Source of the DNA: Sunxiuqinia elliptica
GTDB lineage: Bacteria; Bacteroidota; Bacteroidia; Bacteroidales; Prolixibacteraceae
Direction: 5' to 3'
DNA length: 64,000 bases
Assembly (NCBI RefSeq): GCF_900113005.1
Contig: NZ_FONW01000001.1
Span: forward strand, 310,001-374,000
The notes beneath the pieces are model-generated. The model saw only the letters and a program-made list of their open reading frames with translations. It was not told where the DNA came from and did no database searches. Shown here one piece after another: positions 1 to 64,000 of this stretch. The position numbers and the translations under genes are program-made. Every line of letters begins with the position of its first letter. The first letter of the stretch is position 1.

Positions 1-1509
1 GGCAATGTAAGCTTTTACTTGAGTTTCAATTATCTTACCACTGGTAGCTAAGCCTTTGGCATCTTCTTTGACCCCTTTTTTGTTGGCATAAGCTACAAAT
101 TGTCTCAAAATATCTTGCTGATGCAGGTAATCTGCCAGCTCGTTGGCTGTTCCAAACCCACTCAACTGATCCCGGTTCTCATCAGTATATTCAAATGCAA
201 AATGATAGACTAAAGCCTTCTGGGTGATTTTTGAATAGTAAGCAGAATAACCGGCCGTATCGGCAGGGACAAAGTAATCTGGCATAATTCCACCACCACC
301 ATAAACGATTCGGCCATGGGCTGTTTCATACTTCAGTGAATCTGCAAACTGGATGCTATCTGCCACCTGGAACTCGCCATGCTCTGCACGGTCAATGATA
401 TCGTGATAGTAACTCATATTACCATCAACATACGATTTCTGAATGCTTCTTCCACTCGGCGTATAATAACGTGCAACCGTCAGACGCAAAGCTGACCCAT
501 CATTAAACGGAATTTGTTCCTGAACCAGTCCTTTTCCAAATGAACGACGACCAACCACAATACCTCGATCATTATCCTGAATTGCACCAGCAAAAATCTC
601 ACTGGCCGAAGCTGAATATTCGTCAATTAGCACAATGACATCCTTATCTAAAGCAATCCCACTTTTCGTGGCAGAGTAAGTCTTACGAGGCTGCGAATTT
701 CCTTCGGTATACACAATCAAATTGCCTTCTGGTAAAAATTCATTCACCATGCTGACGACAGCCATCAGGTAGCCCCCCGGATTTCCTCTTAAATCAACAA
801 TGAACTTTTCGGCTCCGGCTTTATTCAGCTTCGAAATTGCATTGATAAACTCATCGTAGGTTTTCTCTGCAAATCGATTGACTTTTACAAAACCCGTTGT
901 TTCATCAATCATATAACTAACATCGATACTATAAATAGGAATATCACCACGCGTAATTTCATAAAGAATCAGGTCGGCAATTCCTTTTCGCTTAATACCA
1001 ACTTTAACGATCGTGCCTTTTTCGCCGCGCAGAATGGAAAGGACATCTTCATTCTCCACATCAACTCCTGCAATGACTGAGTCATTTACGGTTACAATGC
1101 GGTCTCCAGGCAAAATTCCTAGTTTATAAGAAGGGCCTCCGGAAACGACGTCCACAACCTGAACGGTATCGTTATGAATAGAAAACTGCACGCCTATACC
1201 ACCAAAATTTCCTTGCATCTCTTCATGCACCTCCTGCATGTCTCGCGCAGGAATGTACGCCGTGTGCGGATCGAGATTCTTCAAAAGCTCAGGAATGGTC
1301 TTTTCTACCAACTCATCCGTCTCAACAGAATCAACATAGGCATGATTAATCAAATCGACAATCGCACTTAATTTGTTGACTTTGGGTGGTGAAAAATTCT
1401 GTCCAGCAGGTGTCTGAATCCGACTCAGGCTATTTCCCAACACAATGCCAACAATTACTGAAACAGCAATTAGAATTGGCAGGTATATGGCTATCTGTTT
1501 TCTGTTCAT
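1..1509 (-). CDS. S41 family C-terminal processing protease (partial, C-terminus beyond window)
   Basis: The protein begins MNRKQIAIYLP and runs off the left edge after 503 codons without a stop, so its C-terminus is missing. An N-terminal hydrophobic stretch (about residues 5-26) is a signal anchor that places it in the periplasm. A PDZ domain follows (about 90-175, with GGPSYKLGILPGDRI), then the S41 catalytic domain. The serine/lysine dyad is visible in SASASEIFAGA and, about 25 residues later, RRSFGKGLV. Proteases of this family (CtpA/Prc) trim or degrade periplasmic proteins from their C-terminal ends. It starts 10 bases after the stop of the dCMP deaminase gene, so the two are probably co-transcribed, a pairing without an obvious functional link. 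The family call is firm; the substrate is unknown. Confidence 0.93.
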   Translation of the reverse strand, partial: MNRKQIAIYLPILIAVSVIVGIVLGNSLSRIQTPAGQNFSPPKVNKLSAIVDLINHAYVDSVETDELVEKTIPELLKNLDPHTAYIPARDMQEVHEEMQGNFGGIGVQFSIHNDTVQVVDVVSGGPSYKLGILPGDRIVTVNDSVIAGVDVENEDVLSILRGEKGTIVKVGIKRKGIADLILYEITRGDIPIYSIDVSYMIDETTGFVKVNRFAEKTYDEFINAISKLNKAGAEKFIVDLRGNPGGYLMAVVSMVNEFLPEGNLIVYTEGNSQPRKTYSATKSGIALDKDVIVLIDEYSASASEIFAGAIQDNDRGIVVGRRSFGKGLVQEQIPFNDGSALRLTVARYYTPSGRSIQKSYVDGNMSYYHDIIDRAEHGEFQVADSIQFADSLKYETAHGRIVYGGGGIMPDYFVPADTAGYSAYYSKITQKALVYHFAFEYTDENRDQLSGFGTANELADYLHQQDILRQFVAYANKKGVKEDAKGLATSGKIIETQVKAYIA

Positions 1510-1519
1510 CGCTTTTTAC

Positions 1520-1945
1520 TTATTCATCTGTTTCTACCTGAACAATCTCGATATTGGCTCGTTTCAACAAACTAATTCCGTCTTCGAGCCGGTAGTTGTC
1601 CGTAAAGACCACGCGTTTAATTCCTGCCTGAATAATAAGCTTTGCACACTCCAAACAAGGCGAAGAAGTAACGTACAAAGTAGCACCATCGCTGCTGTTG
1701 TTCGATTTTGCTACCTTCGTAATCGCGTTGGCTTCTGCATGAAGAACATAAGGCTTGGTTTTATTGTTTTCGTCCTCGCAAATATTCTCAAAGCCCGATG
1801 GTGTTCCATTATACCCATCAGAGATAATCATCTTGTCTTTTACCAAGATAGCTCCCACCTGACGCCGTTTACAATAAGAATTCTGAGCCCAAATATTAGC
1901 CATTTTCAGGTAACGCTGATCAAGTAAATATTGCTTCTTTTCCAT
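1520..1945 (-). CDS. dCMP deaminase / ComEB-like cytidine deaminase family
   Basis: This 141-residue cytosolic enzyme has the zinc site of the cytidine/deoxycytidylate deaminase fold: HAEANAI (histidine ligand plus proton-shuttle glutamate) and PCLECAK (two cysteine ligands). The N-terminal YCKRRQVGAILV and GYNGTPSGFEN match the deoxycytidylate deaminase subgroup. It would convert dCMP to dUMP to feed dTMP synthesis. The length is normal for the family. It is the first gene of a two-gene unit with the S41 protease. A TAnnTTTG-type element lies about 25 bases upstream of the start codon. A role in DNA uptake, as suggested by the ComEB name, is not supported here. Confidence 0.92.
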   Translation of the reverse strand: MEKKQYLLDQRYLKMANIWAQNSYCKRRQVGAILVKDKMIISDGYNGTPSGFENICEDENNKTKPYVLHAEANAITKVAKSNNSSDGATLYVTSSPCLECAKLIIQAGIKRVVFTDNYRLEDGISLLKRANIEIVQVETDE

Positions 1946-1968
1946 CTTAAAGTCGTGATTTAATTGTT

Positions 1969-1976
1969 CAAAAGTA
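1969..1976 (-). promoter_or_regulatory. Putative -7 element for dCMP deaminase
   Basis: Read on the minus strand this is TACTTTTG, matching the Bacteroidota -7 consensus TAnnTTTG, 23 bases before the dCMP deaminase ATG. I see no good TTG -33 element at the usual spacing, so the call is tentative. Confidence 0.4.
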
Positions 1977-2011
1977 ATAAATCATCAGTCTTGAAGTACC
2001 GAATGAATTAC

Positions 2012-2048
2012 AAAAAAAAAGCTCATTTCTTCTTTTCATGAAATGAGC
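2012..2048 (-). terminator. Intrinsic terminator after response regulator
   Basis: On the minus strand GCTCATTTC and GAAATGAGC form a 9-bp perfect stem with a short loop, followed by a run of nine T. It lies 28 bases after the stop codon of the receiver-domain gene. Confidence 0.85.
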
Positions 2049-2076
2049 ACCTCTTAATATCCGTGTGGTTTAGGCC

Positions 2077-2451
2077 TTACACATGCATGTATTTTTCAAC
2101 AGTGTTCAGTAAATCTTTCGATTTAATCGGCTTGGCGAGGTAATCATCACAGCCAGCCTCGAGTGCTTTTTCCCGGTCATCTGACATCGCAAAAGCTGTT
2201 TGAGCAACAATAGGTAAATCGGGACTAATCGCCTTAATTACTTTAGTAGCCTCATAACCATTCATTTCAGGCATTTGGAGATCCATCAAAATTAGGTCTA
2301 CCGTTTCTTTTTTAAATATCTCTACTGCTTCCTTGCCATTTTTTGCCCAATAGATTTTGGCCTTTATTTTACTGAGCACTGCACTCAAATACAGATAATT
2401 CGACTCAACATCTTCGGCAATAAGTATTCTTGGATTATCTACTATTGTCAT
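2077..2451 (-). CDS. Single-domain response regulator (receiver only)
   Basis: A stand-alone CheY-like receiver domain. The phospho-acceptor aspartate is in LILMDLQMPEMNG, the acidic pair in LIAEDVE, the conserved threonine in VAQTAFA and the lysine in YLAKPIK. No output domain is present. The longest frame begins at a TTG at 2484, but the ATG at 2451 gives 124 residues, the usual size of a receiver, and starts just before the first beta strand, so I chose it. Such proteins normally pass phosphate from a hybrid histidine kinase or act by protein contact. No kinase is adjacent, so the partner must be elsewhere. A strong terminator follows, so it appears to be monocistronic. Confidence 0.88.
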   Translation of the reverse strand: MTIVDNPRILIAEDVESNYLYLSAVLSKIKAKIYWAKNGKEAVEIFKKETVDLILMDLQMPEMNGYEATKVIKAISPDLPIVAQTAFAMSDDREKALEAGCDDYLAKPIKSKDLLNTVEKYMHV

Positions 2452-2547
2452 TTCGTCTTTATTAAACTCCGGTTCAATAATCAAAGATATTGAAAGATTT
2501 ACTCAAATACCATAGTTTATCTTATTTTTTAGAGTGTCCACAGGCGT

Positions 2548-2586
2548 AAAAAAAAGAGAGATACCTGTGCTAGATATCTCTCTTTT
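2548..2586 (-). terminator. Intrinsic terminator downstream of tRNA-Leu
   Basis: On the minus strand an 11-bp stem (AAAGAGAGATA with TATCTCTCTTT) is followed by a T tract. It starts immediately after the tRNA 3' end and would end the tRNA transcript. Confidence 0.8.
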
Positions 2587-2587
2587 G

Positions 2588-2671
2588 TACCCGGGGCGGG
2601 AATCGAACCCGCACTCTGTTGCCAGAACTGGATTTTGAATCCAGCGCGTCTACCAATTCCGCCACCCGGGC
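2588..2671 (-). tRNA. tRNA-Leu (anticodon CAA)
   Basis: The 84-nt gene has a 7-bp acceptor stem (GCCCGGG with CCCGGGT, first pair G-U), the D-arm sequence AATTGGTAGACGC, an anticodon stem CTGGA/TCCAG with loop TTCAAAA giving anticodon CAA, a leucine-type long variable arm, and the T-arm GCGGGTTCGATTCCCGC. The discriminator is A and CCA is not encoded. It reads UUG leucine codons. Confidence 0.97.
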
Positions 2672-2736
2672 TGGAATTGCGATGCAAAAATAGTGTAAAT
2701 TTTTGCATCGCAAAGATTTTTTTAAAAATATTTTCA

Positions 2737-3207
2737 TTAAAAAATATATCGTATGGATAATGCACCGCCATCTCCCCAGAAACCAGAGTGTCCAATCAAG
2801 TTTAAAGAAGGCTTCCAGTCCAGGCTCAAATTAATGGGCACTTCCACAAAATTGTACTCTAAACCGATTACGCCATCAGCACCAATAACGGTATAGGCAC
2901 CATCATCATCGGCCCAGCCTACATCATTTCCATCCCAAAAACCAATGTGAGCACCAAAACCATAATACCAGCTCAGCCCCTGAACTGCAAACGGATAATT
3001 ATGAATTTCGTACAATCCGGTTACATTAAATCCTCCCCAACGAGTTGAGAGAATACCTTCCAAGGCATTATTTGCACTCACAAAATGCTTTACGGTCAAA
3101 CCATTCGAGAATCCACCTCTCAATCCAATACCCGTTGTATAGTCTTGAGCCAGTGTAACTCCTGACAGAAAAAACAGAAAAGTAAAACTTAGAATTAATT
3201 TCTTCAT
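2737..3207 (-). CDS. Small secreted protein, probable outer-membrane beta-barrel, function unknown
   Basis: The 156-residue product has a clear signal peptide (MKKLILSFTFLFFLSGVTLAQ, cleavage after about residue 20). The mature part is rich in glycine and aromatic residues in alternating pattern (GIGLRGGFSNGL, GLSWYYGFGAHIGFW) and ends in IRYIF. A terminal phenylalanine after alternating hydrophobic residues is typical of outer-membrane barrels. At this size it would be a barrel of about eight strands. I do not recognise a named family beyond the general outer-membrane barrel type. It sits alone between the tRNA and the transporter on the same strand, and nothing in the sequence suggests a substrate. 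Confidence 0.75.
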   Translation of the reverse strand: MKKLILSFTFLFFLSGVTLAQDYTTGIGLRGGFSNGLTVKHFVSANNALEGILSTRWGGFNVTGLYEIHNYPFAVQGLSWYYGFGAHIGFWDGNDVGWADDDGAYTVIGADGVIGLEYNFVEVPINLSLDWKPSLNLIGHSGFWGDGGALSIRYIF

Positions 3208-3311
3208 TGTATTGAGTTTATTGATGTCCTAAATTAGCAAGCCTCAAATTCATGGATCAGACACTAACATCATGCCGCCATCGCAAAGAGCAGACAACTG
3301 TTCAGGATTAA

Positions 3312-4679
3312 TTATTTGCTATCAAGGCGTTTTACGACCCTACCATACACAATTAGTGCAATTGCCGACACCGAAGCAATAGCTACAAAGTAATACCAAA
3401 TGTAGTGTGCATTTGCTGCAGCAGCTTCCCAGTCAGCTCTATTTTCAAATAATAACGGATCAGGACAGTATTTTGTTAACAGATATCCGGAAAGTCCGAA
3501 TCCTAAAATTGATGACAAAAAAGAATGCAAGTGGCTAAATCCAAGATACAGTCCTTCTTCTCCTTTTGGTGCCTGCAGTGAAAAATATTCCAGGTAGCGC
3601 GGAGAAATAAAGGTTTCAGCCAATCCTTGGAAAACAATACCAACAATCATCATGAAAGCAACGGGGTGCAGTCCCAAGATCGGCTCAGTTCCCATCAAAT
3701 TACCCGAAGCCATACACAGTGCTGACACGGGCATGATGAACATTCCTGCGGTCATTGAGAACAAAGAAGTTTTTTTACTCATCAGTCGGGTTACAAGTCC
3801 AACGGTTAAGAAAACAACCAGCGGATTAACATTGGCATACCATGAAATTGCATTGCCTTCGCCTGCCAAACGTAGTACATACTTGGGCATGGTTGCATAC
3901 AACTGGTGCTGCACCATCCAGAAACCAGTGATAATTACGATTAAAACCAGCAAACGCACATTGACAACCACCTTTTTAAGAGCAAACAAGATCTGTGCAA
4001 AACTCTTTCCTTCGCCACTGCTTTCGCTTGACCGGTAAAAAAGATAGACCAGAATAATCGCCAGGAAAGTCATTCCCGCTGCAAAAAAGTTCAAGGTCAC
4101 CAAACCTTCATTCCCCATGGCATCACGAAGTGGCTTCACAATTGTTTTCCCACTAAAGGCTCCGATGTTTACCATCATATAAAAGATGGAATAGCCCTGT
4201 GCACGGGTTTTCTCGGTTGTTTCGCGCGCAACAGTTCCGGTAATGCACGATTTAATAAACGAACCTCCAATAACGATCACAACCATAATGGGCACAATAA
4301 TCCACTTATAACCACTCTCGCGTAAACCATTAAATTGCGTGGTTTTGGTATACTCAACCAAACCGGTTGATTCGAGCATTGTTGGAAGCAGTCCCATTCC
4401 GAAATAGCCGATTGTCAGTAAAGTAAATGCAAGCATAATCGACTTACGGAATCCAATTTTATCAGCAATTGCACCGGTAAAAGTAGGCAAGAGATACAAT
4501 CCTGCAGAGAAAGATCCGGAGATAAGCGCAGCCTGCATATCTGAAAACCCTAAAATACGTGACAGGTAAAGCGTAATGACAATAAAAACGCCGTAATAAG
4601 CAGCTCGCTCCAGCAGCTCAACAGCATTGGCAATCCAAAAAGCCTTGGAAAAACCAGCACCAATTTTCTTTAAATTCAT
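3312..4679 (-). CDS. MFS transporter, POT (proton-dependent oligopeptide)-like
   Basis: This 455-residue integral membrane protein has about 12-14 hydrophobic helices. Near the N-terminus it carries ELLERAAYYG, which fits the ExxERxxxYG motif that POT/PTR-family peptide transporters use for proton coupling. GAIADKIGFRKSIM is the MFS loop 2-3 motif. In the POT family this motif goes with uptake of di- and tripeptides using the proton gradient. The middle is more divergent than canonical DtpA/DtpT, so the substrate might be another small metabolite. It is transcribed divergently from the sigma factor operon; a perfect 14-bp palindrome lies in the shared intergenic region. No co-transcribed gene is evident. 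Confidence 0.8.
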   Translation of the reverse strand: MNLKKIGAGFSKAFWIANAVELLERAAYYGVFIVITLYLSRILGFSDMQAALISGSFSAGLYLLPTFTGAIADKIGFRKSIMLAFTLLTIGYFGMGLLPTMLESTGLVEYTKTTQFNGLRESGYKWIIVPIMVVIVIGGSFIKSCITGTVARETTEKTRAQGYSIFYMMVNIGAFSGKTIVKPLRDAMGNEGLVTLNFFAAGMTFLAIILVYLFYRSSESSGEGKSFAQILFALKKVVVNVRLLVLIVIITGFWMVQHQLYATMPKYVLRLAGEGNAISWYANVNPLVVFLTVGLVTRLMSKKTSLFSMTAGMFIMPVSALCMASGNLMGTEPILGLHPVAFMMIVGIVFQGLAETFISPRYLEYFSLQAPKGEEGLYLGFSHLHSFLSSILGFGLSGYLLTKYCPDPLLFENRADWEAAAANAHYIWYYFVAIASVSAIALIVYGRVVKRLDSK

Positions 4680-4780
4680 CGTTTCTTTAATTGATTTTTG
4701 TTGTGTAAATAGTCCTTTTGTTTTTTTAACCTTGCGAAAATAGAAGCTTTTTGCAGGATTTAAAATGATTATTCTTGATG

Positions 4781-4794
4781 TATTAGGCCTAATA
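4781..4794. promoter_or_regulatory. Perfect 14-bp palindrome in the divergent intergenic region
   Basis: TATTAGGCCTAATA is its own reverse complement. It lies between the divergent transporter (start 4679) and sigma factor (start 4860), 18 bases upstream of the putative -7 element of the sigma gene, where a dimeric regulator could act on either. The rest of this 180-base gap shows no gene. Confidence 0.45.
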
Positions 4795-4811
4795 TCCTAT
4801 TCTAAGATTCA

Positions 4812-4819
4812 TATTTTTG
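4812..4819 (+). promoter_or_regulatory. Putative -7 element for the FecI-type sigma operon
   Basis: TATTTTTG matches TAnnTTTG, 41 bases upstream of the sigma factor ATG. A TTG at the expected -33 spacing is not evident, which could reflect use of an activator or of another sigma factor. Confidence 0.4.
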
Positions 4820-4859
4820 ATACCTTAGCCTGGCAACTACACAGCTGAGGGACTATTGC

Positions 4860-5447
4860 ATGAAAACACCCGACGAGAACACGCTCTTTAACCAACTTAA
4901 ACAAGGTGATGAAAAGGCCTTTGAACTCCTTTTCAATACCTATTATTCTTCCTTATGCTTATTTGCCCACCACTACCTTAACGACCAGGAAAAAGCAGAA
5001 GAAATTGTCCAGGAACTCTTCGTAAACCTGTGGAGCAAGCGCAAGAAGTTAAACATTGACAATTCTGTCAAAAACTACCTTTTCCGATCAGTCAGAAATC
5101 AATGCCTGAACCAAATTCAACACCGCAAAATAAAAGACAAGCACGCTCAATTTGTCAAAGAAAATTTTTCTCAAGAAGTGCACGAATCCGACTACTTTCT
5201 AGAAGTTGGTCTTAGCGAAAAAATTGAAGCAAGCATTGAATCGCTCCCCGAAAAACGCAAACAGATTTTTAAGCTCAGCCGCGAGCAAGGATTAAAATAT
5301 AAAGAGATTGCTCAACAGCTTGGAGTTTCAGTAAAAACAGTGGAAACACAAATGGGACTAGCCTTAAAACAACTACGCGAAAAACTCAAAGACTACAAAG
5401 ACTACTTCATCATTGGACTGCATCTTTTAAAAAAGAAGCTTCACTAA
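4860..5447 (+). CDS. ECF RNA polymerase sigma factor (FecI-like, Bacteroidetes type)
   Basis: The 195-residue protein has sigma-70 region 2 (about residues 20-85, LFNTYYSSLCLFAHHY and AEEIVQELFVNLW) and region 4 (about 125-180, with the helix-turn-helix LKYKEIAQQLGVSVKTVETQ). There is no region 3, as expected for ECF factors. It would direct RNA polymerase to a small regulon and be held inactive by the FecR protein encoded 37 bases downstream. It is the first gene of an unusual five-gene plus-strand unit whose later products carry STN domains. The likely signal path is outer surface or periplasm to FecR to this sigma factor. Confidence 0.93.
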   Translation: MKTPDENTLFNQLKQGDEKAFELLFNTYYSSLCLFAHHYLNDQEKAEEIVQELFVNLWSKRKKLNIDNSVKNYLFRSVRNQCLNQIQHRKIKDKHAQFVKENFSQEVHESDYFLEVGLSEKIEASIESLPEKRKQIFKLSREQGLKYKEIAQQLGVSVKTVETQMGLALKQLREKLKDYKDYFIIGLHLLKKKLH

Positions 5448-5484
5448 ATTAAGGGTATTTTCTGCCTGACATGTCATTAAAGCG

Positions 5485-6492
5485 ATGGGAGCAAATAAAA
5501 ACATAAAACAAGAAGAATGGGAATTGCTGGCCAATGAGCTTTTTAATAAACAGGCTGGCACTTCAGAAAAACCGACCAACACAGATTCTGTCACGTCTGA
5601 GGAGTGGGAAGAATTGCAACGCTTATCCAAACAAATCGACCTTCATTATCAACTTAAGCAATATTCGCCAACCAAAGCCTGGTCCGAGGTGAAAAACCAA
5701 ATTCGGTCCAACAATAAGCTTAAACGCACCATTCATTTACGACGGGTATTACAACTAGCAGCGGCTGTTGTAATCGCTCTTCTAATTGGATCAGCAGCTT
5801 ATTATGTTGGTCAGTCAAACCTAAGCAACAAGCATATGGCTGAGGTGACAGTGGACGATGCCGGACTATCTCAGATAGAACTATCTGATGGGACTTTGGT
5901 TACCTTAAACCGAGACACAAAAATCAATTATCCGGATCAGTTCAATGGTTCAAGCCGCGAAGTTTCTATTGAAGGTGAAGCCTTTTTCGAAGTAAAACCT
6001 AATCCAGACAAACCATTTATTATTCATGCCGGCGATGCTACAATCCGGGTGCTGGGAACCAGCTTTACGGTGAATGCCTATCCGGGTAGCAACCGGGTTG
6101 AAGTAATCGTGGCAACAGGAAAAGTGCAATTCTCCAAAGCCAAGTCTTCGAGCGGAATAAACCAAGTTATTCTAGATCCGGGCGAGAAAGGCACCTACGA
6201 ACATACCGGCCAAAACCTTGGAAAAACATTGAATACTGATCCCAATTTTCTGGCTTGGAAAACGCGCACACTGGTCTTCAGTGAAACTTCCCTACAGGAA
6301 GTCATTCAACACCTTAACAAAGTTTATCGGGTTCAAATCAAACTTGCTGATTCGAATCTGAGTCAACTCTTACTGAATGCTCATTTTGAACGAGAACCAC
6401 TCGACTTTATTCTCGAAGTAATTTCGTCAACGCACGGATTAACAGTGCAAAAACAAGGCGAGTATTATTTATTACTGAAAAAAGAAGCCTAA
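5485..6492 (+). CDS. FecR family anti-sigma factor
   Basis: The 335-residue inner-membrane protein has an N-terminal cytoplasmic segment of about 85 residues with EEW-type helices for sigma binding, one transmembrane helix (about 88-108, LAAAVVIALLIGSAAYYVG), a periplasmic FecR domain (about 115-225, with the typical LSDGTLVTLN, EGEAFFEV and VLGTSFTV) and a C-terminal DUF4974/STN-like domain (about 260-333, FSETSLQEVIQHLNKVY). FecR proteins relay a signal from an outer-membrane STN-bearing partner to the sigma factor. Here the next two genes encode STN domains on soluble proteins rather than on a receptor, so the partner may be one of them or a receptor elsewhere. Confidence 0.94.
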   Translation: MGANKNIKQEEWELLANELFNKQAGTSEKPTNTDSVTSEEWEELQRLSKQIDLHYQLKQYSPTKAWSEVKNQIRSNNKLKRTIHLRRVLQLAAAVVIALLIGSAAYYVGQSNLSNKHMAEVTVDDAGLSQIELSDGTLVTLNRDTKINYPDQFNGSSREVSIEGEAFFEVKPNPDKPFIIHAGDATIRVLGTSFTVNAYPGSNRVEVIVATGKVQFSKAKSSSGINQVILDPGEKGTYEHTGQNLGKTLNTDPNFLAWKTRTLVFSETSLQEVIQHLNKVYRVQIKLADSNLSQLLLNAHFEREPLDFILEVISSTHGLTVQKQGEYYLLLKKEA

Positions 6493-6512
6493 TCTTTTAA
6501 TTCCAATAAACC

Positions 6513-8081
6513 ATGAAAACATCAATCATAAATGCCGGCGCTTCAATTTTCATAGTTATCCTATTGTTCTTATTTGGAGCTCAACCGCTAACGGCACAAG
6601 AAGAAAAGCAGGGAGATCCAATTCTGGATCAAAACATCAGTCTTTATGCCGAGAATGAATCATTATCAAAAGTAGTCGAACAAATCTGCGATTATTTTGA
6701 CCTTGATTATTCCTACAATTCGCAGTTGCTTGAAGGCAAGAACATCACCCTCAACATTTCCAACAAGCCTATTCGCTACGTATTGGATAAGTTGATGAAA
6801 GATTTTTACCTCATTTTCGAGATTGAAAACAACCTGCTAGTCGTCCGCGATTATGTACCACTCAAGGAAAGTGTGGATTACGAAAAGAAAATCAAATTCG
6901 AACCAAGTAAAAACCGTTTTGAATTTGAAGACCCTCGCAATAAATCCATTACATTTAAGTTCAAATCGGCCAGCAACTTGATCATCATTCCGGTGATTAT
7001 CAATAACTCCGACACGTTGAACTTCATCCTCGATACCGGAGTTCGTTACCCAATTATCACCGAGCTTCCGTTTGTCAATAAGCTGAACTTAAACCTCATG
7101 CAACCCGTTAACATTAAAGGGTTGGGCGAAGGAGAAGGGCTAACGGCATACCGATCAGGAAACAACACCATGCGCATTGATGGCTTGGTAGCCTGGAACC
7201 AGGAAGTACAAATGGTGATCAACGACAATTTCCAAATTTCACAAATACTTGGTATTCCGGTGCATGGTCTCATTGGTTTTGATCTCTTTAAAGATTTTGT
7301 TGTCGAAATTGATTACCTAAATGAGAAACTCACTGTAATCAAACCGGACCATTATCGCCAGCGGGTTCGCAACAGAGACATCGTCATGCCATTGCACTTT
7401 GAGCACAACAAACCTTTTGTGCGCACAACCATTGTAACTGATGAGAATGAAGAAGTTCCGGTCAAGCTCTTGATTGATACCGGCGCCAGCGATGCCATCT
7501 GGCTATCCACCAAATCGGACGAACGGATCGATATACCGAAAAACCACATTGAAACCTTCCTCGGGAAAGGGTTAAGTGGCGACCTTTACGGAACCAAAGG
7601 ACGCATTGGCGGCATTTGGGTTGGGCCACTGGTTCTCACCGAACCGATTGTTGCTTTCCCGCATAATGAGATGATCGAGGACTTGATTGTAGCCAACGAC
7701 CGAAATGGAACTTTGGGAGCAGAAATCCTACGCCGATTTTTCGTTACACTTGATTATCCCAATCATCAGCTCAAGCTACGTCCAACCAGTAAAGTCAAAG
7801 CCGATTTTAACTACAACATGAGCGGACTTGAAGTATCAAATCCGATGCCCGGATTACCCATCTTCACCATTGATAATATCCGCGAAAACTCACCAGCATA
7901 TCATGCCGGACTGCAAGAAAACGATCAGATTATTTCGGTGAATAACACCAGTCACAAGTCGTTGTCTTTAAATGATATTAACCTTATCTTTCAGAGCAAG
8001 GAAGACCGAAAAATTAAAATGAAGGTCCTTCGAGATGGAGCCGAAATAAAAACCAGTTTTCACCTTGAAAAAGTCTTTTAG
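6513..8081 (+). CDS. Periplasmic STN - retropepsin-like aspartyl protease - PDZ protein
   Basis: The 522-residue protein has a signal peptide (about residues 1-29, ending LTAQ) and an STN/secretin-TonB short N-terminal domain (about 40-115, ISLYAENESLSKVVEQIC and KPIRYVLDKLM). A clan-AA aspartyl protease region carries two DTG motifs (FILDTGVR near 173 and LLIDTGAS near 322), so both halves of a pepsin-like fold may lie in one chain. A C-terminal PDZ domain (about 440-520, NSPAYHAGLQENDQIISVN) completes it. An STN domain normally sits on TonB receptors or secretins and contacts FecR. On a protease it suggests regulated cleavage linked to the sigma/FecR pair, which is an inference. It lies 20 bases after fecR and overlaps the next gene by one base. 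Confidence 0.88.
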   Translation: MKTSIINAGASIFIVILLFLFGAQPLTAQEEKQGDPILDQNISLYAENESLSKVVEQICDYFDLDYSYNSQLLEGKNITLNISNKPIRYVLDKLMKDFYLIFEIENNLLVVRDYVPLKESVDYEKKIKFEPSKNRFEFEDPRNKSITFKFKSASNLIIIPVIINNSDTLNFILDTGVRYPIITELPFVNKLNLNLMQPVNIKGLGEGEGLTAYRSGNNTMRIDGLVAWNQEVQMVINDNFQISQILGIPVHGLIGFDLFKDFVVEIDYLNEKLTVIKPDHYRQRVRNRDIVMPLHFEHNKPFVRTTIVTDENEEVPVKLLIDTGASDAIWLSTKSDERIDIPKNHIETFLGKGLSGDLYGTKGRIGGIWVGPLVLTEPIVAFPHNEMIEDLIVANDRNGTLGAEILRRFFVTLDYPNHQLKLRPTSKVKADFNYNMSGLEVSNPMPGLPIFTIDNIRENSPAYHAGLQENDQIISVNNTSHKSLSLNDINLIFQSKEDRKIKMKVLRDGAEIKTSFHLEKVF

Positions 8082-9655
8082 TGAAACACTTTGCTCTGAC
8101 AGCCAGCTTGCTTCTCTTACTTTTGCCCGGACTTTTAACCGGACAGGAGAAGCAGGCTCATAACCTGAGCACTCCCGTTTCAATTTCGATTACCAATGGG
8201 CAGCTCACCACTCTCTTCAACCAAATATCTGCTCAAACCGGAATCTATTTCTCATATGATCCGGTTTTAGTAAATGCTGATCAGACGGTCAGCCTGACAA
8301 TGCAAAACAAGCCCATACAGCAAGTTTTAGAACAGGTATTTAAGGATCGATTTCAATTTAAATTACTAAAGAACCAGCTGATTATCACCAAACGCAAAGC
8401 ACAACAACCCGTTTTTCAAACTGATCCTCCGGAAGAGATCCATTATGAGCTATCAGGAATACTGACCGACCTGGAAGATCAGGCAGCTATTCCATACGCC
8501 AGCGTATCGATTTTAGGACACCCGCTTGGAACGATCTCCAATACCGATGGTGAATTTCGCTTAAATATTCCTTCAGAGTATGAATCCGATACGCTCATCA
8601 TTTCATGCATGGGGTACGCACGCCAAATACTCTTGCTTGACACACTCCAAAATCAAAGGCTAAACCTTCAACTCCGACCAATAAAAATTCACTTGCAAGA
8701 AGTTAAAGTGACAGCGATTAACGCCTTGGAAGTCATGGAGAAGCTCTCTGATCGAATTCCGGACAATTATGGAAGCAAGCCCCTACTAATGAACTGTTTT
8801 TACCGGGAAGTTCTGAAACAAGACAAAGCCTACATCAATGTTTCGGAAGCGGTAATGGATATTCTAAAATCATCCTATACCAATCCGTTTCGGCAAGATC
8901 AAATTCGCTATTTAAAAGGACGGAAAAGCCCCAATGTACAACCTTTCCATCTGGTTGATTTCAAAATGCAGGGAGGCCCCTACTACATCACGAAATTGGA
9001 TGTCATAAAAACGATGGACTCTTTTATAGACCAAGAATTTAGGAGCTACTACCGCTATGAAGTCGAGCGGGTTATTGAATACCTGAATCGCCCAACCGTG
9101 GTGATTCATTTCGAACCCAATGGAAAATTCGACTACCTCACCTACGAAGGTGAACTATACATTGACCGGGAAACATTTGCCTTGGTACATGCTGAATTCA
9201 GCTTAAGCAAAAACGGAAAAAAAATCGCCCGAAGATCCTTAATTAAGAAAAAACCCCGTGGGTTCAATGTTCGTCCAATCGAGATGAATTACACGGTCAC
9301 CTATAAAAATCATCATAAAAAGTGGTACCTGAGTGCTGCCCAAACGTCTGTTCGATTTCATGTAAAAAGTCGAAAGGATAGGATTAACTCCATGTTTCAT
9401 AGCATTTCAGACCTGCTGGTTACTAACTACCGCGAAACCAACCTCAGACGTTTTAAACGTTTTGAAAATTTCAACTCCAATGATATTTTCAGAGAAATCA
9501 TTACAGATTACGATGAAACATTTTGGGGCAATTACAACATCATAAAACCAAGCGAAGATTTACGTAAAGCCCTAAAGAAAGCTCCTGCTCCCGAAAGCTC
9601 CCTCCCCTCTAAATCACATCCTCATGCATTAACCTCACAAACCAAGCAACCATGA
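8081..9655 (+). CDS. STN and carboxypeptidase-regulatory-like domain protein (no barrel)
   Basis: Translation starts at a GTG that shares its first base with the last base of the previous stop codon, and the first residues then form a good signal peptide (KHFALTASLLLLLLPGLLTGQ). An STN domain follows (about residues 30-105, SISITNGQLTTLFNQISAQTG) and a CarboxypepD_reg-like Ig fold (about 130-205, IPYASVSILGHPLGTISNTDGEF). The C-terminal 300 residues resemble the DUF5686-type part of Bacteroidota proteins (CFYREVLKQDKAYINVSEAVMDI) but stop short of a beta-barrel. The total of 524 residues is too short for a TonB receptor. It overlaps the next gene by four bases (ATGA), so the operon is translationally coupled. 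Confidence 0.85.
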   Translation: MKHFALTASLLLLLLPGLLTGQEKQAHNLSTPVSISITNGQLTTLFNQISAQTGIYFSYDPVLVNADQTVSLTMQNKPIQQVLEQVFKDRFQFKLLKNQLIITKRKAQQPVFQTDPPEEIHYELSGILTDLEDQAAIPYASVSILGHPLGTISNTDGEFRLNIPSEYESDTLIISCMGYARQILLLDTLQNQRLNLQLRPIKIHLQEVKVTAINALEVMEKLSDRIPDNYGSKPLLMNCFYREVLKQDKAYINVSEAVMDILKSSYTNPFRQDQIRYLKGRKSPNVQPFHLVDFKMQGGPYYITKLDVIKTMDSFIDQEFRSYYRYEVERVIEYLNRPTVVIHFEPNGKFDYLTYEGELYIDRETFALVHAEFSLSKNGKKIARRSLIKKKPRGFNVRPIEMNYTVTYKNHHKKWYLSAAQTSVRFHVKSRKDRINSMFHSISDLLVTNYRETNLRRFKRFENFNSNDIFREIITDYDETFWGNYNIIKPSEDLRKALKKAPAPESSLPSKSHPHALTSQTKQP

Positions 9656-12207
9656 AAAGCCAACTGTTTGCCATAAGCCTGTCATTGCTTTCCTTTACGG
9701 CGATTGCCCAGAATGCAACGATCTCTGAGATTGCTCAAAAACTAAACGACTACTACCAGTTTTACCCCCAAGAAAACATTCACTTAAGTACGGATAAAGA
9801 AATTTACAAGCCCGAAGAAATCATATGGTTCTCAATTTACCTCACTGATGGCACAGGAAAACCAACGCAATCAATAAGCAACGAATGCCAAGTCTCCCTG
9901 TACTCAAGCTCAGGCATGCGAGTTACCGGAGACGTTTTTCAACTAAAGGAAGGGTTCACAAATGGAGATTTACTCATCCCCAAAGGATTAGAACAAGGGA
10001 AATATGTACTTGTTGCCAACACAGGCCCCCAGACTCAAGCGAACGAAGCTTTCTACAAACTCATTTACCTCAACCCTAAAGATGAAGAAGCCATCCGGGT
10101 TCGACAAAAAGGAATGCTCCCGCTTCTGGAGCCAGGTAAGCTCAACTTCTGTTCTTTCTCTATAGAAAATATGAATGGAGAGCCACTCAAAAAAGACAAG
10201 CTGGAATATCAACTTTACGCTCAAGAAGAACTCATTCAAAAAGACAAAGTAAAGACCGATGAAGCTGGCCTTTTGAAACTCGCCATTAACCTCCCAAACC
10301 GGTCATACGATGGGCCTTTGAAACTCTCGTTGAGCGAAAAAAGAGGGCGGATAGACTACTCCTGTTTACTTCCCGTTCAAACCGAAGAAGTACAACTAAA
10401 CTTCCTTCCCGAAGGAGGGAAAGCAATAGCCGGGGTTTCTCAACCATCAGGTTTTACAACACACAACAAGCTCCAGCAACCTGTAAGCGTTGATGGTGAA
10501 ATTATGGGCAGTAAAGGCCAAAAGTTCGGCGATTTAAAAAGTATCATTCCTGGATTCTCTATGACATCACTCAAACTTGACACCACCCAAGATTACACCC
10601 TTCACCTAACAAGTAAACTGGGCAACGGACAAACATTCAAGCTTCCTCAAGCCAACCACGGCCTGTTGATGAGTATCTCACGAACAAGCACAGACTTTAT
10701 CCACACAAACATCACCCCTGCCGAAGAAAAAGAACAGACTCTTTTTGTTGTTGCCAATAAGGGAGCGGAGATTATCTGGGTTTCAGAAATGCAAGTAAGC
10801 GGACCAACACGGGTGAAGATTCCCAAAGCTGATTTTCCTGGAGGACTAAGCTTGATTTCAATTTTTGATCAACAAGGGCAAGCACTGAGCAGCCGACTCA
10901 TCTACATCGAAAAGATGAACAAGTCAACCATTTTCATTAAAGCGCCGCAGCAGGTAAAGTCCGGAGATGTTTTTAAACTAACAATCAAAAACCCAAAGAC
11001 CGCCAGCACAGAGCTCACACCAATCAATCTGTCAATTAGCGCAGCTGATGAACGACTTGACTGGCCAGGACAATGGACACAATTGGAGGCATTAAACGCC
11101 GAACTGGAGTATCCAATTCAACGACTCCAAAACGAAGAGAACAGCCTTCTTTCTGAAGCTACGATCAACTATTTGTTAATCGCTAATCAAGCTAAAAACT
11201 TCAGCTGGCAAAACGTCCTTCATTTCGATCGGCAACAAGAACAAAATCGTTTTCAACAAACGGGCTTATTCGGTCAAGTGCTAGACAAGAATAACCAGCC
11301 CGTGCCTAATGCCAAGGTTAGTTTCATCAACTCTCAGAACATGCAGATTCTGAATACTTCAACCGACCAAAATGGCACCTTCTTTCAGCAAGCAATTGCT
11401 CCCAACGACAAAGACAATTTCGTCATAAAAGCCATCGGCTCTGATGGAAACTCCGATCTTAATGTCATATTTGAAAAATCAATGGCTGAAGAAATTTCTA
11501 ATCATGTTCAACGAGTAGCGCAACAAGTAAACGGAAATGAAGAGGCACAGTTCAGCCAATCGTTCTTTAGGCAGAACACACAACTCTTTTCGAAATTAAA
11601 ACAACAAAAACAGACACAACGAGAAGAACCTTATCTGAAGTTTCTGGAAACGGCTACTTCCTTAATGGATGTTATAAAAATGATTAAGCCCTACCGACTT
11701 GAAGGCGACCGAATTATCTTTCCCGGGGGAACCAATTCGTTGAATGCACAAGACGGGGCCCTCATTGTCATTGACGGACAAAAAGTTGGCACTAGCTCCT
11801 CCATCCTTCAAGCAATCAATCCGAATGATGTCGCATCAGTCAATGTCTCCACCAGCCCGGTTGACATTCAGCGTCACACGGGACTTAACTCGGTTGGTGT
11901 TATCGAAATTGAAACCAAAAGAGGAGACCTAGACCAAGAAACAGCTACGCCATCAGAACCGGAAGAACAATTATACCAGAACGGACAACGTATTCCACGT
12001 GACTTTTGGCAGCGAAAAGCGAAATTCCCAGAGACACAACCAACCACGCTATTTTGGAGCCCAGGAGTACAATTAAGTCAATTGGGGCATGCTGAATTTG
12101 AGGTAGCGACCAATCACGTTATAGGAAAATTCCTAATTCGAGCAGAACTAGTTAATGCCGATGGAAACTTGATTCGAATTGAGAAGCCAATCGAGATTAT
12201 TCCATAA
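9652..12207 (+). CDS. Large secreted MG2-like / TonB-plug-like surface protein
   Basis: The 851-residue protein has a signal peptide (residues 1-19, ending AIAQ). Near residue 45 comes HLSTDKEIYKPEEIIWFSIY, a macroglobulin MG2-like strand pattern seen in alpha-2-macroglobulin-type proteins. A carboxypeptidase-regulatory-like domain lies around 540-600 (FGQVLDKNNQPVPNAKVSF) and a TonB-receptor plug-like segment around 690-755 (DGALIVIDGQK, INPNDVASVNV, GVIEIETK). No barrel follows the plug, and the C-terminus is a further beta-rich region. It is the last gene of the sigma/FecR operon, and a plus-strand terminator lies inside the 3' end of the convergent lipoate ligase gene. The architecture is recurrent in Bacteroidota but its function is not established. 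Confidence 0.8.
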   Translation: MKSQLFAISLSLLSFTAIAQNATISEIAQKLNDYYQFYPQENIHLSTDKEIYKPEEIIWFSIYLTDGTGKPTQSISNECQVSLYSSSGMRVTGDVFQLKEGFTNGDLLIPKGLEQGKYVLVANTGPQTQANEAFYKLIYLNPKDEEAIRVRQKGMLPLLEPGKLNFCSFSIENMNGEPLKKDKLEYQLYAQEELIQKDKVKTDEAGLLKLAINLPNRSYDGPLKLSLSEKRGRIDYSCLLPVQTEEVQLNFLPEGGKAIAGVSQPSGFTTHNKLQQPVSVDGEIMGSKGQKFGDLKSIIPGFSMTSLKLDTTQDYTLHLTSKLGNGQTFKLPQANHGLLMSISRTSTDFIHTNITPAEEKEQTLFVVANKGAEIIWVSEMQVSGPTRVKIPKADFPGGLSLISIFDQQGQALSSRLIYIEKMNKSTIFIKAPQQVKSGDVFKLTIKNPKTASTELTPINLSISAADERLDWPGQWTQLEALNAELEYPIQRLQNEENSLLSEATINYLLIANQAKNFSWQNVLHFDRQQEQNRFQQTGLFGQVLDKNNQPVPNAKVSFINSQNMQILNTSTDQNGTFFQQAIAPNDKDNFVIKAIGSDGNSDLNVIFEKSMAEEISNHVQRVAQQVNGNEEAQFSQSFFRQNTQLFSKLKQQKQTQREEPYLKFLETATSLMDVIKMIKPYRLEGDRIIFPGGTNSLNAQDGALIVIDGQKVGTSSSILQAINPNDVASVNVSTSPVDIQRHTGLNSVGVIEIETKRGDLDQETATPSEPEEQLYQNGQRIPRDFWQRKAKFPETQPTTLFWSPGVQLSQLGHAEFEVATNHVIGKFLIRAELVNADGNLIRIEKPIEIIP

Positions 12208-12211
12208 GAAA

Positions 12212-13189
12212 CTAAACTAACACCTTCAATAACCGATCAACAGAAATTGGGGCCAATCCGGCCTCAATTTTTTTTAGTTTTCCCTCCAACTCTTCGTAAT
12301 CATGTCGCGTGCCAAGCAACGAGTTTGTTAGCAAAACAGCTTGCTCATTACTTATCTTGCCCAAAAAATCAATTGAGTTGATTATCCCTTTAACAACCTG
12401 CAACGAGAAACTCAAGCGACTGCCATCCATCTCCACCTGGTTGCTGTACTTGTATTTTGGCGAATACCCATAAATCCATTCCCAAGTCAGGTATTTCTCG
12501 TCCCTCAATTTCTGAATGGCCTGCATATCATCGTCTGACAGATGATAAACCTCCTGCTCCGGATATTCAGCCCGAATACCATCAAACATGAATGCCGAGA
12601 ATTCCTCAATCGGCATCGGTTCTTTCAAATAGTTTGCAATATTGGTCACCTCACTTCGATTGGACTGAACGGCCTTATCCTCAAATCGGCTCAGGTCCAC
12701 CTTTAAAGCCTTTTTCAACCGACTAAGCTCGCTATTGAACAGCAAGGTTCCATGGTGCAAAACACGCTTTTTAAAGACATGCTCAGCATTTCCGGAAATC
12801 TTTTTCCCATCCAGGAGCAAGTCGTTCCGCCCGGTGCTATAGGCATCTAGCCCCAACTGTTTAAGCACCGCCACAACAGGCTCAGTAAACACTTTAAAGT
12901 TCACCTGATCCAAGCGTTCCACATTCCGAATGAAGGTAAAATTCAGGTTTCCGGGATCGTGAAAAACAGTCCCACCACCCGACAAACGTCGAGCCACCTT
13001 AATCTGATTTTCCTGCACATACCGATGATTAATCTCAGCCAGTGCATTCTGGTGTTTCCCAACAACGATCGAGCTTTCACTTTGCCAAAGCATGAAAATA
13101 TCTTCAGTAAAGTTCTTTAATAAATACTCTTCAACCGCCAGGTTAAAATAGGGGTCCCTCCCTCTTTGTTGAATACAAATCACGCGCAT
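12212..13189 (-). CDS. lplA: Lipoate-protein ligase A
   Basis: The 325-residue cytosolic enzyme attaches lipoate (via lipoyl-AMP) to E2 and GcvH proteins. The N-terminal BPL/LplA catalytic domain shows the hallmark RRLSGGGTVFHD and the lysine in DGKKISGNAEH; a C-terminal accessory domain (about 240-325) is present as in bacterial LplA. A longer frame starts at 13288 inside the receptor gene, but MRVICIQQRG at 13189 is the family-typical start and leaves 13 bases after the receptor stop. It converges with the 851-residue gene across only four bases. The enzyme call is strong; co-expression with the receptor is inferred from spacing. Confidence 0.92.
   Translation of the reverse strand: MRVICIQQRGRDPYFNLAVEEYLLKNFTEDIFMLWQSESSIVVGKHQNALAEINHRYVQENQIKVARRLSGGGTVFHDPGNLNFTFIRNVERLDQVNFKVFTEPVVAVLKQLGLDAYSTGRNDLLLDGKKISGNAEHVFKKRVLHHGTLLFNSELSRLKKALKVDLSRFEDKAVQSNRSEVTNIANYLKEPMPIEEFSAFMFDGIRAEYPEQEVYHLSDDDMQAIQKLRDEKYLTWEWIYGYSPKYKYSNQVEMDGSRLSFSLQVVKGIINSIDFLGKISNEQAVLLTNSLLGTRHDYEELEGKLKKIEAGLAPISVDRLLKVLV
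12246..12275 (+). terminator. Plus-strand terminator embedded in the lplA 3' end
   Basis: ATTGGGGCC and GGCCTCAAT form a 9-bp stem (one G-T pair) with a 5-nt loop, followed by T8. It lies 38 bases after the stop of the 851-residue gene and is read on that strand, although it overlaps the last codons of lplA on the other strand. Confidence 0.75.
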
Positions 13190-13202
13190 AATCCAAATGT
13201 AG

Positions 13203-15608
13203 CTAAAACTCAAGAATGATTCCAATGGTTGGCAAAATAGTTCCCGACGTATTTTTAACCCGATCAAGAACATAGCGAGTTCCCCCATCGGAGGTTAAAA
13301 ACTGCCCGTCGGCATCTTGTGCCCGAACCAAAATATCTTGATCCTGATTTTGGAAGTTGTACAAATTTTGAATGTCAATATAGAATTTCGCTGTAAGCTT
13401 GTTCAAATAATAAGCCTTGTCGATACGCATATCCAGCTGATGGAACGAATCAAAACGTTTAGTGTTCCACCTATCGGTATCTAAAAAAGGACCGTTGTTT
13501 GAATTCCAGGCTTCAACTAATGTTGATCGATTCATGTCGTAAGGCGTGTAAGGTAATCCACCAACAAATCGCCACCGAGCTCCTACCCGCCAATCTCGCT
13601 TCAGCTTTCTGGTTCCGGTAAACACCACTAAATGCCTGCTGTCCCAACTCGAAACAATCGAATTTCCCTCCTTATCATCAAATTCACTGCGCACCCAGGT
13701 GTACGATAAATTCAAATTAAAACGGTTTACTGATGCAATTCGAGATTGAAATTCTAAGCCATACGACCGCCCTTTCGAAATGGATCGAACCTCCTCATTT
13801 CCAATCACCCCATAATCTGCGCCCAAGTTGGCCAAACTCACCGAGTCTTTCACCGAAAAGGGATAGTCATCATACATTTTCAGAAAGCCCTCGACCGAAA
13901 ACAGCACGTTCGATGCCGGTCGATATTCCACTCCCCCAATAAAATGATCCGCCCGGATATATTTTAAATCGTTTGATTTATTGATTAGCTCGCCATCCTG
14001 CTTGTATCCCAAAGCCGTGTATGGAGGTAACTGAAAATAGCGCCCCGTATTGAAATTCAAACTCCATTCAGGAGCAAGTAAATAAGAAGCTGAAACCCGA
14101 GGAGAAATCTGGTTAAAAGGCGATTTCATACTTGATGAATAATTGTTGGCATCCATTCGAACCCCCACTGACAGGGTCAGCCTTTCATTCCATATCTTAT
14201 TACTTACCTGTCCAAAAACGCCCCATTTCAATAAGTTCAAATCGGTATCGTAGTCAACATTTAGAAATCCGTCTGGATAGTAACGTCTTTGCTGGGTTGA
14301 ATTGGTATACGTCACCCAATCCAAGTTCGCGCCAAAATTCAACTTCACTGCTCCCAAGCGAGACACATTCTCAAACCGTAACTTGTTTTCAATCTCTTCC
14401 GAAAGATAATCCAGAGTCTTATTCTCAAGCGAACTATCATCGTTATCCAAAAATTTCACAGCCGAGTTGTTCAAATGACTCCGACTCAAGACAATCGTCT
14501 CGTAGCCATCATCTCTAAAATGCTTGTAAACTGCACCTACCGTGTAACTCCATTGCTCATTTTCGGGCAAACTAGCCAGGATATATCGCTGTTGCTCATC
14601 CGGATCTTCAATATCCAGGTTCAAATCAAACTGATCAATTGCCCCCAAACCAATAAATGAAAGCTCATTTTTCGAATCCAAACGAGTTTTCAACTTAAAT
14701 TGAAAATCATTGAATGTTGGCAGAAAAGGCAATTCCAAAGCACTAAACAGCAATTGCAAATAAGATCGGCGAGCTGAAAAAATGTAAGTGGTATTCTCTC
14801 CAATCGGGCCATCAATTGTTGCTGAAACTTCGGAAGCACCAACAGAAGCCTGCGCCCGAAACTTCTCAGAATTTCCATCAACCTGAAAAAACTCAAAAAC
14901 CCCGCTCAAGGCATTTCCCCGGTTGGCCGGAAAAGCCCCTGAGAAATAATTCACCTCACGTAACAGATCCGCATTGATGATACCAACCGGACCTCCGGAA
15001 GCTCCCTGTGTCGCAAAGTGATTGATGTTGGGCACTTCAACACCATCCAGGAAAAAACGGCTTTCCGAGGGGCCACCGCCCCGAATAATAATGTCATTGC
15101 GAAAAGCAGCCGTTGACTGCACTCCGGGAAACGACTGAATAACTTTGGAAATATCTCGGTTAGCTCCCGGACTATTTTCAATTTCAGAAATGCCAATATT
15201 CTTCAACGACAACGGGCTCTCTTCCGTTTTTCGAAACAAAGAAGCAGAAACCGTAACCTCTTGCAACTCCGTGCGTTTCTTCTCCAACTCAATATCCAGA
15301 TAGGTTGGCTTTGAATTACTGACTTCTATTTCCGGCGAAACTACTGATTCGTAGCCAATAAACGACACCTCCAGCCGAATAAATCCAGGCTTCAGACCGG
15401 CAATATGATACGCTCCATCCTCGCCAGTGATTGTGCCGATTGTTGTTCCAGACACCACCACATTCACAAAAGGAAGCCCTTTGTTATTATCCGAATCATA
15501 CACACGTCCATGAATCGTAGCACGCTGAGCCCATGCACTATGAGCCAGTACCATAAAAACCAATAGCAGGATTGATCTCACTTTGTTTCTCTTCGTTTTC
15601 TGAATCAT
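13203..15608 (-). CDS. TonB-dependent outer-membrane receptor
   Basis: The 801-residue protein has a signal peptide (about residues 1-27, ending AWAQ), a CarboxypepD_reg-like domain (about 29-110, IHGRVYDSDNNKGLPFVNVV), a plug (about 130-235, with SRFFLDGVEVPNINHF) and a long C-terminal beta-barrel ending in GIILEF, the expected aromatic terminus. It lacks an STN domain and a SusD partner, so it is a classical TonB receptor for a metal chelate, vitamin or peptide rather than a SusC. The neighbour lplA follows after 13 bases and may be co-transcribed. A consensus promoter with an inverted repeat lies just upstream. The substrate is not deducible. Confidence 0.93.
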   Translation of the reverse strand: MIQKTKRNKVRSILLLVFMVLAHSAWAQRATIHGRVYDSDNNKGLPFVNVVVSGTTIGTITGEDGAYHIAGLKPGFIRLEVSFIGYESVVSPEIEVSNSKPTYLDIELEKKRTELQEVTVSASLFRKTEESPLSLKNIGISEIENSPGANRDISKVIQSFPGVQSTAAFRNDIIIRGGGPSESRFFLDGVEVPNINHFATQGASGGPVGIINADLLREVNYFSGAFPANRGNALSGVFEFFQVDGNSEKFRAQASVGASEVSATIDGPIGENTTYIFSARRSYLQLLFSALELPFLPTFNDFQFKLKTRLDSKNELSFIGLGAIDQFDLNLDIEDPDEQQRYILASLPENEQWSYTVGAVYKHFRDDGYETIVLSRSHLNNSAVKFLDNDDSSLENKTLDYLSEEIENKLRFENVSRLGAVKLNFGANLDWVTYTNSTQQRRYYPDGFLNVDYDTDLNLLKWGVFGQVSNKIWNERLTLSVGVRMDANNYSSSMKSPFNQISPRVSASYLLAPEWSLNFNTGRYFQLPPYTALGYKQDGELINKSNDLKYIRADHFIGGVEYRPASNVLFSVEGFLKMYDDYPFSVKDSVSLANLGADYGVIGNEEVRSISKGRSYGLEFQSRIASVNRFNLNLSYTWVRSEFDDKEGNSIVSSWDSRHLVVFTGTRKLKRDWRVGARWRFVGGLPYTPYDMNRSTLVEAWNSNNGPFLDTDRWNTKRFDSFHQLDMRIDKAYYLNKLTAKFYIDIQNLYNFQNQDQDILVRAQDADGQFLTSDGGTRYVLDRVKNTSGTILPTIGIILEF

Positions 15609-15664
15609 TATCTTTGTTCGTTCAGCCTTATTTTCTGTTTAAATATAAGGTCAGAATAATTAAA

Positions 15665-15700
15665 CAAAAATAACGAAAGCTTGTTCGACATCAACAAGCT
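15665..15700 (-). promoter_or_regulatory. Promoter and operator-like inverted repeat for the TonB receptor
   Basis: On the minus strand TTG, a 19-base spacer and TATTTTTG (15665-15672) give a very good Bacteroidota promoter. AGCTTGTT (15678-15685) and AACAAGCT (15693-15700) form a perfect 8-bp inverted repeat with a 7-base spacer across the spacer and -33 region, the right place for a repressor site. The dtd gene starts 20 bases away on the other strand. Confidence 0.65.
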
Positions 15701-15719
15701 CTAAAAAATAATAAACAAC

Positions 15720-16175
15720 ATGAGAGTTGTCATTCAACGCGTATCCAAGGCCTCGGTAACCATCGACCAACAAATAAAATCGGCCATTCAAAAAGGCATG
15801 CTAATTCTTTTAGGAATCGAGGATGCTGACACCGATGAAGACATCAGCTGGCTCATCAAAAAGATCAGTCAACTTCGAATTTTTGATGACGAAGATGGCG
15901 TCATGAATAAATCGCTGCTTGACATTGACGGAGAAGCTTTAGTGGTTAGCCAATTCACGCTGCACGCCAGCACCAAAAAAGGCAATCGCCCATCCTACAT
16001 CCGGGCAGCCAAACCTGACTTTGCAGTTCCGATGTATGAAAAGTTTGTCGCAGCGCTGTCAGCTAGCTTGCAAAAAGAAGTGCCAACCGGCGAGTTTGGA
16101 GCCAACATGCAGGTTGAACTACTTAATGACGGACCTGTTACGATCATCATCGACTCAAAAGACAAGTCGTTTTAA
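15720..16175 (+). CDS. dtd: D-aminoacyl-tRNA deacylase
   Basis: The 151-residue protein hydrolyses D-amino acids from mischarged tRNA (and Gly-tRNA-Ala), a proofreading role in the cytosol. The family signatures are SQFTLHASTKKGNRPS near residues 78-93 and the C-terminal DGPVT that forms the cross-subunit Gly-cisPro site. The start MRVVIQRV is the standard one. The length is normal. It is the first of a run of plus-strand housekeeping genes (dtd, mazG-like, deoC), separated from mazG by 140 bases with no visible gene. Confidence 0.96.
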   Translation: MRVVIQRVSKASVTIDQQIKSAIQKGMLILLGIEDADTDEDISWLIKKISQLRIFDDEDGVMNKSLLDIDGEALVVSQFTLHASTKKGNRPSYIRAAKPDFAVPMYEKFVAALSASLQKEVPTGEFGANMQVELLNDGPVTIIIDSKDKSF

Positions 16176-16315
16176 CAAGTAAGTTTGACTAGATACATGC
16201 TCGTTTATAAGTTTTTAGAGGGCTATCGTTTCATTCTTACATAAACTTTTTGAATCATCTTTGTTTAAATAGATATGATTAAATAAGTTCATACTCGTTT
16301 TATAAATCATTCAAA

Positions 16316-16663
16316 ATGAATATTCCAAATCGAAATATAGGCCTGGCTGAAGCACAGGAAATGGTTGATGAATGGATCAAAACGATTGGGGTTCGTTATT
16401 TTAGTGAACTCACAAACATGACCATCCTTACTGAGGAAGTTGGAGAGCTCGCCCGCATCATGGCAAGAAAATACGGTGATCAGTCTTTTAAAAAGAGTGA
16501 TGAGGGTGCTGAATTGGCCGACGAAATGGCTGACGTACTCTGGGTCTTGATCTGCCTGGCCAACCAAACAGGAGTTGACCTGAACCAAGCATTCTTAAAC
16601 AACGTAGAAAAGAAAACCAGACGGGATAAAAACCGCCATCAAAATAATCCGAAACTAAAATAG
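16316..16663 (+). CDS. MazG-like nucleotide pyrophosphohydrolase
   Basis: The 115-residue all-alpha protein has the divalent-metal motif EEVGELARI followed by ELADEMADVLW, matching the EExxE...ExxD pattern of the MazG/all-alpha NTP pyrophosphatase family. It is a single-domain form, about half the length of E. coli MazG, as in many Bacteroidota. It probably hydrolyses a (deoxy)nucleoside triphosphate to the monophosphate and pyrophosphate to clean the nucleotide pool. It ends six bases before deoC, so the two are probably co-transcribed, which fits a nucleotide-salvage theme. The exact substrate is unknown. Confidence 0.93.
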   Translation: MNIPNRNIGLAEAQEMVDEWIKTIGVRYFSELTNMTILTEEVGELARIMARKYGDQSFKKSDEGAELADEMADVLWVLICLANQTGVDLNQAFLNNVEKKTRRDKNRHQNNPKLK

Positions 16664-16669
16664 CAACCT

Positions 16670-17500
16670 ATGGAAGCGACCAAATATGAGCTAGCACAAA
16701 TAAAAGAAGCTGCCTTGCAAAACAACAACTCCGACTGGCAGGAGCTAGCATTTTCATGCATCGACCTAACCACCCTTAACTCAACAGATACCGTAAGTCA
16801 CGTAAAAGCATTTACCGAACGAGTGAATGACTTCGAAAATGATTATCCCAACCTACCCAATGTTGCCGCTATTTGCGTGCATCCTAACATGGTTCGTACG
16901 GTTAAGGAAAACCTGAAAGACGATCATGTAAATATTGCTGCAGTTGCCGGAGGTTTTCCGGGCTCAATGAGTTTTATCGAGGTAAAGGTAAAAGAAGCTC
17001 GAATGGCTGTCGATTATGGTGCTGACGAGATTGATATTGTCTTGCCACTTTGGGCCTTTTTAGATAACGACGATATCATTTGTCGTGAAGAAATAACCAC
17101 CATCAAAGAAGCCATTGGTGAAGCACACCTCAAAGTGATTTTGGAAACCGGAGCTTTGGCTGATTCAGAGAAAACCCGTCATGCATCGATGTTGGCCATG
17201 GAGTCAGGAGCTGATTTCATTAAAACATCAACCGGAAAAATGTCACCTGCAGCAACACCTGATGCCGCCTTGGAAATGTGTATAGCTATTAAAGATTATC
17301 ACCGCAAAACCGGAAAGAAAATCGGATTTAAACCTGCTGGTGGAATTTCAACAACCGAGGATGCGATCTTATACCTAACGATTGTTAGCGAGGTATTGGG
17401 TGAAGAATGGCTGAAACCATCGCTCTTTCGAATTGGAGCAAGCCGTTTGGCCAACAACCTGCTGAGCGACCTCCTTGATGAGAAAATAAAGTATTTCTAA
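16670..17500 (+). CDS. deoC: Deoxyribose-phosphate aldolase
   Basis: The 276-residue TIM-barrel enzyme cleaves 2-deoxyribose-5-phosphate to glyceraldehyde-3-phosphate and acetaldehyde. Visible active-site motifs are the catalytic Schiff-base lysine in DFIKTSTGK, the second lysine in GFKPAGGIS, and the aspartate in CIDLTTLN near the N-terminus. Its length fits the longer E. coli-type group. It follows the MazG-like gene by six bases. Together they suggest handling of deoxynucleosides and their sugars. No dedicated deoR repressor is visible; the next gene is a FadR-type regulator of unknown target. Confidence 0.95.
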   Translation: MEATKYELAQIKEAALQNNNSDWQELAFSCIDLTTLNSTDTVSHVKAFTERVNDFENDYPNLPNVAAICVHPNMVRTVKENLKDDHVNIAAVAGGFPGSMSFIEVKVKEARMAVDYGADEIDIVLPLWAFLDNDDIICREEITTIKEAIGEAHLKVILETGALADSEKTRHASMLAMESGADFIKTSTGKMSPAATPDAALEMCIAIKDYHRKTGKKIGFKPAGGISTTEDAILYLTIVSEVLGEEWLKPSLFRIGASRLANNLLSDLLDEKIKYF

Positions 17501-17645
17501 GCTAAGTGCACCTCTTTTTCAAAAGTTTACTCTTCAGTTAATCCAAAAAATTAGCTCATTTTGTTAAACAAAAAGGACAAAAAGTGAAAAAAATACCTTA
17601 CTTTGTACCTGCTGTTTTCGCAGCAAGCTAATTATATCAAAACAC

Positions 17646-18368
17646 ATGGATAATCTTTTTCAAAAAATTGGCACAACACAAACGTTAAGCCAAAAAATCG
17701 AACGCAACATTGAGCGTGCCATCCGGGAGAAAAAACTTCCAATTGGCTCCAAACTTCCCTCAGAACGTGAACTTTGCGAGATGTTTGCTGTAAGTCGGAC
17801 GGCACTTCGTGAAGCCCTGCGCCGGCTAAGTGCCCGTGGCCTTATCGAAATCCGAAAAGGAAGTGGCATGGTCGTTACCAAAATCAATATGAAGGATGCT
17901 ATTGACTCCCTCAACTTGTATTACGACCTGAAGTTTGATATGAACCTGATCAGTCAGATCATCGAGCTACGTTTAGCTTTTGAACCGGAAATTGCCAAAA
18001 TGGCTGCAGTCAACCGGAAAAAAGAACACCTGGAGACTTTGGAGAAAAATCTGGTTGAGTTTGCAGAATGTGATCCAGACAACACCCAGTTGGAATCCGA
18101 CCTTGACAATAAATTTCACCTAAACGTAGCACGCGCAACAGGTAACCCATTCGTTATTGTAACGATGGAACCGGTTCACAACCTATTGCCTCGGATGCGT
18201 AACTTTATCTACGCTAATATTGAAGGAGAAAAAGAAATTACCTTAGGCTACCACAAGGAAATCGTTAACGCCATCCGCGAACGAGACTCAGATCGTGCCT
18301 ACGAAAAAATGCAGGCTCATTTAGACCGCAATATGCAGGTTTACAATAAATTCTTAAAGAATACCTAG
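17646..18368 (+). CDS. FadR/GntR family transcriptional regulator
   Basis: The 240-residue regulator has an N-terminal winged helix-turn-helix of the GntR type (about residues 13-80, LPIGSKLPSERELCEMFAV and SRTALREALRRLSARG) and a C-terminal all-helical FCD ligand domain (about 95-230) with the metal-site pattern DxxFH (DNKFHLNVA) and later histidines in GYHKEIVNAI. FadR-subfamily members usually respond to an acid or sugar acid. It converges with murQ across four bases and sits next to the amino-sugar recycling genes, so control of murQ, the kinase or the GH9 cluster is a reasonable but untested guess. Confidence 0.9.
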   Translation: MDNLFQKIGTTQTLSQKIERNIERAIREKKLPIGSKLPSERELCEMFAVSRTALREALRRLSARGLIEIRKGSGMVVTKINMKDAIDSLNLYYDLKFDMNLISQIIELRLAFEPEIAKMAAVNRKKEHLETLEKNLVEFAECDPDNTQLESDLDNKFHLNVARATGNPFVIVTMEPVHNLLPRMRNFIYANIEGEKEITLGYHKEIVNAIRERDSDRAYEKMQAHLDRNMQVYNKFLKNT

Positions 18369-18372
18369 AAGC

Positions 18373-19194
18373 TTATTTGCCTTCATTTTTAGCAGCCTCC
18401 AATACATTGTTTACTGAACCATGCAGTAGCAATAAACGTCGGGCTTTAGCTTCCTCATACCCAAGCTCATCCACAATCATGCGGGTTCCCCGGGCAATCA
18501 ATTTTTGATTGGTGAGCTGCATGTTCACCATTTTGTTGCCCTTTACCTTCCCAAGCTTGATCATCAATGAGGTTGTGATCATATTCAAGATAAGTTTTTG
18601 TGAAGTCCCCGATTTCATTCGGGTGCTTCCTGAAACAAACTCAGGGCCAACGATCGCCTCGATAGCAACATCAACAGCCCCGGCCAATTCACTTCCCGGA
18701 TTATTGGTAATACATCCTGTGAGTATTCCATTTTCTCGGGCTTTCCGAACAGCTCCAATCACATAAGGAGTTCGTCCTGAAGCAGCAATACCGACAACAG
18801 TATCCAGCTCATTAATACCATAGGCTTGCAAGTCTTCCCAGCCAAGCTCTTCGTTATCTTCGGCAGCTTCAACTGCTTTCCGGATTGCCTGATCACCGCC
18901 AGCAATCATGCCAATGACCAAATCATAGCCAACACCGTAGGTCGGTGGAATTTCTGAAGCATCTAGAATTCCTAACCGTCCACTGGTTCCTGCTCCAACA
19001 TAAAACAAACGACCACCTTTTTTCATTCGTTCAACTACTTGTTCAACCAAGCTTTCAACTTGAGGGATGGTCTCATGAACGGCTGGCAACACTTTCTTAT
19101 CTTCCTCATGAATGCTGTCTAACAGTTGTCTAACCGTCATTTTCTCCAGATCGTTATACAACGATTCTGATTCTGTAATACTTTCCAAAGTCAT
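18373..19194 (-). CDS. murQ: N-acetylmuramic acid 6-phosphate etherase
   Basis: The enzyme cleaves the lactyl ether of MurNAc-6-phosphate to give GlcNAc-6-phosphate and D-lactate, the key step in reuse of cell-wall MurNAc. The SIS domain shows GAGTSGRLGILDASEIPP, GIAASGRTPYV and the MurQ-specific PEFVSGSTRMKSGTSQK. A longer frame begins with TTG at 19245 inside the kinase gene; the ATG at 19194 (MTLESITES) gives 273 residues, lines up with the usual N-terminus and leaves 13 bases after the kinase stop. The upstream kinase probably supplies its substrate. This pairing is strong evidence for a MurNAc recycling branch. Confidence 0.94.
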   Translation of the reverse strand: MTLESITESESLYNDLEKMTVRQLLDSIHEEDKKVLPAVHETIPQVESLVEQVVERMKKGGRLFYVGAGTSGRLGILDASEIPPTYGVGYDLVIGMIAGGDQAIRKAVEAAEDNEELGWEDLQAYGINELDTVVGIAASGRTPYVIGAVRKARENGILTGCITNNPGSELAGAVDVAIEAIVGPEFVSGSTRMKSGTSQKLILNMITTSLMIKLGKVKGNKMVNMQLTNQKLIARGTRMIVDELGYEEAKARRLLLLHGSVNNVLEAAKNEGK

Positions 19195-19207
19195 TGATCT
19201 GATTTCT

Positions 19208-20050
19208 TTATTCGTTTGTGCTATGATATTCTTGTAATTTTTCAATCGGTCCCTTCAATATGCGCGGATTGGAAAAGCCATGGACTGAAGCAACAGCTTC
19301 CAGAATAGCGCGAAAATGCCATGCAACTGATCCTACAAAACCAAGATCAAACTGACCTGCATCCGGAATCTGTATAACATTACGTTTAAAAAATTCATCG
19401 ACACTTGCAGTTACCAACTCACGACAATAGGCTTCATCGATATGCTTTGATAAGAAAGGGGTGAACCCAGCCAAGTATTTGTTTGGCCGATCGGCACGAT
19501 AAACCCGTCGCAGAACTTCGGCTTGAGTTACCGCGTAATCGCTTGCGAAAAGAGTCTGAATATCAGCTGGCATCACATTCTTAAAATAGTCTCCCAGAAG
19601 TTTCCGTCCCAAAACAGCTCCACTACATTCGTCGCCTAAAATAAAGCCAAGCGGAGGAATCCCAGTCACAACTGCCTCACCATCATATAAACAAGCGTTT
19701 GATCCGGTTCCTAAAATGCAGGCAATGCCGGATTGCTTGCCAAACAATGCACGCGAGGCGCCCAGTACATCACTATGTGTTTCAACGTGAGCTACTGGAA
19801 ACAGTTGCAATAAAGCCTTACGAATTACCTCTCCACGTTCTTCATTGATGATGCCTGCACCATAAAAAAAGATGCTTTCAGGCTCACCAACGACAGGCTG
19901 CAAATCATTTTTCAGCTCTTCGTAGATGTCTTCGCTAGTGCGGAAAAACGGATTAATCCCTTTGGTTTTTACCCCCACGGTTTCTCCAGAATCCTTGATT
20001 AGTAACCAATCTGTTTTGGTTGACCCACTGTCTGCAATTAATCGATTCAT
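19208..20050 (-). CDS. BadF/BadG-type amino-sugar kinase (GlcNAc/MurNAc kinase-like)
   Basis: The 280-residue ASKHA-fold kinase shows the phosphate-1 loop DSGSTKTDW at the N-terminus, the second phosphate-binding loop GTGSNACLYDG and the signature FILGDECSGAVLGRKLL. It belongs to the N-acetylglucosamine kinase subgroup of the BadF/BadG/BcrA/BcrD family. In Bacteroidota that lack a PTS for MurNAc, a kinase of this type (MurK-like) makes MurNAc-6-phosphate or GlcNAc-6-phosphate. It directly precedes murQ with 13 bases between them, which favours MurNAc as a substrate. Specificity between GlcNAc and MurNAc cannot be read from sequence. Confidence 0.88.
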   Translation of the reverse strand: MNRLIADSGSTKTDWLLIKDSGETVGVKTKGINPFFRTSEDIYEELKNDLQPVVGEPESIFFYGAGIINEERGEVIRKALLQLFPVAHVETHSDVLGASRALFGKQSGIACILGTGSNACLYDGEAVVTGIPPLGFILGDECSGAVLGRKLLGDYFKNVMPADIQTLFASDYAVTQAEVLRRVYRADRPNKYLAGFTPFLSKHIDEAYCRELVTASVDEFFKRNVIQIPDAGQFDLGFVGSVAWHFRAILEAVASVHGFSNPRILKGPIEKLQEYHSTNE

Positions 20051-20110
20051 GCCGCAAATATAAGTAATTTTAGTTCACAAACTGCAAACCTATAAGATGT
20101 ATTACAAATC

Positions 20111-20141
20111 TTGTTTTTAATTTTAATTAAACTTATTTTTG
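20111..20141 (+). promoter_or_regulatory. Promoter of the GH9 amino-sugar cluster
   Basis: TTG at 20111-20113, a 20-base spacer and TATTTTTG at 20134-20141 match the Bacteroidota promoter consensus well. The GH9 ATG is 75 bases downstream, and the 5' leader between shows no clear hairpin. Confidence 0.65.
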
Positions 20142-20216
20142 ACCTGAAAACCTAATTATATAAATTGAAATACGACTATACGCCAATGATTCTAGTCAAA
20201 ACCTAAAACTATTCTC

Positions 20217-22694
20217 ATGAAACATCCAGCATTCTTTCTGTATATCCTTCTCATACTCTTACTCCCAACAGCATTGAGAGCTGAAAGTGTCATTCGGATT
20301 AACCAGCTTGGCTATTTACCAGAAGCCTCAAAAACAGCTGTTTTCCTAAGCGACAGTCCAATTAACTTAGCTCAATTTGAACTCTACAATAGCCTGACCG
20401 ATGAAAAAGTTTTTGATGCAAAACCAGTTGCTGCAGACGCTTCTATTTGGGGGAAGAAGGCTGCTTTTCGACTTGATTTTTCGTCCTTCACCCAAACCGG
20501 AGGCTATTATTTGAAGGCTGGAGCAAACCAATCACCCTCATTTCGGATTGATCACAACGTGTATGATGGAACAGCTGATTTCATTCTTAATTATATGCGC
20601 CAACAACGCTGCGGGTTCAACCCCTATTTAAAAGATTCCTGCCATTTGCACGATGGCATCATCGTCGATCATCCCACCCGATCGGACGAGCACATTGATG
20701 TTACCGGAGGCTGGCACGATGCATCCGACTACCTTCAGTATGTGACCACATCGGCCAATGCCACTTACCAAATGCTCTTTGCCTACCACCAAAACCCAAC
20801 TGCCTTTGGAGATGCTTATCAGGCAAACGGCCTACCGGGAAAGAATGGAATCCCAGACATCCTGGATGAAGCACGCTGGGGACTAGAATGGTTGCTTAAA
20901 ATGAATCCGGCAAAGAATGAGATGTACAATCAAATTGCCGATGATCGGGATCACCGGGGTTATCGCCTTCCCAATAAAGACACTGTATCCTACGGACTTG
21001 GAAAATCACGTCCGGTTTATTTTGTTACCGGAAAACCTCAGGGATTAGGATCGCATAAAAACCGGAGCACAGGAGTTGCCTCAACAGCAGCAAAATACGC
21101 CTCGGCATTTGCCCTTGGAGCAAAACTATTCCAAGCGAACGACCCGGGTTTTGCCAGTACGCTTAGCTCAAAGGCTTCGGATGCCTGGGAGTTTGCTCAG
21201 TCAGATCCAGGCGTGTGTCAAACAGCCTGTGTCGTTTCTCCCTATTTCTACGAAGAAGGCAACTACCTCGATGATATGGAACTTGCAGCAGCTTCGCTTC
21301 AGGAGATGACCGGCGAAGAAAGCTTCAGCAAACAAGCCAGCTACTGGGGAAACCTGGAACCAGTAAGCCCTTGGATGGAGCTCCACCGAGCTCGTCACTA
21401 CCAATATTACCCGTTTGTCAACCTGGGACATGCCTGGCTTGCCCAGTCCAATAATCCCCAAACTTCGGAGCAATTTAAAGCTTTCCTCAAGCAAGGCTTA
21501 GAAGACTTAAAAAGGTATGCCGGAGACGATCCTTTTTTAATTGGTGTCCCATTTGTATGGTGTTCAAACAACTTTGTAGTTGCCGCTACCACGCAAGCCA
21601 GATTATACCGACAAATCACCGGAGATACATCTTTCCTGAAAATGGAAGCCGCTCTTACCGACTGGCTACTGGGCTGCAACCCTTGGGGAACCAGCATGAT
21701 CTGTGGACTTCCAGCGGGAGGAGATTACCCCGCAAAACCACACTCATCAATAACGGTTGAGCTGGGTGAAACAACAAACGGAGGGCTGGTTGATGGTCCC
21801 GTTTACCAACACATTTACAACAGTCTACGAGGCATCCAACTGCTTGAAGCCGACGAATACGCCAACTACCAAGGAGGAAAGGCTGTTTACCATGACGATA
21901 TTGGGGATTACTCATCCAATGAGCCTACCATGGATGGTACGGCCAGCCTGAGTTTCCTGCTTTCATCCTTAGAGGCAGAAGGCCAACAACAAGCCGACAA
22001 GCTACCAATAAAGGACAGCGAAGGTGCACTTATTCGAATGAATCCTTCCAACAAAGAGGTTTATTTGATCTTCTCAGCTCACGACTTAAACAACGGAGGC
22101 AAAACAATTCTAAATACGCTGAATAAACATCAAGCTCAAGCATCCTTCTTCTTCACAGGAGACTTTTATGCTCAACCTAGCAACAAACAACTGATCCGGA
22201 AGTTAATTGCGGCAGGGCATTACCTCGGTGCTCACTCGGATAAACACTTACTTTATGCAGATTGGTCAAAAAGAGATTCTTTACTGGTCAGCAGAACCCA
22301 ATTTGAAGCAGATTTAAAGTCCAATTATCAGAAAATGAAAGACTGGGGTATCGAAGCATCAACCGCACCTTTCTTTCTTCCTCCTTATGAGTGGTACAAT
22401 CAGGCTGTAACAGACTGGGCACATCAAATGGGGCTAAAACTCATCAACTTCACCCCTGGGATACGCACAAATGCAGACTACACAACTCCCAACATGCCCA
22501 ATTACCGCTCATCCGAGCAAATTATCAAAGAGCTAAAATCCTTCGAGAAAGAAGATCCTCATGGACTTAATGGTGCCATTGTTCTCATCCATTTAGGAGC
22601 CGAAGACAAACGCCCCGATAAGCTTTTTGATCGACTGGATGAGATCTTGATATTCTTAAACGAGAAGGGCTATAAACCAAGTCGACTTCGATAA
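20217..22694 (+). CDS. GH9 glycosidase fused to a polysaccharide-deacetylase (NodB-like) domain
   Basis: The 825-residue exported protein has a signal peptide (residues 1-22), a CelD_N immunoglobulin-like domain (about 25-110, IRINQLGYLPEASKTAVF), a GH9 (alpha/alpha)6 barrel (about 115-590) and a NodB-like domain (about 612-825). The GH9 base motif is GWHDASDYLQY near 164-174 and the acid is in NEPTMDGTASL near 573. In the NodB part the usual TFDDG is replaced by IFSAHD, while GAHSDKH and LIHLG remain. GH9 includes exo-beta-D-glucosaminidases as well as cellulases. Next to murQ, a GlcNAc-type kinase, a NagX-like protein and a NagZ-like GH3, an amino-sugar substrate is more likely than cellulose. 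That is inference from context. Confidence 0.88.
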   Translation: MKHPAFFLYILLILLLPTALRAESVIRINQLGYLPEASKTAVFLSDSPINLAQFELYNSLTDEKVFDAKPVAADASIWGKKAAFRLDFSSFTQTGGYYLKAGANQSPSFRIDHNVYDGTADFILNYMRQQRCGFNPYLKDSCHLHDGIIVDHPTRSDEHIDVTGGWHDASDYLQYVTTSANATYQMLFAYHQNPTAFGDAYQANGLPGKNGIPDILDEARWGLEWLLKMNPAKNEMYNQIADDRDHRGYRLPNKDTVSYGLGKSRPVYFVTGKPQGLGSHKNRSTGVASTAAKYASAFALGAKLFQANDPGFASTLSSKASDAWEFAQSDPGVCQTACVVSPYFYEEGNYLDDMELAAASLQEMTGEESFSKQASYWGNLEPVSPWMELHRARHYQYYPFVNLGHAWLAQSNNPQTSEQFKAFLKQGLEDLKRYAGDDPFLIGVPFVWCSNNFVVAATTQARLYRQITGDTSFLKMEAALTDWLLGCNPWGTSMICGLPAGGDYPAKPHSSITVELGETTNGGLVDGPVYQHIYNSLRGIQLLEADEYANYQGGKAVYHDDIGDYSSNEPTMDGTASLSFLLSSLEAEGQQQADKLPIKDSEGALIRMNPSNKEVYLIFSAHDLNNGGKTILNTLNKHQAQASFFFTGDFYAQPSNKQLIRKLIAAGHYLGAHSDKHLLYADWSKRDSLLVSRTQFEADLKSNYQKMKDWGIEASTAPFFLPPYEWYNQAVTDWAHQMGLKLINFTPGIRTNADYTTPNMPNYRSSEQIIKELKSFEKEDPHGLNGAIVLIHLGAEDKRPDKLFDRLDEILIFLNEKGYKPSRLR

Positions 22695-22748
22695 GTTTAC
22701 TGATTACAAATAAATACCGCCAAATACAACCAAAACAAAAAACACCAA

Positions 22749-23858
22749 ATGAAGACAACACAACGATACCTGGCGCTTGACGTATTACGAGGTATAACAA
22801 TTGCCACCATGATAACGGTAAACACTCCTGGAAGCTGGTCACACATTTATGCACCACTCAGGCATGCAGCCTGGCACGGTTGCACTCCCACCGATCTGGT
22901 TTTTCCGTTCTTTCTTTTTGTCGTTGGAGTTTCCATGTTTTTCTCCTTCTCGAAATACGGCAACACCCTCAACCATGATTCCTTGCTTCGCATAGGTAAA
23001 CGCACCTTGCTCATTTTCCTGATAGGTCTCTTTCTGAACTCTTTTCCCCAATGGGCCAAAGATTTCTCTCACCTTCGGATTATGGGAGTTTTGCAACGAA
23101 TCGCACTCGTTTATGGTTTCGCATCACTCATCGTGTTGTCAGCTCCTAAAAAATGGCTTCCTTTCATTGGCGGCTCCATCTTGTTTCTTTACTGGGGAAT
23201 CATCTATTTCTTTGGAACAGGCGATCCCTATAGCTTGGAAGGCAATGCCACGATTCCTTTCGATACATTCTTCCTCACCGAAAACCACCTTTACAAAGGT
23301 TTCGGAATTCCCTTTGATCCAGAAGGCTTGCTCAGCACGCTCCCGGCAATTGTAACCGCTATTTTAGGTTATATGGCCGGATCCCTAATCAAGCAATCAG
23401 ACAAAACAGATGTTCCCCGAAAACTAATCCTGTGGGGAGGTATTGGTATCGTTGCAGGCCTTATCTGGGGCCAATTTTTCCCAATCAACAAACCCATCTG
23501 GACAAGTTCCTACGTGCTTTACACAGGCGGTCTGGCCAGTGCATTTCTCGGAATTCTTGTTTGGATTATCGATTTGAAGAATTACACCAAATGGACCTCT
23601 TTTTTCGTCGTTTTCGGTATGAACCCTCTTTTTATTTTCGCTTTATCTGGCGTGTGGGCCATCACTTTATCCCGCATTATTAAATTTGAAGGAAGTTCCG
23701 GAAAAATGACCAACGGATACAGCTGGCTCTACCAAGAATTATTTGTTCCACTGGCAGGTCCGTTAAACGGCTCACTGCTATTTGCTTTGACACACATCGT
23801 CTTCTTCTGGTTGATCGGTTACATTCTTTATAAGAAACGAATTTTCATTAAAGTGTAA
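22749..23858 (+). CDS. NagX / heparan-glucosaminide N-acetyltransferase-like membrane protein
   Basis: The 369-residue protein has about ten transmembrane helices. It opens with RYLALDVLRGITIATMITVN, and the histidine-containing loop HAAWHGCTPTDLVFPFFLF follows; both are hallmarks of the HGSNAT/DUF5009 (NagX) group, whose human member transfers acetyl from cytosolic acetyl-CoA to terminal glucosamine on the other side of a membrane. The bacterial homologue nagX occurs in GlcNAc and chitin use loci. It lies 54 bases after the GH9-deacetylase gene. Working with a glucosaminidase, it could re-acetylate glucosamine in the periplasm; this is a hypothesis. Confidence 0.88.
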   Translation: MKTTQRYLALDVLRGITIATMITVNTPGSWSHIYAPLRHAAWHGCTPTDLVFPFFLFVVGVSMFFSFSKYGNTLNHDSLLRIGKRTLLIFLIGLFLNSFPQWAKDFSHLRIMGVLQRIALVYGFASLIVLSAPKKWLPFIGGSILFLYWGIIYFFGTGDPYSLEGNATIPFDTFFLTENHLYKGFGIPFDPEGLLSTLPAIVTAILGYMAGSLIKQSDKTDVPRKLILWGGIGIVAGLIWGQFFPINKPIWTSSYVLYTGGLASAFLGILVWIIDLKNYTKWTSFFVVFGMNPLFIFALSGVWAITLSRIIKFEGSSGKMTNGYSWLYQELFVPLAGPLNGSLLFALTHIVFFWLIGYILYKKRIFIKV

Positions 23859-23923
23859 CAAAAAGAATTAAAACCAGTCAATTTAAACAACAACGGAAAT
23901 AACAACCTGCTATACGATTTATC

Positions 23924-26900
23924 ATGAAACGATTTGCCCTACTTTTTCTGATTATTGCTTGTTCATTCACCCAAAGTCGCGCTCAATTCGACATCAACAA
24001 ACTGATGGAACATCAATGGGTTGATTCAGTCTTTAACTCACTTAGCCCCGAACAGCGCATTGCCCAATTGGTATGGGTAAACACAGCTGCCAATAAAGAT
24101 GTTACCAGCCAATTTAAGGTAGCAGAACTCATCAAAAAATACAATCTTGGAGGTGTTATTTTCTTTTCAGGCGATCCAGTAAAACAGGCTCAACTAACCA
24201 ACCTGTACCAGGAAGAAGCACAAACGCCCTTATTGGTTGCCATGGACGCAGAGTGGGGAGTTGGCATGCGCCTGCCAGGTGTTATTCCTTTTCCTTATAA
24301 CATGATGATGGGCGCTTCCGACAGTCCGGAACAAATTAAGGCAGTGGCAACAGCCATGGCTCAGCAAATGAAACGACTGGGAGTTCACATCAACCTTGGA
24401 CCAGTTGCCGATAGCAATACCCAACCACTGAACCCAATTATTGGCATGCGCTCTTTTGGTGAATCACCTCAGAAGGTAGCAGATTACGCCATTGCTTACA
24501 TGCAAGGACTTCAGGAGAATGGGATCATCGCTGTTGCCAAACACTTTCCCGGACATGGGGACACACAATCTGATTCTCACTACACCCTTCCCTTAGTGCC
24601 CTATTCCAGAGACCGCCTTGACACAGTTGAGCTTTACCCATTCCGAAAGCTGGCAGAAGCCGGAATAGCAGGCATCATGACTGCTCACCTCAGTGTTCCG
24701 CAACTCGATCCTCAAGAAGCCATTCCTTCAAGTCTTTCTGCTCCAATTATTCAAGGAATATTGCAGAACGAATGGGGATACAAAGGCTTGGTTATTACCG
24801 ACGCTATGAATATGGCTGGAGCTGAAACATTCGGAGCACCGGGAGCAATTGAAGCTCTTGCTCTCAAAGCCGGAAATGATGTTGTCGAATTCCCCAAAGA
24901 CATTGAAAAGGCAATTGAAGGAATCCAACAAGCCATTGAACGAAATGAATTGACTTGGGAAGAGATCAACCACAAATGCCGACGTGTGTTAGCCGCAAAA
25001 CACTGGGCCGGATTGCATCAAATAAAACCGATCAACACGCGCAACCTGCTGAATGACTTAAACAGCCCTCAAGCAAAACTTAGTAAGCGACAAATGATTG
25101 AAGCCTCACTTACATTATTGGAAAACCAGAATCAACTCATTCCTCTAAGTCGGCTTGACACACTGCGTATCGCCAGCCTTATTATTGGAAATCAATCGAC
25201 TGTCATGCCAACCCCTTTTCAGAAAATGTTGGCCAAATACACACAAACAACAAATTTCTTTCTTCCAGAGAATTTCTCCAACGAGGACTTAAATAACTTA
25301 AAAGAGCAACTCGCCGACTTCAACTTGGTGATTGCTGGATTCCACTTATATGAAAGCAAGACCCGGCACTCCATGCAAGTCGGCAACATGCAGCGTGTGC
25401 GCCCTAAACGTCCTTATGGACTAACTGCCGAGACTGAATCATTATTACAATACCTGGGTACAGAAAAAAACAGTATCGAAGTCTTTTTCTCAAGCCCTTA
25501 TGCCCTATCTGAAATCAATGATTTTAAAAAGCCTCAGGGGCTGGTCCTAAGCTACCAAGCAGATTCACTTGTTCAAGAGTTAACAGCACAACTCATTTTC
25601 GGAGGAATTGGAGCTTCAGGAAAACTACCGGTTAGCTTGGCTTCCTACTATTCTCTTGGCGATGGAATCTCTATTGAAAAAGCCATCCGCCTGAAATACA
25701 CCATTCCTGAAGAACTTGGAGTGAACAGTGCCTCACTAACGTCCAGAATTGATTCCATTGTTGATGATGCTATTGCTCAAAAAGCAACTCCCGGCTGCAG
25801 TGTTCTTGCTGCCAAGGATGGAAAGGTTTTCTTCAGAAAAACATACGGTCATCACACTTACGATCAATTAATTCCGGTTAAAGAAAATGACCTCTATGAC
25901 TTAGCCTCTGTAACGAAAATTACCGGGGCATTGGCGGCTGTGCTTAAATTAACCGATGAGGGAGAAATTAACTTGGACTCACCATTCTCCAAGTCGTGGC
26001 CCGATTGGAAAAAAAGCCTCTTTCACCGATCAAACAAGGAAGCCTTAACATGGCGAGAAATCCTAGCTCATCAAGCCGGATTAATTCCCTACTTAAACTT
26101 CTGGACTGCGACTCGAAAAGACGGTCAACTGAATTCTAAATGGTACTCTTTTCAACCAACCGAAAAAAATCAACTGGAAGTCTCGCCTGGACTTTTCCTA
26201 AGCCAGCGTTTCAAGAAGAAGATTTACCGCCAAGTACGGCTATCAGAACTCAAAGAACCCGGCAAATATGTTTACAGTGGTTTGTCTTTTCTTCTCATTC
26301 CAGAGATCACCAAACGCTTATCCGGAGAGGACTACACTGACTTTCTAAATAAAAATTTCTATCATCAGTTAGGTGCCTATACCATCACCTACAATCCTCT
26401 TGATCATTTCCCTATTAATCGAATTATTCCCACAGAATACGATAGGTATTACAGAAATCAACAGGTACATGGTACGGTGCACGACGAAGCGGCAGCTGTT
26501 TTAGGAGGTATCTCGGGAAATGCAGGCCTTTTTGCAACAGCCAATGACTTGGCAAAACTGATGGAAATGTACCGACAAATGGGAACCTATGGCAACCATA
26601 AGTATTTGAATAAAAAAACAATGAAAGAATTCACGCAAGTACAATACCCAGAAAACAACAACCGAAGAGGTTTGGGATTTGATAAGCCTTTACTCAATAA
26701 CCAAGAGCTGAATGAAAGCCGTAGCTACCCCTGTACTGCAGCCAATCCTCAAAGTTTTGGTCACTCAGGTTTTACCGGCACTTTTGTCTGGACTGACCCA
26801 GCCAACGGACTAACTTATATTTTTCTTAGTAACCGCGTATTTCCAACGAGAGAAGGAAATAAACTGGGGCAACTCAACGTCCGAACCAATATCCTGAAAG

Positions 26901-26926
26901 TCATTTATGATGAAGTAGAAAAATAA
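23924..26926 (+). CDS. GH3 beta-N-acetylglucosaminidase (NagZ-like) fused to a beta-lactamase/esterase domain
   Basis: The 1000-residue exported enzyme has a signal peptide (residues 1-20). The GH3 N-terminal barrel carries the NagZ signature KHFPGHGDT near residue 205, where the His is the acid/base of that subfamily, and the nucleophile aspartate in VITDAMNMAG near 292. A GH3 C-terminal domain follows (about 390-590). From about 610 there is a class C beta-lactamase-like serine hydrolase with SVTK near 661-664, YSG near 785 and HSGFTGT near 947. This fusion is found in several Bacteroidota. NagZ releases GlcNAc from muropeptides or chitooligomers; the second domain could act on peptide or ester groups. 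Neighbours support cell-wall or chitin turnover. Confidence 0.93.
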   Translation: MKRFALLFLIIACSFTQSRAQFDINKLMEHQWVDSVFNSLSPEQRIAQLVWVNTAANKDVTSQFKVAELIKKYNLGGVIFFSGDPVKQAQLTNLYQEEAQTPLLVAMDAEWGVGMRLPGVIPFPYNMMMGASDSPEQIKAVATAMAQQMKRLGVHINLGPVADSNTQPLNPIIGMRSFGESPQKVADYAIAYMQGLQENGIIAVAKHFPGHGDTQSDSHYTLPLVPYSRDRLDTVELYPFRKLAEAGIAGIMTAHLSVPQLDPQEAIPSSLSAPIIQGILQNEWGYKGLVITDAMNMAGAETFGAPGAIEALALKAGNDVVEFPKDIEKAIEGIQQAIERNELTWEEINHKCRRVLAAKHWAGLHQIKPINTRNLLNDLNSPQAKLSKRQMIEASLTLLENQNQLIPLSRLDTLRIASLIIGNQSTVMPTPFQKMLAKYTQTTNFFLPENFSNEDLNNLKEQLADFNLVIAGFHLYESKTRHSMQVGNMQRVRPKRPYGLTAETESLLQYLGTEKNSIEVFFSSPYALSEINDFKKPQGLVLSYQADSLVQELTAQLIFGGIGASGKLPVSLASYYSLGDGISIEKAIRLKYTIPEELGVNSASLTSRIDSIVDDAIAQKATPGCSVLAAKDGKVFFRKTYGHHTYDQLIPVKENDLYDLASVTKITGALAAVLKLTDEGEINLDSPFSKSWPDWKKSLFHRSNKEALTWREILAHQAGLIPYLNFWTATRKDGQLNSKWYSFQPTEKNQLEVSPGLFLSQRFKKKIYRQVRLSELKEPGKYVYSGLSFLLIPEITKRLSGEDYTDFLNKNFYHQLGAYTITYNPLDHFPINRIIPTEYDRYYRNQQVHGTVHDEAAAVLGGISGNAGLFATANDLAKLMEMYRQMGTYGNHKYLNKKTMKEFTQVQYPENNNRRGLGFDKPLLNNQELNESRSYPCTAANPQSFGHSGFTGTFVWTDPANGLTYIFLSNRVFPTREGNKLGQLNVRTNILKVIYDEVEK

Positions 26927-26927
26927 C

Positions 26928-28766
26928 ATGAAGAAATTAGTGCTTATATCAGTCCTTCTGGCATTTTCAATAGCTATTTATGCCCAAACACTACAATATG
27001 CTCATGTTACCGACATTCATGTAGGAAGCAGTACTTCTGTTGAAGACATGGAGCAGACTGTGCAGGACATCAATTCAATTTCAACTATTGACTTTGTGAT
27101 TCTTTCTGGAGATATCACCGAATTTGGTTCGGATGAAGAACTCACGCTCGCCAAAGAAATTTTCGATCAACTGAACAAACCCTGGTACATTGTTCCGGGA
27201 AATCATGACTCCAAGTGGTCTGAAAGTGGCAACAATAGCTTCGTTCGGATATTTGGAAAAGAGTCTTTTGCTTTCGAAAAGAATGGCTATCTATTTATTG
27301 GAACCGCAAGTGGTCCTAACATGCGCATGGCGCCAGGCTTAGTTCCACACGAACAACTCGTTTTTCTTGATTCAGCTTTAGCCAATATGGAAGATCCTGA
27401 CCAGCCGATCATATTTGTCAACCACTACCCGCTTGATGAATCGTTATCCAACTGGTACAAGGTTATTGACAAACTAAAAACCCGAAACATTCAAGCGACC
27501 TTGCTGGGGCATGGCCATCGAAATAAATTATTCAATTTTGAAGGAATACCTGGCATAATGGGACGCTCAAACCTTCGCGCAAAGAACAAGGTCGGCGGTT
27601 ATAATTTGGCCACAATCAAACAGGATACACTTTACTATGCAGAACGAACTCCGGGGCAAAAGACACATCCTGTTTGGTGCAAAGTTGCATTAAAAAACCA
27701 CCATTTCGCCCAAGATAAAACTAACTGGCCAAGACCCGACTACTCCATCAATGATCGCTTTACGCAAGTACAAAAAACGTGGGAAGTGCAAGACAGTAGC
27801 GACGTCGGCACGGGCATTGCCAACAACAATAAAATAGCCGTCTATGGAAATAGCAATGGTCAAATTATCGCCCTGGACCGAACCAACGGAAAAGCCTTGT
27901 GGAAGTTTCAAACTGCAGGAAAAGTATACTCAACTCCTGCAATAACGAAGAACCGGGTTGTTTGTGCTTCAACAGACAATTCCATTTACTGCCTGAACCT
28001 AAAAAACGGCAAATTAATCTGGTCATTCATAACCGACAAGTCCATTGTTGCTTCACCTGAAATCGATGGAAACGACGTCTTCATTGGCTCATCTGAAGGT
28101 ATTTTCAGGTCGATCAATTTAAAGACGGGAAAGATAAACTGGCAATTTGATGACGTAAATAATTTTGTTGAAACCCGTCCTTTAATCTACAATGGTTTGG
28201 TCTATTTTGGCTCTTGGGGTAATACCTTTTATGCACTCGACCAACAGACCGGAAAACTCGTTTGGAAAAGAGAAAAATACACCAACCGGATGCTATCACC
28301 TGCTGCTGTTTGGCCAGTAGCCACCAATGGCAAGGTATTTATTGTTGCTCCCGATCGTCACATGACTGCCTTGGATGCAACTACCGGTGAGGAAATCTGG
28401 GACTCAGGAAAATATACTTGCCGAGAATCTATCGGCATTTCGGAAGATGGAGAACTGGTGTACATTAAAAACATGAACGAAGGAAATGTTGACGCCTTTT
28501 ACACCAACACAAAAGAACAAAAACTGGCTTGGGAATGTCCTGCAGACTTAGGCTATGAGATAGCTCCATCCCCAATTACAGAAGCCAATGGCTACCTTTT
28601 TGTGCCAACGACCAATGGGATTGTTTGCGCCATCGATAAAAACACGCATCAAGTTGCATGGAAATACAAAATATCCAACGCCTTGATTAACCATATTCTT
28701 CCCGTTTCAGACCGTCAATTACTCGTTTCAGTACTTGATGGAAAAATTGTGTGCCTGCAGTACTAA
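26928..28766 (+). CDS. Metallophosphoesterase with C-terminal PQQ-like beta-propeller
   Basis: The 612-residue protein starts one base after the GH3 stop, with a signal peptide (residues 1-20). A calcineurin-like phosphoesterase domain (about 21-275) has the metal motifs DIHVG, GDITE, GNHD, NHYP and GHGHRN. From about 285 to the end there are six to seven PQQ/PQQ-like propeller repeats of the type NGKALWKFQT, NGKLIWSFIT, TGKLVWKREK. The catalytic domain is likely to hydrolyse a phosphate mono- or diester in the periplasm, and the propeller may bind a partner or glycan. The tight link with the GH3 gene suggests a role in removing phosphate-containing substituents. The last ten codons recur at 35045. 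Confidence 0.9.
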   Translation: MKKLVLISVLLAFSIAIYAQTLQYAHVTDIHVGSSTSVEDMEQTVQDINSISTIDFVILSGDITEFGSDEELTLAKEIFDQLNKPWYIVPGNHDSKWSESGNNSFVRIFGKESFAFEKNGYLFIGTASGPNMRMAPGLVPHEQLVFLDSALANMEDPDQPIIFVNHYPLDESLSNWYKVIDKLKTRNIQATLLGHGHRNKLFNFEGIPGIMGRSNLRAKNKVGGYNLATIKQDTLYYAERTPGQKTHPVWCKVALKNHHFAQDKTNWPRPDYSINDRFTQVQKTWEVQDSSDVGTGIANNNKIAVYGNSNGQIIALDRTNGKALWKFQTAGKVYSTPAITKNRVVCASTDNSIYCLNLKNGKLIWSFITDKSIVASPEIDGNDVFIGSSEGIFRSINLKTGKINWQFDDVNNFVETRPLIYNGLVYFGSWGNTFYALDQQTGKLVWKREKYTNRMLSPAAVWPVATNGKVFIVAPDRHMTALDATTGEEIWDSGKYTCRESIGISEDGELVYIKNMNEGNVDAFYTNTKEQKLAWECPADLGYEIAPSPITEANGYLFVPTTNGIVCAIDKNTHQVAWKYKISNALINHILPVSDRQLLVSVLDGKIVCLQY

Positions 28767-28782
28767 GCAGGTGCACATTTTT
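28734..28782 (+). repeat. 49-bp direct repeat, copy 1 (3' end of the phosphoesterase gene plus terminator)
   Basis: This 49-bp segment contains the final codons LDGKIVCLQY-stop of the phosphoesterase gene and a hairpin (TGTGCCTGC with GCAGGTGCACA, two-base bulge) followed by T5, so it ends the transcript. An almost identical copy, 48 of 49 bases, lies at 35045-35093 after the SusCD cassette. The only difference is G at 28760 versus A, which is synonymous (CAG/CAA, Gln). Confidence 0.95.
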
Positions 28783-29154
28783 AGCAAACCTATCCTACAG
28801 AAAAACAAATACTTCATTTTACAGACATGCAAGAACAACAAGCTTTTACATAAGAACGTCCCATAAAATACAAAAAACATGTATTACATGTTACATGTTA
28901 TTGTAATATAAAAATAAAAACTCTATTTTTAAGTCGTTTAGAATAAAATAAAACAACATAAGCATCAGATCTTCAACCCAAATACCACAGCCTATGCCAG
29001 AAAAAAGTACCTAGATAAATGGAACACTCGAAACAGCACTAAAACACTTTAAATCAATGTAAAAACTTAACTACCTAATCAAGTCTATTGCCAGACTATT
29101 TCTTAAACAAACCAATATATAAGGATCATTTCAAAATAACTAAAAAACTAATTT
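28783..29154 (+). promoter_or_regulatory. Long AT-rich leader of the SusC operon with triple ACATGT
   Basis: This 372-base gap holds no convincing gene. Three ACATGT hexamers occur at 28877-28882, 28886-28891 and 28893-28898, close enough to form a composite operator. Downstream the sequence is very AT-rich. I do not find a TTG/TAnnTTTG promoter, unlike other operons in this window, which may mean control by an ECF sigma factor or an activator. Confidence 0.4.
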
Positions 29155-32100
29155 ATGAAAAAAACAATTCTATTAATGTGCCTGGCGCTTATTGGGATAA
29201 TCATAACACCCAGCAGGGCATCAGCACAGTCAAAAGCCATTACAGGCCACGTAATGGATGCCGAAAATCAAGAACCTTTACCTGGTGTCAGTATCGTTAT
29301 AAAAGGGACAACCGAAGGGACCATGACTACCCCAGAAGGCTTTTTCAAACTGGAAGCTTCTCCAGGGCAAACACTTCAGTTTTCGTTTATTGGATATGCA
29401 ACCCAAGAAATAGTGGTGAATGAATCCAACACCATCAACGTTAACCTGAAGACTGATGTACAAGCAGTTGATGAAATTATGGTAACAGCAGAGTTTGGAA
29501 TGAAAAGGGTTTCTCGATCGATCGGATCATCTGTTCAGAACATTAAAGCCAAAGATATTACAGATTCTGGTCGGGAAAGCTTCATTTCCGCATTACAAGG
29601 ACGTGTAGCAGGTCTAAACGTCAGCTCAAGTGGAGGTACTCCAGGCTCTTCGACAACTGTTGTCTTAAGGAGTATCACCTCAATCTCTGGAAATAATCAA
29701 CCATTATATGTTGTTGATGGAATTCCAATGAATAACTCCACCTTCAATCCTGGCAACCTAGCTGATGGAGGAGCAAGCTTTTCAGTACGAAACCTTGATT
29801 TTGCTTCAAGAGGAAATGATTTCAACCCGGAGGATATTGAATCAATGACAGTATTAAAGGGAGCTGCAGCCGCTGCCTTGTATGGATCAGATGCATCAAA
29901 CGGAGCCATCATTATAACCACCAAAAAAGGGACTGCAGGAAGAGCACGTGTTTCTTACAGCAATTCTTTTAAATGGGATAAGGCCTACGGCTACCCGGAC
30001 CTACAAACTAAATATGCCAACGGTGCCAGAGGAACAACAAACTACTATTATTCTGGCAGATACGGAGGATTGTATCCGCAAGGCATGGAATTGTATAATA
30101 ATATTGAATCAGTGCTCAGAACTGGTTTTTCCTCCAGGCAGAATGTATCAATAGAAGGAGGATCGGATAAAGCATCTCTGAGAGCCTCTGCATCATTTCT
30201 CGACCAAGAAGGAGTTGTCAAAACAACAGACTATTCTCGAATGAATGTTTCATTATCCGGAAAGGCAAAACTTAACGACTGGATTCGATTTGAAGGTTCC
30301 ATGCAATTTGTTTCAACAGAAAATACTAAAGTTCCAAGAGGTACTTCCGGTCCATTATACATGGCCATGAGATGGCCTATTGTTGATGATATGTCAAACT
30401 ACATGGACGAAGATGGCTCTCACATGAGAATGCCTAACTACTATACAGACACTGACTTATTGAATCCTCTTTTTGGGATGTACAAAAATAAACTGTACGA
30501 TGAATCTGATCGATTCATTTCAAGCTTTGTTGCAACAATTTCTCCTATAAAAGATGCTTTTCTCCGAGCACAAGTTGGATGGGATGTTGGAACTTCAACC
30601 TACGAAACATCAATACATCCTTACTACTATAACGACAACGGTGGAGTAGGAAGATACAACCTCGCCAAATCCAACTTTTCTTACCCAACACTCAACCTAC
30701 TAACGGGTTACAACAAAACTATAAAAGAGAAGTTTTATATTTCTGCTCAGTTTGGATACCACCAGATCGAAAACGGGGTAAGCCGATTAGCCACTTACGG
30801 ATCAAATTACGCTGTAATTGATTTTCAGTCTATAAACAATGTTGACCCCTCAACCGTAGCTTCTACAAAAAGAACAACGACAAGAAGGGTGCAAGCTTTA
30901 TCCGGACAAGTGGAGTTAGCCTACAACAACATGGCTTTCGTCACACTTAGGGCCCGTAACGACTGGTCCTCAACATTACCTGTAGCCAACAACTCCTACT
31001 TCTACCCAGCAATTGAAGGAGCTTTTATTGCTACCGAACTTCCCTTCTTGAAAGACAATAAGTCGGTATCTTACCTAAAACTCCGTGGCTCTGTAGCTCA
31101 AGTAGGAAAAGATGCCGGCCCTCTTGAAATTGATCCTCAGCTAGAAGCCACAGAACTTACCGGTGGAGGCTATCAATACGGGTACACCGGACCGAACAAG
31201 AACCTACGTCCAGAGATGACAACCTCCTATGAAATAGGTTTTGAAGGCCGTTTTGCCAACGATCGAATCAATACTGACTTTACCTATTTCTGGACCCATT
31301 GCGAAGATCAAATTGTTAAGGGCTTCAGGTTAAGCTATGCTACTGGTTTTGTCCTAAATAACATGAATGTTGGAACCTTTGATACCTGGGGCTGGGAAGG
31401 ACATATTGATGCAGATATCATTCAAACCAATTCAGGCCTTAGCTGGAATGTTGGTATCAATGCGTCTCATACAAAATCGGAGGTGGTTTACCTACCCGAA
31501 AATGTGACTGAGTATTATAATGCATATACCTGGAACTCTGGAAATATTAGAAACGGAATCATGGTGGGACATCCTGTTACCACATTAACGGGGCGAGCCT
31601 ACAGCAGAAATGATGCTGGACAAATCCTCATCAATCCAACCACTGGGCTACCAATTATTGATGAAACTTGGAGTGTAATTGGCGATCGAGAACCAAAGTT
31701 ACGTTTCGGATTCACAACCCGTTTTAATTACAAAGGCTTTAGCCTTTCAGCACTACTTGCTGGAAGATACAAAGCAACAGTAGTAAACGGAACCAAAAGA
31801 ACGATGATGCAACGTGGAACAAGCTGGGAATCTGTTGATCTTAGAGAAAGTGGTCCTGTTGTGTTCGATGGAGTCCTCAGAGATGGTAATGAGAACACAG
31901 ACACACCAACTAAAAACAATATCGGTGTAACCTATGACGTTTATGGTTCTTCAATATATACTGGTCAAGATGAGGATTGGCTCGAAAAAGATGTAAACTA
32001 TCTGAGACTACAAGAACTTAGATTATCCTATCGAATTCCAAGCAAACTACTTAGAAGAACCTTTATTTCCAGAGCTATTATTCACATAGCAGGAAATGAC

Positions 32101-32247
32101 CTGGCAACCTGGACCAATTATTCTGGTATCGATGCCGTTGGAAATACGGTATCCGCTGCAGCAGGAGGAACTGGAGGAGAAGGCTACGATGTTTGGTCAA
32201 TACCTAATCCCAGAGGATACTCAATTGGGTTAAATGTTACATTCTAA
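29155..32247 (+). CDS. SusC/RagA family TonB-linked outer-membrane protein
   Basis: The 1030-residue protein has a signal peptide (residues 1-24, ending ASAQ), a CarboxypepD_reg-like domain (about 28-105, ITGHVMDAENQEPLPGVSIV), a plug (about 115-245, with LQGRVAGLNVSSSGG, YVVDGIPMNN and GAAAAALYGSDASNGAIIITT, all classic SusC motifs) and a large barrel ending SIGLNVTF. It has no STN domain, so direct signalling to a FecR is not expected. It forms an outer-membrane import complex with the SusD-like lipoprotein encoded 23 bases downstream. The cargo could be a glycan or peptide; the flanking amino-sugar genes favour a cell-wall-derived glycan, but the cassette looks separately acquired. Confidence 0.96.
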   Translation: MKKTILLMCLALIGIIITPSRASAQSKAITGHVMDAENQEPLPGVSIVIKGTTEGTMTTPEGFFKLEASPGQTLQFSFIGYATQEIVVNESNTINVNLKTDVQAVDEIMVTAEFGMKRVSRSIGSSVQNIKAKDITDSGRESFISALQGRVAGLNVSSSGGTPGSSTTVVLRSITSISGNNQPLYVVDGIPMNNSTFNPGNLADGGASFSVRNLDFASRGNDFNPEDIESMTVLKGAAAAALYGSDASNGAIIITTKKGTAGRARVSYSNSFKWDKAYGYPDLQTKYANGARGTTNYYYSGRYGGLYPQGMELYNNIESVLRTGFSSRQNVSIEGGSDKASLRASASFLDQEGVVKTTDYSRMNVSLSGKAKLNDWIRFEGSMQFVSTENTKVPRGTSGPLYMAMRWPIVDDMSNYMDEDGSHMRMPNYYTDTDLLNPLFGMYKNKLYDESDRFISSFVATISPIKDAFLRAQVGWDVGTSTYETSIHPYYYNDNGGVGRYNLAKSNFSYPTLNLLTGYNKTIKEKFYISAQFGYHQIENGVSRLATYGSNYAVIDFQSINNVDPSTVASTKRTTTRRVQALSGQVELAYNNMAFVTLRARNDWSSTLPVANNSYFYPAIEGAFIATELPFLKDNKSVSYLKLRGSVAQVGKDAGPLEIDPQLEATELTGGGYQYGYTGPNKNLRPEMTTSYEIGFEGRFANDRINTDFTYFWTHCEDQIVKGFRLSYATGFVLNNMNVGTFDTWGWEGHIDADIIQTNSGLSWNVGINASHTKSEVVYLPENVTEYYNAYTWNSGNIRNGIMVGHPVTTLTGRAYSRNDAGQILINPTTGLPIIDETWSVIGDREPKLRFGFTTRFNYKGFSLSALLAGRYKATVVNGTKRTMMQRGTSWESVDLRESGPVVFDGVLRDGNENTDTPTKNNIGVTYDVYGSSIYTGQDEDWLEKDVNYLRLQELRLSYRIPSKLLRRTFISRAIIHIAGNDLATWTNYSGIDAVGNTVSAAAGGTGGEGYDVWSIPNPRGYSIGLNVTF

Positions 32248-32270
32248 TTATCTTAAATCAGAATAATACT

Positions 32271-34157
32271 ATGAAAAATATATTAGTCACTTTTACACTA
32301 CTTGGGTTATTCTCCATCTCTATTTCGAGTTGTGATGAATACCTGGATGTAAACAACAATATAGATGCTCCTGATTACGTTGAAGGACACCTCTATTTAG
32401 CAGGAATAATCGCCTCATACCAAGATATGTATTATGACCTTAGAGCAATGGCTCCTCTCACTCAAATGATGGGAACAACCTCTGGTTCTTTTGACAACTT
32501 TGCTTATCACTCATATGTCTCAGGAAGCGATGTTGGTGGACAAATTTGGCGACTCGTTTATTGGGAACAAGGAATGAACCTTGAAAATATGATCAATCAA
32601 TCTGTTGAAGCTGAACAATGGACTTTAGCAGGAATCGGATATGCCATTAAGGCCTACTCTTGGGACTTATTGACTAAACAACATGCCGACCTTCCCCTTA
32701 AAGACGCATTTGTTCCAGGCTTGCTATCCCATGAATATAACTACCAAGAAGAAATTTACCCACAAGTTCGAGAATGGGCTTACAAAGCAATTGAATATCT
32801 GGAAATGGAAGACCCCCATGAATATGGAGATAAGATTAGTTCAAACGACTACATTTATTATGGAGATAAAGAAAAGTGGGTCAAATTTGCTTATGCCGTG
32901 ATTGTAAGAAACCTTGCGTCATTATCCAATAAAAACAACTTCACATCTGAGTACGCTCAAGAACTAATTGAATGTGCAAATAAGTCCTTCCAGTCTTCTG
33001 CAGACGATGCAACTGTAAAAGTCGCCGGAGGATCATCATCTGCCTCACAATCTTCTTACAATAACTTCTGGGGAACATACCGGAGAAACCTGTCTTACAC
33101 ATACTTCCAACACGACTATGCGGTTCAGGTATTTACAGGAACTGTCCCCAAATACGATGAAGCTACTGGCGAAAAAAATGTAGTTGAAGATAACGACTAC
33201 TATCCGTACGAGCTGGCAGATAAACAAATTATTTGTGATACATTTAAACTCGCAGGACACTATGATCCCCGAGTTGCTGTAAAGCTAGCTACAACTGATG
33301 ATCCCAGCTACGAATACATGGAAAATATCGATAGTATTAAAGCACGAAAATACTACGGAGGATCATTTGCAGGAACTGCAGGATCTGTAGGTACAGCACC
33401 CTCGTTTTATGGAAGAAACAAATCCTCTTCTTACACCGGAGATATAAACGACGGAATTGGAAGATGGATCTACAGGGACGATGCCCCCTACATTCTTACT
33501 ACCTGTGCCGAAATAAAATTCTGCCTAGCAGAAGCTTACTGGAAATTGGATCAAAAGGATAATGCGCTGGAAGCATTTAAAGCTGGTGTCAGTGCAGACA
33601 TGGCATTCACAGAAAAGTACATCTATCCTGGAGACAAAGGCTCTTCCATTGGTGGCGACAAAATAACGAAAGATGTTTTTGGAACGTTAGCCAACGAATA
33701 CCTTGAAGGACCATATGTAAACAACTTATCAATGTCCGATTTTTCATTATCTCACATTATGATGCAAAAATGGGTTTCGCTATATCCTTGGGGTGCTTTC
33801 GAAGCTTGGGTAGACATGAGAAAATACCATTATGATCTAAGCTATTCAGGAGACTATCCACATTCAGGTAATGGTTGGGATATTTCCATGGTCGATCAAA
33901 AATGGGACACAGATGAAACAAAAGTCTTTAAAGGGCTTTATCTTCCTCCTGCTCAGGTATCAAGCCGAAAAATCACCTTTGACACAGATAATGAAGGAGC
34001 TCCTTGCTACCGGATAAGACCACGCTACAACTCAGAATATATGTGGAATGTTCCATCACTCGAATCATTACTGCCTATTTCCGGAACTGCAGATGATTAT
34101 CAATGTTCAATTCCTTGGTTTGCCTATCCGGGAGACCTTCCAACAAACGTGCAATAA
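32271..34157 (+). CDS. SusD/RagB family surface lipoprotein
   Basis: The 628-residue lipoprotein has a lipobox SISISSC with the acylated cysteine at about 21, followed by DEYLDVNNN, a typical SusD opening. The helical TPR-like core appears in WRLVYWEQGMNLENMI and GIGYAIKAYSWDLLTKQHADLPL, with the later signature CAEIKFCLAEAYWK near residues 408-421. The sequence belongs to the SusD/RagB superfamily, closest in feel to the SusD-like_2 type. It caps the SusC barrel and binds the substrate at the cell surface. The length is at the upper end of the family. Confidence 0.94.
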   Translation: MKNILVTFTLLGLFSISISSCDEYLDVNNNIDAPDYVEGHLYLAGIIASYQDMYYDLRAMAPLTQMMGTTSGSFDNFAYHSYVSGSDVGGQIWRLVYWEQGMNLENMINQSVEAEQWTLAGIGYAIKAYSWDLLTKQHADLPLKDAFVPGLLSHEYNYQEEIYPQVREWAYKAIEYLEMEDPHEYGDKISSNDYIYYGDKEKWVKFAYAVIVRNLASLSNKNNFTSEYAQELIECANKSFQSSADDATVKVAGGSSSASQSSYNNFWGTYRRNLSYTYFQHDYAVQVFTGTVPKYDEATGEKNVVEDNDYYPYELADKQIICDTFKLAGHYDPRVAVKLATTDDPSYEYMENIDSIKARKYYGGSFAGTAGSVGTAPSFYGRNKSSSYTGDINDGIGRWIYRDDAPYILTTCAEIKFCLAEAYWKLDQKDNALEAFKAGVSADMAFTEKYIYPGDKGSSIGGDKITKDVFGTLANEYLEGPYVNNLSMSDFSLSHIMMQKWVSLYPWGAFEAWVDMRKYHYDLSYSGDYPHSGNGWDISMVDQKWDTDETKVFKGLYLPPAQVSSRKITFDTDNEGAPCYRIRPRYNSEYMWNVPSLESLLPISGTADDYQCSIPWFAYPGDLPTNVQ

Positions 34158-34186
34158 TTTGGTGTTAATCACAAAAAATAACGCAG

Positions 34187-35020
34187 ATGAAAATATTAAA
34201 ATACATAAGCTTAATTGCAATAATTGCTTTTGCAATGTCTTGCGAAGAGCATGAAATTGAATACAACACGACATCGATCGGAGAATTAGCTGAATTTCAG
34301 CTTCACTATTTTGCTCCACTCGCGGCCAAATCAACAAACAATATTTACCGAGTAGAGATCAATGATCAACTATATGCCAATAGTGATGCTCCATTAACGA
34401 CTTATAATGTTATTCCCAAAGGATCGGTGGGACGTTTTTACACCGTTACTCCTGGCGAAGTAAACATTAAGTTGTACAAAGGAACCGATGAAATATTAGT
34501 CTACGATCGCAACACAACCTTAACTGTAGGGAAACAAAACATCTTTATCCATGACTTCGATAAAGACCCAATCGTGTTTGACAATGAATACCCATACGTT
34601 GCTAATTTAACAGAGGACACAGACTCAACATCTTATGTGAAATTCTATAATTTCTTATACGAAACAGAAGGTGTTCCCTCTGATCTTAAATTACAGTACC
34701 AATACATTGACCCAAATACAGATGAACTAATCAATATTGGTTCTCCTGTTGCATTTGGAGAAACAACCGGATGGCAACCCGTTAAAATATTAAAAACGAT
34801 TAATAATTCTTCTGGTTACGCAAATGTTTACTACAGGATGAAGGTGGTTGATAATGATGGTAATATTGTAGACGACCTAAAACTTTACAACTCATCAAGC
34901 AACTACGTTAGCTATTCCGATTACTGGAGAGGTTATATCGGGCGACGCGTTCATCATGTAATGGCCGGATTCCGATCCAGCCAACCCAAGGCCTCAGTTA
35001 GATTGTTCTATGCACTCTAA
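34187..35020 (+). CDS. Surface lipoprotein of the SusCD cassette, possibly DUF4397-like
   Basis: The 277-residue lipoprotein has a lipobox IIAFAMSC with the cysteine at about 19 and acidic residues following (EEHE), which favours surface export in Bacteroidota. The rest is predicted beta-rich (VNIKLYKGTDEILVYDRN, LTVGKQNIFIHDFDKDPIVF, YVKFYNFLY) and resembles the Ig-like repeats of DUF4397-type proteins. It is 29 bases after susD and is the last gene before repeat copy 2, which can fold as its terminator. A third lipoprotein next to SusCD commonly acts as an extra binding protein. I do not assign a ligand. Confidence 0.8.
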   Translation: MKILKYISLIAIIAFAMSCEEHEIEYNTTSIGELAEFQLHYFAPLAAKSTNNIYRVEINDQLYANSDAPLTTYNVIPKGSVGRFYTVTPGEVNIKLYKGTDEILVYDRNTTLTVGKQNIFIHDFDKDPIVFDNEYPYVANLTEDTDSTSYVKFYNFLYETEGVPSDLKLQYQYIDPNTDELINIGSPVAFGETTGWQPVKILKTINNSSGYANVYYRMKVVDNDGNIVDDLKLYNSSSNYVSYSDYWRGYIGRRVHHVMAGFRSSQPKASVRLFYAL

Positions 35021-35044
35021 ATAAAAGACAAAAAATAGATCAAT

Positions 35045-35093
35045 CTTGATGGAAAAATTGTGTGCCTGCAATACTAAGCAGGTGCACATTTTT
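35045..35093 (+). repeat. 49-bp direct repeat, copy 2 (orphan gene end and terminator)
   Basis: It matches 28734-28782 in 48 of 49 bases and still spells LDGKIVCLQY-stop in one frame, with no gene in front of it in that frame. The hairpin plus T5 is retained and probably terminates the SusC/SusD/lipoprotein transcript. Together the copies bracket 6.3 kb exactly containing the three-gene cassette. Confidence 0.95.
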
Positions 35094-35168
35094 CTTTTTA
35101 TTGAAGTCGTACTATGAGACCGTTCTATTTTCTGAAGTCGTTTTACCCTATCAAAGGCTGAACGGTCA

Positions 35169-36185
35169 TTAAAATGTCTCGCAATTCCGACAAAGTTCCA
35201 AATCTCCCTTCTTTCGTCTGAGGTGCTTAGCCAAGTAGTGCATGCGCTCCTGCGATTGATAAATATCCGGAATGGATTGCCTACGAATATTGCCCACCAC
35301 TCCTTTCGAGTTCAAATCATTACAACAAACCGTCACATTCCCGTTAGGCAGTACAACCAGTTGGCGCATCAGCAGGCCACAGCCAACCTTGTGCCTCTTT
35401 TCCCGGGGCTGAACAGTTTCCACTTCTCCCGCCCAATTGTGTAGTCGTCGTAGTTCATAACGATCCAAAAGATTTAAAATCTCAACAAACTCAGGGTGCA
35501 TCCATCTGGTGGTTAACTCAAACTGCGATGGAATGCAGCAAATGCTGTATAAGCTCACGGGAGATGGAGCAAGCTCATTCATGGTCACCAAATTTTCCAC
35601 CTGCTTATAAAACACCGACCAACGAGCCCGAACCCGAATTTTCTCAAACAAGTCGGGAGTCCCTCCATCCATGCTAATGCCGATCACATCCAAAACTTCC
35701 ATTGCCAGTAATTTCTCCACCGTCTTCTCGGTTAGTGGCATCCCATTGGTTAACAGATAAATTTTAGGAAAATGATAACCATTATTTCGAGCTAAATCCT
35801 TAGCCTCTTTAATCACTTGCAGCATTTCTTCCCAACGAGGATGGAGCAGCGTTTCACCGCCATTGTGTAAATTAATCACCTCCACCTTCCTCATTTGGTT
35901 GTGAATCAAAAAGCCATCGAGAAATAGCTTAAGAGTGTCCGAAGTCATGTACCGAGCTTCTTTTGAGTGATCCAAAGAACAAAACTTACACCGCAGATTG
36001 CACTTATTGGAAAACTCAATGTTAATCTCTCGAATACTAAATCGTCTCTGATGGCCTCTCAGTCGATAGTAATAAAAATAATCAGCAACAAAAAGAAGTC
36101 CCTGAAATAACTCCAACACCATCCACACAAGGGGTCTTTGATAAAAATAGCGCTTCAAAAAGGTTCGAATTTGAATATACATCAT
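35169..36185 (-). CDS. Radical SAM protein with SPASM-type C-terminus
   Basis: The 338-residue protein has an N-terminal hydrophobic, aromatic segment (about residues 15-42), then the radical SAM cluster motif CNLRCKFC near residues 62-69, GGE (NLHNGGETLLHP) and a TIM-barrel core. The C-terminal cysteines in GCGLLM, VCCND and LCRNCETF suit a SPASM/twitch domain binding an additional cluster. Such enzymes modify peptides or act as anaerobic sulfatase-maturase-like or glycosyl-associated enzymes. No small precursor peptide or sulfatase is adjacent, so the substrate cannot be named. It stands alone on the minus strand between two plus-strand units. Confidence 0.9.
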   Translation of the reverse strand: MMYIQIRTFLKRYFYQRPLVWMVLELFQGLLFVADYFYYYRLRGHQRRFSIREINIEFSNKCNLRCKFCSLDHSKEARYMTSDTLKLFLDGFLIHNQMRKVEVINLHNGGETLLHPRWEEMLQVIKEAKDLARNNGYHFPKIYLLTNGMPLTEKTVEKLLAMEVLDVIGISMDGGTPDLFEKIRVRARWSVFYKQVENLVTMNELAPSPVSLYSICCIPSQFELTTRWMHPEFVEILNLLDRYELRRLHNWAGEVETVQPREKRHKVGCGLLMRQLVVLPNGNVTVCCNDLNSKGVVGNIRRQSIPDIYQSQERMHYLAKHLRRKKGDLELCRNCETF

Positions 36186-36201
36186 ACCCAGTTTTAAATC
36201 G

Positions 36202-36209
36202 TAACTTTG
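36202..36209 (+). promoter_or_regulatory. Possible -7 element in the 36.2-36.5 kb gap
   Basis: TAACTTTG matches TAnnTTTG and lies 29 bases before the ATG of a 44-codon frame. No suitable TTG element is seen 17-23 bases upstream. The 347-base gap between the radical SAM gene and the sigma gene holds otherwise only AT-rich sequence. Confidence 0.3.
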
Positions 36210-36238
36210 ATAAAACCGAGACGAAATCGAACTTCAAA

Positions 36239-36373
36239 ATGCTGTTCAAGCTATTTTTAACGACTCTTCAACTTTTCTTAAAAGACGGAAAATCAAGTGA
36301 GTTATCTTTTTTCAAAAAAAGAATGAATTTATTGCAGCGATTTAATGGCTTTTATCGTTTGGGTAGTGTGTAG
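36239..36373 (+). CDS. Possible 44-residue basic small protein
   Basis: An ATG-initiated frame encodes a hydrophobic N-terminal half (MLFKLFLTTLQLFL) and a basic C-terminal half (FFKKRMNLLQRFNGFYRLG). It could be an amphipathic membrane-associated peptide. The only support is the frame, the upstream -7-like element and the amphipathic pattern. It may equally be chance in the leader of the sigma gene that starts 160 bases later. Confidence 0.25.
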   Translation: MLFKLFLTTLQLFLKDGKSSELSFFKKRMNLLQRFNGFYRLGSV

Positions 36374-36533
36374 AAATTTTTAAACCTCAAATATGGCCTA
36401 TGCAACAACATATTTTCCATGACAAATCATTAGCTCAAGCTAAAAGCACTTCCGTCATTTATCAGAAAAATGCGTGATGTGACAAATTCAATCGGAAACA
36501 GATTAGCTAACAACACGAAAGACAATTGAGTTC

Positions 36534-37100
36534 GTGATATTTTTTCGTCAAAAGGAAAAAGGATTTAAGCTTAAAAAAGTGCTCAACGGCTGTAAATGGG
36601 GGGATCTCAACTCTCAAGAACAGTTGTACAGGGAATACTATGCTTACGTGCGTAGCATCGCTTTGCGCTACGCTAGCTCTGATGACTTTGCTTCGGAAAT
36701 AACGAATGACACCTTTTTGAAAGTGTTTAAACATATCAGCACATACAATGAGAACAGTGATTTTAAAGCTTGGATCCGCCGCATAACCATAAATACCTCG
36801 CTTGATTACAATAAAAAGGAAAAGAAATACCAGGAAAATGACACAATTGACGAAACAATAGACCTGCCAACCAGCCATGGCATTGAAGAAACATTAAACG
36901 CTGAAACCATTATTCTTTTACTACAGCAACTTCCTCCTTTGTACAGGATGACCTTCAACTTACACGAAATTGAAGGTTTTTCGCACGAGGAAATTGCACG
37001 AATGATGAACATCAAAACCAGCACATCCCGAGCCAACCTTACCCGGGCCAAAAAGGAACTTCGAGTATTAATCCAAAACCTTAACCATCATGAAAAATAA
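36534..37100 (+). CDS. ECF RNA polymerase sigma factor (second locus)
   Basis: The protein has region 2 (about residues 28-90, LYREYYAYVRSIALRYASS and ASEITNDTFLKVFKHI) and region 4 (about 128-180, LPPLYRMTFNLHEIEGFSHEEIARMMNI). There is no in-frame ATG at the front: candidates are GTG at 36534 (188 residues) and GTG at 36579, where VLNGCKWGDLNSQ matches the usual beginning of Bacteroidota members. The longer form is given. The reading frame overlaps the next gene by 11 bases, so the two are translationally coupled. The downstream membrane protein is the likely anti-sigma factor. Confidence 0.88.
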   Translation: MIFFRQKEKGFKLKKVLNGCKWGDLNSQEQLYREYYAYVRSIALRYASSDDFASEITNDTFLKVFKHISTYNENSDFKAWIRRITINTSLDYNKKEKKYQENDTIDETIDLPTSHGIEETLNAETIILLLQQLPPLYRMTFNLHEIEGFSHEEIARMMNIKTSTSRANLTRAKKELRVLIQNLNHHEK

Positions 37101-38385
37101 CGAAGAATACCGATGGGATACATTCAAACAGGTGCTGGATGATTATCAGCCGGAGTTTAAGCCACAGGATTGGGATAAACTAAAAACCAAACTTCAGCAA
37201 GAGCAACTTGTCCCGAGCTGGAAACAAATGCTCTATCGCTACCGGAAACTGCTTGGATTCATTGCAATCAGCACAGTAATTACCCTTTGCTTCTTGTTGA
37301 CAACGAAGCCAAACAACCAAGAACAAACACCTCAGAGACAAGTTTACGATTTGTCTGAAAGCATACAACAATCCTCGAAAAAACAAGAAAACAAATCAAC
37401 AGAAAAACAGCATCAACCAACTAGAAAACTGACAAGTGCAGTCTCAAATTCACAAGAAGGAACTCCGAAAGAAAAGACTATACCTGAATCAAATAAGCAA
37501 CTAAGCTTAAGGCCTGTTTCCAAAGCTACAGACTCTCTTCAATTCTCCTATGAAGAATTAGAATTGATCGGATTTCATCAATTGGAAAGCAGCTTCAGCT
37601 TGCCAAGACTAGAACTTGATACGACATCGGAGACTCCAACAAGTCCCAATCAACAAGCGTCCAAAAAGAGAAAAAAACGCACTTGGAAACTGCCAGAGTT
37701 CAATTTCCAACTCAATCAAACCTCGCAAGCTTACCTGCAATTTGTTGGGCCAACTGAAGTCCTACTTTCTTATTCACCACTAAGCAAAAGCAACTACAAC
37801 AGCCAATCGCTAAACACACCAAGCTGGACACTTGGCTTACGCGGCCCCTTGTCGGACAAATATGCCATTGCTGTTGACTTTTCCTATTCAAAAATCAACT
37901 ACCAGCCTCAAGGTCTGGATCAACCAATTTTTGTTCCTGACTCAAGCAGAACTCGAGCCGAATTAGAAGCTAAGCTTCCAACCAACTTCCAACTACACGA
38001 TTCAACCTCACTTATTCATCATCAGCTAAACATGCTGGAAGTCAGCCTATCGCTATCTCGAACAATTGCACAAAACGAAAAGAATATTTTCCGGGCTGAA
38101 GCAGGACTAAGCGCCCGCATATTTTTAAAAGAAGTATACCACGATCTTTATCAAGCTGGTGACTCGTTAATCCTGTTTAAGGAAGAATATGGAGCTTTTA
38201 AGCATCTCACTATTCCCGCTAATTTAAAGCTGGGATTAAGCTGGGAGTACAAACTATCCAATCGCTTTTGGTTCTATTGCTCACCAAGCTATCACATGCC
38301 TTTGCGCTCTTCCGGAGCGTTAAAACAAAGCTGGAGTAACTGGCAAATAAAAACGGGAATTGTCTTCAAACTGAGACGCGAATGA
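37090..38385 (+). CDS. Membrane-anchored partner of the ECF sigma factor with C-terminal barrel-like domain
   Basis: The 431-residue protein has an N-terminal charged cytoplasmic part of about 52 residues (YRWDTFKQVLDDYQPEF, DWDKLKTKL), one transmembrane helix (about 54-71, LLGFIAISTVITLCFLL), a low-complexity Q/S/K/T-rich linker (about 75-200) and a C-terminal beta-rich region (about 210-431) with alternating aromatic strands (YAIAVDFSYSKINYQ, FWFYCSPSYHMP) ending in KTGIVFKLRRE. The order cytoplasm-membrane-periplasm and the overlap with the sigma gene suggest an anti-sigma factor with an outer-membrane-beta-barrel-like sensor domain. It shows no FecR domain. It converges with the polyprenyl synthase gene with a four-base gap. 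Confidence 0.75.
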   Translation: MKNNEEYRWDTFKQVLDDYQPEFKPQDWDKLKTKLQQEQLVPSWKQMLYRYRKLLGFIAISTVITLCFLLTTKPNNQEQTPQRQVYDLSESIQQSSKKQENKSTEKQHQPTRKLTSAVSNSQEGTPKEKTIPESNKQLSLRPVSKATDSLQFSYEELELIGFHQLESSFSLPRLELDTTSETPTSPNQQASKKRKKRTWKLPEFNFQLNQTSQAYLQFVGPTEVLLSYSPLSKSNYNSQSLNTPSWTLGLRGPLSDKYAIAVDFSYSKINYQPQGLDQPIFVPDSSRTRAELEAKLPTNFQLHDSTSLIHHQLNMLEVSLSLSRTIAQNEKNIFRAEAGLSARIFLKEVYHDLYQAGDSLILFKEEYGAFKHLTIPANLKLGLSWEYKLSNRFWFYCSPSYHMPLRSSGALKQSWSNWQIKTGIVFKLRRE

Positions 38386-38389
38386 TCAG

Positions 38390-39364
38390 CTATTTCTTTC
38401 GGGTAGTCACGTAGTTCACCAACTCAACAAGTGCATTCCGGGAATCCGACTCCGGAAATTCATTTAATTGAGAGATGGCACGATCGCGGTAATAGTTCAT
38501 TTGTTCGGTAGCATATTCCAATCCACCTCGCTCAACCACCAGGTTAACCAACTCCTGAACTTTAGCCGTATTCTTGTGCTTGCGTTTCACTTCGTGCAAA
38601 ATGCGCCGCTTCTCTTTCTCTGTTGAATTGCTCAATACATACAGCAAAGGAAGCGTGATTTTCTTTTCCTTGATATCGTTGCCCGTTGGCTTTCCCAAAA
38701 CACCTTTTGCCTGATAATCAAAAATATCATCCTTAATTTGGAACGCAATCCCCACGTCAATACCAATCTGAAACATCTTCTCAACCACAGCTTCATCTTC
38801 GCTAACCGAAGCAGCACCAATTGCCATGCTTGTTGCAATCAACGAAGCCGTCTTTTTCTCGATAATCTCAAAGTAGGTATCGTAGTCAATATCCAGCTTC
38901 CGGCTTTTCCGCATCTGCAGAATTTCACCCTCACTCATGTCTTTTACCGAGCGACTAATCAGCTGCAAAAAACTGTATTTGTGGTTATCCAGGTTCAGCA
39001 AAAGCCCGCGAGCCAGAATGTAATCTCCAACCAAAACAGCAAGCTTATTCTTCCAAAGTGCGTTGATTGAAAAACTCCCCCGGCGCTCGTACGATTCATC
39101 CACCACATCATCATGAACCAATGTTGCCGTGTGCAACAGCTCAATAGAAGACGCGGCCATAAAGGCTGACTCATTGAAATCACCATTGATTTTAGCAGAA
39201 AGAAAGACAAACATCGGGCGCATTTGCTTTCCTTTTTTTCTCAAAATATAATTGATGATTAAGGACAACAACGGGATATCGCTTTGAATGGTTGTTTTGA
39301 AGTACTCTTCAAACTGCTTCAACTCGTCTTTTATGGGGGCCTGAATGATATCCAAAGAGCTCAT
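38390..39364 (-). CDS. Polyprenyl (octaprenyl-type) diphosphate synthase
   Basis: The 324-residue all-helical enzyme has both aspartate-rich motifs, HDDVVDES (first, DDxxD) and KDDIFDYQ (second), plus KGKQMRPMFVFLSA at the N-terminus. Chain elongation of this trans type makes the long side chain of menaquinone. The longest frame starts with TTG at 39397, but MSSLDIIQAP at 39364 is the family-typical start. The middle chain length cannot be read with certainty, so I leave the symbol empty (ispB-like). It stands alone and diverges from the ArsR regulator. Confidence 0.93.
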   Translation of the reverse strand: MSSLDIIQAPIKDELKQFEEYFKTTIQSDIPLLSLIINYILRKKGKQMRPMFVFLSAKINGDFNESAFMAASSIELLHTATLVHDDVVDESYERRGSFSINALWKNKLAVLVGDYILARGLLLNLDNHKYSFLQLISRSVKDMSEGEILQMRKSRKLDIDYDTYFEIIEKKTASLIATSMAIGAASVSEDEAVVEKMFQIGIDVGIAFQIKDDIFDYQAKGVLGKPTGNDIKEKKITLPLLYVLSNSTEKEKRRILHEVKRKHKNTAKVQELVNLVVERGGLEYATEQMNYYRDRAISQLNEFPESDSRNALVELVNYVTTRKK

Positions 39365-39533
39365 TTGTTCGGGTTTTGAACGGTTCAAAAATAGCAAATA
39401 AATTAAGTTTTTACTTGATAAATCACAGTCTTACACAAAATAATCCGAGCTTTGTTCACGGCCCTGTTAACAATCAGGTATTTGTAATCCTTCTAAAATA
39501 TCATTCTTACAGTTGTTTTCTTTTAGAAGAAAT

Positions 39534-39551
39534 CAAATATTTATATATTTG
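39534..39551 (+). promoter_or_regulatory. Inverted repeat overlapping the -7 element of the ArsR gene
   Basis: CAAATAT and ATATTTG form a perfect 7-bp inverted repeat with a 4-base spacer. The right arm is part of TATATTTG (39544-39551), a TAnnTTTG match 21 bases before the ATG. A repressor bound here would block its own promoter. A related AAATAT/ATATTT repeat lies at 50490-50503 before the efflux operon. Confidence 0.45.
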
Positions 39552-39572
39552 CATTTGTAATTGATAAACAAG

Positions 39573-39878
39573 ATGATAAAGATTCAGGAACTAGATTCAG
39601 AACGATTGGATATGGCAGCGAATATGCTGAAAGCCATTGCGCACCCTATGCGTATTGCCATACTCAAGCACCTTGAAGGTGGTAAAAAGCTGACTGTTAC
39701 CCAGATTCATGAACTACTGGGCATTGAGCAGTCAACAACTTCGCACCACCTGGGAATTTTGAAAGACAAAGGCGTACTTTGTTCGCGACGTGAAGGTAAA
39801 AATACCTTCTACTACTTGAAACACGATGTGTTAAGCCAGGTGGTTGATTGCCTGGAGCGTTGCACTTGTGGAGAATAA
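39573..39878 (+). CDS. ArsR/SmtB family regulator with cysteine-rich C-terminus
   Basis: The 101-residue winged helix protein shows MLKAIAHPMRIAILKHLE, the helix-turn-helix VTQIHELLGIEQSTTSHHLGILKD and the wing SRREGKNTFYYL. The C-terminus ends CLERCTCGE with three cysteines, which could bind a metal or sense redox state; the classical alpha3 CxC site of ArsR is absent. A TTG start at 39561 is also possible, but ATG at 39573 is preferred. It would act as a dimeric repressor. No efflux gene is adjacent, the nearest being the RND operon 5 kb away. An intrinsic terminator follows. Confidence 0.88.
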   Translation: MIKIQELDSERLDMAANMLKAIAHPMRIAILKHLEGGKKLTVTQIHELLGIEQSTTSHHLGILKDKGVLCSRREGKNTFYYLKHDVLSQVVDCLERCTCGE

Positions 39879-39903
39879 TATTGAACCGACAACAATAGTT
39901 TTT

Positions 39904-39936
39904 AAAAGCCGGCCCTTTGCCGGCTTTTTTTATTTT
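39904..39936 (+). terminator. Intrinsic terminator after the ArsR gene
   Basis: AAAAGCCGGC and GCCGGCTTTT form a 10-bp perfect stem with a 5-nt loop, followed by a T tract. It separates the regulator from queD. Confidence 0.92.
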
Positions 39937-39978
39937 TTGCGCTGAAGTTTCTTAATTTCGCCCCATTAATTTGAAAGC

Positions 39979-40428
39979 ATGACGAAGATAAGAGTTACGA
40001 AACAATTTGGCTTTGAAATGTCGCACGCATTAACCAATTACGATGGCTTATGCAGCAACATTCACGGGCATTCCTACAAACTACAAATCACACTATTGGG
40101 CGAACCGCTTGAGAGTGCTGGCGACCCGAAAGATGGCATGGTGATGGATTTCAGCGTGCTAAAGAAACTGGTCAAAAAGTACATTGTCGAGCCATTTGAC
40201 CATTCCTTGATGATCAACGATATTGCTGCGCATGAGAAGTTAACTGAACTCGGCGAACTCTATCGACGCCAACACTTGGTTAATTTTCAGCCAACAACCG
40301 AAAATATGGTTATTTTTATTGCTGATAAACTTAAAAAGCTGCTTCCTGAACATCTTGAATTATTCAGTGTTCGGCTTTATGAAACCAACAACTCATTTGC
40401 CGAGTGGTTTGCTTCTGATAATCCATAA
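39979..40428 (+). CDS. queD: 6-carboxytetrahydropterin synthase (QueD / PTPS family)
   Basis: The 149-residue enzyme acts in queuosine synthesis, turning dihydroneopterin triphosphate into 6-carboxy-tetrahydropterin. It has the zinc histidines in FEMSHAL and IHGHSY, the nearby catalytic cysteine in GLCSNIHGH, the MVMDFSVLK motif and the late RLYETNNSFAEW where the pterin-anchoring glutamate lies. The length is slightly above the usual 120-140. It precedes polA by 11 bases, so they could be co-transcribed. A 6-pyruvoyl-tetrahydropterin synthase role is an alternative within the same family. Confidence 0.92.
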   Translation: MTKIRVTKQFGFEMSHALTNYDGLCSNIHGHSYKLQITLLGEPLESAGDPKDGMVMDFSVLKKLVKKYIVEPFDHSLMINDIAAHEKLTELGELYRRQHLVNFQPTTENMVIFIADKLKKLLPEHLELFSVRLYETNNSFAEWFASDNP

Positions 40429-40439
40429 ATTTGAAAATC

Positions 40440-43223
40440 ATGCCAGAACAAAATAAGAAGAATCACCGCCTGTTTTTGCTGGACGCCTATGCGTTAATCT
40501 ATCGCTCTTATTTCGCCTTCATCAAAAATCCACGGTTCAACTCCAAAGGACTGAACACTTCAACCATGTTGGGCTTCGTTAACACCTTGGAACAACTGCT
40601 AAACAAGGAAAATCCAACACACATTGCTGTGGTTTTCGACGTGCATGCGCCCACCTTTCGGCACGAGATGTTTGCCGAATACAAAGGGACAAGAGATGAG
40701 ATGCCCGAAGATATCCGCAAAGCCATTCCGTGGATTCGGCAAATTATTGAAGCATACAACATCCCCATTCTCGAAAGAGCTGGTTTTGAAGCGGACGATG
40801 TAATTGGAACTTTAGCCAAAAAAGCTGAAAAGAAAGGCTACACCACCTACATGATGACCCCGGACAAAGACTATGCACAGCTGGTTTCAAACCAAATCTT
40901 TATGTACAAACCCGGACGGGCAGGAAATGATGTAGAAATCTGGGGTGTTGAAGAGGTTAAAAATAAGTTTGAAATCGAACATCCTGATCAGGTGATTGAT
41001 ATTCTTGGACTGATGGGTGACACCGCCGATAACATCCCTGGCTGCCCGGGAATTGGACCCAAAACAGCCATGAAATTGATCGCCTCCTACCAATCGATCG
41101 ACGGCATTTACGAGCACATTGACGAGCTGAAAGGAAAGCAAAAAGAAAACCTACAGAATTTTGAAGAGCAAGTTCGTCTTTCACGCAAACTTGTTGAGAT
41201 TATCCAGGATGTTCCGGTTGACTTTGACGAAAAAGCCTTGACCCGGGACGAACCCAATATTGAAGTCCTAAGGAATATATACAACGAACTGGAATTCCGC
41301 ACACTGGCACAAAAGCTAGGAGTTCCGGCACAACCGCAACAAACAGCCTTTGCACAAGGCTCTCTTTTTGGGGATACTGAAACCGTCCAACAACCTGTAC
41401 GAAAAGACTTGGCCAACATCGAGAATACGCCACACGAATATTACCTGGCAGAAACGGCTATGCAACGAGCCAGCCTACGTGCAGAACTTTCGGTACAAAA
41501 AGAGTTTTGCTTCGACACCGAAACAACGGGACTGAACACTCATACAGCCGAACTCGTTTGTTTGTCATTTGCATTCAAATCCGGCGAGGCTTACTGTGTT
41601 CCGTTACCCAAAGAGAGAAAGAAAGCGCAGGAAATTGTTGATGAATTCCGCTTGATTTTTGAGGATGAAAACATTCAGAAAATTGGTCAAAACATCAAAT
41701 ACGACATCCTGATGCTCAAACACTATGGTGTTGACGTGAAAGGCCCTGTTTACGACACGATGATTGCTCATTACCTCATTCAACCGGAACTGCGTCATAA
41801 CCTAGATTACCTGTGCGAAACCTATCTGAATTACCAGAAGGTTGAAACGGAAAGCCTGATTGGCAAGAAAGGGAAAAAGCAGCAAACCATGCGCCAAGTC
41901 CCGGTTGAGAAGCTAAAAGATTACGCCTGTGAAGATGCTGATTTAACCCTGCAGCTGAAACTCGCACTCGATCCGCAACTCGACAAAACCGGCGTTCGTG
42001 GTGTTTTCGAAGAAATCGAAATGCCCCTTATTCCGGTACTGGCCGACATGGAAATAGCCGGCGTTAGCCTGAATACCAAAGAGCTAGACGTCTTTGCTGA
42101 AAAACTCCGGGAACAAATTATTGATCTTGAGAAAGAGATCATCGATTTAGCCGGCGAAGAATTTAACGTATCATCGCCCAAACAGTTGGGCCCCATTCTG
42201 TTTGAAAAACTGAAGATTGATACGAAAGCCAAGAAAACAAAAACCAAACAATATTCAACTTCCGAAGAAGTATTGAGCAAACTGGTTGACAAACATCCGA
42301 TTATTTCTAAAATTCTTGATTTTAGGGGATTGAAAAAGCTGTTGTCCACTTACGTTGAAGCATTGCCCCAGTTAGTGAATGCCAAAACTGGCAAAATTCA
42401 CACCAGCTACAACCAGGCCATTGCAGCAACCGGACGCTTAAGCTCAACCAATCCGAACCTGCAAAATATCCCAATTCGGGATGAAAATGGTCGTGAAATC
42501 CGGCGGGCTTTTACCGCTTCGGATGACAATCACCTGTTTTTATCAGCCGACTACTCACAAATTGAGCTGCGTATTATGGCAGCCCTGAGTAAAGATGAGA
42601 ACCTGATGGAGGCCTTCCGGAACAAGCAGGATGTCCATGCCACCACCGCATCAAAAATCTATAAAGTTCCGTTGGAAGAAGTTACCTCGGACATGCGGAG
42701 AAAGGCTAAAACAGCCAACTTCGGAATTATTTATGGCATTTCGGCCTTCGGACTTTCTGAACGGCTCAATATTTCACGCTCTGAAGCCAAGCAACTGATT
42801 GACGGTTACTTTGAGAACTTTGGACGGGTAAAAGAATTCATGGATGAAAGCATCAACCTTGCGCGCGATAAAGGTTATGTGGAAACCATACGCGGCCGCC
42901 GCCGCTACCTGAAAGACATCAATTCAGCCAATGCCGTTGTACGTGGCGTTGCTGAACGAAATGCCATTAATGCGCCGATACAAGGATCGGCTGCAGACAT
43001 CATAAAACTGGCCATGATTAATATCTGGCGAGAGCTGGATAAGCAACAACTCAAAGCCAAGATGATTCTGCAAGTGCATGATGAATTGAACTTTGATGTT
43101 CCGAAAGACGAATTAGAACAAGTGCAAAAGATCGTCAAAGAGCAAATGGAACATGCCGTTGATATTGGCCTTCCGCTTACCGTAGAAATGGATGCAGCTT
43201 CGAACTGGATGGAAGCACACTAA
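40440..43223 (+). CDS. polA: DNA polymerase I
   Basis: The 927-residue protein has the N-terminal 5'-3' exonuclease (about residues 8-300, LLDAYALIYRSYFAF, LERAGFEADDVIGTLA and the H3TH GIGPKTAMKLI), a 3'-5' proofreading domain (about 330-520) with FDTETTGL, NIKYD and the Y-containing ACEDADLTLQ, so proofreading residues are present, and the family A polymerase domain (about 560-925) with SADYSQIELRI, KTANFGIIYGIS and VHDELNFDV. A TTG at 40431 is in frame three codons earlier; ATG is preferred. It works in repair and Okazaki fragment processing. A strong terminator follows. Confidence 0.97.
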   Translation: MPEQNKKNHRLFLLDAYALIYRSYFAFIKNPRFNSKGLNTSTMLGFVNTLEQLLNKENPTHIAVVFDVHAPTFRHEMFAEYKGTRDEMPEDIRKAIPWIRQIIEAYNIPILERAGFEADDVIGTLAKKAEKKGYTTYMMTPDKDYAQLVSNQIFMYKPGRAGNDVEIWGVEEVKNKFEIEHPDQVIDILGLMGDTADNIPGCPGIGPKTAMKLIASYQSIDGIYEHIDELKGKQKENLQNFEEQVRLSRKLVEIIQDVPVDFDEKALTRDEPNIEVLRNIYNELEFRTLAQKLGVPAQPQQTAFAQGSLFGDTETVQQPVRKDLANIENTPHEYYLAETAMQRASLRAELSVQKEFCFDTETTGLNTHTAELVCLSFAFKSGEAYCVPLPKERKKAQEIVDEFRLIFEDENIQKIGQNIKYDILMLKHYGVDVKGPVYDTMIAHYLIQPELRHNLDYLCETYLNYQKVETESLIGKKGKKQQTMRQVPVEKLKDYACEDADLTLQLKLALDPQLDKTGVRGVFEEIEMPLIPVLADMEIAGVSLNTKELDVFAEKLREQIIDLEKEIIDLAGEEFNVSSPKQLGPILFEKLKIDTKAKKTKTKQYSTSEEVLSKLVDKHPIISKILDFRGLKKLLSTYVEALPQLVNAKTGKIHTSYNQAIAATGRLSSTNPNLQNIPIRDENGREIRRAFTASDDNHLFLSADYSQIELRIMAALSKDENLMEAFRNKQDVHATTASKIYKVPLEEVTSDMRRKAKTANFGIIYGISAFGLSERLNISRSEAKQLIDGYFENFGRVKEFMDESINLARDKGYVETIRGRRRYLKDINSANAVVRGVAERNAINAPIQGSAADIIKLAMINIWRELDKQQLKAKMILQVHDELNFDVPKDELEQVQKIVKEQMEHAVDIGLPLTVEMDAASNWMEAH

Positions 43224-43230
43224 AAGATAA

Positions 43231-43262
43231 CGAGGCTGCCCTTTTGAGCAGCCTCGTCTTAT
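43231..43262 (+). terminator. Intrinsic terminator after polA
   Basis: CGAGGCTGC (43231-43239) and GCAGCCTCG (43248-43256) form a perfect 9-bp stem followed by TCTTATTT. It lies eight bases after the polA stop codon. Confidence 0.85.
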
Positions 43263-43268
43263 TTACAA

Positions 43269-43409
43269 TCAACCAACCAACCCAAAATAGCTCATCAAAT
43301 ACTTGAGAAGTATTAAGGCTAATATAAGTCCAATCAATCCAACCAATAACCAGATAAAATCCTTACTCTTTTTAGGTGTTGTTTCCGGGGTACTATTTTG
43401 TGTTTCCAT
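43269..43409 (-). CDS. 46-residue single-pass membrane protein
   Basis: An ATG-initiated frame encodes a polar N-terminal part (METQNSTPETTPKKSKD) and one hydrophobic helix (about residues 18-39, FIWLLVGLIGLILALILLKY) ending in SYFGLVG. The N-terminal lysines followed by the helix suggest an inside-to-out orientation. The composition break between soluble and membrane parts, with no stop codon, supports a real gene. The function is unknown; small membrane proteins of this kind often act as subunit or regulator peptides. It ends close to the polA terminator, which may serve both strands. Confidence 0.6.
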   Translation of the reverse strand: METQNSTPETTPKKSKDFIWLLVGLIGLILALILLKYLMSYFGLVG

Positions 43410-43436
43410 CGTATTTAGTTTTAAGTAATTGGAATG

Positions 43437-43484
43437 AGCTTGAGTTCAAAGCCAACAACTCTTTGCGCTGTGCAAACTCAAGCT
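43437..43484. repeat. 10-bp perfect inverted repeat, 28-base loop
   Basis: AGCTTGAGTT (43437-43446) and AACTCAAGCT (43475-43484) can form a stable hairpin in either strand. It overlaps the end of the orphan frame at 43478-43600 and lies upstream of the small membrane protein gene. No T tract follows, so it is not a typical terminator. Confidence 0.5.
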
Positions 43485-43600
43485 TTATAAAAATCCAGAT
43501 ACTCATCCTCGCTCATTTGTGAGAATAGCATCAACTCTTCTTGCTTTAAAGAATAGCTACCAGAACCTGCTTCTGCACATGGAATTTTAATTAAACGCAA
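43478..43600 (-). pseudogene. Orphan coding-like frame of 40 codons without ATG
   Basis: From a TTG at 43600 a frame encodes an acidic tail (KQEELMLFSQMSEDEYLDFYKA then stop at 43478). The residue composition looks coding, but there is no good start and a stop lies 15 bases further up. It could be the remaining C-terminal end of a lost gene or a TTG-initiated small protein. Between it and the gene starting at 44095 I see nothing else. Confidence 0.25.
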
Positions 43601-43738
43601 TCGATTTATCCAAACTCACATTGCATCTGCAGCCTTTTGAAATTGCAGTTTATTCAAAAAAATAGAAGATTGTTTCTATCGGTAAAATCATTTAGGATTA
43701 ACCAATAGAACTTGAAAAGAAAGATGAAAACTCCCGGG

Positions 43739-44095
43739 CTAACACAGCAAGGCATGTTCACGAATAAACAGCGGAACAGAGGCCCAATAGTTAATTTTTG
43801 GAAGGGTTAAACGAATGGTGTTTTTAAAACAAAAACCACGCGGCACGATCCGATTACTGCTTAACAGCTGAAACTGAAAGCGCAGGTTGTCCGTCAAAGT
43901 CTGCGTTCCATTTGCCTCTTTGTTAAATAAGAATAAGGGAGGAATAGATGGCAGCTGATAAGCTCCATTCGAATTGTTTGAAACAAGATGGCCATCGACA
44001 GCAATGGTGCTGCCGGCTTGCTCCTGAGGCACAACCAATAAGGTTGTCACAACCGCCAGGGCAACCAAAACCAATCGAATTACTTGTTTCATCAT
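43739..44095 (-). CDS. Hypothetical exported protein
   Basis: The 118-residue product starts with two methionines and a likely signal peptide (about residues 1-27, VIRLVLVALAVVTTLLVVPQEQA). The mature part has no motif that I recognise and contains two cysteines, one of them terminal, plus repeated hydrophobic beta-like strands (LRFQFQLLSSNRIV, IRLTLPKINYWASV). It stands alone between the small-protein region and the efflux operon, on the same strand as both. I assign no function. It might be a periplasmic or surface protein, and the gene model rests on length, start and the signal peptide only. Confidence 0.6.
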   Translation of the reverse strand: MMKQVIRLVLVALAVVTTLLVVPQEQAGSTIAVDGHLVSNNSNGAYQLPSIPPLFLFNKEANGTQTLTDNLRFQFQLLSSNRIVPRGFCFKNTIRLTLPKINYWASVPLFIREHALLC

Positions 44096-44172
44096 GACAC
44101 GTTATAGCCTACAAAGGTAAGCATACTTTTGATTGAATGTATCAACGGTGGAATGACGCGATTTTTTAGAAC

Positions 44173-44205
44173 AAAAAAAGGGCCGCAACTCAATAGCTGC
44201 GGCCC
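44173..44205 (-). terminator. Intrinsic terminator of the RND efflux operon
   Basis: On the minus strand GGGCCGCA and TGCGGCCC form a perfect 8-bp stem with a 10-nt loop, followed by T7. It lies seven bases after the DUF2892 gene and closes the operon that starts at tolC. Confidence 0.92.
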
Positions 44206-44211
44206 GACTAA

Positions 44212-44397
44212 CTAGTCCTTTACTCCTGCTTTCTTCAGGATGATTTCTAAAGGGCAAAATCTAGTTATTGAAGACTGAAAAAGGTTCAGACCAACAAAGG
44301 CGGCTAGAATTAACCAATCAGTACTCACGAAAATGGCTAACAGCACACTTAAGGAGACCATAAATCCGGCAACAGCCCTTACGACACGTTCTCTCAT
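44212..44397 (-). CDS. DUF2892 (YgaP-like transmembrane) small membrane protein
   Basis: The 61-residue protein has two hydrophobic helices (AVAGFMVSLSVLLAIFV and LILAAFVGLNLFQSSIT) and ends FCPLEIILKKAGVKD, which is the DUF2892 signature with its FCP motif. Related YgaP-type segments are found beside rhodanese domains and in metal or sulfur stress loci. A longer frame begins with TTG at 44424 and would overlap the preceding gene by eight bases; the ATG at 44397 is chosen. It is the last gene of the RND operon. Confidence 0.85.
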   Translation of the reverse strand: MRERVVRAVAGFMVSLSVLLAIFVSTDWLILAAFVGLNLFQSSITRFCPLEIILKKAGVKD

Positions 44398-44416
44398 TTT
44401 ATAGCTTGTTTTTTGG

Positions 44417-44731
44417 TTATACAAATTTCTCTACTCCAACAGCATAGGCATTAATTGGACTCATTGCTTCAATTCCATCATTGAACTCCTGAATCCGGTC
44501 TAATAGTTGGTTCGATTTATCCTCGGCCAGGAACATAAATGAAACCATGTAGTTGTATGGATTTTTTTGTGAGCCAAACCAATTTGCAAAGTCTGTATTT
44601 CCATCAGCCTGCTCCATAAAACCTTCCACATCCATTTCGCTGTAAGCATTGATTTTTATGCTTTTCAAAATCTGCTCCAACTCATGGTGATAAGCTTTTA
44701 CACACTGAATAATTACAAATTTCATCATCAT
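44417..44731 (-). CDS. Small cytosolic protein of the RND operon, possibly PII/DUF3240-like
   Basis: The 104-residue protein begins MMMKFVIIQCVKAYHHELEQILKSI and reads as alternating beta strands and helices (YMVSFMFLAEDKSNQLLDRIQEF, AYAVGVEKFV), the ferredoxin-like pattern of PII/DUF3240-type proteins. DUF3240 proteins are found next to heavy-metal RND pumps, which agrees with its place directly after the permease, sharing one base with its stop. I see no diagnostic motif, so the family call is tentative. A regulatory or metal-binding role in efflux is possible. The three successive ATG codons make the exact start uncertain by one or two codons. Confidence 0.6.
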   Translation of the reverse strand: MMMKFVIIQCVKAYHHELEQILKSIKINAYSEMDVEGFMEQADGNTDFANWFGSQKNPYNYMVSFMFLAEDKSNQLLDRIQEFNDGIEAMSPINAYAVGVEKFV

Positions 44732-47700
44732 TAGTCGTTTAAAGGTTCATCTGTATTTTCGTCACTCTCTTTTTCCGTACTTACAGACTCAGCAACCGGA
44801 TATTTCTTGCGCTCAGTCATGTAATAAATTAGCGGAACAATAATCAAAGTCAGGAAGGTAGAAGCAATGGTTCCTCCCATCAACGAGATCGCCAGTCCTT
44901 GGAAAATCGGGTCGAACAAGATTACCACGGCACCAATCACCACGGTTCCGGCAGTCAATAAAATTGGTGTAGTCCGAACGGCTCCTGCTTCAATAACCGC
45001 TTCTCTCAGCGGAACTCCATCGTTGAGCCGGAGGTTGATAAAGTCGATCAGCAAGATCGAGTTTCGGACCATAATCCCCGCTAGCGCAATCAATCCAATC
45101 ATTGAAGTAGCGGTGAAGAATGCTCCCATCATCCAGTGTCCGACCAAAATTCCGACAAGCGAAAGAGGAATAGCCACCATCATCACAAAAGGCACTTTGA
45201 AGTTTTGGAACCAACCGATAATCAACATGTAGATTACCAGCAGCACGACGGCAAAAGCAGTTCCTAAATCGCGGAATACTTCATAGGTAATTTGCCACTC
45301 ACCATCCCACTTCAGGCTATAATCATCCTGGACAAAAGGCTGTTGAGTAAACTCTTCATTTAAAGTATAACCTTCAGGAAGTTGAATGGTATTGAGGTTT
45401 TCAGACATATCCATGATTCCATAAACCGGGCTCTCCAGATTTCCGGCAACATCGGCTGTTACATACACCACGCGCTTCTGGTTTTTCCGGTAGATGCTTT
45501 TGTCCTGTAAGCCTCTCTCGATTTCAACCACATCGCCCAAGGCTACAACCTGCCCAGTCGGACTCATGATATTCACCTTCTTCAGATCACTGATATCCGA
45601 GCGCTCACTCTCTTTAAAACGCAGCATAACACCAACCTGATCGTGCTCTTTCTCCTGGTAAAGCTGAGTCACTTCATGTCCTCCAAGGGCCATTTGCAAA
45701 CTATGAACAACTTGCTGAGTTGACAATCCCAATAAGGCAGCTTTCTCCTTTAAAACGTTGAATTTATACTCGTACTGGTCATCTTCCATGTGCCAATCAA
45801 TATCCACCACATCGGTGGTATTGGCAAATAAACCTTTAACCTGATGAGCAATGTCTTTCTGAGTTTCGTAGTCCGGGCCATAAATTTCGGCCACCAAGGT
45901 TGACATCACCGGAGGACCAGGAGGTACTTCCACCACTTTGACATTTGCATTGTATTTTTCTGCCAGCTTGTGCAGTCCCGGACGCACGGCCTTTGCAATG
46001 TCGTGGCTCTGTAATTTCCGGTCGCCTTTATCCGTCAGGTTAACCTGAATATCGGCAACGTTCGAGCCTCTTCGCAAGTCATAGTGACGAACCAATCCGT
46101 TGAAGTTCATCGGTGAAGCAGTTCCTACATAAGTCTGATAATTCACAACATTTTCTTGCTGAGCAATGTAAGCACTCAACTCTTTGGCTACAACAGCGGT
46201 ACGTTCCAGTGTTGTTCCTTCCGGCATATCAATAATGACCTGAAACTCATTTTTATTATCGAATGGAAGCATTTTTACGGCCACCATTTTAAAGTACACC
46301 AAAGTCATCGATCCCATCAGCAGAACAGTAACTCCAATGATGAAAGTCCAGCGTTTCCAACTCGAATCGAGCATTGGTTTCATGGTTTTGGCATACAAGC
46401 GATAAATCATGGAATCTTCAAGTCGGAATTCCTTCTTCTGCTTTCCTTCCTTTTCATTGGTACGCAACAGACGATAAGCCAGGAATGGCGTAATGGTCAG
46501 TGCAACCAGCAGTGAAAAGATCATGGCAATGGAAGCTCCAATTGGCATCGGACTCATGTAAGGTCCCATCAAACCCGAAACAAAAACCATTGGCAGCACC
46601 GCAGCAATTACAGTGAAGGTTGCCAAAATTGTTGGGTTCCCCACCTCATCGATCGAACGAATGGCTGCCTGAATAAACGGCAGTTTCTTCATCTTGAAGT
46701 GGCGGTGCATATTCTCCGCGATAATGATGGAGTCATCAACCACAATTCCCGTTACAAATACCAGAGCAAACAAGGTAATCCGGTTCAAAGTATAATCGAG
46801 GAAATAGTAACTAAACATGGTCAGGGCAAAGGTAATTGGCACCGATAAGAAAACTACCAGGCCTCCTCGCCAACCCATAGCCAACATCACCACAAACGTA
46901 ACAGCGACAATCGCTCCAAGCAGGTGCATCAGTAGCTCGGACACTTTGTGCGAAGCTGTTTCACCATAGTTCCGGGTAACATCAACATGGACATCAGCCG
47001 GAATAAGCGACTCCTCCAAAATATCAATCTTTGCCAAAATTTCATCCGAAACTTTCATGGCATCGGCACCTCGACGCTTTGCAACAGAAATAGTCACAGC
47101 GGAGTAATCTCCCGGGAATGCTTCCTTTTGTTCGTTAATCTGACCATAACCAAAGCTCACATAGTTAGCTGGTTCTTCGGGCCCGTCAATCACTTGGGCC
47201 ACTTGTTTCAGATAAACCGGGCTTCCGTTATGAATCCCAACAACCAAGTTGGCCACATCATCAGATGTTTTCAGGAACTCACCAGCTTCCACCAGGAATT
47301 CTTCGTCATTCTGATTAAAGGCTCCGGCATTGAATTGCGAATTAGCCAGCTGAATTTTCTGAGCAATGCTCAAGGCATCAACATGAAATCCGGCCAGCTG
47401 CTCATTGTCCAACACCACGCGAACCTGGCGCGAACGACCGCCAATCACTTTGGTTTCTGAAACGTCTCCAACTTGCTCAATCTCATTATTCACTTCCTGG
47501 GCAATTCGCTTCAACTCATAGTCGTTGTAGTTTTCACTCCAGAAAGTAAGTCCCAAGACCGGCACATCATCAATTGAACGTGTTTTTACCAAGGGTAAAC
47601 TTGTTCCCTTAGGCATTTGATCCATGTGCTTCATAATCTCGTTGTACATTTTCACCAACGAGCGCTCCACATCTTCACCCACATAAAACTGAACGATTAA

Positions 47701-47985
47701 CATGGCCTGCCCCGGCATTGATGTTGAGTAAACATACTCTACGCCAGGAATATTGGCCACCACTTTTTCCAGTGGTTGCATCACGCGTGATTCAATCTCT
47801 TTAGGACTGGCTCCCGGATAGCGGAAGAAAATATCAGCGATGGGAACATCAATCTGAGGCTCTTCCTCCCGTGGAGTCAGGTACGAACTGTAGATTCCGA
47901 TTGCCAAAAAGGCAACCATCAACAGTGGCGTTAATTTTGAATTTATAAATTGTTTGGCGATTCCGCCTGCAAATCCTGTCTTCAT
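44731..47985 (-). CDS. RND efflux pump inner-membrane permease (AcrB/CusA superfamily)
   Basis: The 1084-residue protein has two repeats of a periplasmic porter domain with six transmembrane helices each. The proton-relay aspartates are in GIVVDDSIIIAENMHRH (TM4, near residue 415), and conserved FFRYPGASPKEIESRV and GRSRQVRVVLD stand in the porter. The C-terminal tail is acidic. It extrudes drugs, metals or organic compounds in exchange for protons together with the adaptor and TolC-type channel encoded upstream. The GASP-type motif and the sequence overall are more like the AcrB-like group of Bacteroidota than a metal-specific CusA. The substrate is unknown. Confidence 0.95.
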   Translation of the reverse strand: MKTGFAGGIAKQFINSKLTPLLMVAFLAIGIYSSYLTPREEEPQIDVPIADIFFRYPGASPKEIESRVMQPLEKVVANIPGVEYVYSTSMPGQAMLIVQFYVGEDVERSLVKMYNEIMKHMDQMPKGTSLPLVKTRSIDDVPVLGLTFWSENYNDYELKRIAQEVNNEIEQVGDVSETKVIGGRSRQVRVVLDNEQLAGFHVDALSIAQKIQLANSQFNAGAFNQNDEEFLVEAGEFLKTSDDVANLVVGIHNGSPVYLKQVAQVIDGPEEPANYVSFGYGQINEQKEAFPGDYSAVTISVAKRRGADAMKVSDEILAKIDILEESLIPADVHVDVTRNYGETASHKVSELLMHLLGAIVAVTFVVMLAMGWRGGLVVFLSVPITFALTMFSYYFLDYTLNRITLFALVFVTGIVVDDSIIIAENMHRHFKMKKLPFIQAAIRSIDEVGNPTILATFTVIAAVLPMVFVSGLMGPYMSPMPIGASIAMIFSLLVALTITPFLAYRLLRTNEKEGKQKKEFRLEDSMIYRLYAKTMKPMLDSSWKRWTFIIGVTVLLMGSMTLVYFKMVAVKMLPFDNKNEFQVIIDMPEGTTLERTAVVAKELSAYIAQQENVVNYQTYVGTASPMNFNGLVRHYDLRRGSNVADIQVNLTDKGDRKLQSHDIAKAVRPGLHKLAEKYNANVKVVEVPPGPPVMSTLVAEIYGPDYETQKDIAHQVKGLFANTTDVVDIDWHMEDDQYEYKFNVLKEKAALLGLSTQQVVHSLQMALGGHEVTQLYQEKEHDQVGVMLRFKESERSDISDLKKVNIMSPTGQVVALGDVVEIERGLQDKSIYRKNQKRVVYVTADVAGNLESPVYGIMDMSENLNTIQLPEGYTLNEEFTQQPFVQDDYSLKWDGEWQITYEVFRDLGTAFAVVLLVIYMLIIGWFQNFKVPFVMMVAIPLSLVGILVGHWMMGAFFTATSMIGLIALAGIMVRNSILLIDFINLRLNDGVPLREAVIEAGAVRTTPILLTAGTVVIGAVVILFDPIFQGLAISLMGGTIASTFLTLIIVPLIYYMTERKKYPVAESVSTEKESDENTDEPLND

Positions 47986-47998
47986 GTTTTTTTTCTGC

Positions 47999-49090
47999 TT
48001 ATTGGTTTACAACTAATGCTCCGTCAACCACTTTTCCGTTGGCTGACTGAACATAGGTTTCGCCGTCAGCCAGACCTGATAAAATCTCGACAGCACCATT
48101 GTTTTCTTTTCCGGTTTTCACCCAGCGAAGTAAGGCATTTCCATTTTGGCCTACCGCAAAAAGCCCCACAAGCTGACCTTGGTGCACCAATGCACTCTCA
48201 GGAACTAAAATTGAAGGCTTCGTTCCATGCTCGTAAAGTACGGAAGCATACATGCCTGTATACAAGCGAGCATTTTCTCCTTTAGGAGCTTCTAAAAGAA
48301 CTTTAGCTTCAAACTGGTTTCCGGTGTTAGCCGATGATGGATTAATTTCAGCGATAACTCCACTAAACTCGACACCTTCAAGTGCATTGAAGGTCACCTT
48401 AACAGAATCTCCCAACTCCAAGCGAGCAATATCAGCTTCCGGAATCCGGGCAACAACCTTCCACTTGGTGGGGCTTTCCATGCTCAAGAGTGGCATTCCA
48501 GGGTTGGCCATATCACCTTCCTGAATAAACTTTCCGGTAATTACACCTTGGTAAGGAGCACGAATCGCCGTGTAGCGGATTGACTCTTCCACTTCCTTTT
48601 CCATCTGATTCACGGCTTCCAATCGGGCTTTTGACATCTGGAAATGTGTCCGAATATCGTCCATTTCCTTGTCAGACGCACTGCCGACCTCATACAAGGC
48701 TTCGAAACGCTTCAGGTCTTTCTGGGCACTTTCAAAAGCAGTTGTTGCTTCCAGCTTGCTGGCTTCAACTTGAGCCTTTTTAGCCAGAATATCTTGATTT
48801 CGAACTTGAAGCAATAAATCGCCCTGATTCACTTTTTGCCCGGGCTTTACGTAAATCCGGTTCACCTGTCCCATAATTCGGGTACTTAAAGTGGCTTGTT
48901 TTTCAGCTTCCAGCTTACCCGAGAAGCTATGAACAACTGGATAATCTTTCAGCTTGGCAACTGCCAACTGAGCAGAAACACGCTTAACAGGCGCTGTTTC
49001 AGTTGTACTTTTTGATCCGCATGAGGAAAGTACAATTCCTAAAGCTATGGCGATTAAGAGTGGGGCTGTCTTAATAAAACTTGTTTTCAT
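47999..49090 (-). CDS. RND efflux periplasmic adaptor (MFP / HlyD family), lipoprotein
   Basis: The 363-residue protein has a lipobox (IVLSSCGSKS, cysteine near 24), so it is anchored in a membrane. The lipoyl/hairpin/beta-barrel order is seen in ATLSTRIMGQVNRIYVKPGQKVNQGDLLLQV, a coiled-coil hairpin (about residues 100-165, AQVEASKLEATTAFESAQKDL) and IRAPYQGVITGKFIQEGDMA. It bridges the permease and the outer-membrane channel. It lies 13 bases before the permease and 15 after tolC in the operon order. Confidence 0.94.
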   Translation of the reverse strand: MKTSFIKTAPLLIAIALGIVLSSCGSKSTTETAPVKRVSAQLAVAKLKDYPVVHSFSGKLEAEKQATLSTRIMGQVNRIYVKPGQKVNQGDLLLQVRNQDILAKKAQVEASKLEATTAFESAQKDLKRFEALYEVGSASDKEMDDIRTHFQMSKARLEAVNQMEKEVEESIRYTAIRAPYQGVITGKFIQEGDMANPGMPLLSMESPTKWKVVARIPEADIARLELGDSVKVTFNALEGVEFSGVIAEINPSSANTGNQFEAKVLLEAPKGENARLYTGMYASVLYEHGTKPSILVPESALVHQGQLVGLFAVGQNGNALLRWVKTGKENNGAVEILSGLADGETYVQSANGKVVDGALVVNQ

Positions 49091-49105
49091 TATTGTCTTG
49101 GCTTT

Positions 49106-50437
49106 TTATTCGTTAATTTCTTTTTCAAGCAATAACTCCATCTCAAAAATGGCTTGCTTATAATTGTAAATAGCTTGAATGTGATCGAGGCTTTTCTTAG
49201 AAGCAAGAGCCTCGGCAATGAGCAAATCTGTTGTTTTTTCGAGTCCTTGCTCAAACCGGTTTGTTCGTATCCGAAGTGATTCTTCGGCCTGTTCACGAGC
49301 CAGTTCACTCGATTGAATTTGCTGGTAAGTTAGTTCTAGTTTACGCTGGGCTCTGTTTAATTGTATTTGGCTTTGAGACAGATAATTTTGATAATTGATT
49401 TGAGCTTCGCGAACTTGAGAACTCGCCCGTTGGACACTTCCAACATTTTTATATCCGCTGAATAAGTTCCAGCTTAAGCTGGCTCCAACGAAATAGTTGC
49501 TGGCTGATGTTCCCAGTATTTCCTTATCGTTCCATTCGTAACTTCCAAAAGCATTTAACTTGGGAATGAATTTTAGTTTTTCTGAACGAAGCATGTTTTC
49601 AGTTGCTTCAACTTGTTTCTGTACGGCTTTGAGGTCTGAACGGCTTTCTAACTGGTGTGGGATCGAATTCAGCGAAAGTAAAACAGGTGATCCGGGCATC
49701 GAATCAGTTGGTTCAATAGTCGTTCCCAAGTCCACCCCGATTAAATGAGCCAAAAATTCATTTGCTGTGCGAAGCTGATTATTAGCTTCCCGCAATTGAT
49801 TCCGACGCTCTTCTAAGCGCACCGAGGCTTCCAAAACATCAGCATGCTTTACAAAGCCTTGCTCTTCATTATCCTTGGTCAATTTCAAGGCTTCCTCGGC
49901 AACGTTTACCGACTCTTTTAAAACATCAACTGCTGCCTGAGCTAACTCCAACCCAAAATAAGCTTTCTTTACTTCATAACTTATTTGGTGATGTGTTCGA
50001 TCGGCTTGTAGCGAGACAGCTTCATATTGATTACGAGCTGCCTTGCGGGCGTACAAACCATCCACATTAAGAATGGGTTGTTGAACTTCAATTTTTGTAG
50101 TAAAATTCTCAATGTTGTCCGGGTCATTCAAAACAGCCGGATTAAAATCGGCCTGTGTAACCACTTCCTGCTTCAATTTAAAGCCGAAAGATGAAAGCGG
50201 ATCATTCGTTGAAACTCCGGTATGACTAACCGATACTCCAGGTAAAAACAAGGAATTAGTCATTCGGTAAGCTCCACGGGCCGCATCCTTTCTGGCAATA
50301 GCGCTTTGAGAGGTCAGGTTGTTTGCTTCGGCCAACTCCAACGCTTCTTTTAAGCTTAACTGTCTTGCCTGGCTCCTCCCGAGAAGCGGCAAAGCAAAAC
50401 TTAAAATAAGCACGTAAATGTGTAGTTTCTTTTGCAT
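49106..50437 (-). CDS. TolC family outer-membrane efflux channel
   Basis: The 443-residue protein has a signal peptide (residues 1-24) and two OEP repeats (about 30-225 and 240-430), each with long coiled-coil helices (LKEALELAEANNLTSQSAIARKDAA; RNQLREANNQLRTANEFLAHL; LELTYQQIQSSELAREQAEES). The TolC fold makes a trimeric channel through the outer membrane and periplasm. It is the first gene of the RND operon, and a putative promoter with operator-like repeats lies directly upstream. The order tolC, adaptor, permease, small proteins is common in Bacteroidota. Confidence 0.94.
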   Translation of the reverse strand: MQKKLHIYVLILSFALPLLGRSQARQLSLKEALELAEANNLTSQSAIARKDAARGAYRMTNSLFLPGVSVSHTGVSTNDPLSSFGFKLKQEVVTQADFNPAVLNDPDNIENFTTKIEVQQPILNVDGLYARKAARNQYEAVSLQADRTHHQISYEVKKAYFGLELAQAAVDVLKESVNVAEEALKLTKDNEEQGFVKHADVLEASVRLEERRNQLREANNQLRTANEFLAHLIGVDLGTTIEPTDSMPGSPVLLSLNSIPHQLESRSDLKAVQKQVEATENMLRSEKLKFIPKLNAFGSYEWNDKEILGTSASNYFVGASLSWNLFSGYKNVGSVQRASSQVREAQINYQNYLSQSQIQLNRAQRKLELTYQQIQSSELAREQAEESLRIRTNRFEQGLEKTTDLLIAEALASKKSLDHIQAIYNYKQAIFEMELLLEKEINE

Positions 50438-50468
50438 ACCTTTTTAGTCTTTTTCAATTTTCAGGTAG

Positions 50469-50561
50469 CAAAACTACACTTTTACATTTAAATATCTATA
50501 TTTCTAGATGTATTAATGTTTTAATATTTGTAAGTGTAAAAAGTAATCGCTTACAAAAATA
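50469..50561 (-). promoter_or_regulatory. Promoter/operator region of the RND efflux operon
   Basis: Two TAnnTTTG elements are seen on the minus strand: TAGTTTTG (50469-50476) and TATTTTTG (50554-50561), the latter with TTTG at 50586-50589 after a 24-base spacer. AAATAT/ATATTT (50490-50503) and TTTGTAAG/CTTACAAA (50527-50557, 8-bp arms) are inverted repeats in between. This pattern suggests a repressible promoter; which element is used cannot be decided from sequence. Confidence 0.5.
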
Positions 50562-50662
50562 GACGTAATTATCTTATTTTCAGATCAAAATATAGCCTAA
50601 ACACTTCTTCAAATAATCTATACTAATGTTAAATTAATATTACCACCAAGCCAAACAGCAGT

Positions 50663-51607
50663 TTACATACTCAAAATTGAGGGATAAATTTCCATATAGC
50701 GAGCCAACTTGGTGGCCTTTTTAATCGGTTTAAAAACCTTCGCCGGATTCTCAAAGCTTTGTGAGAAATAACTCCAAAATTGCTTCATTTTAAGTAGCAC
50801 ATGCCCATCATCCTGCAACACCTCTCGGTAATTGTCCAATAACAATTGATGAAACTGGGCTTTTAAATTCAGCTCCTGAGCATCCGAAAATTCCTCGCCT
50901 TTAAGCTGGTTCACCAAAAGCGGGTTAATCAAAACTCCTCGACCAATCATCCAATGGTGCTGGCCGGCGACAGCCTGCTGAATCGCGTCCAAATCACCAG
51001 CATTCGCTAAGTCACCATTGTACACCAGCGGACGGTTCAATTCGCTTGCCAAACGAACAAATAAATCACGATTTGCTTGGCCTTTATACATTTGCCTGGC
51101 TGTGCGCGGATGAAAAATCAGCTGGCTGAACGGATAAGCAGCCAAGGTATCTATTTCCTTAAAAATCGTCTGATCATCAACCAAGCCCGATCGAAACTTA
51201 ACGGAAACCTGAAAATCATAGTCCGAAAACAAACAATCCAAAACAGCTCTCAGCATTTCGTCATTCTCCAGCAAGCCGGTTCCCCTTCCACGTTTTGTTG
51301 CCATGGGATACGGACATCCCAAATTGAGATTTACACTGGAATAGTTCAGCTGTTTGAGTTCATCGGCCAACAAGCGCAGTTCATCAACATTTGCGCACAG
51401 AACTTGCGGAACAACCGGTATCCCCTGATTATTCTCCGGCAATACATCTCGATACTGGCTGTTGCGTATTTTTTTTCCTTTACCCACCGAGATATAGGGA
51501 ATATAGTAAGTATCGATGCTTCCAAAAACCTGGTGATGACAGCGCCGAAAGACAAAATCAGTAAACCCCTGCAAAGGAGCCAAGTCTATGATTTCTTTTC
51601 CACTCAT
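50663..51607 (-). CDS. tRNA-dihydrouridine synthase
   Basis: The 314-residue FMN enzyme reduces uridines in tRNA D-loops. Visible motifs are the N-terminal LAPLQGFTDFVFR, NLNLGCPYPMATKRGRGTGLL with the catalytic cysteine, VKFRSGL, and the FMN-phosphate region MIGRGVLINPLL. The call is the Dus superfamily (DusB/DusA/DusC group not separable here). A longer frame from a GTG at 51652 adds 15 residues; the ATG at 51607 fits family starts. It stands alone on the minus strand, diverging from the DUF4271 gene. Confidence 0.93.
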   Translation of the reverse strand: MSGKEIIDLAPLQGFTDFVFRRCHHQVFGSIDTYYIPYISVGKGKKIRNSQYRDVLPENNQGIPVVPQVLCANVDELRLLADELKQLNYSSVNLNLGCPYPMATKRGRGTGLLENDEMLRAVLDCLFSDYDFQVSVKFRSGLVDDQTIFKEIDTLAAYPFSQLIFHPRTARQMYKGQANRDLFVRLASELNRPLVYNGDLANAGDLDAIQQAVAGQHHWMIGRGVLINPLLVNQLKGEEFSDAQELNLKAQFHQLLLDNYREVLQDDGHVLLKMKQFWSYFSQSFENPAKVFKPIKKATKLARYMEIYPSILSM

Positions 51608-51672
51608 AAAAACGTTGATAACTATTTTACAGACAAAGGTAGCAAGCCCCACTATTTAACCTTGAAAATCCT

Positions 51673-51680
51673 TATTTTTG
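51673..51680 (+). promoter_or_regulatory. Putative -7 element for the DUF4271-hemD unit
   Basis: TATTTTTG matches TAnnTTTG 26 bases upstream of the DUF4271 ATG. No TTG at the right distance is seen. Confidence 0.35.
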
Positions 51681-51706
51681 TGTAGAAATTTCACAACTGG
51701 TTTGGC

Positions 51707-52681
51707 ATGTTACAAGGTACGAATCAAAATGATACACTTTTACGACAACTACACCAAGCAGTTGAGATCAGATCGTCCAACACCCTAAAATTGCAACCTA
51801 AGTTGATTCAACCAGATACGACCATCAATTTTGACACTGTCCGTCAAGCAAGTAACACACAGCAAGCGATCCCGAAGCAATCAGGAACCCGCGTAAGTGA
51901 AAGAGCTCGGGCTCAAGCAGAACAGTCAATCAAACTTGACAGTTTGAAACCAATAAGCCCGACAAAAGTAGAAACCCATACCGAACTTCCACGCCCAGGC
52001 ATTGTGTTGCCCGAAAAATCGTTGCTACGCGATAAACCTGACTGGATTATTGGTGTTTATATTTTGCTCCTTATTTTGCTGGCATCAGTCCGCTTGTTTT
52101 TCAACAAATACCTGAACCAGCTTTTCCATTCGATCGTCAATTATGCGACTTCATCGCGCCTGTTTCGCGACCGTTCTGTCAGCATAACTCATGCTGCCTT
52201 TCGGCTCGATTTAATGTTCTACCTGATATTCAGCGTATTTATTTATCAATTTTTTAACCTTTTTCACGTTTCGTTCGGACAAACAAGCTTAATCACTTAC
52301 CTCATCATCCTGGGAATGGTCATCGGCTATTACCTGTTAAAGCGCTTGGTCTATTCAATTGTTGGAGTGATCTCTGACAGCACTCAGGAGACTTCAGAAT
52401 ACCTTTACAACATGCATTTACACAATCGAGTACTCGGATTATTCCTTTTTCCAGTAAGTTTAGTAATTGCATTTGCATCTCTTCAAAATCCACGTACAGT
52501 AGCCTACATCGGGCTTCTGGTGTGTGGAATCTTTTATTTATTGCTAATAATTCGGGGCGCAAAAATATTAATCACGAAACATTTTTCTATTTTTTATTTG
52601 ATTTTATACCTTTGTACCCTTGAAATTTTACCGTTGATTTTTATCTATAGCATGGTATTGGTTAAAAACGGGATTAAATAA
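51707..52681 (+). CDS. DUF4271 family inner-membrane protein
   Basis: The 324-residue protein has a polar, low-complexity N-terminal part of about 100 residues followed by about eight transmembrane helices (WIIGVYILLLILLASVRLF, FYLIFSVFIYQFF, LITYLIILGMVIGYYLL, ILITKHFSIFYLILYL). DUF4271 is a Bacteroidota membrane protein of unknown function that is often found directly upstream of hemD, as here, with 18 bases between. The linked genes suggest a link to porphyrin synthesis or membrane state, but no activity has been shown to my knowledge. It starts at a good ATG. Confidence 0.85.
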   Translation: MLQGTNQNDTLLRQLHQAVEIRSSNTLKLQPKLIQPDTTINFDTVRQASNTQQAIPKQSGTRVSERARAQAEQSIKLDSLKPISPTKVETHTELPRPGIVLPEKSLLRDKPDWIIGVYILLLILLASVRLFFNKYLNQLFHSIVNYATSSRLFRDRSVSITHAAFRLDLMFYLIFSVFIYQFFNLFHVSFGQTSLITYLIILGMVIGYYLLKRLVYSIVGVISDSTQETSEYLYNMHLHNRVLGLFLFPVSLVIAFASLQNPRTVAYIGLLVCGIFYLLLIIRGAKILITKHFSIFYLILYLCTLEILPLIFIYSMVLVKNGIK

Positions 52682-52699
52682 TTTTAAAAGTTTTATAAC

Positions 52700-53449
52700 T
52701 TGAAAATCAAGAAAATATTAGTTTCGCAGCCAAAACCTGAATCTACAAAATCACCTTATTTTGACTTGGCTGAAAAAACCAATGTACAGGTTGATTTCAG
52801 ACCATTTATTCAGGTAGAAGGTGTTTCCTCCAAAGAGTTTAGGCAAACAAGAATTCAAATTCTTGATCATTCTGCTGTAATTTTTACGAGTCGTACAGCT
52901 ATTGATCACTTCTTTCGAATTTGTGAGGAAACACGGGTAACAGTGCCCGACTCTATGAAATACTTCTGCATTTCAGAAGCTACCGCTTACTATTTGCAAA
53001 AGTATATTGTCTACAGAAAAAGGAAAATCTTTTATGGAAATGGCCGCTTTGATGATTTAACTGAAATCATGAAAAAGCACAAGAACGAAAAATACCTCGT
53101 TCCACTTTCCCATATCCATAAGCAAGAGATTCCTGAACTATTGGATAAAGGAGGCTTTAAATACACCAAAGCCATTCTTTACAAAACGGTAAGCAGCGAT
53201 TTATCTGATCTAAAGGACGTGAACTATGACATCCTTGTTTTTTTCAGCCCTTCTGGAATCAAATCATTGGTTCAGAACTTCCCTGAATTCGAACAAAACA
53301 GCACCAAAATTGCATCTTTTGGCCCAACAACAGCCAAAGCGGTAAAAGAAGCTGGTCTTCGTTTGGATATTCAGGCTCCAACTGCACAAGCCCCTTCTAT
53401 GACGATGGCCTTAGAGCAGTTTATCAAGAAATACAACAAGGCAAAATAG
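52700..53449 (+). CDS. hemD: Uroporphyrinogen-III synthase
   Basis: The 249-residue protein has the two-domain HemD fold: an N-terminal stretch KKILVSQPKPESTKSPYFDL, the hinge with VIFTSRTAIDHFF, and NYDILVFFSPSGIKSLV and IASFGPTTAKAVKEAG in the second half, all typical of the family. It closes hydroxymethylbilane to uroporphyrinogen III for heme or cobalamin. Translation appears to begin at TTG (52700), since the first ATG is 90 codons further on and inside the conserved fold. It is coupled with DUF4271 and ends at a strong terminator. Confidence 0.9.
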   Translation: MKIKKILVSQPKPESTKSPYFDLAEKTNVQVDFRPFIQVEGVSSKEFRQTRIQILDHSAVIFTSRTAIDHFFRICEETRVTVPDSMKYFCISEATAYYLQKYIVYRKRKIFYGNGRFDDLTEIMKKHKNEKYLVPLSHIHKQEIPELLDKGGFKYTKAILYKTVSSDLSDLKDVNYDILVFFSPSGIKSLVQNFPEFEQNSTKIASFGPTTAKAVKEAGLRLDIQAPTAQAPSMTMALEQFIKKYNKAK

Positions 53450-53471
53450 ATCATCACTACCATATTCAATA

Positions 53472-53500
53472 AAAAAGGGGAAGATTTTTCCCCTTTTTTT
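53472..53500 (+). terminator. Intrinsic terminator after hemD
   Basis: An 11-bp stem (AAAAAGGGGAA with TTCCCCTTTTT) with a 5-nt loop runs directly into a T tract. It separates the DUF4271-hemD unit from rnpA. Confidence 0.88.
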
Positions 53501-53520
53501 ATTGTACTTTCGCGTTTATC

Positions 53521-53901
53521 ATGAACAACTTCAAGCTAACAAAAAAGGAGCGGCTTTGCAGCACCAGTCTTATTGGTCAACTATTTGATCAGGGATCTTC
53601 TTTTTATGTTTTTCCACTGAAAGTTGTTTATCTCAAAACGACGCTCCCCTCCCATCATCCGGTACAAGTAAGCTTTTCTGTCTCTAAAAAGAACTTTAAA
53701 CGAGCAGTTCACCGCAACTTAATCAAACGTCGCATGCGCGAAGCCTACCGCTTAAATAAGCCAGCTTTTTATGCCCGAATACCCGAGGGAGAGCAGCTAG
53801 CCATGATGATTATCTATTCTTGTAAAGAAGAAAAAGACTTTAAGCAGATTGAAAAAGGCATGAAAAAAGTGCTGGACAAACTCGCTGAAAGCTGGGAATA
53901 A
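53521..53901 (+). CDS. rnpA: Ribonuclease P protein component
   Basis: The 126-residue basic protein assists the RNase P ribozyme in cutting the 5' leader of tRNA precursors. The hallmark is KNFKRAVHRNLIKRRMREAYRLN (the RNR motif is HRNLIKRRMREA) near residues 60-80, and the N-terminal LTKKERLCSTSLIGQLFDQG matches the family start. It is preceded by the hemD terminator, so it has its own promoter, perhaps the TTGTACTTTCGC-like sequence just before the ATG. In many genomes rnpA lies near rpmH; here it follows hemD. Confidence 0.96.
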   Translation: MNNFKLTKKERLCSTSLIGQLFDQGSSFYVFPLKVVYLKTTLPSHHPVQVSFSVSKKNFKRAVHRNLIKRRMREAYRLNKPAFYARIPEGEQLAMMIIYSCKEEKDFKQIEKGMKKVLDKLAESWE

Positions 53902-53928
53902 AAAAAGGATCACCAGTCGGTAATCCTT
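53899..53928 (-). terminator. Intrinsic terminator of the tyrA-DAHP synthase operon
   Basis: On the minus strand AAGGATTACC and GGTGATCCTT pair as a 10-bp stem (one mismatch) with a 4-nt loop, followed by T7. It overlaps the stop codon of the convergent rnpA gene and probably stops both transcripts to some extent. Confidence 0.75.
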
Positions 53929-53953
53929 CAATATACAAGGGGGTTGAAGACAA

Positions 53954-55045
53954 CTAATCTTCATCCATAATTTCTGTTTGCATTCGCACAGAGTCTTCGT
54001 GAATTAACTGAAAAAGAATCTGTACAAAAGTTTTATTCAGGCTAAGCTTCTCACCCAATGAGATGCGTTTGTTCATCAATTCAGTCCATCGGTTAATCTG
54101 AAGCGCTGTTACGTTATTCTCTTTCTTATACCGGCCAATTTCACGGGCAATTTCCATTCGAGATGAAAGCACCTCCATCAATTCAGAATCCAATGCGTCG
54201 ATCCGGCTACGGAGCAATTCCAGCTTATTCTCAAACTGCTTGTTAGACGAACTTGATTGACGAATAACCAGTTTATCCAAAAGAAGTCCCAAATCAGCAG
54301 GAGTAAGCTGTTGCTCTTTATCACTCAAAGCACAAGATGGGTCACGATGCGATTCGATCATCAGCCCCTCCATTCCCATGTCAAAGGCTTTCTGAGATAC
54401 TTCAAACAAATATTCTCTCTTTCCGGCAATATGGCTAGGGTCGCAAATCACAGGAAGATTAGGAAGCAAACGACGCAGTTCAATAAAGGTCTTCCAGTTG
54501 GGATAATTGCGGTAATGCGTTTCGCGAAACGGTGTAAACCCACGATGAATACCAACCAGATTTTTAATCCCTGCCTGATTCAAACGTTCCAAGGCTCCCA
54601 TCCACAATTGGACATCGGGGTTAACCGGGTTTTTCACCATAACAACAGCATCGGTCCCTTTCACCACATCAGCAATTTCCTGCACCACAAACGGACTTGC
54701 TGTTGAGCGTGCCCCAATCCAAAGCACATCCAAGCCTGCATTTAACGCTTCCTCAGTATGCTGCGCATTAGCAACTTCAGTTCCAACCGGTAAGCCGGTC
54801 TCTTTTTTCACTTGTTGCAGCCATTTCAAACCAATCGCACCAACACCTTCGAAGCTTCCGGGTCGTGTTCTGGGCTTCCAAACGCCACCACGAAAAACAA
54901 AGACTCGCTTATCTTTAGCTAGCTGATGAGCTGTCTCCAATGTTTGCTCTTCGGTCTCCAGACTACACGGCCCGGCAATTAACAGCGGGTTATCCTGCTG
55001 TGGCAACCAATCCTTAATTGGTCTGATGTCTAATTCTATTCCCAT
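53954..55045 (-). CDS. Bifunctional DAHP synthase / chorismate mutase
   Basis: The 363-residue enzyme has an N-terminal KDO8P/DAHP synthase-type TIM barrel (about residues 15-265) with AGPCSLETEEQ, FRGGVWKPRTRPGSFEG and ICDPSHIAGKRE, and a C-terminal AroQ-type chorismate mutase helix bundle (about 275-355, LRSRIDALDSELMEVLSSRMEIAREIG). The fusion gives feedback control: the mutase half binds chorismate or prephenate and inhibits the synthase. It condenses PEP and erythrose-4-phosphate, the first step to aromatic amino acids. It lies two bases after tyrA, under the same attenuator. Confidence 0.94.
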   Translation of the reverse strand: MGIELDIRPIKDWLPQQDNPLLIAGPCSLETEEQTLETAHQLAKDKRVFVFRGGVWKPRTRPGSFEGVGAIGLKWLQQVKKETGLPVGTEVANAQHTEEALNAGLDVLWIGARSTASPFVVQEIADVVKGTDAVVMVKNPVNPDVQLWMGALERLNQAGIKNLVGIHRGFTPFRETHYRNYPNWKTFIELRRLLPNLPVICDPSHIAGKREYLFEVSQKAFDMGMEGLMIESHRDPSCALSDKEQQLTPADLGLLLDKLVIRQSSSSNKQFENKLELLRSRIDALDSELMEVLSSRMEIAREIGRYKKENNVTALQINRWTELMNKRISLGEKLSLNKTFVQILFQLIHEDSVRMQTEIMDED

Positions 55046-55047
55046 CT

Positions 55048-55941
55048 TTACTTTGTATAAAATTTAACGATTTTCTCTTCATTTTTAATCAGCGAAGGAT
55101 TTTGTCCTCCTAAAACGGATCTGATATTATTGGCGTTCTCCATCAAATCATACATCCGTTCCTCATCATTCTGAATGCTTTCTTTGAAATCAATCAGGTG
55201 CTTGATGTAAACCTCCAGCGACTCAACAACGTAGCTTTTGTTTTGTTGAAAGATTGGTCCCCACATTGAAGGAGTACTTTTAGCCAAGCGAACTGTAGAC
55301 CGAAATCCCCCGCTTGCCAAATCAAAAATAATGGAGCGATCTTCCTTGTCCTGCACAGCATTAGCTAGTGCAAAAGCAGCAGCATGTGGCAGGTGAGAAA
55401 TAAATGCCGTGCTGTGATCTTGTTCATCAGCCGACATGTAGGCAATATCCATTCCCATAGCTTGAAACATTTTTTCAATAAGGGCCAGGTGCTGTGGACC
55501 ACTTTTTTCGTGGTCGCAAATAATTGCAATCTTACTCGCAAAAAGTCCTTCCAAAGCAGCAGTTGGACCCGAGTTTTCCGTTCCCGACATAGGATGAGCA
55601 GCCACATAATTTCGACGCCTTGGATGTCCATCAACTGCATCAGCCAACGCTTTCTTGGTCGATCCCATATCCGTTACCGTTGTCCCGTCAGATACTAAAT
55701 CAAGCACCTGAGGCAATACGACCTTTATTTTATCTACGGGAATCGCTATCACCACCAAGTCTGCTTTAGCAACCGCCTGATCCAATGGTAAGACCAGATC
55801 AACCAAGCCAATTTGTGTTGCTTCTTCAGCATGCTTTTCGTTGGCATCAACTCCAACAACTGAAGTTGCAAAACCACATTTTCGAAGATCTTTTGCGATT
55901 GATCCTCCTATTAATCCTAGCCCAATTATTGTTACATTCAT
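55048..55941 (-). CDS. tyrA: Prephenate dehydrogenase
   Basis: The 297-residue enzyme oxidatively decarboxylates prephenate to 4-hydroxyphenylpyruvate for tyrosine. The NAD(P) Rossmann motif is IIGLGLIGGSIAKDL at the N-terminus. The catalytic histidine is in AAHPMSGTENSGP (near residue 113), and SHLPHAAAFALAN is the helical dimer-domain motif. No ACT or chorismate mutase domain is present in this chain, so the mutase is supplied by the next gene. It is the first structural gene of an operon preceded by a leader peptide and terminator. Confidence 0.95.
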   Translation of the reverse strand: MNVTIIGLGLIGGSIAKDLRKCGFATSVVGVDANEKHAEEATQIGLVDLVLPLDQAVAKADLVVIAIPVDKIKVVLPQVLDLVSDGTTVTDMGSTKKALADAVDGHPRRRNYVAAHPMSGTENSGPTAALEGLFASKIAIICDHEKSGPQHLALIEKMFQAMGMDIAYMSADEQDHSTAFISHLPHAAAFALANAVQDKEDRSIIFDLASGGFRSTVRLAKSTPSMWGPIFQQNKSYVVESLEVYIKHLIDFKESIQNDEERMYDLMENANNIRSVLGGQNPSLIKNEEKIVKFYTK

Positions 55942-55953
55942 GATTTTTGGTAT

Positions 55954-55983
55954 AAAAAAAAGGTCCCGATTTCTCGGGACCTT
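55954..55983 (-). terminator. Attenuator terminator in the tyrA leader
   Basis: On the minus strand AAGGTCCCGA and TCGGGACCTT form a perfect 10-bp stem with a 4-nt loop, followed by T8. It lies 33 bases after the leader-peptide stop and 12 bases before the tyrA ATG, so it would end transcription before tyrA unless the alternative pairing with 56026-56032 forms. Confidence 0.9.
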
Positions 55984-56016
55984 CTTTTGTAATATATCTT
56001 AGATTTTAACAATACA

Positions 56017-56091
56017 CTACCGTTCGACCCCGTTTTGTGAACCGAAATAATAAAACCAGTAATAAAATGTATTGCTAAAAATCGTTGTCAT
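56017..56091 (-). CDS. Aromatic-rich leader peptide of the tyrA attenuator
   Basis: This 24-residue frame starts with ATG at 56091 and ends with TAG at 56017. It contains MTTIFSNT, then FYYWFYYF, then GSQNGVER. Nine of the 24 residues are Phe, Tyr or Trp, eight of them consecutive, which is far beyond chance and is the hallmark of a ribosome-stalling leader. The codons GGG GTC just after the aromatic run (56026-56032, CGGGGTC in RNA sense) can pair with GGTCCCG of the terminator 5' arm. A ribosome paused at the aromatic codons leaves them free, which prevents the terminator. The start lies about 10-15 bases after the likely transcription start. Confidence 0.85.
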   Translation of the reverse strand: MTTIFSNTFYYWFYYFGSQNGVER

Positions 56092-56108
56092 TCCTATGAA
56101 TTTGAAAG

Positions 56109-56138
56109 CAAAGATAGCGTTTTCTTTTAAAATCAAAA
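56109..56138 (-). promoter_or_regulatory. Promoter of the tyrA attenuator and operon
   Basis: On the minus strand TTTTG (56134-56138), a 17-base spacer and TATCTTTG (56109-56116) are a full match to the Bacteroidota consensus. The leader peptide ATG begins 18 bases downstream of the -7 element, so the mRNA has a short 5' end as expected for an attenuator. Confidence 0.8.
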
Positions 56139-56243
56139 CCTTAAGGTCTTTTTATTTTCTTTATCAAATTAAAACTGAATCATTAAATCGCATGATAACA
56201 ACGATTTAAGCGATTGCATTTTTTCTAAATAAAAATCTCATTT

Positions 56244-58724
56244 TTACTGTTTCACGAACTTTTGCGTGAAGACCTGACCATTCTCAAACTCGAAAACAAC
56301 TAAATACAATCCTGGAACAAAAGACTGAATATCAACATCTTCATACAGTTCCCGAGCAACATCTCCAAACAGCTCTTGTTTCAAAAGTTGTCCCTGTGTG
56401 TTCAATATTGATAGTTTTACGGCTCCTGCTTTCAATTTGAAACTGCCTTTAACAAACAGCTTTTCCGCAGCAGGATTGGGATAAACCAACAATTCGCCGG
56501 GTGAAAAATCAACCAAATCAACAGCCGTTGATGGATCCTGAATCTTAAGGTCATCAATCACCCATCCCCAACCATTGGCATAAGGATCGGAAAATAAACG
56601 AAAACGAAGAACAATCGTATCTCCTGCCTGAAAATGACCACTATCCGTTAGCTTGAACATTCGATCAACATAGTAACTTTCCTGACCTGTTGCTGTTGAG
56701 TTATTGCCTTCAATTAGACTATTATAAGTTGATAGCCAAGTGGTGTTTTCTCTGGAATCATAACCATCCAGCAAAGGCAACCACTCTCCTGTTCCGTTTT
56801 TCGAAGCTTCAACAATCACATAGTCCCAAAAATTCTCATCACCAAACACGCTTCTGGTCTCTCCCGGCTCCACCAAAACCACCTCCCGAAATGAAATTGT
56901 CCCCAATTCATTAATGATAATCGGATATTTCAGTTTTGCTGTAAAATCAAGTGTTTCCTCATCTCTCTCAATACTTGGATAAGGGTGAGGACTGTGCAGT
57001 GCTCCATTCTCGAAAAGTTCTTCCTCGCCAATATAAAAGTCTGCTGAACTAAAATCTCTGGAAGTTGAATTAAAATCATTGACATACAACTCTACAGGAT
57101 CATAATAGCCATCGATCATGAAAAAGTAATATCCATTTACTCCGGGCAATATGGTTTGATTTGCACTGATGGAGCTATCTTCGACAATGATCTGATAACG
57201 TACTGAATCGCCATCAACCAGACCTTCCAAACGCAGAGTATCCCGGTACAAATCATCACCAATTGACTTAAGAACTAACTCTTTGGGTTCATCTTCGTTC
57301 ACCAGGTAGCGCATCTTCACCTCTTTCACCCCAACATTGTCTGTTGCTTCAACCAATACTTCCGCGGCTAAATCTCCTTCAAACATGAGCGGAATCTGTC
57401 GATGCGACACCAGTGGCAACTCCGAATCAACACCGATCTTAAAATTGAAGCTCTTACGTGGCGCCCTTGTTGGCAAGTAAAAACTACGTCCACTTGTATC
57501 CACAACCGTCAAATAATACACATAACTCCCTTCAGCAAGTTCAGACAAGATAAGCTCAAACTTCTGCTGTTGCTCGTTGTAACCCATCGCCAGTGTATCT
57601 GCTGTTTCAAAGCCGTCAACCGAATAAATAAAAGCTACCGTACTACTATCAATTTCTGTATCTGTACTAATAGCAGCATTAACCAGCAACTGATCAGCAT
57701 CTTCAATATCTTTCAAAGGTTCATGAATAATGCTTGTGTGAATCCAGCCCATATCAGCAAAAATGCCCAAGGTATAAGGGCCAGGATCGTGAACGGCTTC
57801 GGCCATGTCAAAATAAGGAGTCATCAACGAGTTTTCGTTGCCATTTAAATAGGTTGACTCATTGAGGTGATAAATACTCGAACCTTCATCAAAAGCAGTG
57901 GGAGCAAATAAGCGCGGGTATGAATCGGTTGCACTCTGTAAACGGGCCGCCTCACTTTTTGAATACAAATTATTTGAACGAAACTGACGATACAAATCCA
58001 CAGAAGGATTCGGATACAAATCGGTATCCACGAGATAATTGCCGACCTGATTAATTACCAACTCATCGAAAATACCCGGATAAGGAAGAATATCGCCATA
58101 AGCTCCCTGTCTATCCTGTTCGTAGAAAAAACCTGTAAAGCCCAATCCATGCCCGATCTCATGAAGAACGACTGAAACAAAATCGTATTTCCCAGCTGGT
58201 GTTTGCCCGTCGGTTCCAAAATACCAGTCTTCGTTAGCACTGTTAAACTGAGCAATAATATCCGGAACATCTTCTCCGCTAATCTCTTTGCCTTCCAGTT
58301 TTTCAACCAAAGCAATTGGGTAGTAACAATTTTCGTAAGGAGCAGCATCAAAATTCTCGTAATACTCATATGGGCCACAGCTTCCCAGCACATCCTCATC
58401 CAACTTGACCCAACGAGCAGTGAGGTAAATTGGCACGGGCGAAGCAATTAAACTTTCCCAAATCTCCACAGCATGCTGAAAGGCTGCTTTAGGCTCCTCA
58501 TCAAAGCCAACATAACGCACAATGATAGACGATTTCTTTTGAGCTGCCGACTTTAGTCGAAGGCTATGCGCTTCAGGAGGATGCACACAACTTGCATGAC
58601 TAACATTTGATCCATAGCAAATTGGAGCCGGAACCTTCACCCCTCTTTGTTGCCATGCTTTCTGCGAAAAAGCAGGGATAGCTAGCAATCCAATAAGTGC
58701 GATCAATAAAAATCGTTTCATCAT
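56244..58724 (-). CDS. Secreted zinc metalloprotease with T9SS C-terminal sorting domain
   Basis: The 826-residue protein has a signal peptide (about residues 1-20, AIPAFS) and a metzincin-type zinc site HEIGHGLGFTGFF near residue 188 (HExxHxxG). Beta-rich domains follow. The last about 80 residues (PNPAAEKLFVKGSFKLKAG, LNTQGQLLKQELFGD, GLYLVVFEFENGQVFTQKFV) form a type A sorting domain, so the enzyme is exported by the type IX secretion system. It would digest proteins at the surface or outside. The next gene is a GH32 enzyme on the other strand. The metalloprotease family cannot be named more exactly. Confidence 0.9.
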   Translation of the reverse strand: MMKRFLLIALIGLLAIPAFSQKAWQQRGVKVPAPICYGSNVSHASCVHPPEAHSLRLKSAAQKKSSIIVRYVGFDEEPKAAFQHAVEIWESLIASPVPIYLTARWVKLDEDVLGSCGPYEYYENFDAAPYENCYYPIALVEKLEGKEISGEDVPDIIAQFNSANEDWYFGTDGQTPAGKYDFVSVVLHEIGHGLGFTGFFYEQDRQGAYGDILPYPGIFDELVINQVGNYLVDTDLYPNPSVDLYRQFRSNNLYSKSEAARLQSATDSYPRLFAPTAFDEGSSIYHLNESTYLNGNENSLMTPYFDMAEAVHDPGPYTLGIFADMGWIHTSIIHEPLKDIEDADQLLVNAAISTDTEIDSSTVAFIYSVDGFETADTLAMGYNEQQQKFELILSELAEGSYVYYLTVVDTSGRSFYLPTRAPRKSFNFKIGVDSELPLVSHRQIPLMFEGDLAAEVLVEATDNVGVKEVKMRYLVNEDEPKELVLKSIGDDLYRDTLRLEGLVDGDSVRYQIIVEDSSISANQTILPGVNGYYFFMIDGYYDPVELYVNDFNSTSRDFSSADFYIGEEELFENGALHSPHPYPSIERDEETLDFTAKLKYPIIINELGTISFREVVLVEPGETRSVFGDENFWDYVIVEASKNGTGEWLPLLDGYDSRENTTWLSTYNSLIEGNNSTATGQESYYVDRMFKLTDSGHFQAGDTIVLRFRLFSDPYANGWGWVIDDLKIQDPSTAVDLVDFSPGELLVYPNPAAEKLFVKGSFKLKAGAVKLSILNTQGQLLKQELFGDVARELYEDVDIQSFVPGLYLVVFEFENGQVFTQKFVKQ

Positions 58725-58766
58725 TTTAGATTCAATATTCCAGCAAAATTAAGAGAAATCTTGTCT

Positions 58767-58774
58767 TATTTTTG
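58767..58774 (+). promoter_or_regulatory. Possible -7 element for the GH32 gene
   Basis: TATTTTTG matches TAnnTTTG, 40 bases before the GH32 ATG. On the opposite strand TAATTTTG (58744-58751) lies 19 bases before the protease ATG, so this 90-base gap may hold divergent promoters. Confidence 0.35.
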
Positions 58775-58814
58775 TTAATTTGTGTTTCTAGTCTAAAGCC
58801 ATAACAAACAAAAC

Positions 58815-60272
58815 ATGAAAAGTTTGCACAACTACCTCATTTTATCATACTTACTATTTTTTTCAGCGATTTCGTCACAAGCACAAAAGCACAATTTTGA
58901 TGAAGTCTACCGTCCTCAGTTCCATTTCACTCCAGCCCAAAACTGGATGAATGATCCCAATGGATTGATCTATTTTGATGGAGTCTATCATTTGTTTTAT
59001 CAGCATAACCCAAACGGAAACGAATGGGGCTATATGCACTGGGGGCATGCAACCTCCAAAGACTTGGTCCACTGGGAACACCAGCCTATTGCGATCTATC
59101 CTGATGACAACTCAAAAGATAAAGAACTGGCAACAGCCTGGTCTGGATCGGCCATTGTAGATCACAACAACTTACTTGGCTTACAGCAGGGATCAACCCC
59201 TTGTCTGCTGGCATTCTACACAAGTAAAGACAATGGACAGCGAATTGCCTACAGCACTGATAAAGGACAAACCTGGCAAAAATTTGCCGGTAACCCGGTG
59301 ATTCCTTTTAATGAAAAAGACGAAGCTCGCGATCCCAAAGTATTTTGGCATCAGGAAAGTCAAAAGTATGTAATGGTTTTGTGGCGCAAACCAGACGGCG
59401 TACAAAACGCACAGGGAATCTCGATCTACACATCGGAAAACCTGACCGATTGGAACTACGAAAGTCATGTTCCCGGCTTCTACGAATGTCCTGATTTGGT
59501 TAAGCTTCCGGTAAACCGACGAGCTGATGATACCCGTTGGGTTATTTTCGACGGAGATGGTTCCTACATCGTTGGACAATTTGATGGTAAAAAGTTTAGT
59601 CCGGAAACCCCAAAAATACAAGGAGACTATGGTAAGAATTACTATGCAACCCAAACCTTCAGCAATATTCCGGAAGAAGATGGGCGCGTAATTCAACTGG
59701 CATGGATGCGAGGCGGAGAGTTTCCCGATATGCCTTTTAACGGGCAAATGACTTTTCCTAGCGAACTTGCGCTAACAACCTATTTAGAGGGTATTCGCCT
59801 GGTACGAACGCCAATTAAGGAGATTGAGCTTTTGCACGAAAAGGGAGCTGTTTGGGAAAATAAAAACCTGATTCCCGGTCTTAACAAAAACCTCACGAAA
59901 AAAGTAAAAGGCGATTGCCTTCACATAAAAGGTACTTTTGAACTTAAAACCGTGAACAGCTTCGGCTTTGTTGTCCGAAACTCTCGGAAAGAAGTGGGTG
60001 TTGAAATTCGATATGATGCAACAAAAAACGTCCTTTCCTGTCTTGGTAAAGGTGTTCGGCTGATGCCCGAAGATGGAAAAATTGAACTGGAGATTTTACT
60101 GGATCGAACCTCCTTGGAGCTATTTGGCAATGGAGGAAAAGCAGTGCTAAGCTCATGCTATAAGGCTGAACCAAGTGCTCAAGATCTTGTTTTATACAAT
60201 ACCGGAGGTGAACTTCTGGTCGAAAAATTGGAAGTTCATCCGATTAAATCGATATACCTCCCCGAGGATTAG
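58815..60272 (+). CDS. GH32 beta-fructosidase (levanase/inulinase-like)
   Basis: The 485-residue exported enzyme has a signal peptide (about residues 1-23, SSQAQ). The GH32 five-blade propeller (about 30-335) carries the nucleophile motif WMNDPNG near 43, the stabiliser EARDPK near 170, and the acid/base ECPD near 222. The C-terminal beta-sandwich (about 360-485) is the usual second module. It hydrolyses beta-linked fructosyl units in fructan or sucrose. No SusCD or fructokinase is adjacent, so it does not form a complete fructan locus here. The sequence from 60273 to 60372 holds a terminator. Confidence 0.95.
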   Translation: MKSLHNYLILSYLLFFSAISSQAQKHNFDEVYRPQFHFTPAQNWMNDPNGLIYFDGVYHLFYQHNPNGNEWGYMHWGHATSKDLVHWEHQPIAIYPDDNSKDKELATAWSGSAIVDHNNLLGLQQGSTPCLLAFYTSKDNGQRIAYSTDKGQTWQKFAGNPVIPFNEKDEARDPKVFWHQESQKYVMVLWRKPDGVQNAQGISIYTSENLTDWNYESHVPGFYECPDLVKLPVNRRADDTRWVIFDGDGSYIVGQFDGKKFSPETPKIQGDYGKNYYATQTFSNIPEEDGRVIQLAWMRGGEFPDMPFNGQMTFPSELALTTYLEGIRLVRTPIKEIELLHEKGAVWENKNLIPGLNKNLTKKVKGDCLHIKGTFELKTVNSFGFVVRNSRKEVGVEIRYDATKNVLSCLGKGVRLMPEDGKIELEILLDRTSLELFGNGGKAVLSSCYKAEPSAQDLVLYNTGGELLVEKLEVHPIKSIYLPED

Positions 60273-60296
60273 CCCGTAACAAAAAAATAACATACC

Positions 60297-60329
60297 AGGG
60301 GAGTGCAAATTCAAGCATTCCCCTTTTTT
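60297..60329 (+). terminator. Intrinsic terminator after the GH32 gene
   Basis: AGGGGAGTGC and GCATTCCCCT form a 10-bp stem (one G-T pair) with an 8-nt loop, then T6. It lies 25 bases after the stop codon of the GH32 gene. Confidence 0.85.
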
Positions 60330-60372
60330 ATTCGTTTTGAATAGGCTAACTTCAAAAAAATATTTTGACAAT

Positions 60373-62526
60373 ATGGCAAAAAAGAAAAACAGAAAGAAAA
60401 AGGCAAAGAACCTTTCAAACTTCAATAAAAAACAACTCAAAAAACATATTCTCGATATCTTTTATGGCGATCCGCAAAAAACCTACAATTACAAGCAGTT
60501 AGCTCTTTTTTTAGGTGTAAAAGATATGGAAACCAAGAAACTCATCAATGTTGTTCTTGATGAGCTGGCTGAAAATGAAAACCTCGAACAAATTCAACGA
60601 GGAAAATTTAAACTAAAATCACGTGGCGGCGACATCTGCGGCCGTGTTGAGCTTCAACCCCAAGGGTTTGCCCACATAATATCAGAAGAAGTCGATCGTC
60701 CGGTACTCGTTTCGCAGCGAAACCTGAATCACGCCATGGAGGGAGACAAAGTTCGTGTATACTTGTATGCCCGTCGTAAAAAACACCAACTGGAAGGTGA
60801 AGTCGCCGAAATTGTAGAACGTGCAAAAACCACCTTTGTCGGAACTGTTGAGCGATCAAAGAATTATGCTTTTCTGGTTCCAGTTGGAAAAGTTGGTTTC
60901 GATCTTTTCATTCCAACAGAAAAACTGAATGGCGCCCAAGATGGCCAAAAAGCCATCGGAAAAATTACGGAATGGCCTCAGAAAGCCAAAAACCCATTCG
61001 GAGAAATTATTGAAGTACTGGGAGATTCAGGGAAGAACGAAACCGAAATGCACGCCATTCTTGCGGAGTTTAATCTCCCCTACCGATTCCCTGAAAATGT
61101 ATTAAAAGCAGCAGAAAAAATACCGCTTGACATTCCACAGGAAGAGATTGAAAAACGCCGGGACATGCGTGATGTCACCACTTTCACCATTGACCCGGAA
61201 GATGCCAAAGACTTTGACGATGCCCTTTCCATCAGAAAAATTGATAAAGGCGTTTGGGAGGTGGGAATACACATTGCTGACGTTAGTTATTATGTGCGTC
61301 CAAACACCATTTTGGATGACGAAGCCTACTCGCGTGCCACTTCGGTTTACCTTGTTGACCGGGTCGTTCCAATGCTACCAGAGCGGCTTTCCAATGGCGT
61401 TTGCTCGCTTCGCCCCAACGAAGATAAACTTTGCTACTCAGCAGTTTTCCACCTGAATGATGAAGCTGAAGTGCTCAAGCAGTGGTTTGGCCGAACCCTC
61501 ATTCATTCCAACAGGCGCTTTACCTATGAGGAAGCTCAGGACATTATTGAAACCGGAGAGGGTGACTTAAAAGACGAAGTGCTAACCCTTCAGGATTTAG
61601 CCGTAAAGCTTCGGGGAAAACGTTTCCGCGAAGGCTCACTAGCTTTTGATCGCATTGAAGTAAAATTTGAAATTGAAGAAGAAACCGGAAAGCCTTTAGC
61701 GGTCTCATTCAAAGAGTCAAAAGAAAGTAACAAGCTAATTGAGGAGTTTATGCTTTTGGCCAATAAGAAGGTGGCCGAGTTTATTGGAAAGGCTAAAAAT
61801 AAAAAGCAAGCCAAAACCTTTGTTTACCGGATTCACGATAGGCCGGATCCCGAAAAGTTGGACAACTTCAACCATTTCATCAATAAGTTTGGCTACGGCA
61901 TTCAAACAACCAGTTCCAGAGCAATCGCCCGTTCGATGAATAGCCTGATGGAGAACGTCAAAGGCAAGAACGAGCAGAATGTTATTGAAACCCTTGCTAT
62001 TCGATCGATGGCTAAAGCCGAATACTCCACCCGAAATATTGGACATTACGGCCTTGGATTTGAGTTTTACTCCCACTTTACCTCTCCCATTCGTCGTTAT
62101 CCGGATATTATGGTTCACCGGCTTTTAGAACGCTACCTCGAAGGAGGACGGTCAGCCAACGCACAGAAGTATGAAGATCATTGTCACCACTCTTCCGAGA
62201 TGGAATCGCGTGCAGCTTTGGCCGAGCGCTCATCCATCAAATACAAGCAGGTTGAGTTCATGAAAGACAAAGTTGGTCAAGAGTTCCCAGGTGTCATTTC
62301 TGGAATTACGGATTGGGGAATCTACGTCGAGCTAGAAAATAAATGTGAAGGCATGGTGCCCATCCGAGAACTGGATGATGACTTCTACATTTTTGATGAG
62401 AAGAACTATTGCTTGGTTGGAAAACACAGCAACAAAACCTATCAACTGGGGGAACATGTGAAAGTCGAAATCTGGCGAGCAAACCTTGAAAGAAAACAGC
62501 TTGATTTTAAGCTCATTGAAACGTGA
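60373..62526 (+). CDS. rnr: Ribonuclease R
   Basis: The 717-residue exoribonuclease degrades structured RNA 3'-5'. It has a basic N-terminus (MAKKKNRKKKAKN), two cold-shock domains (about 75-215), the RNB catalytic domain (about 255-590) with DPEDAKDFDDALS (magnesium aspartates) and YSRATSVYLVDRVVPM, and an S1 domain (about 630-715, PGVISGITDWGIYVELEN). A longer frame begins at TTG 60337, but the ATG at 60373 fits the basic RNase R start. It is followed by a TetR-type regulator in the same direction after 79 bases. Confidence 0.96.
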   Translation: MAKKKNRKKKAKNLSNFNKKQLKKHILDIFYGDPQKTYNYKQLALFLGVKDMETKKLINVVLDELAENENLEQIQRGKFKLKSRGGDICGRVELQPQGFAHIISEEVDRPVLVSQRNLNHAMEGDKVRVYLYARRKKHQLEGEVAEIVERAKTTFVGTVERSKNYAFLVPVGKVGFDLFIPTEKLNGAQDGQKAIGKITEWPQKAKNPFGEIIEVLGDSGKNETEMHAILAEFNLPYRFPENVLKAAEKIPLDIPQEEIEKRRDMRDVTTFTIDPEDAKDFDDALSIRKIDKGVWEVGIHIADVSYYVRPNTILDDEAYSRATSVYLVDRVVPMLPERLSNGVCSLRPNEDKLCYSAVFHLNDEAEVLKQWFGRTLIHSNRRFTYEEAQDIIETGEGDLKDEVLTLQDLAVKLRGKRFREGSLAFDRIEVKFEIEEETGKPLAVSFKESKESNKLIEEFMLLANKKVAEFIGKAKNKKQAKTFVYRIHDRPDPEKLDNFNHFINKFGYGIQTTSSRAIARSMNSLMENVKGKNEQNVIETLAIRSMAKAEYSTRNIGHYGLGFEFYSHFTSPIRRYPDIMVHRLLERYLEGGRSANAQKYEDHCHHSSEMESRAALAERSSIKYKQVEFMKDKVGQEFPGVISGITDWGIYVELENKCEGMVPIRELDDDFYIFDEKNYCLVGKHSNKTYQLGEHVKVEIWRANLERKQLDFKLIET

Positions 62527-62605
62527 TCTTTATTTTAAACAGGAGTTATAAGAACAATTATTCGAAAAATTGAATATCTTTACCCCTGCAAAAATCCAAG
62601 ATACA

Positions 62606-63214
62606 ATGGTAATGAATCTTCAAAACGGCGTGAATAAAAGAGATGCCAACCGGGAAAATATCTTAAAAATTGCTCAGGAAATTTTCAGTAAATACGGTTA
62701 CAAAAAAACAACACTCGACGACATTGCCAATGCCGTAAGAAAAGGAAAAAGCTCATTGTACTACTATTTTGACAGCAAGGAAGACTTGTTTCAAGCAGTC
62801 ATCATGAAAGAAGTTACCATCTTAAAACGGGAGCTGGAAAAAGTAGTGATGCGAAATACAGACCCGGTAGAAAAACTTCGCGAATATATTCTGACAAAGT
62901 TGACAACCTACCGCGGACTGGCCAATTTTTACCATGCCTTGGAAAATGACGTAACTGCCATTGAATTTATCGACAACATCAAGGATAAATATGATCAGGA
63001 AGAAATTAGAATGATCAAGCGCATCCTGATTGAAGGTGTTCGAAAAAATGAATTCGAGATTTACGATTTCACCTTGGCTGCCATCGGGATAACAACAGCA
63101 ATTAAAGGCTTAGAAATGCCTCTATCAGCCGGAAATTATGGTTCTGTAAACTTGGAAAAAGGGGTCGATAATATCTTGAAAATCCTTTGCTACGGCATTA
63201 TGAAACGGACTTAA
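62606..63214 (+). CDS. TetR/AcrR family transcriptional regulator
   Basis: The regulator has the N-terminal TetR helix-turn-helix (about residues 14-60, ILKIAQEIFSKYGYKKTTLDDIANAV and KGKSSLYYYFDSKEDLF) and a helical ligand domain. The DNA-binding part is of the common type; the ligand is unknown. A longer frame starts with TTG at 62570, but a TATCTTTA sequence at 62575-62582 resembles the -7 element, so transcription may begin inside that frame; the ATG at 62606 (or 62612) is more likely. No target operon is adjacent. The shared terminator with the MORN gene lies downstream. Confidence 0.88.
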   Translation: MVMNLQNGVNKRDANRENILKIAQEIFSKYGYKKTTLDDIANAVRKGKSSLYYYFDSKEDLFQAVIMKEVTILKRELEKVVMRNTDPVEKLREYILTKLTTYRGLANFYHALENDVTAIEFIDNIKDKYDQEEIRMIKRILIEGVRKNEFEIYDFTLAAIGITTAIKGLEMPLSAGNYGSVNLEKGVDNILKILCYGIMKRT

Positions 63215-63237
63215 AATCAAAAAAAATAGCATACAAG

Positions 63238-63268
63238 AAAAAGCAGTATCAGTTCGATACTGCTTTTT
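63238..63268. terminator. Bidirectional intrinsic terminator between the TetR and MORN genes
   Basis: AAAAAGCAGTATC and GATACTGCTTTTT form a perfect 13-bp stem with a 5-nt loop. T tracts follow in both directions, so it stops the convergent TetR and MORN transcripts. Confidence 0.92.
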
Positions 63269-63287
63269 TGCATTTAAAAATATAAGC

Positions 63288-63746
63288 TCAAAATGTACGC
63301 TCACTGATAAGCTGACCAGCTTCATCAAACTTTTTCCAAGTTCCCACTTTTTCCCCTTTGTGGTATTTCATCTGATAGATTAACTTTCCGTTGTCGTCCC
63401 AAATCATCCATTTCCCATGCTTAACGCCATTTTTATAACTAGCTAAAGCAACCTTTTGCTTCGATTCGTTATAGGTAATCCAGGTACCATTCATTTTGTT
63501 TTTCTTGTACTTCCTAATCTCATTCAGCTGCCCGTTTTTAAAGTAAATGTGTACCGTGCCATCTTTCAACCCATCTTTCAAATCCATCTGCATTTTCGTA
63601 TCTCCATTATCAAAATGAGTGGTATATTGGCCGGTATAAGGTGTCGAATCGGCATAATAAACACCATCAACTTCCTGAATATTTTGAGAATTGGTATAGA
63701 GCGCAAACAGCAATAAGAAGCTGGCTAATAAACTAATTTTTTTCAT
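63288..63746 (-). CDS. Exported MORN-repeat (YwqK-like) protein
   Basis: The 152-residue protein has a signal peptide (about residues 1-20, ALYTNSQ) and about five repeats of the variant MORN type (GQYTTHFDNGDTKMQMDLKDG, GTVHIYFKNGQLNEIRKY, GTWITYNESKQKVALASYKNG, GKWMIWDDNGKLIYQMKYHKG, GTWKKFDEAGQLISERTF). Such repeats occur in YwqK-type proteins, which have been called antitoxins in annotation without strong evidence. The signal peptide argues for a periplasmic or surface role, perhaps in protein binding. It is not linked to a toxin gene here. Confidence 0.85.
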   Translation of the reverse strand: MKKISLLASFLLLFALYTNSQNIQEVDGVYYADSTPYTGQYTTHFDNGDTKMQMDLKDGLKDGTVHIYFKNGQLNEIRKYKKNKMNGTWITYNESKQKVALASYKNGVKHGKWMIWDDNGKLIYQMKYHKGEKVGTWKKFDEAGQLISERTF

Positions 63747-63930
63747 CTCGTTCTCCTTTTTTATAAGGTTTCACACTACGTTTTAAATGTTAACTCAAAG
63801 TTAACTACAGCCCCTATGAATTAACAAATAATTAACGTTAATTTTTGAATAAATTATTTCAGGAAGCGCGACGAACCGCTCATTATAAGACGAATAGAGC
63901 ACTAAAAAGAAAGGAATAAAAAACTGAAAG

Positions 63931-64000
63931 CTATTGCAATTTGGTAGATAAAGACTTAACCGGATACCAAGCGGCAAAGAAACCAATTGCCAACACAACG
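63931..64000 (-). CDS. C-terminal end of a probable FtsX-like ABC permease (partial)
   Basis: The frame enters from the right edge and ends with TAG at 63931. The visible 22 residues read VVLAIGFFAAWYPVKSLSTK and then LQ. A hydrophobic helix ending in AAWYP is the usual close of MacB/FtsX permeases (the AAxxPA pattern before the C-terminus). The call is based on this short tail alone, so it is uncertain. The 184 bases between it and the MORN gene hold no gene. Confidence 0.5.
   Translation of the reverse strand, partial: VVLAIGFFAAWYPVKSLSTKLQ

Follow-up and report, generated by a model that had tools for sequence, protein, structure and literature searches.

The operon encoding prephenate dehydrogenase (TyrA) and a DAHP synthase/chorismate mutase fusion (DAHPS/CM) in Sunxiuqinia elliptica is very probably preceded by a ribosome-mediated transcription attenuator of the trp/pheL kind, which would read the charging of tRNA-Phe and tRNA-Tyr and, where a lineage has UGG in its leader, of tRNA-Trp. 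Comparison of about a hundred distinct sequences provides covariation evidence that would place the entry into aromatic amino acid synthesis under ribosome-stalling control in Bacteroidota, a phylum in which classical attenuation is little documented. A like switch appears before pheA in most of the families sampled in the order and before tyrA in Prolixibacteraceae, ahead of DAHPS/CM in both cases, and this placement offers a clear case of attenuators staying with the gene that needs control. The analysis pinpoints the exact bases for mutation and yields a covariance model that recovers the element.

Organization of the tyrA locus

The window, i.e., the whole 64,000-nucleotide stretch that was analysed, belongs to a genome assembly of 5.09 Mb in 26 contigs. 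The named relatives of its TyrA at 82 to 86% identity are Sunxiuqinia and Gaoshiqia. The locus comprises the following features.

56244-58724, minus strand: upstream gene, large protein with a secretion-system sorting tail (PF18962)
56109-56138, minus strand: promoter motif read from the sequence, TTTTG (56138-56134), 17 nt and TATCTTTG (56116-56109)
56017-56091, minus strand: leader open reading frame (ORF) MTTIFSNTFYYWFYYFGSQNGVER, 24 codons plus TAG stop, from ORF reading
55954-55983, minus strand: intrinsic terminator, arms 55983-55974 and 55969-55960, T8 55961-55954, from sequence and fold
55048-55941, minus strand: tyrA, prephenate dehydrogenase, 297 aa (PF02153, PF20463, and NF006307 above cut-off)
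53954-55045, minus strand: DAHP synthase/chorismate mutase fusion, 363 aa, directly 3' of tyrA (PF00793 and PF01817 above cut-off)

The control codons are codons 9 to 16 of the leader ORF, FYYWFYYF. The terminator is a perfect 10-bp stem with a GAAA loop, and its T8 ends 12 nt before the tyrA ATG (55941). Re-reading of the sequence confirmed the coordinates and counts that an earlier note had given for the promoter, the 24-codon frame, the terminator, and a 7-nt segment discussed below. The assignment of the TTTTG and TATCTTTG boxes depends on what we take to be the Bacteroidota-type promoter consensus; sigma-70 pattern scans are ill-suited to promoters of this phylum. The minus-strand terminator, plain from the sequence and the fold, was missed by the pattern scan, which returned a plus-strand terminator only. 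A GH32 glycosidase gene (58815-60272, plus strand) lies next to the gene for the sorting-tail protein.

Among all ATG-started ORFs of 10 to 45 codons in the whole window, the leader is the only one with 8 aromatic residues in 8 codons, and one other has 6. First-order Markov resampling of the 300 nt upstream of tyrA produced 8 aromatics in 0 of 3,000 sequences and 7 in 1 of 3,000. The leader region folds with a z score of -4.6, and none of 200 shuffles was equally low.

Conservation of the aromatic leader in Prolixibacteraceae

A family search revealed TyrA in 127 of 140 Prolixibacteraceae genomes. The 120 tyrA loci examined were those with a near full-length gene (30 plus 90; four more were duplicates), the seven remaining TyrA-positive genomes being excluded since they gave fragments or weak matches only. 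An aromatic leader preceded tyrA in 120 of 120 loci, 119 of which were identified by a script requiring at least 5 aromatics within 8 codons. The last one (L019), in which a contig end cuts the leader, was identified by eye, the run being still legible, and visual inspection also covered the diverged leader L104 (5 aromatics in 8 codons). In the 118 other leaders, the best 8 codons contained 8 aromatics in 84 cases, 7 in 10, 6 in 20, and 5 in 4. A DAHPS/CM match was present 3' of tyrA on the same strand in all 120 loci.

Codons for both Phe and Tyr were present in each of the 119 scored leaders, and Trp codons in 82 of them. The combined Phe/Tyr/Trp sensor initially proposed thus stands for Phe and Tyr but not for Trp, which is not conserved; as judged from codon content, the leader is a predicted Phe/Tyr sensor with Trp as an optional component. 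In an alignment of 103 leaders, all eight positions of the run are mostly aromatic (82 to 102 rows out of the 101 to 103 aligned), F, Y, and W interchange within the run, and other residues are uncommon there. Up to the last codon of the run, internal gaps have lengths divisible by 3, with the exception of a single 1-nt insertion in L050. Together, the frame-keeping gaps and the interchange of F, Y, and W point to selection on decoding. The residues kept after the run were Gly (75 of 103 leaders), Ser (67), Gly (92), and Ile or Val (86).

Of 117 loci, 110 have the motif TAnnTTTG in the 70 nt that precede the leader ATG, for 5.3 expected from shuffles, and a crude pattern for the T-rich -33 element matched in just 51 of the 117. 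A perfect-stem finder located the terminator in 103 of 118 loci, three of these with only 5 bp; inspection by eye revealed a mismatched stem followed by T's in the remaining 15. The aromatic codons and the terminator, whose absence from relatives would speak against an attenuator according to the earlier note, are therefore both conserved.

Prolixibacteraceae-like tyrA genes (71 to 76% identity) were also found on contigs labelled Saccharibacteria, Chitinophaga pinensis, and Odoribacter (L171, on LCPR01000022.1, L154, and L155), which are perhaps mislabelled or misbinned.

Mutually exclusive helices and covariation

The following helices were identified in the leader region.

56068-56078, minus strand: clamp helix P1, 5' strand (segment 1), immediately ahead of the aromatic run, partner strand 56016-56006
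56006-56016, minus strand: clamp helix P1, 3' strand, just past the leader stop codon, overlaps helix B
56039-56046, minus strand: hairpin H, 5' strand, from the last Phe codon onward, pairs with 56030-56023
56023-56030, minus strand: hairpin H, 3' strand, overlaps helix A
56026-56032, minus strand: antiterminator helix A, 5' strand CGGGGTC, partner strand 55981-55975 (GGTCCCG) within the terminator 5' arm
56011-56020, minus strand: antiterminator helix B, 5' strand, includes the stop codon of the leader, partner strand 55998-55989
55989-55998, minus strand: antiterminator helix B, 3' strand

P1 and H are both present in the minimum-energy fold of the window sequence. On its own, the segment 56032-55972 folds into helices A and B (-15.5 kcal/mol, z -3.0); in the window, two of the seven pairs of helix A are G-U. 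Helix B shares positions with P1, and helix A shares positions with both H and the terminator. From the sequence, this overlap is the predicted equivalent of the 1:2, 2:3, and 3:4 order of classical attenuators.

Pairs were counted on the 100 distinct rows of an alignment (A1) that includes 103 of the 118 leaders. The 15 leaders left out were those in which the perfect-stem script missed the terminator, present there with a mismatch. Compensatory change between the 7-nt segment (56026-56032) and the terminator arm, which the earlier note had suggested looking for, was found: 98.4% of the cells of helix A were paired and both-sided changes affected 5 of its 7 pairs, one of which occurred as C-G in 65 rows, G-C in 23, U-G in 4, and A-U in 3. 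Helix B was paired in 79.7% of cells for 8 pairs and in 89.4% for 2 pairs. For helices A and B together, none of 500 shuffles matched the paired percentage, the number of cells with both-sided changes, or the covariation score, and slid controls did not exceed 50.4% paired. Two measures were less clear, since 28 of the 500 shuffles had at least as many pairs with both-sided change and 72 had at least as many pair types.

P1 was paired in 77.4% of cells, with both-sided changes in 9 of 11 pairs and end pairs frequently broken. The corresponding values were 81.2% and 5 of 8 pairs for hairpin H and 95.7% and 7 of 9 pairs for the terminator. For P1, H, and the terminator together, the paired percentage and the covariation score were matched by none of 500 shuffles, the number of pairs with both-sided change was matched by 8 of 500, and slid controls remained at or below 53.5%. 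All these paired percentages lean towards the proposed structures because the window and its relatives served to draw up the structures in the first place, and the covariation counts include many times over changes that are common by descent, related sequences not being independent events. An energy swap of helix A was weak for single sequences, native combinations outperforming swapped ones in 49 of 94 haplotypes and 57 of 117 sequences, although the native mean was better than all 2,000 permutations. The column counts are the better evidence, because G-U pairs tolerate many partners.

Thus, the 7-nt segment that had been taken for the switch does pair, as helix A, but is only part of it, as helix B, P1, and H are conserved too. 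The features of a trp/pheL-type system were found at this locus, namely, a leader ORF with control codons, an intrinsic terminator, a covarying antiterminator, and a protector pairing (P1 and H). With a leader kept in 120 of 120 loci and covarying, mutually exclusive helices, the attenuator reading itself proved largely right.

Proposed mechanism

When aromatic amino acids are ample, the ribosome would reach the leader stop codon and cover the antiterminator strand; the terminator would then form and transcription would end before tyrA. If Phe or Tyr is short, the ribosome would stall in the run and block the P1 5' strand, H, or both, the antiterminator would capture the terminator 5' arm, and tyrA-DAHPS/CM would be transcribed. 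With no ribosome on the leader, P1 and H would form and the terminator would win again.

This scheme was explored with a masking model in which a 30-nt footprint was placed on each codon and antiterminator pairing was computed in the RNA up to the terminator 5' arm, the footprint and equilibrium being assumed. Averaged over 117 leaders, modelled antiterminator pairing was 0.28 with no ribosome, 0.53 with a ribosome on the run, and 0.04 with a ribosome at the stop codon; pairing in the absence of a ribosome exceeded 0.5 in 24% of the leaders. The direction of these modelled values agrees, as expected, with attenuation logic. Both its position and this simple model indicate that a ribosome at the stop codon would mask the antiterminator strand. 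For the window, the model gave 0.00 with no ribosome, 0.01 at the stop codon, and 0.04, 0.09, 0.15, 0.15, 0.42, 0.64, 0.62, and 0.46 for stalls at codons 9 to 16, pairing being low (0.04 to 0.15) at codons 9 to 12. Stalls at codons 2 to 7, before the run, gave 0.31 to 0.64; the masking model is therefore not specific to the run.

A more ambitious reading is that the run is bracketed by two protectors, P1 before it and H after it, so that a stall on Phe or on Tyr would free one or the other and the device would operate as an OR gate for the two end products, placed at the branch-point enzyme. It would then represent an RNA class absent from Rfam, spread over Bacteroidales and perhaps Bacteroidia, that tracks the DAHPS/CM operon irrespective of whether pheA or tyrA is its first gene. 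We put this forward tentatively, as a conjecture somewhat less likely to be right than wrong.

Alternative explanations

The hairpin could merely terminate the upstream gene (56244-58724), the aromatic ORF being incidental. That gene shares the strand of the leader, and about 260 nt separate its end from the hairpin, which may well serve it too. However, a promoter motif lies between the upstream gene and the leader, and the aromatic run, the antiterminator, and P1 are conserved and covarying, which makes termination of the upstream gene as the sole role very unlikely. An equally improbable explanation is that the nascent peptide senses a free amino acid, as an arrest peptide of which TnaC is a parallel, rather than a shortage of charged tRNA at the codon level. 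The conservation of some residues after the run (Gly, Ser, Gly, and Ile/Val) would fit an arrest peptide, but the codons for these residues fall within strands that pair in H and helix A. In addition, F, Y, and W interchange in the run and the codon content varies with the operon, as detailed below.

A structured 5' region with a terminator could also belong to a ligand- or tRNA-binding RNA (riboswitch or T-box) with an incidental short ORF. Against this, the only Rfam match above the gathering score in the window was a tRNA located far from the leader, a permissive Rfam scan of the leader gave no T-box or amino-acid riboswitch, and the reading frame is conserved. We regard this explanation as the least credible of the three and retain ribosome-mediated attenuation as the reading of the locus.

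Distribution of the leader beyond tyrA

A covariance model (R1) trained on alignment A1 gave one match in the genome of the window and matched 133 of 140 family genomes at E <= 0.1, a count in which 103 of the leaders matched are the training set and the weakest matches may be due to chance. Among 295 genomes of the order, 44 were matched at E <= 0.01, including four Prolixibacteraceae. Twenty-six R1 loci outside the family were examined. Eighteen precede a prephenate dehydratase gene (confirmed by Pfam for L184 and L200 and read by eye for the others), and the script detected an aromatic leader frame in 14 of these 18. The others precede aminotransferases (three loci), a class IV aminotransferase (one), or a LeuA-type gene (one) or have no gene in the stretch examined (three).

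A search for pheA in 60 genomes of the order (one per family or nearly so) was positive in 28. Outside the genome of the window, 25 of the 27 loci have a leader upstream of pheA in which 6 or more of 8 codons are aromatic, and no such leader was found before the partial pheA matches L255 and L260. For tyrA-type genes of other families, most of which seem internal to operons, a leader was found in 2 of 29 loci; this control is rough, as 14 of the 29 are weak PF02153 matches that begin inside the profile, so that the stretch examined is perhaps not the true upstream region. In 27 pheA and tyrA leaders of other families, the P1-like and antiterminator pairings were stronger in the native combination than in any of 3,000 permuted combinations. 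Single leaders fail this pairing test, and no antiterminator was found in L248. The sequence was extended for 20 of the 27 loci, and in 18 of these a DAHPS/CM gene lies 3' of pheA in the same orientation.

Within Prolixibacteraceae, pheA loci were taken from the best-scoring of 57 genomes with pheA, and 29 of 30 were retained after L338, 74 nt from a contig end, had been dropped. Such a leader was not found in 27 of these 29. The two others (L334 and L351), in which pheA is apart from tyrA-DAHPS/CM, have the Phe-rich leaders MKTTKTNASFFFFWFSS and MNAAYRFWFFFFTD, respectively, each followed by a terminator; Tyr is absent from the former and occurs once in the latter. No aromatic leader was found before the pheA gene of the genome of the window (L207, G000:C16:26642-27184), which is directly preceded by a terminator-like hairpin; neither an aromatic leader nor such a hairpin was seen before pheA of another member of the genus (L205). 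The trpE gene of the genome of the window (L215) has a leader with WWW. The contents of the pheA, tyrA, and trpE leaders suggest that the switch stays with DAHPS/CM and that the codons fit the operon.

In other orders of the class, 17 pheA loci were returned, from which the window genome's own L207 and the order member L243 were set aside. At least 6 aromatics in 8 codons preceded pheA in 8 of the 15 remaining loci, with 5 aromatics in two and none in five. R1 matched 38 of 295 genomes of the class at E <= 0.01. Of the 19 class R1 loci outside the genome of the window, 9 (L220, L225, L227, L229, L230, and L232 to L235) were not counted as leaders because they consisted of a terminator alone or an unrelated stretch.

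Other leaders were observed in the course of these searches. The trpE leader of the genome of the window (C10, near position 941000) reads MKQIMFNFWWWRNNFSQYRGER and is followed by a terminator, as is that of L211, and a second conserved element, CAATATGGCTTCCGTGGTGGGGTCTTCTT...TAATAGCCATATTGG, lies further upstream in both loci. In the class, a leader starting MIFNTSIITTIIITTG (Ile/Thr) and a terminator precede an aspartokinase-type gene in L222 and L231, the L222 gene having PF00696 and ACT domains; this leader resembles the thr attenuator of E. coli. In the order, Ile-rich stretches with terminators occur before genes for a class IV aminotransferase and a LeuA-type synthase (L179 and L199) and are possible branched-chain attenuators, and Tyr-rich or mixed leaders (e.g., MKINLNNTYYYYYQAPPGLDVVLYCL) precede apparent class I/II aminotransferase genes (L176, L178, and L201, with Pfam assignment for L176 only). 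A second, divergent prephenate dehydratase gene (410-codon frame) at L210 (G128:C18) is preceded by a tandem repeat with a CAAT unit.

Comparison with known systems

Like the tyrA leader, pheL (RF01859) and trpL of E. coli combine an ORF containing control codons with a choice between protector, antiterminator, and terminator structures. The tyrA leader differs by its mixture of Phe and Tyr codons and by clamp P1, which encloses the control codons, whereas the protector of the E. coli leaders contains them. The tyrA leader scored 28.2 bits (E 0.0096) with the Phe_leader model RF01859, below the gathering score of 55, and 26.5 bits with the Bacteroid-trp model RF01692, below the gathering score of 49. 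The latter model gave no match at E <= 1 in the genome of the window; among 21 genomes, it gave a match at E <= 1 in 10 and above the cut-off in 1.

Attenuation by trpL and pheL and at pheST in E. coli is reviewed in PMC11802643. According to excerpts of the same review, the aroR leader of Corynebacterium glutamicum (Phe-Tyr-Phe) precedes the operon of aroF, encoding a DAHP synthase (Neshat et al. 2014), and responds to Phe but not to Tyr supply, despite the presence of Tyr codons, a precedent that speaks against the Phe/Tyr reading. By this description, aroR shares with the tyrA leader an aromatic leader peptide, ribosome stalling, and a DAHP synthase operon but belongs to another phylum and has three aromatics, where the run here can count as many as eight or nine. 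Within Bacteroidota, the excerpts of PMC2864571 propose the Bacteroid-trp RNA (RF01692), which is also a peptide-leader RNA located before amino-acid genes but is a tryptophan leader. Short ORFs resembling leader peptides are described for Bacteroides thetaiotaomicron in part of PMC7366714. A Flavobacterium transcriptome study (PMC9723704) contains, in the sections available, clues to leader-peptide attenuation before amino-acid operons, a report that Shine-Dalgarno sequences are absent, and a pheA 5' element that is kept across Flavobacteriaceae without an Rfam match. By its described position before pheA, that element resembles the tyrA leader and may, by analogy, belong to the same class.

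Among the matches listed, the literature search gave no paper whose title concerns an attenuator of tyrA or of Prolixibacteraceae, the main text of PMC2965389 contains none of the terms Bacteroid, tyrA, pheA, and aromatic, and the excerpts of PMC4833913 have nothing on a tyrA-DAHPS/CM operon. Describing such a sensor as little described, as was done at the outset, is therefore fair, with the qualification that Bacteroid-trp is in Rfam and that the available sections of PMC9723704 report attenuation clues and the pheA element. The precedents from E. coli, C. glutamicum, and Bacteroidota indicate that this kind of switch is already known. Within the literature searched, no description was found of the tyrA leader, its mixture of Phe and Tyr codons ahead of tyrA-DAHPS/CM, or the architecture with clamp P1 that recurs across the order. 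In a phylum that is poorly covered, the twist on an old mechanism would be the combination of two protectors with a Phe-or-Tyr gate.
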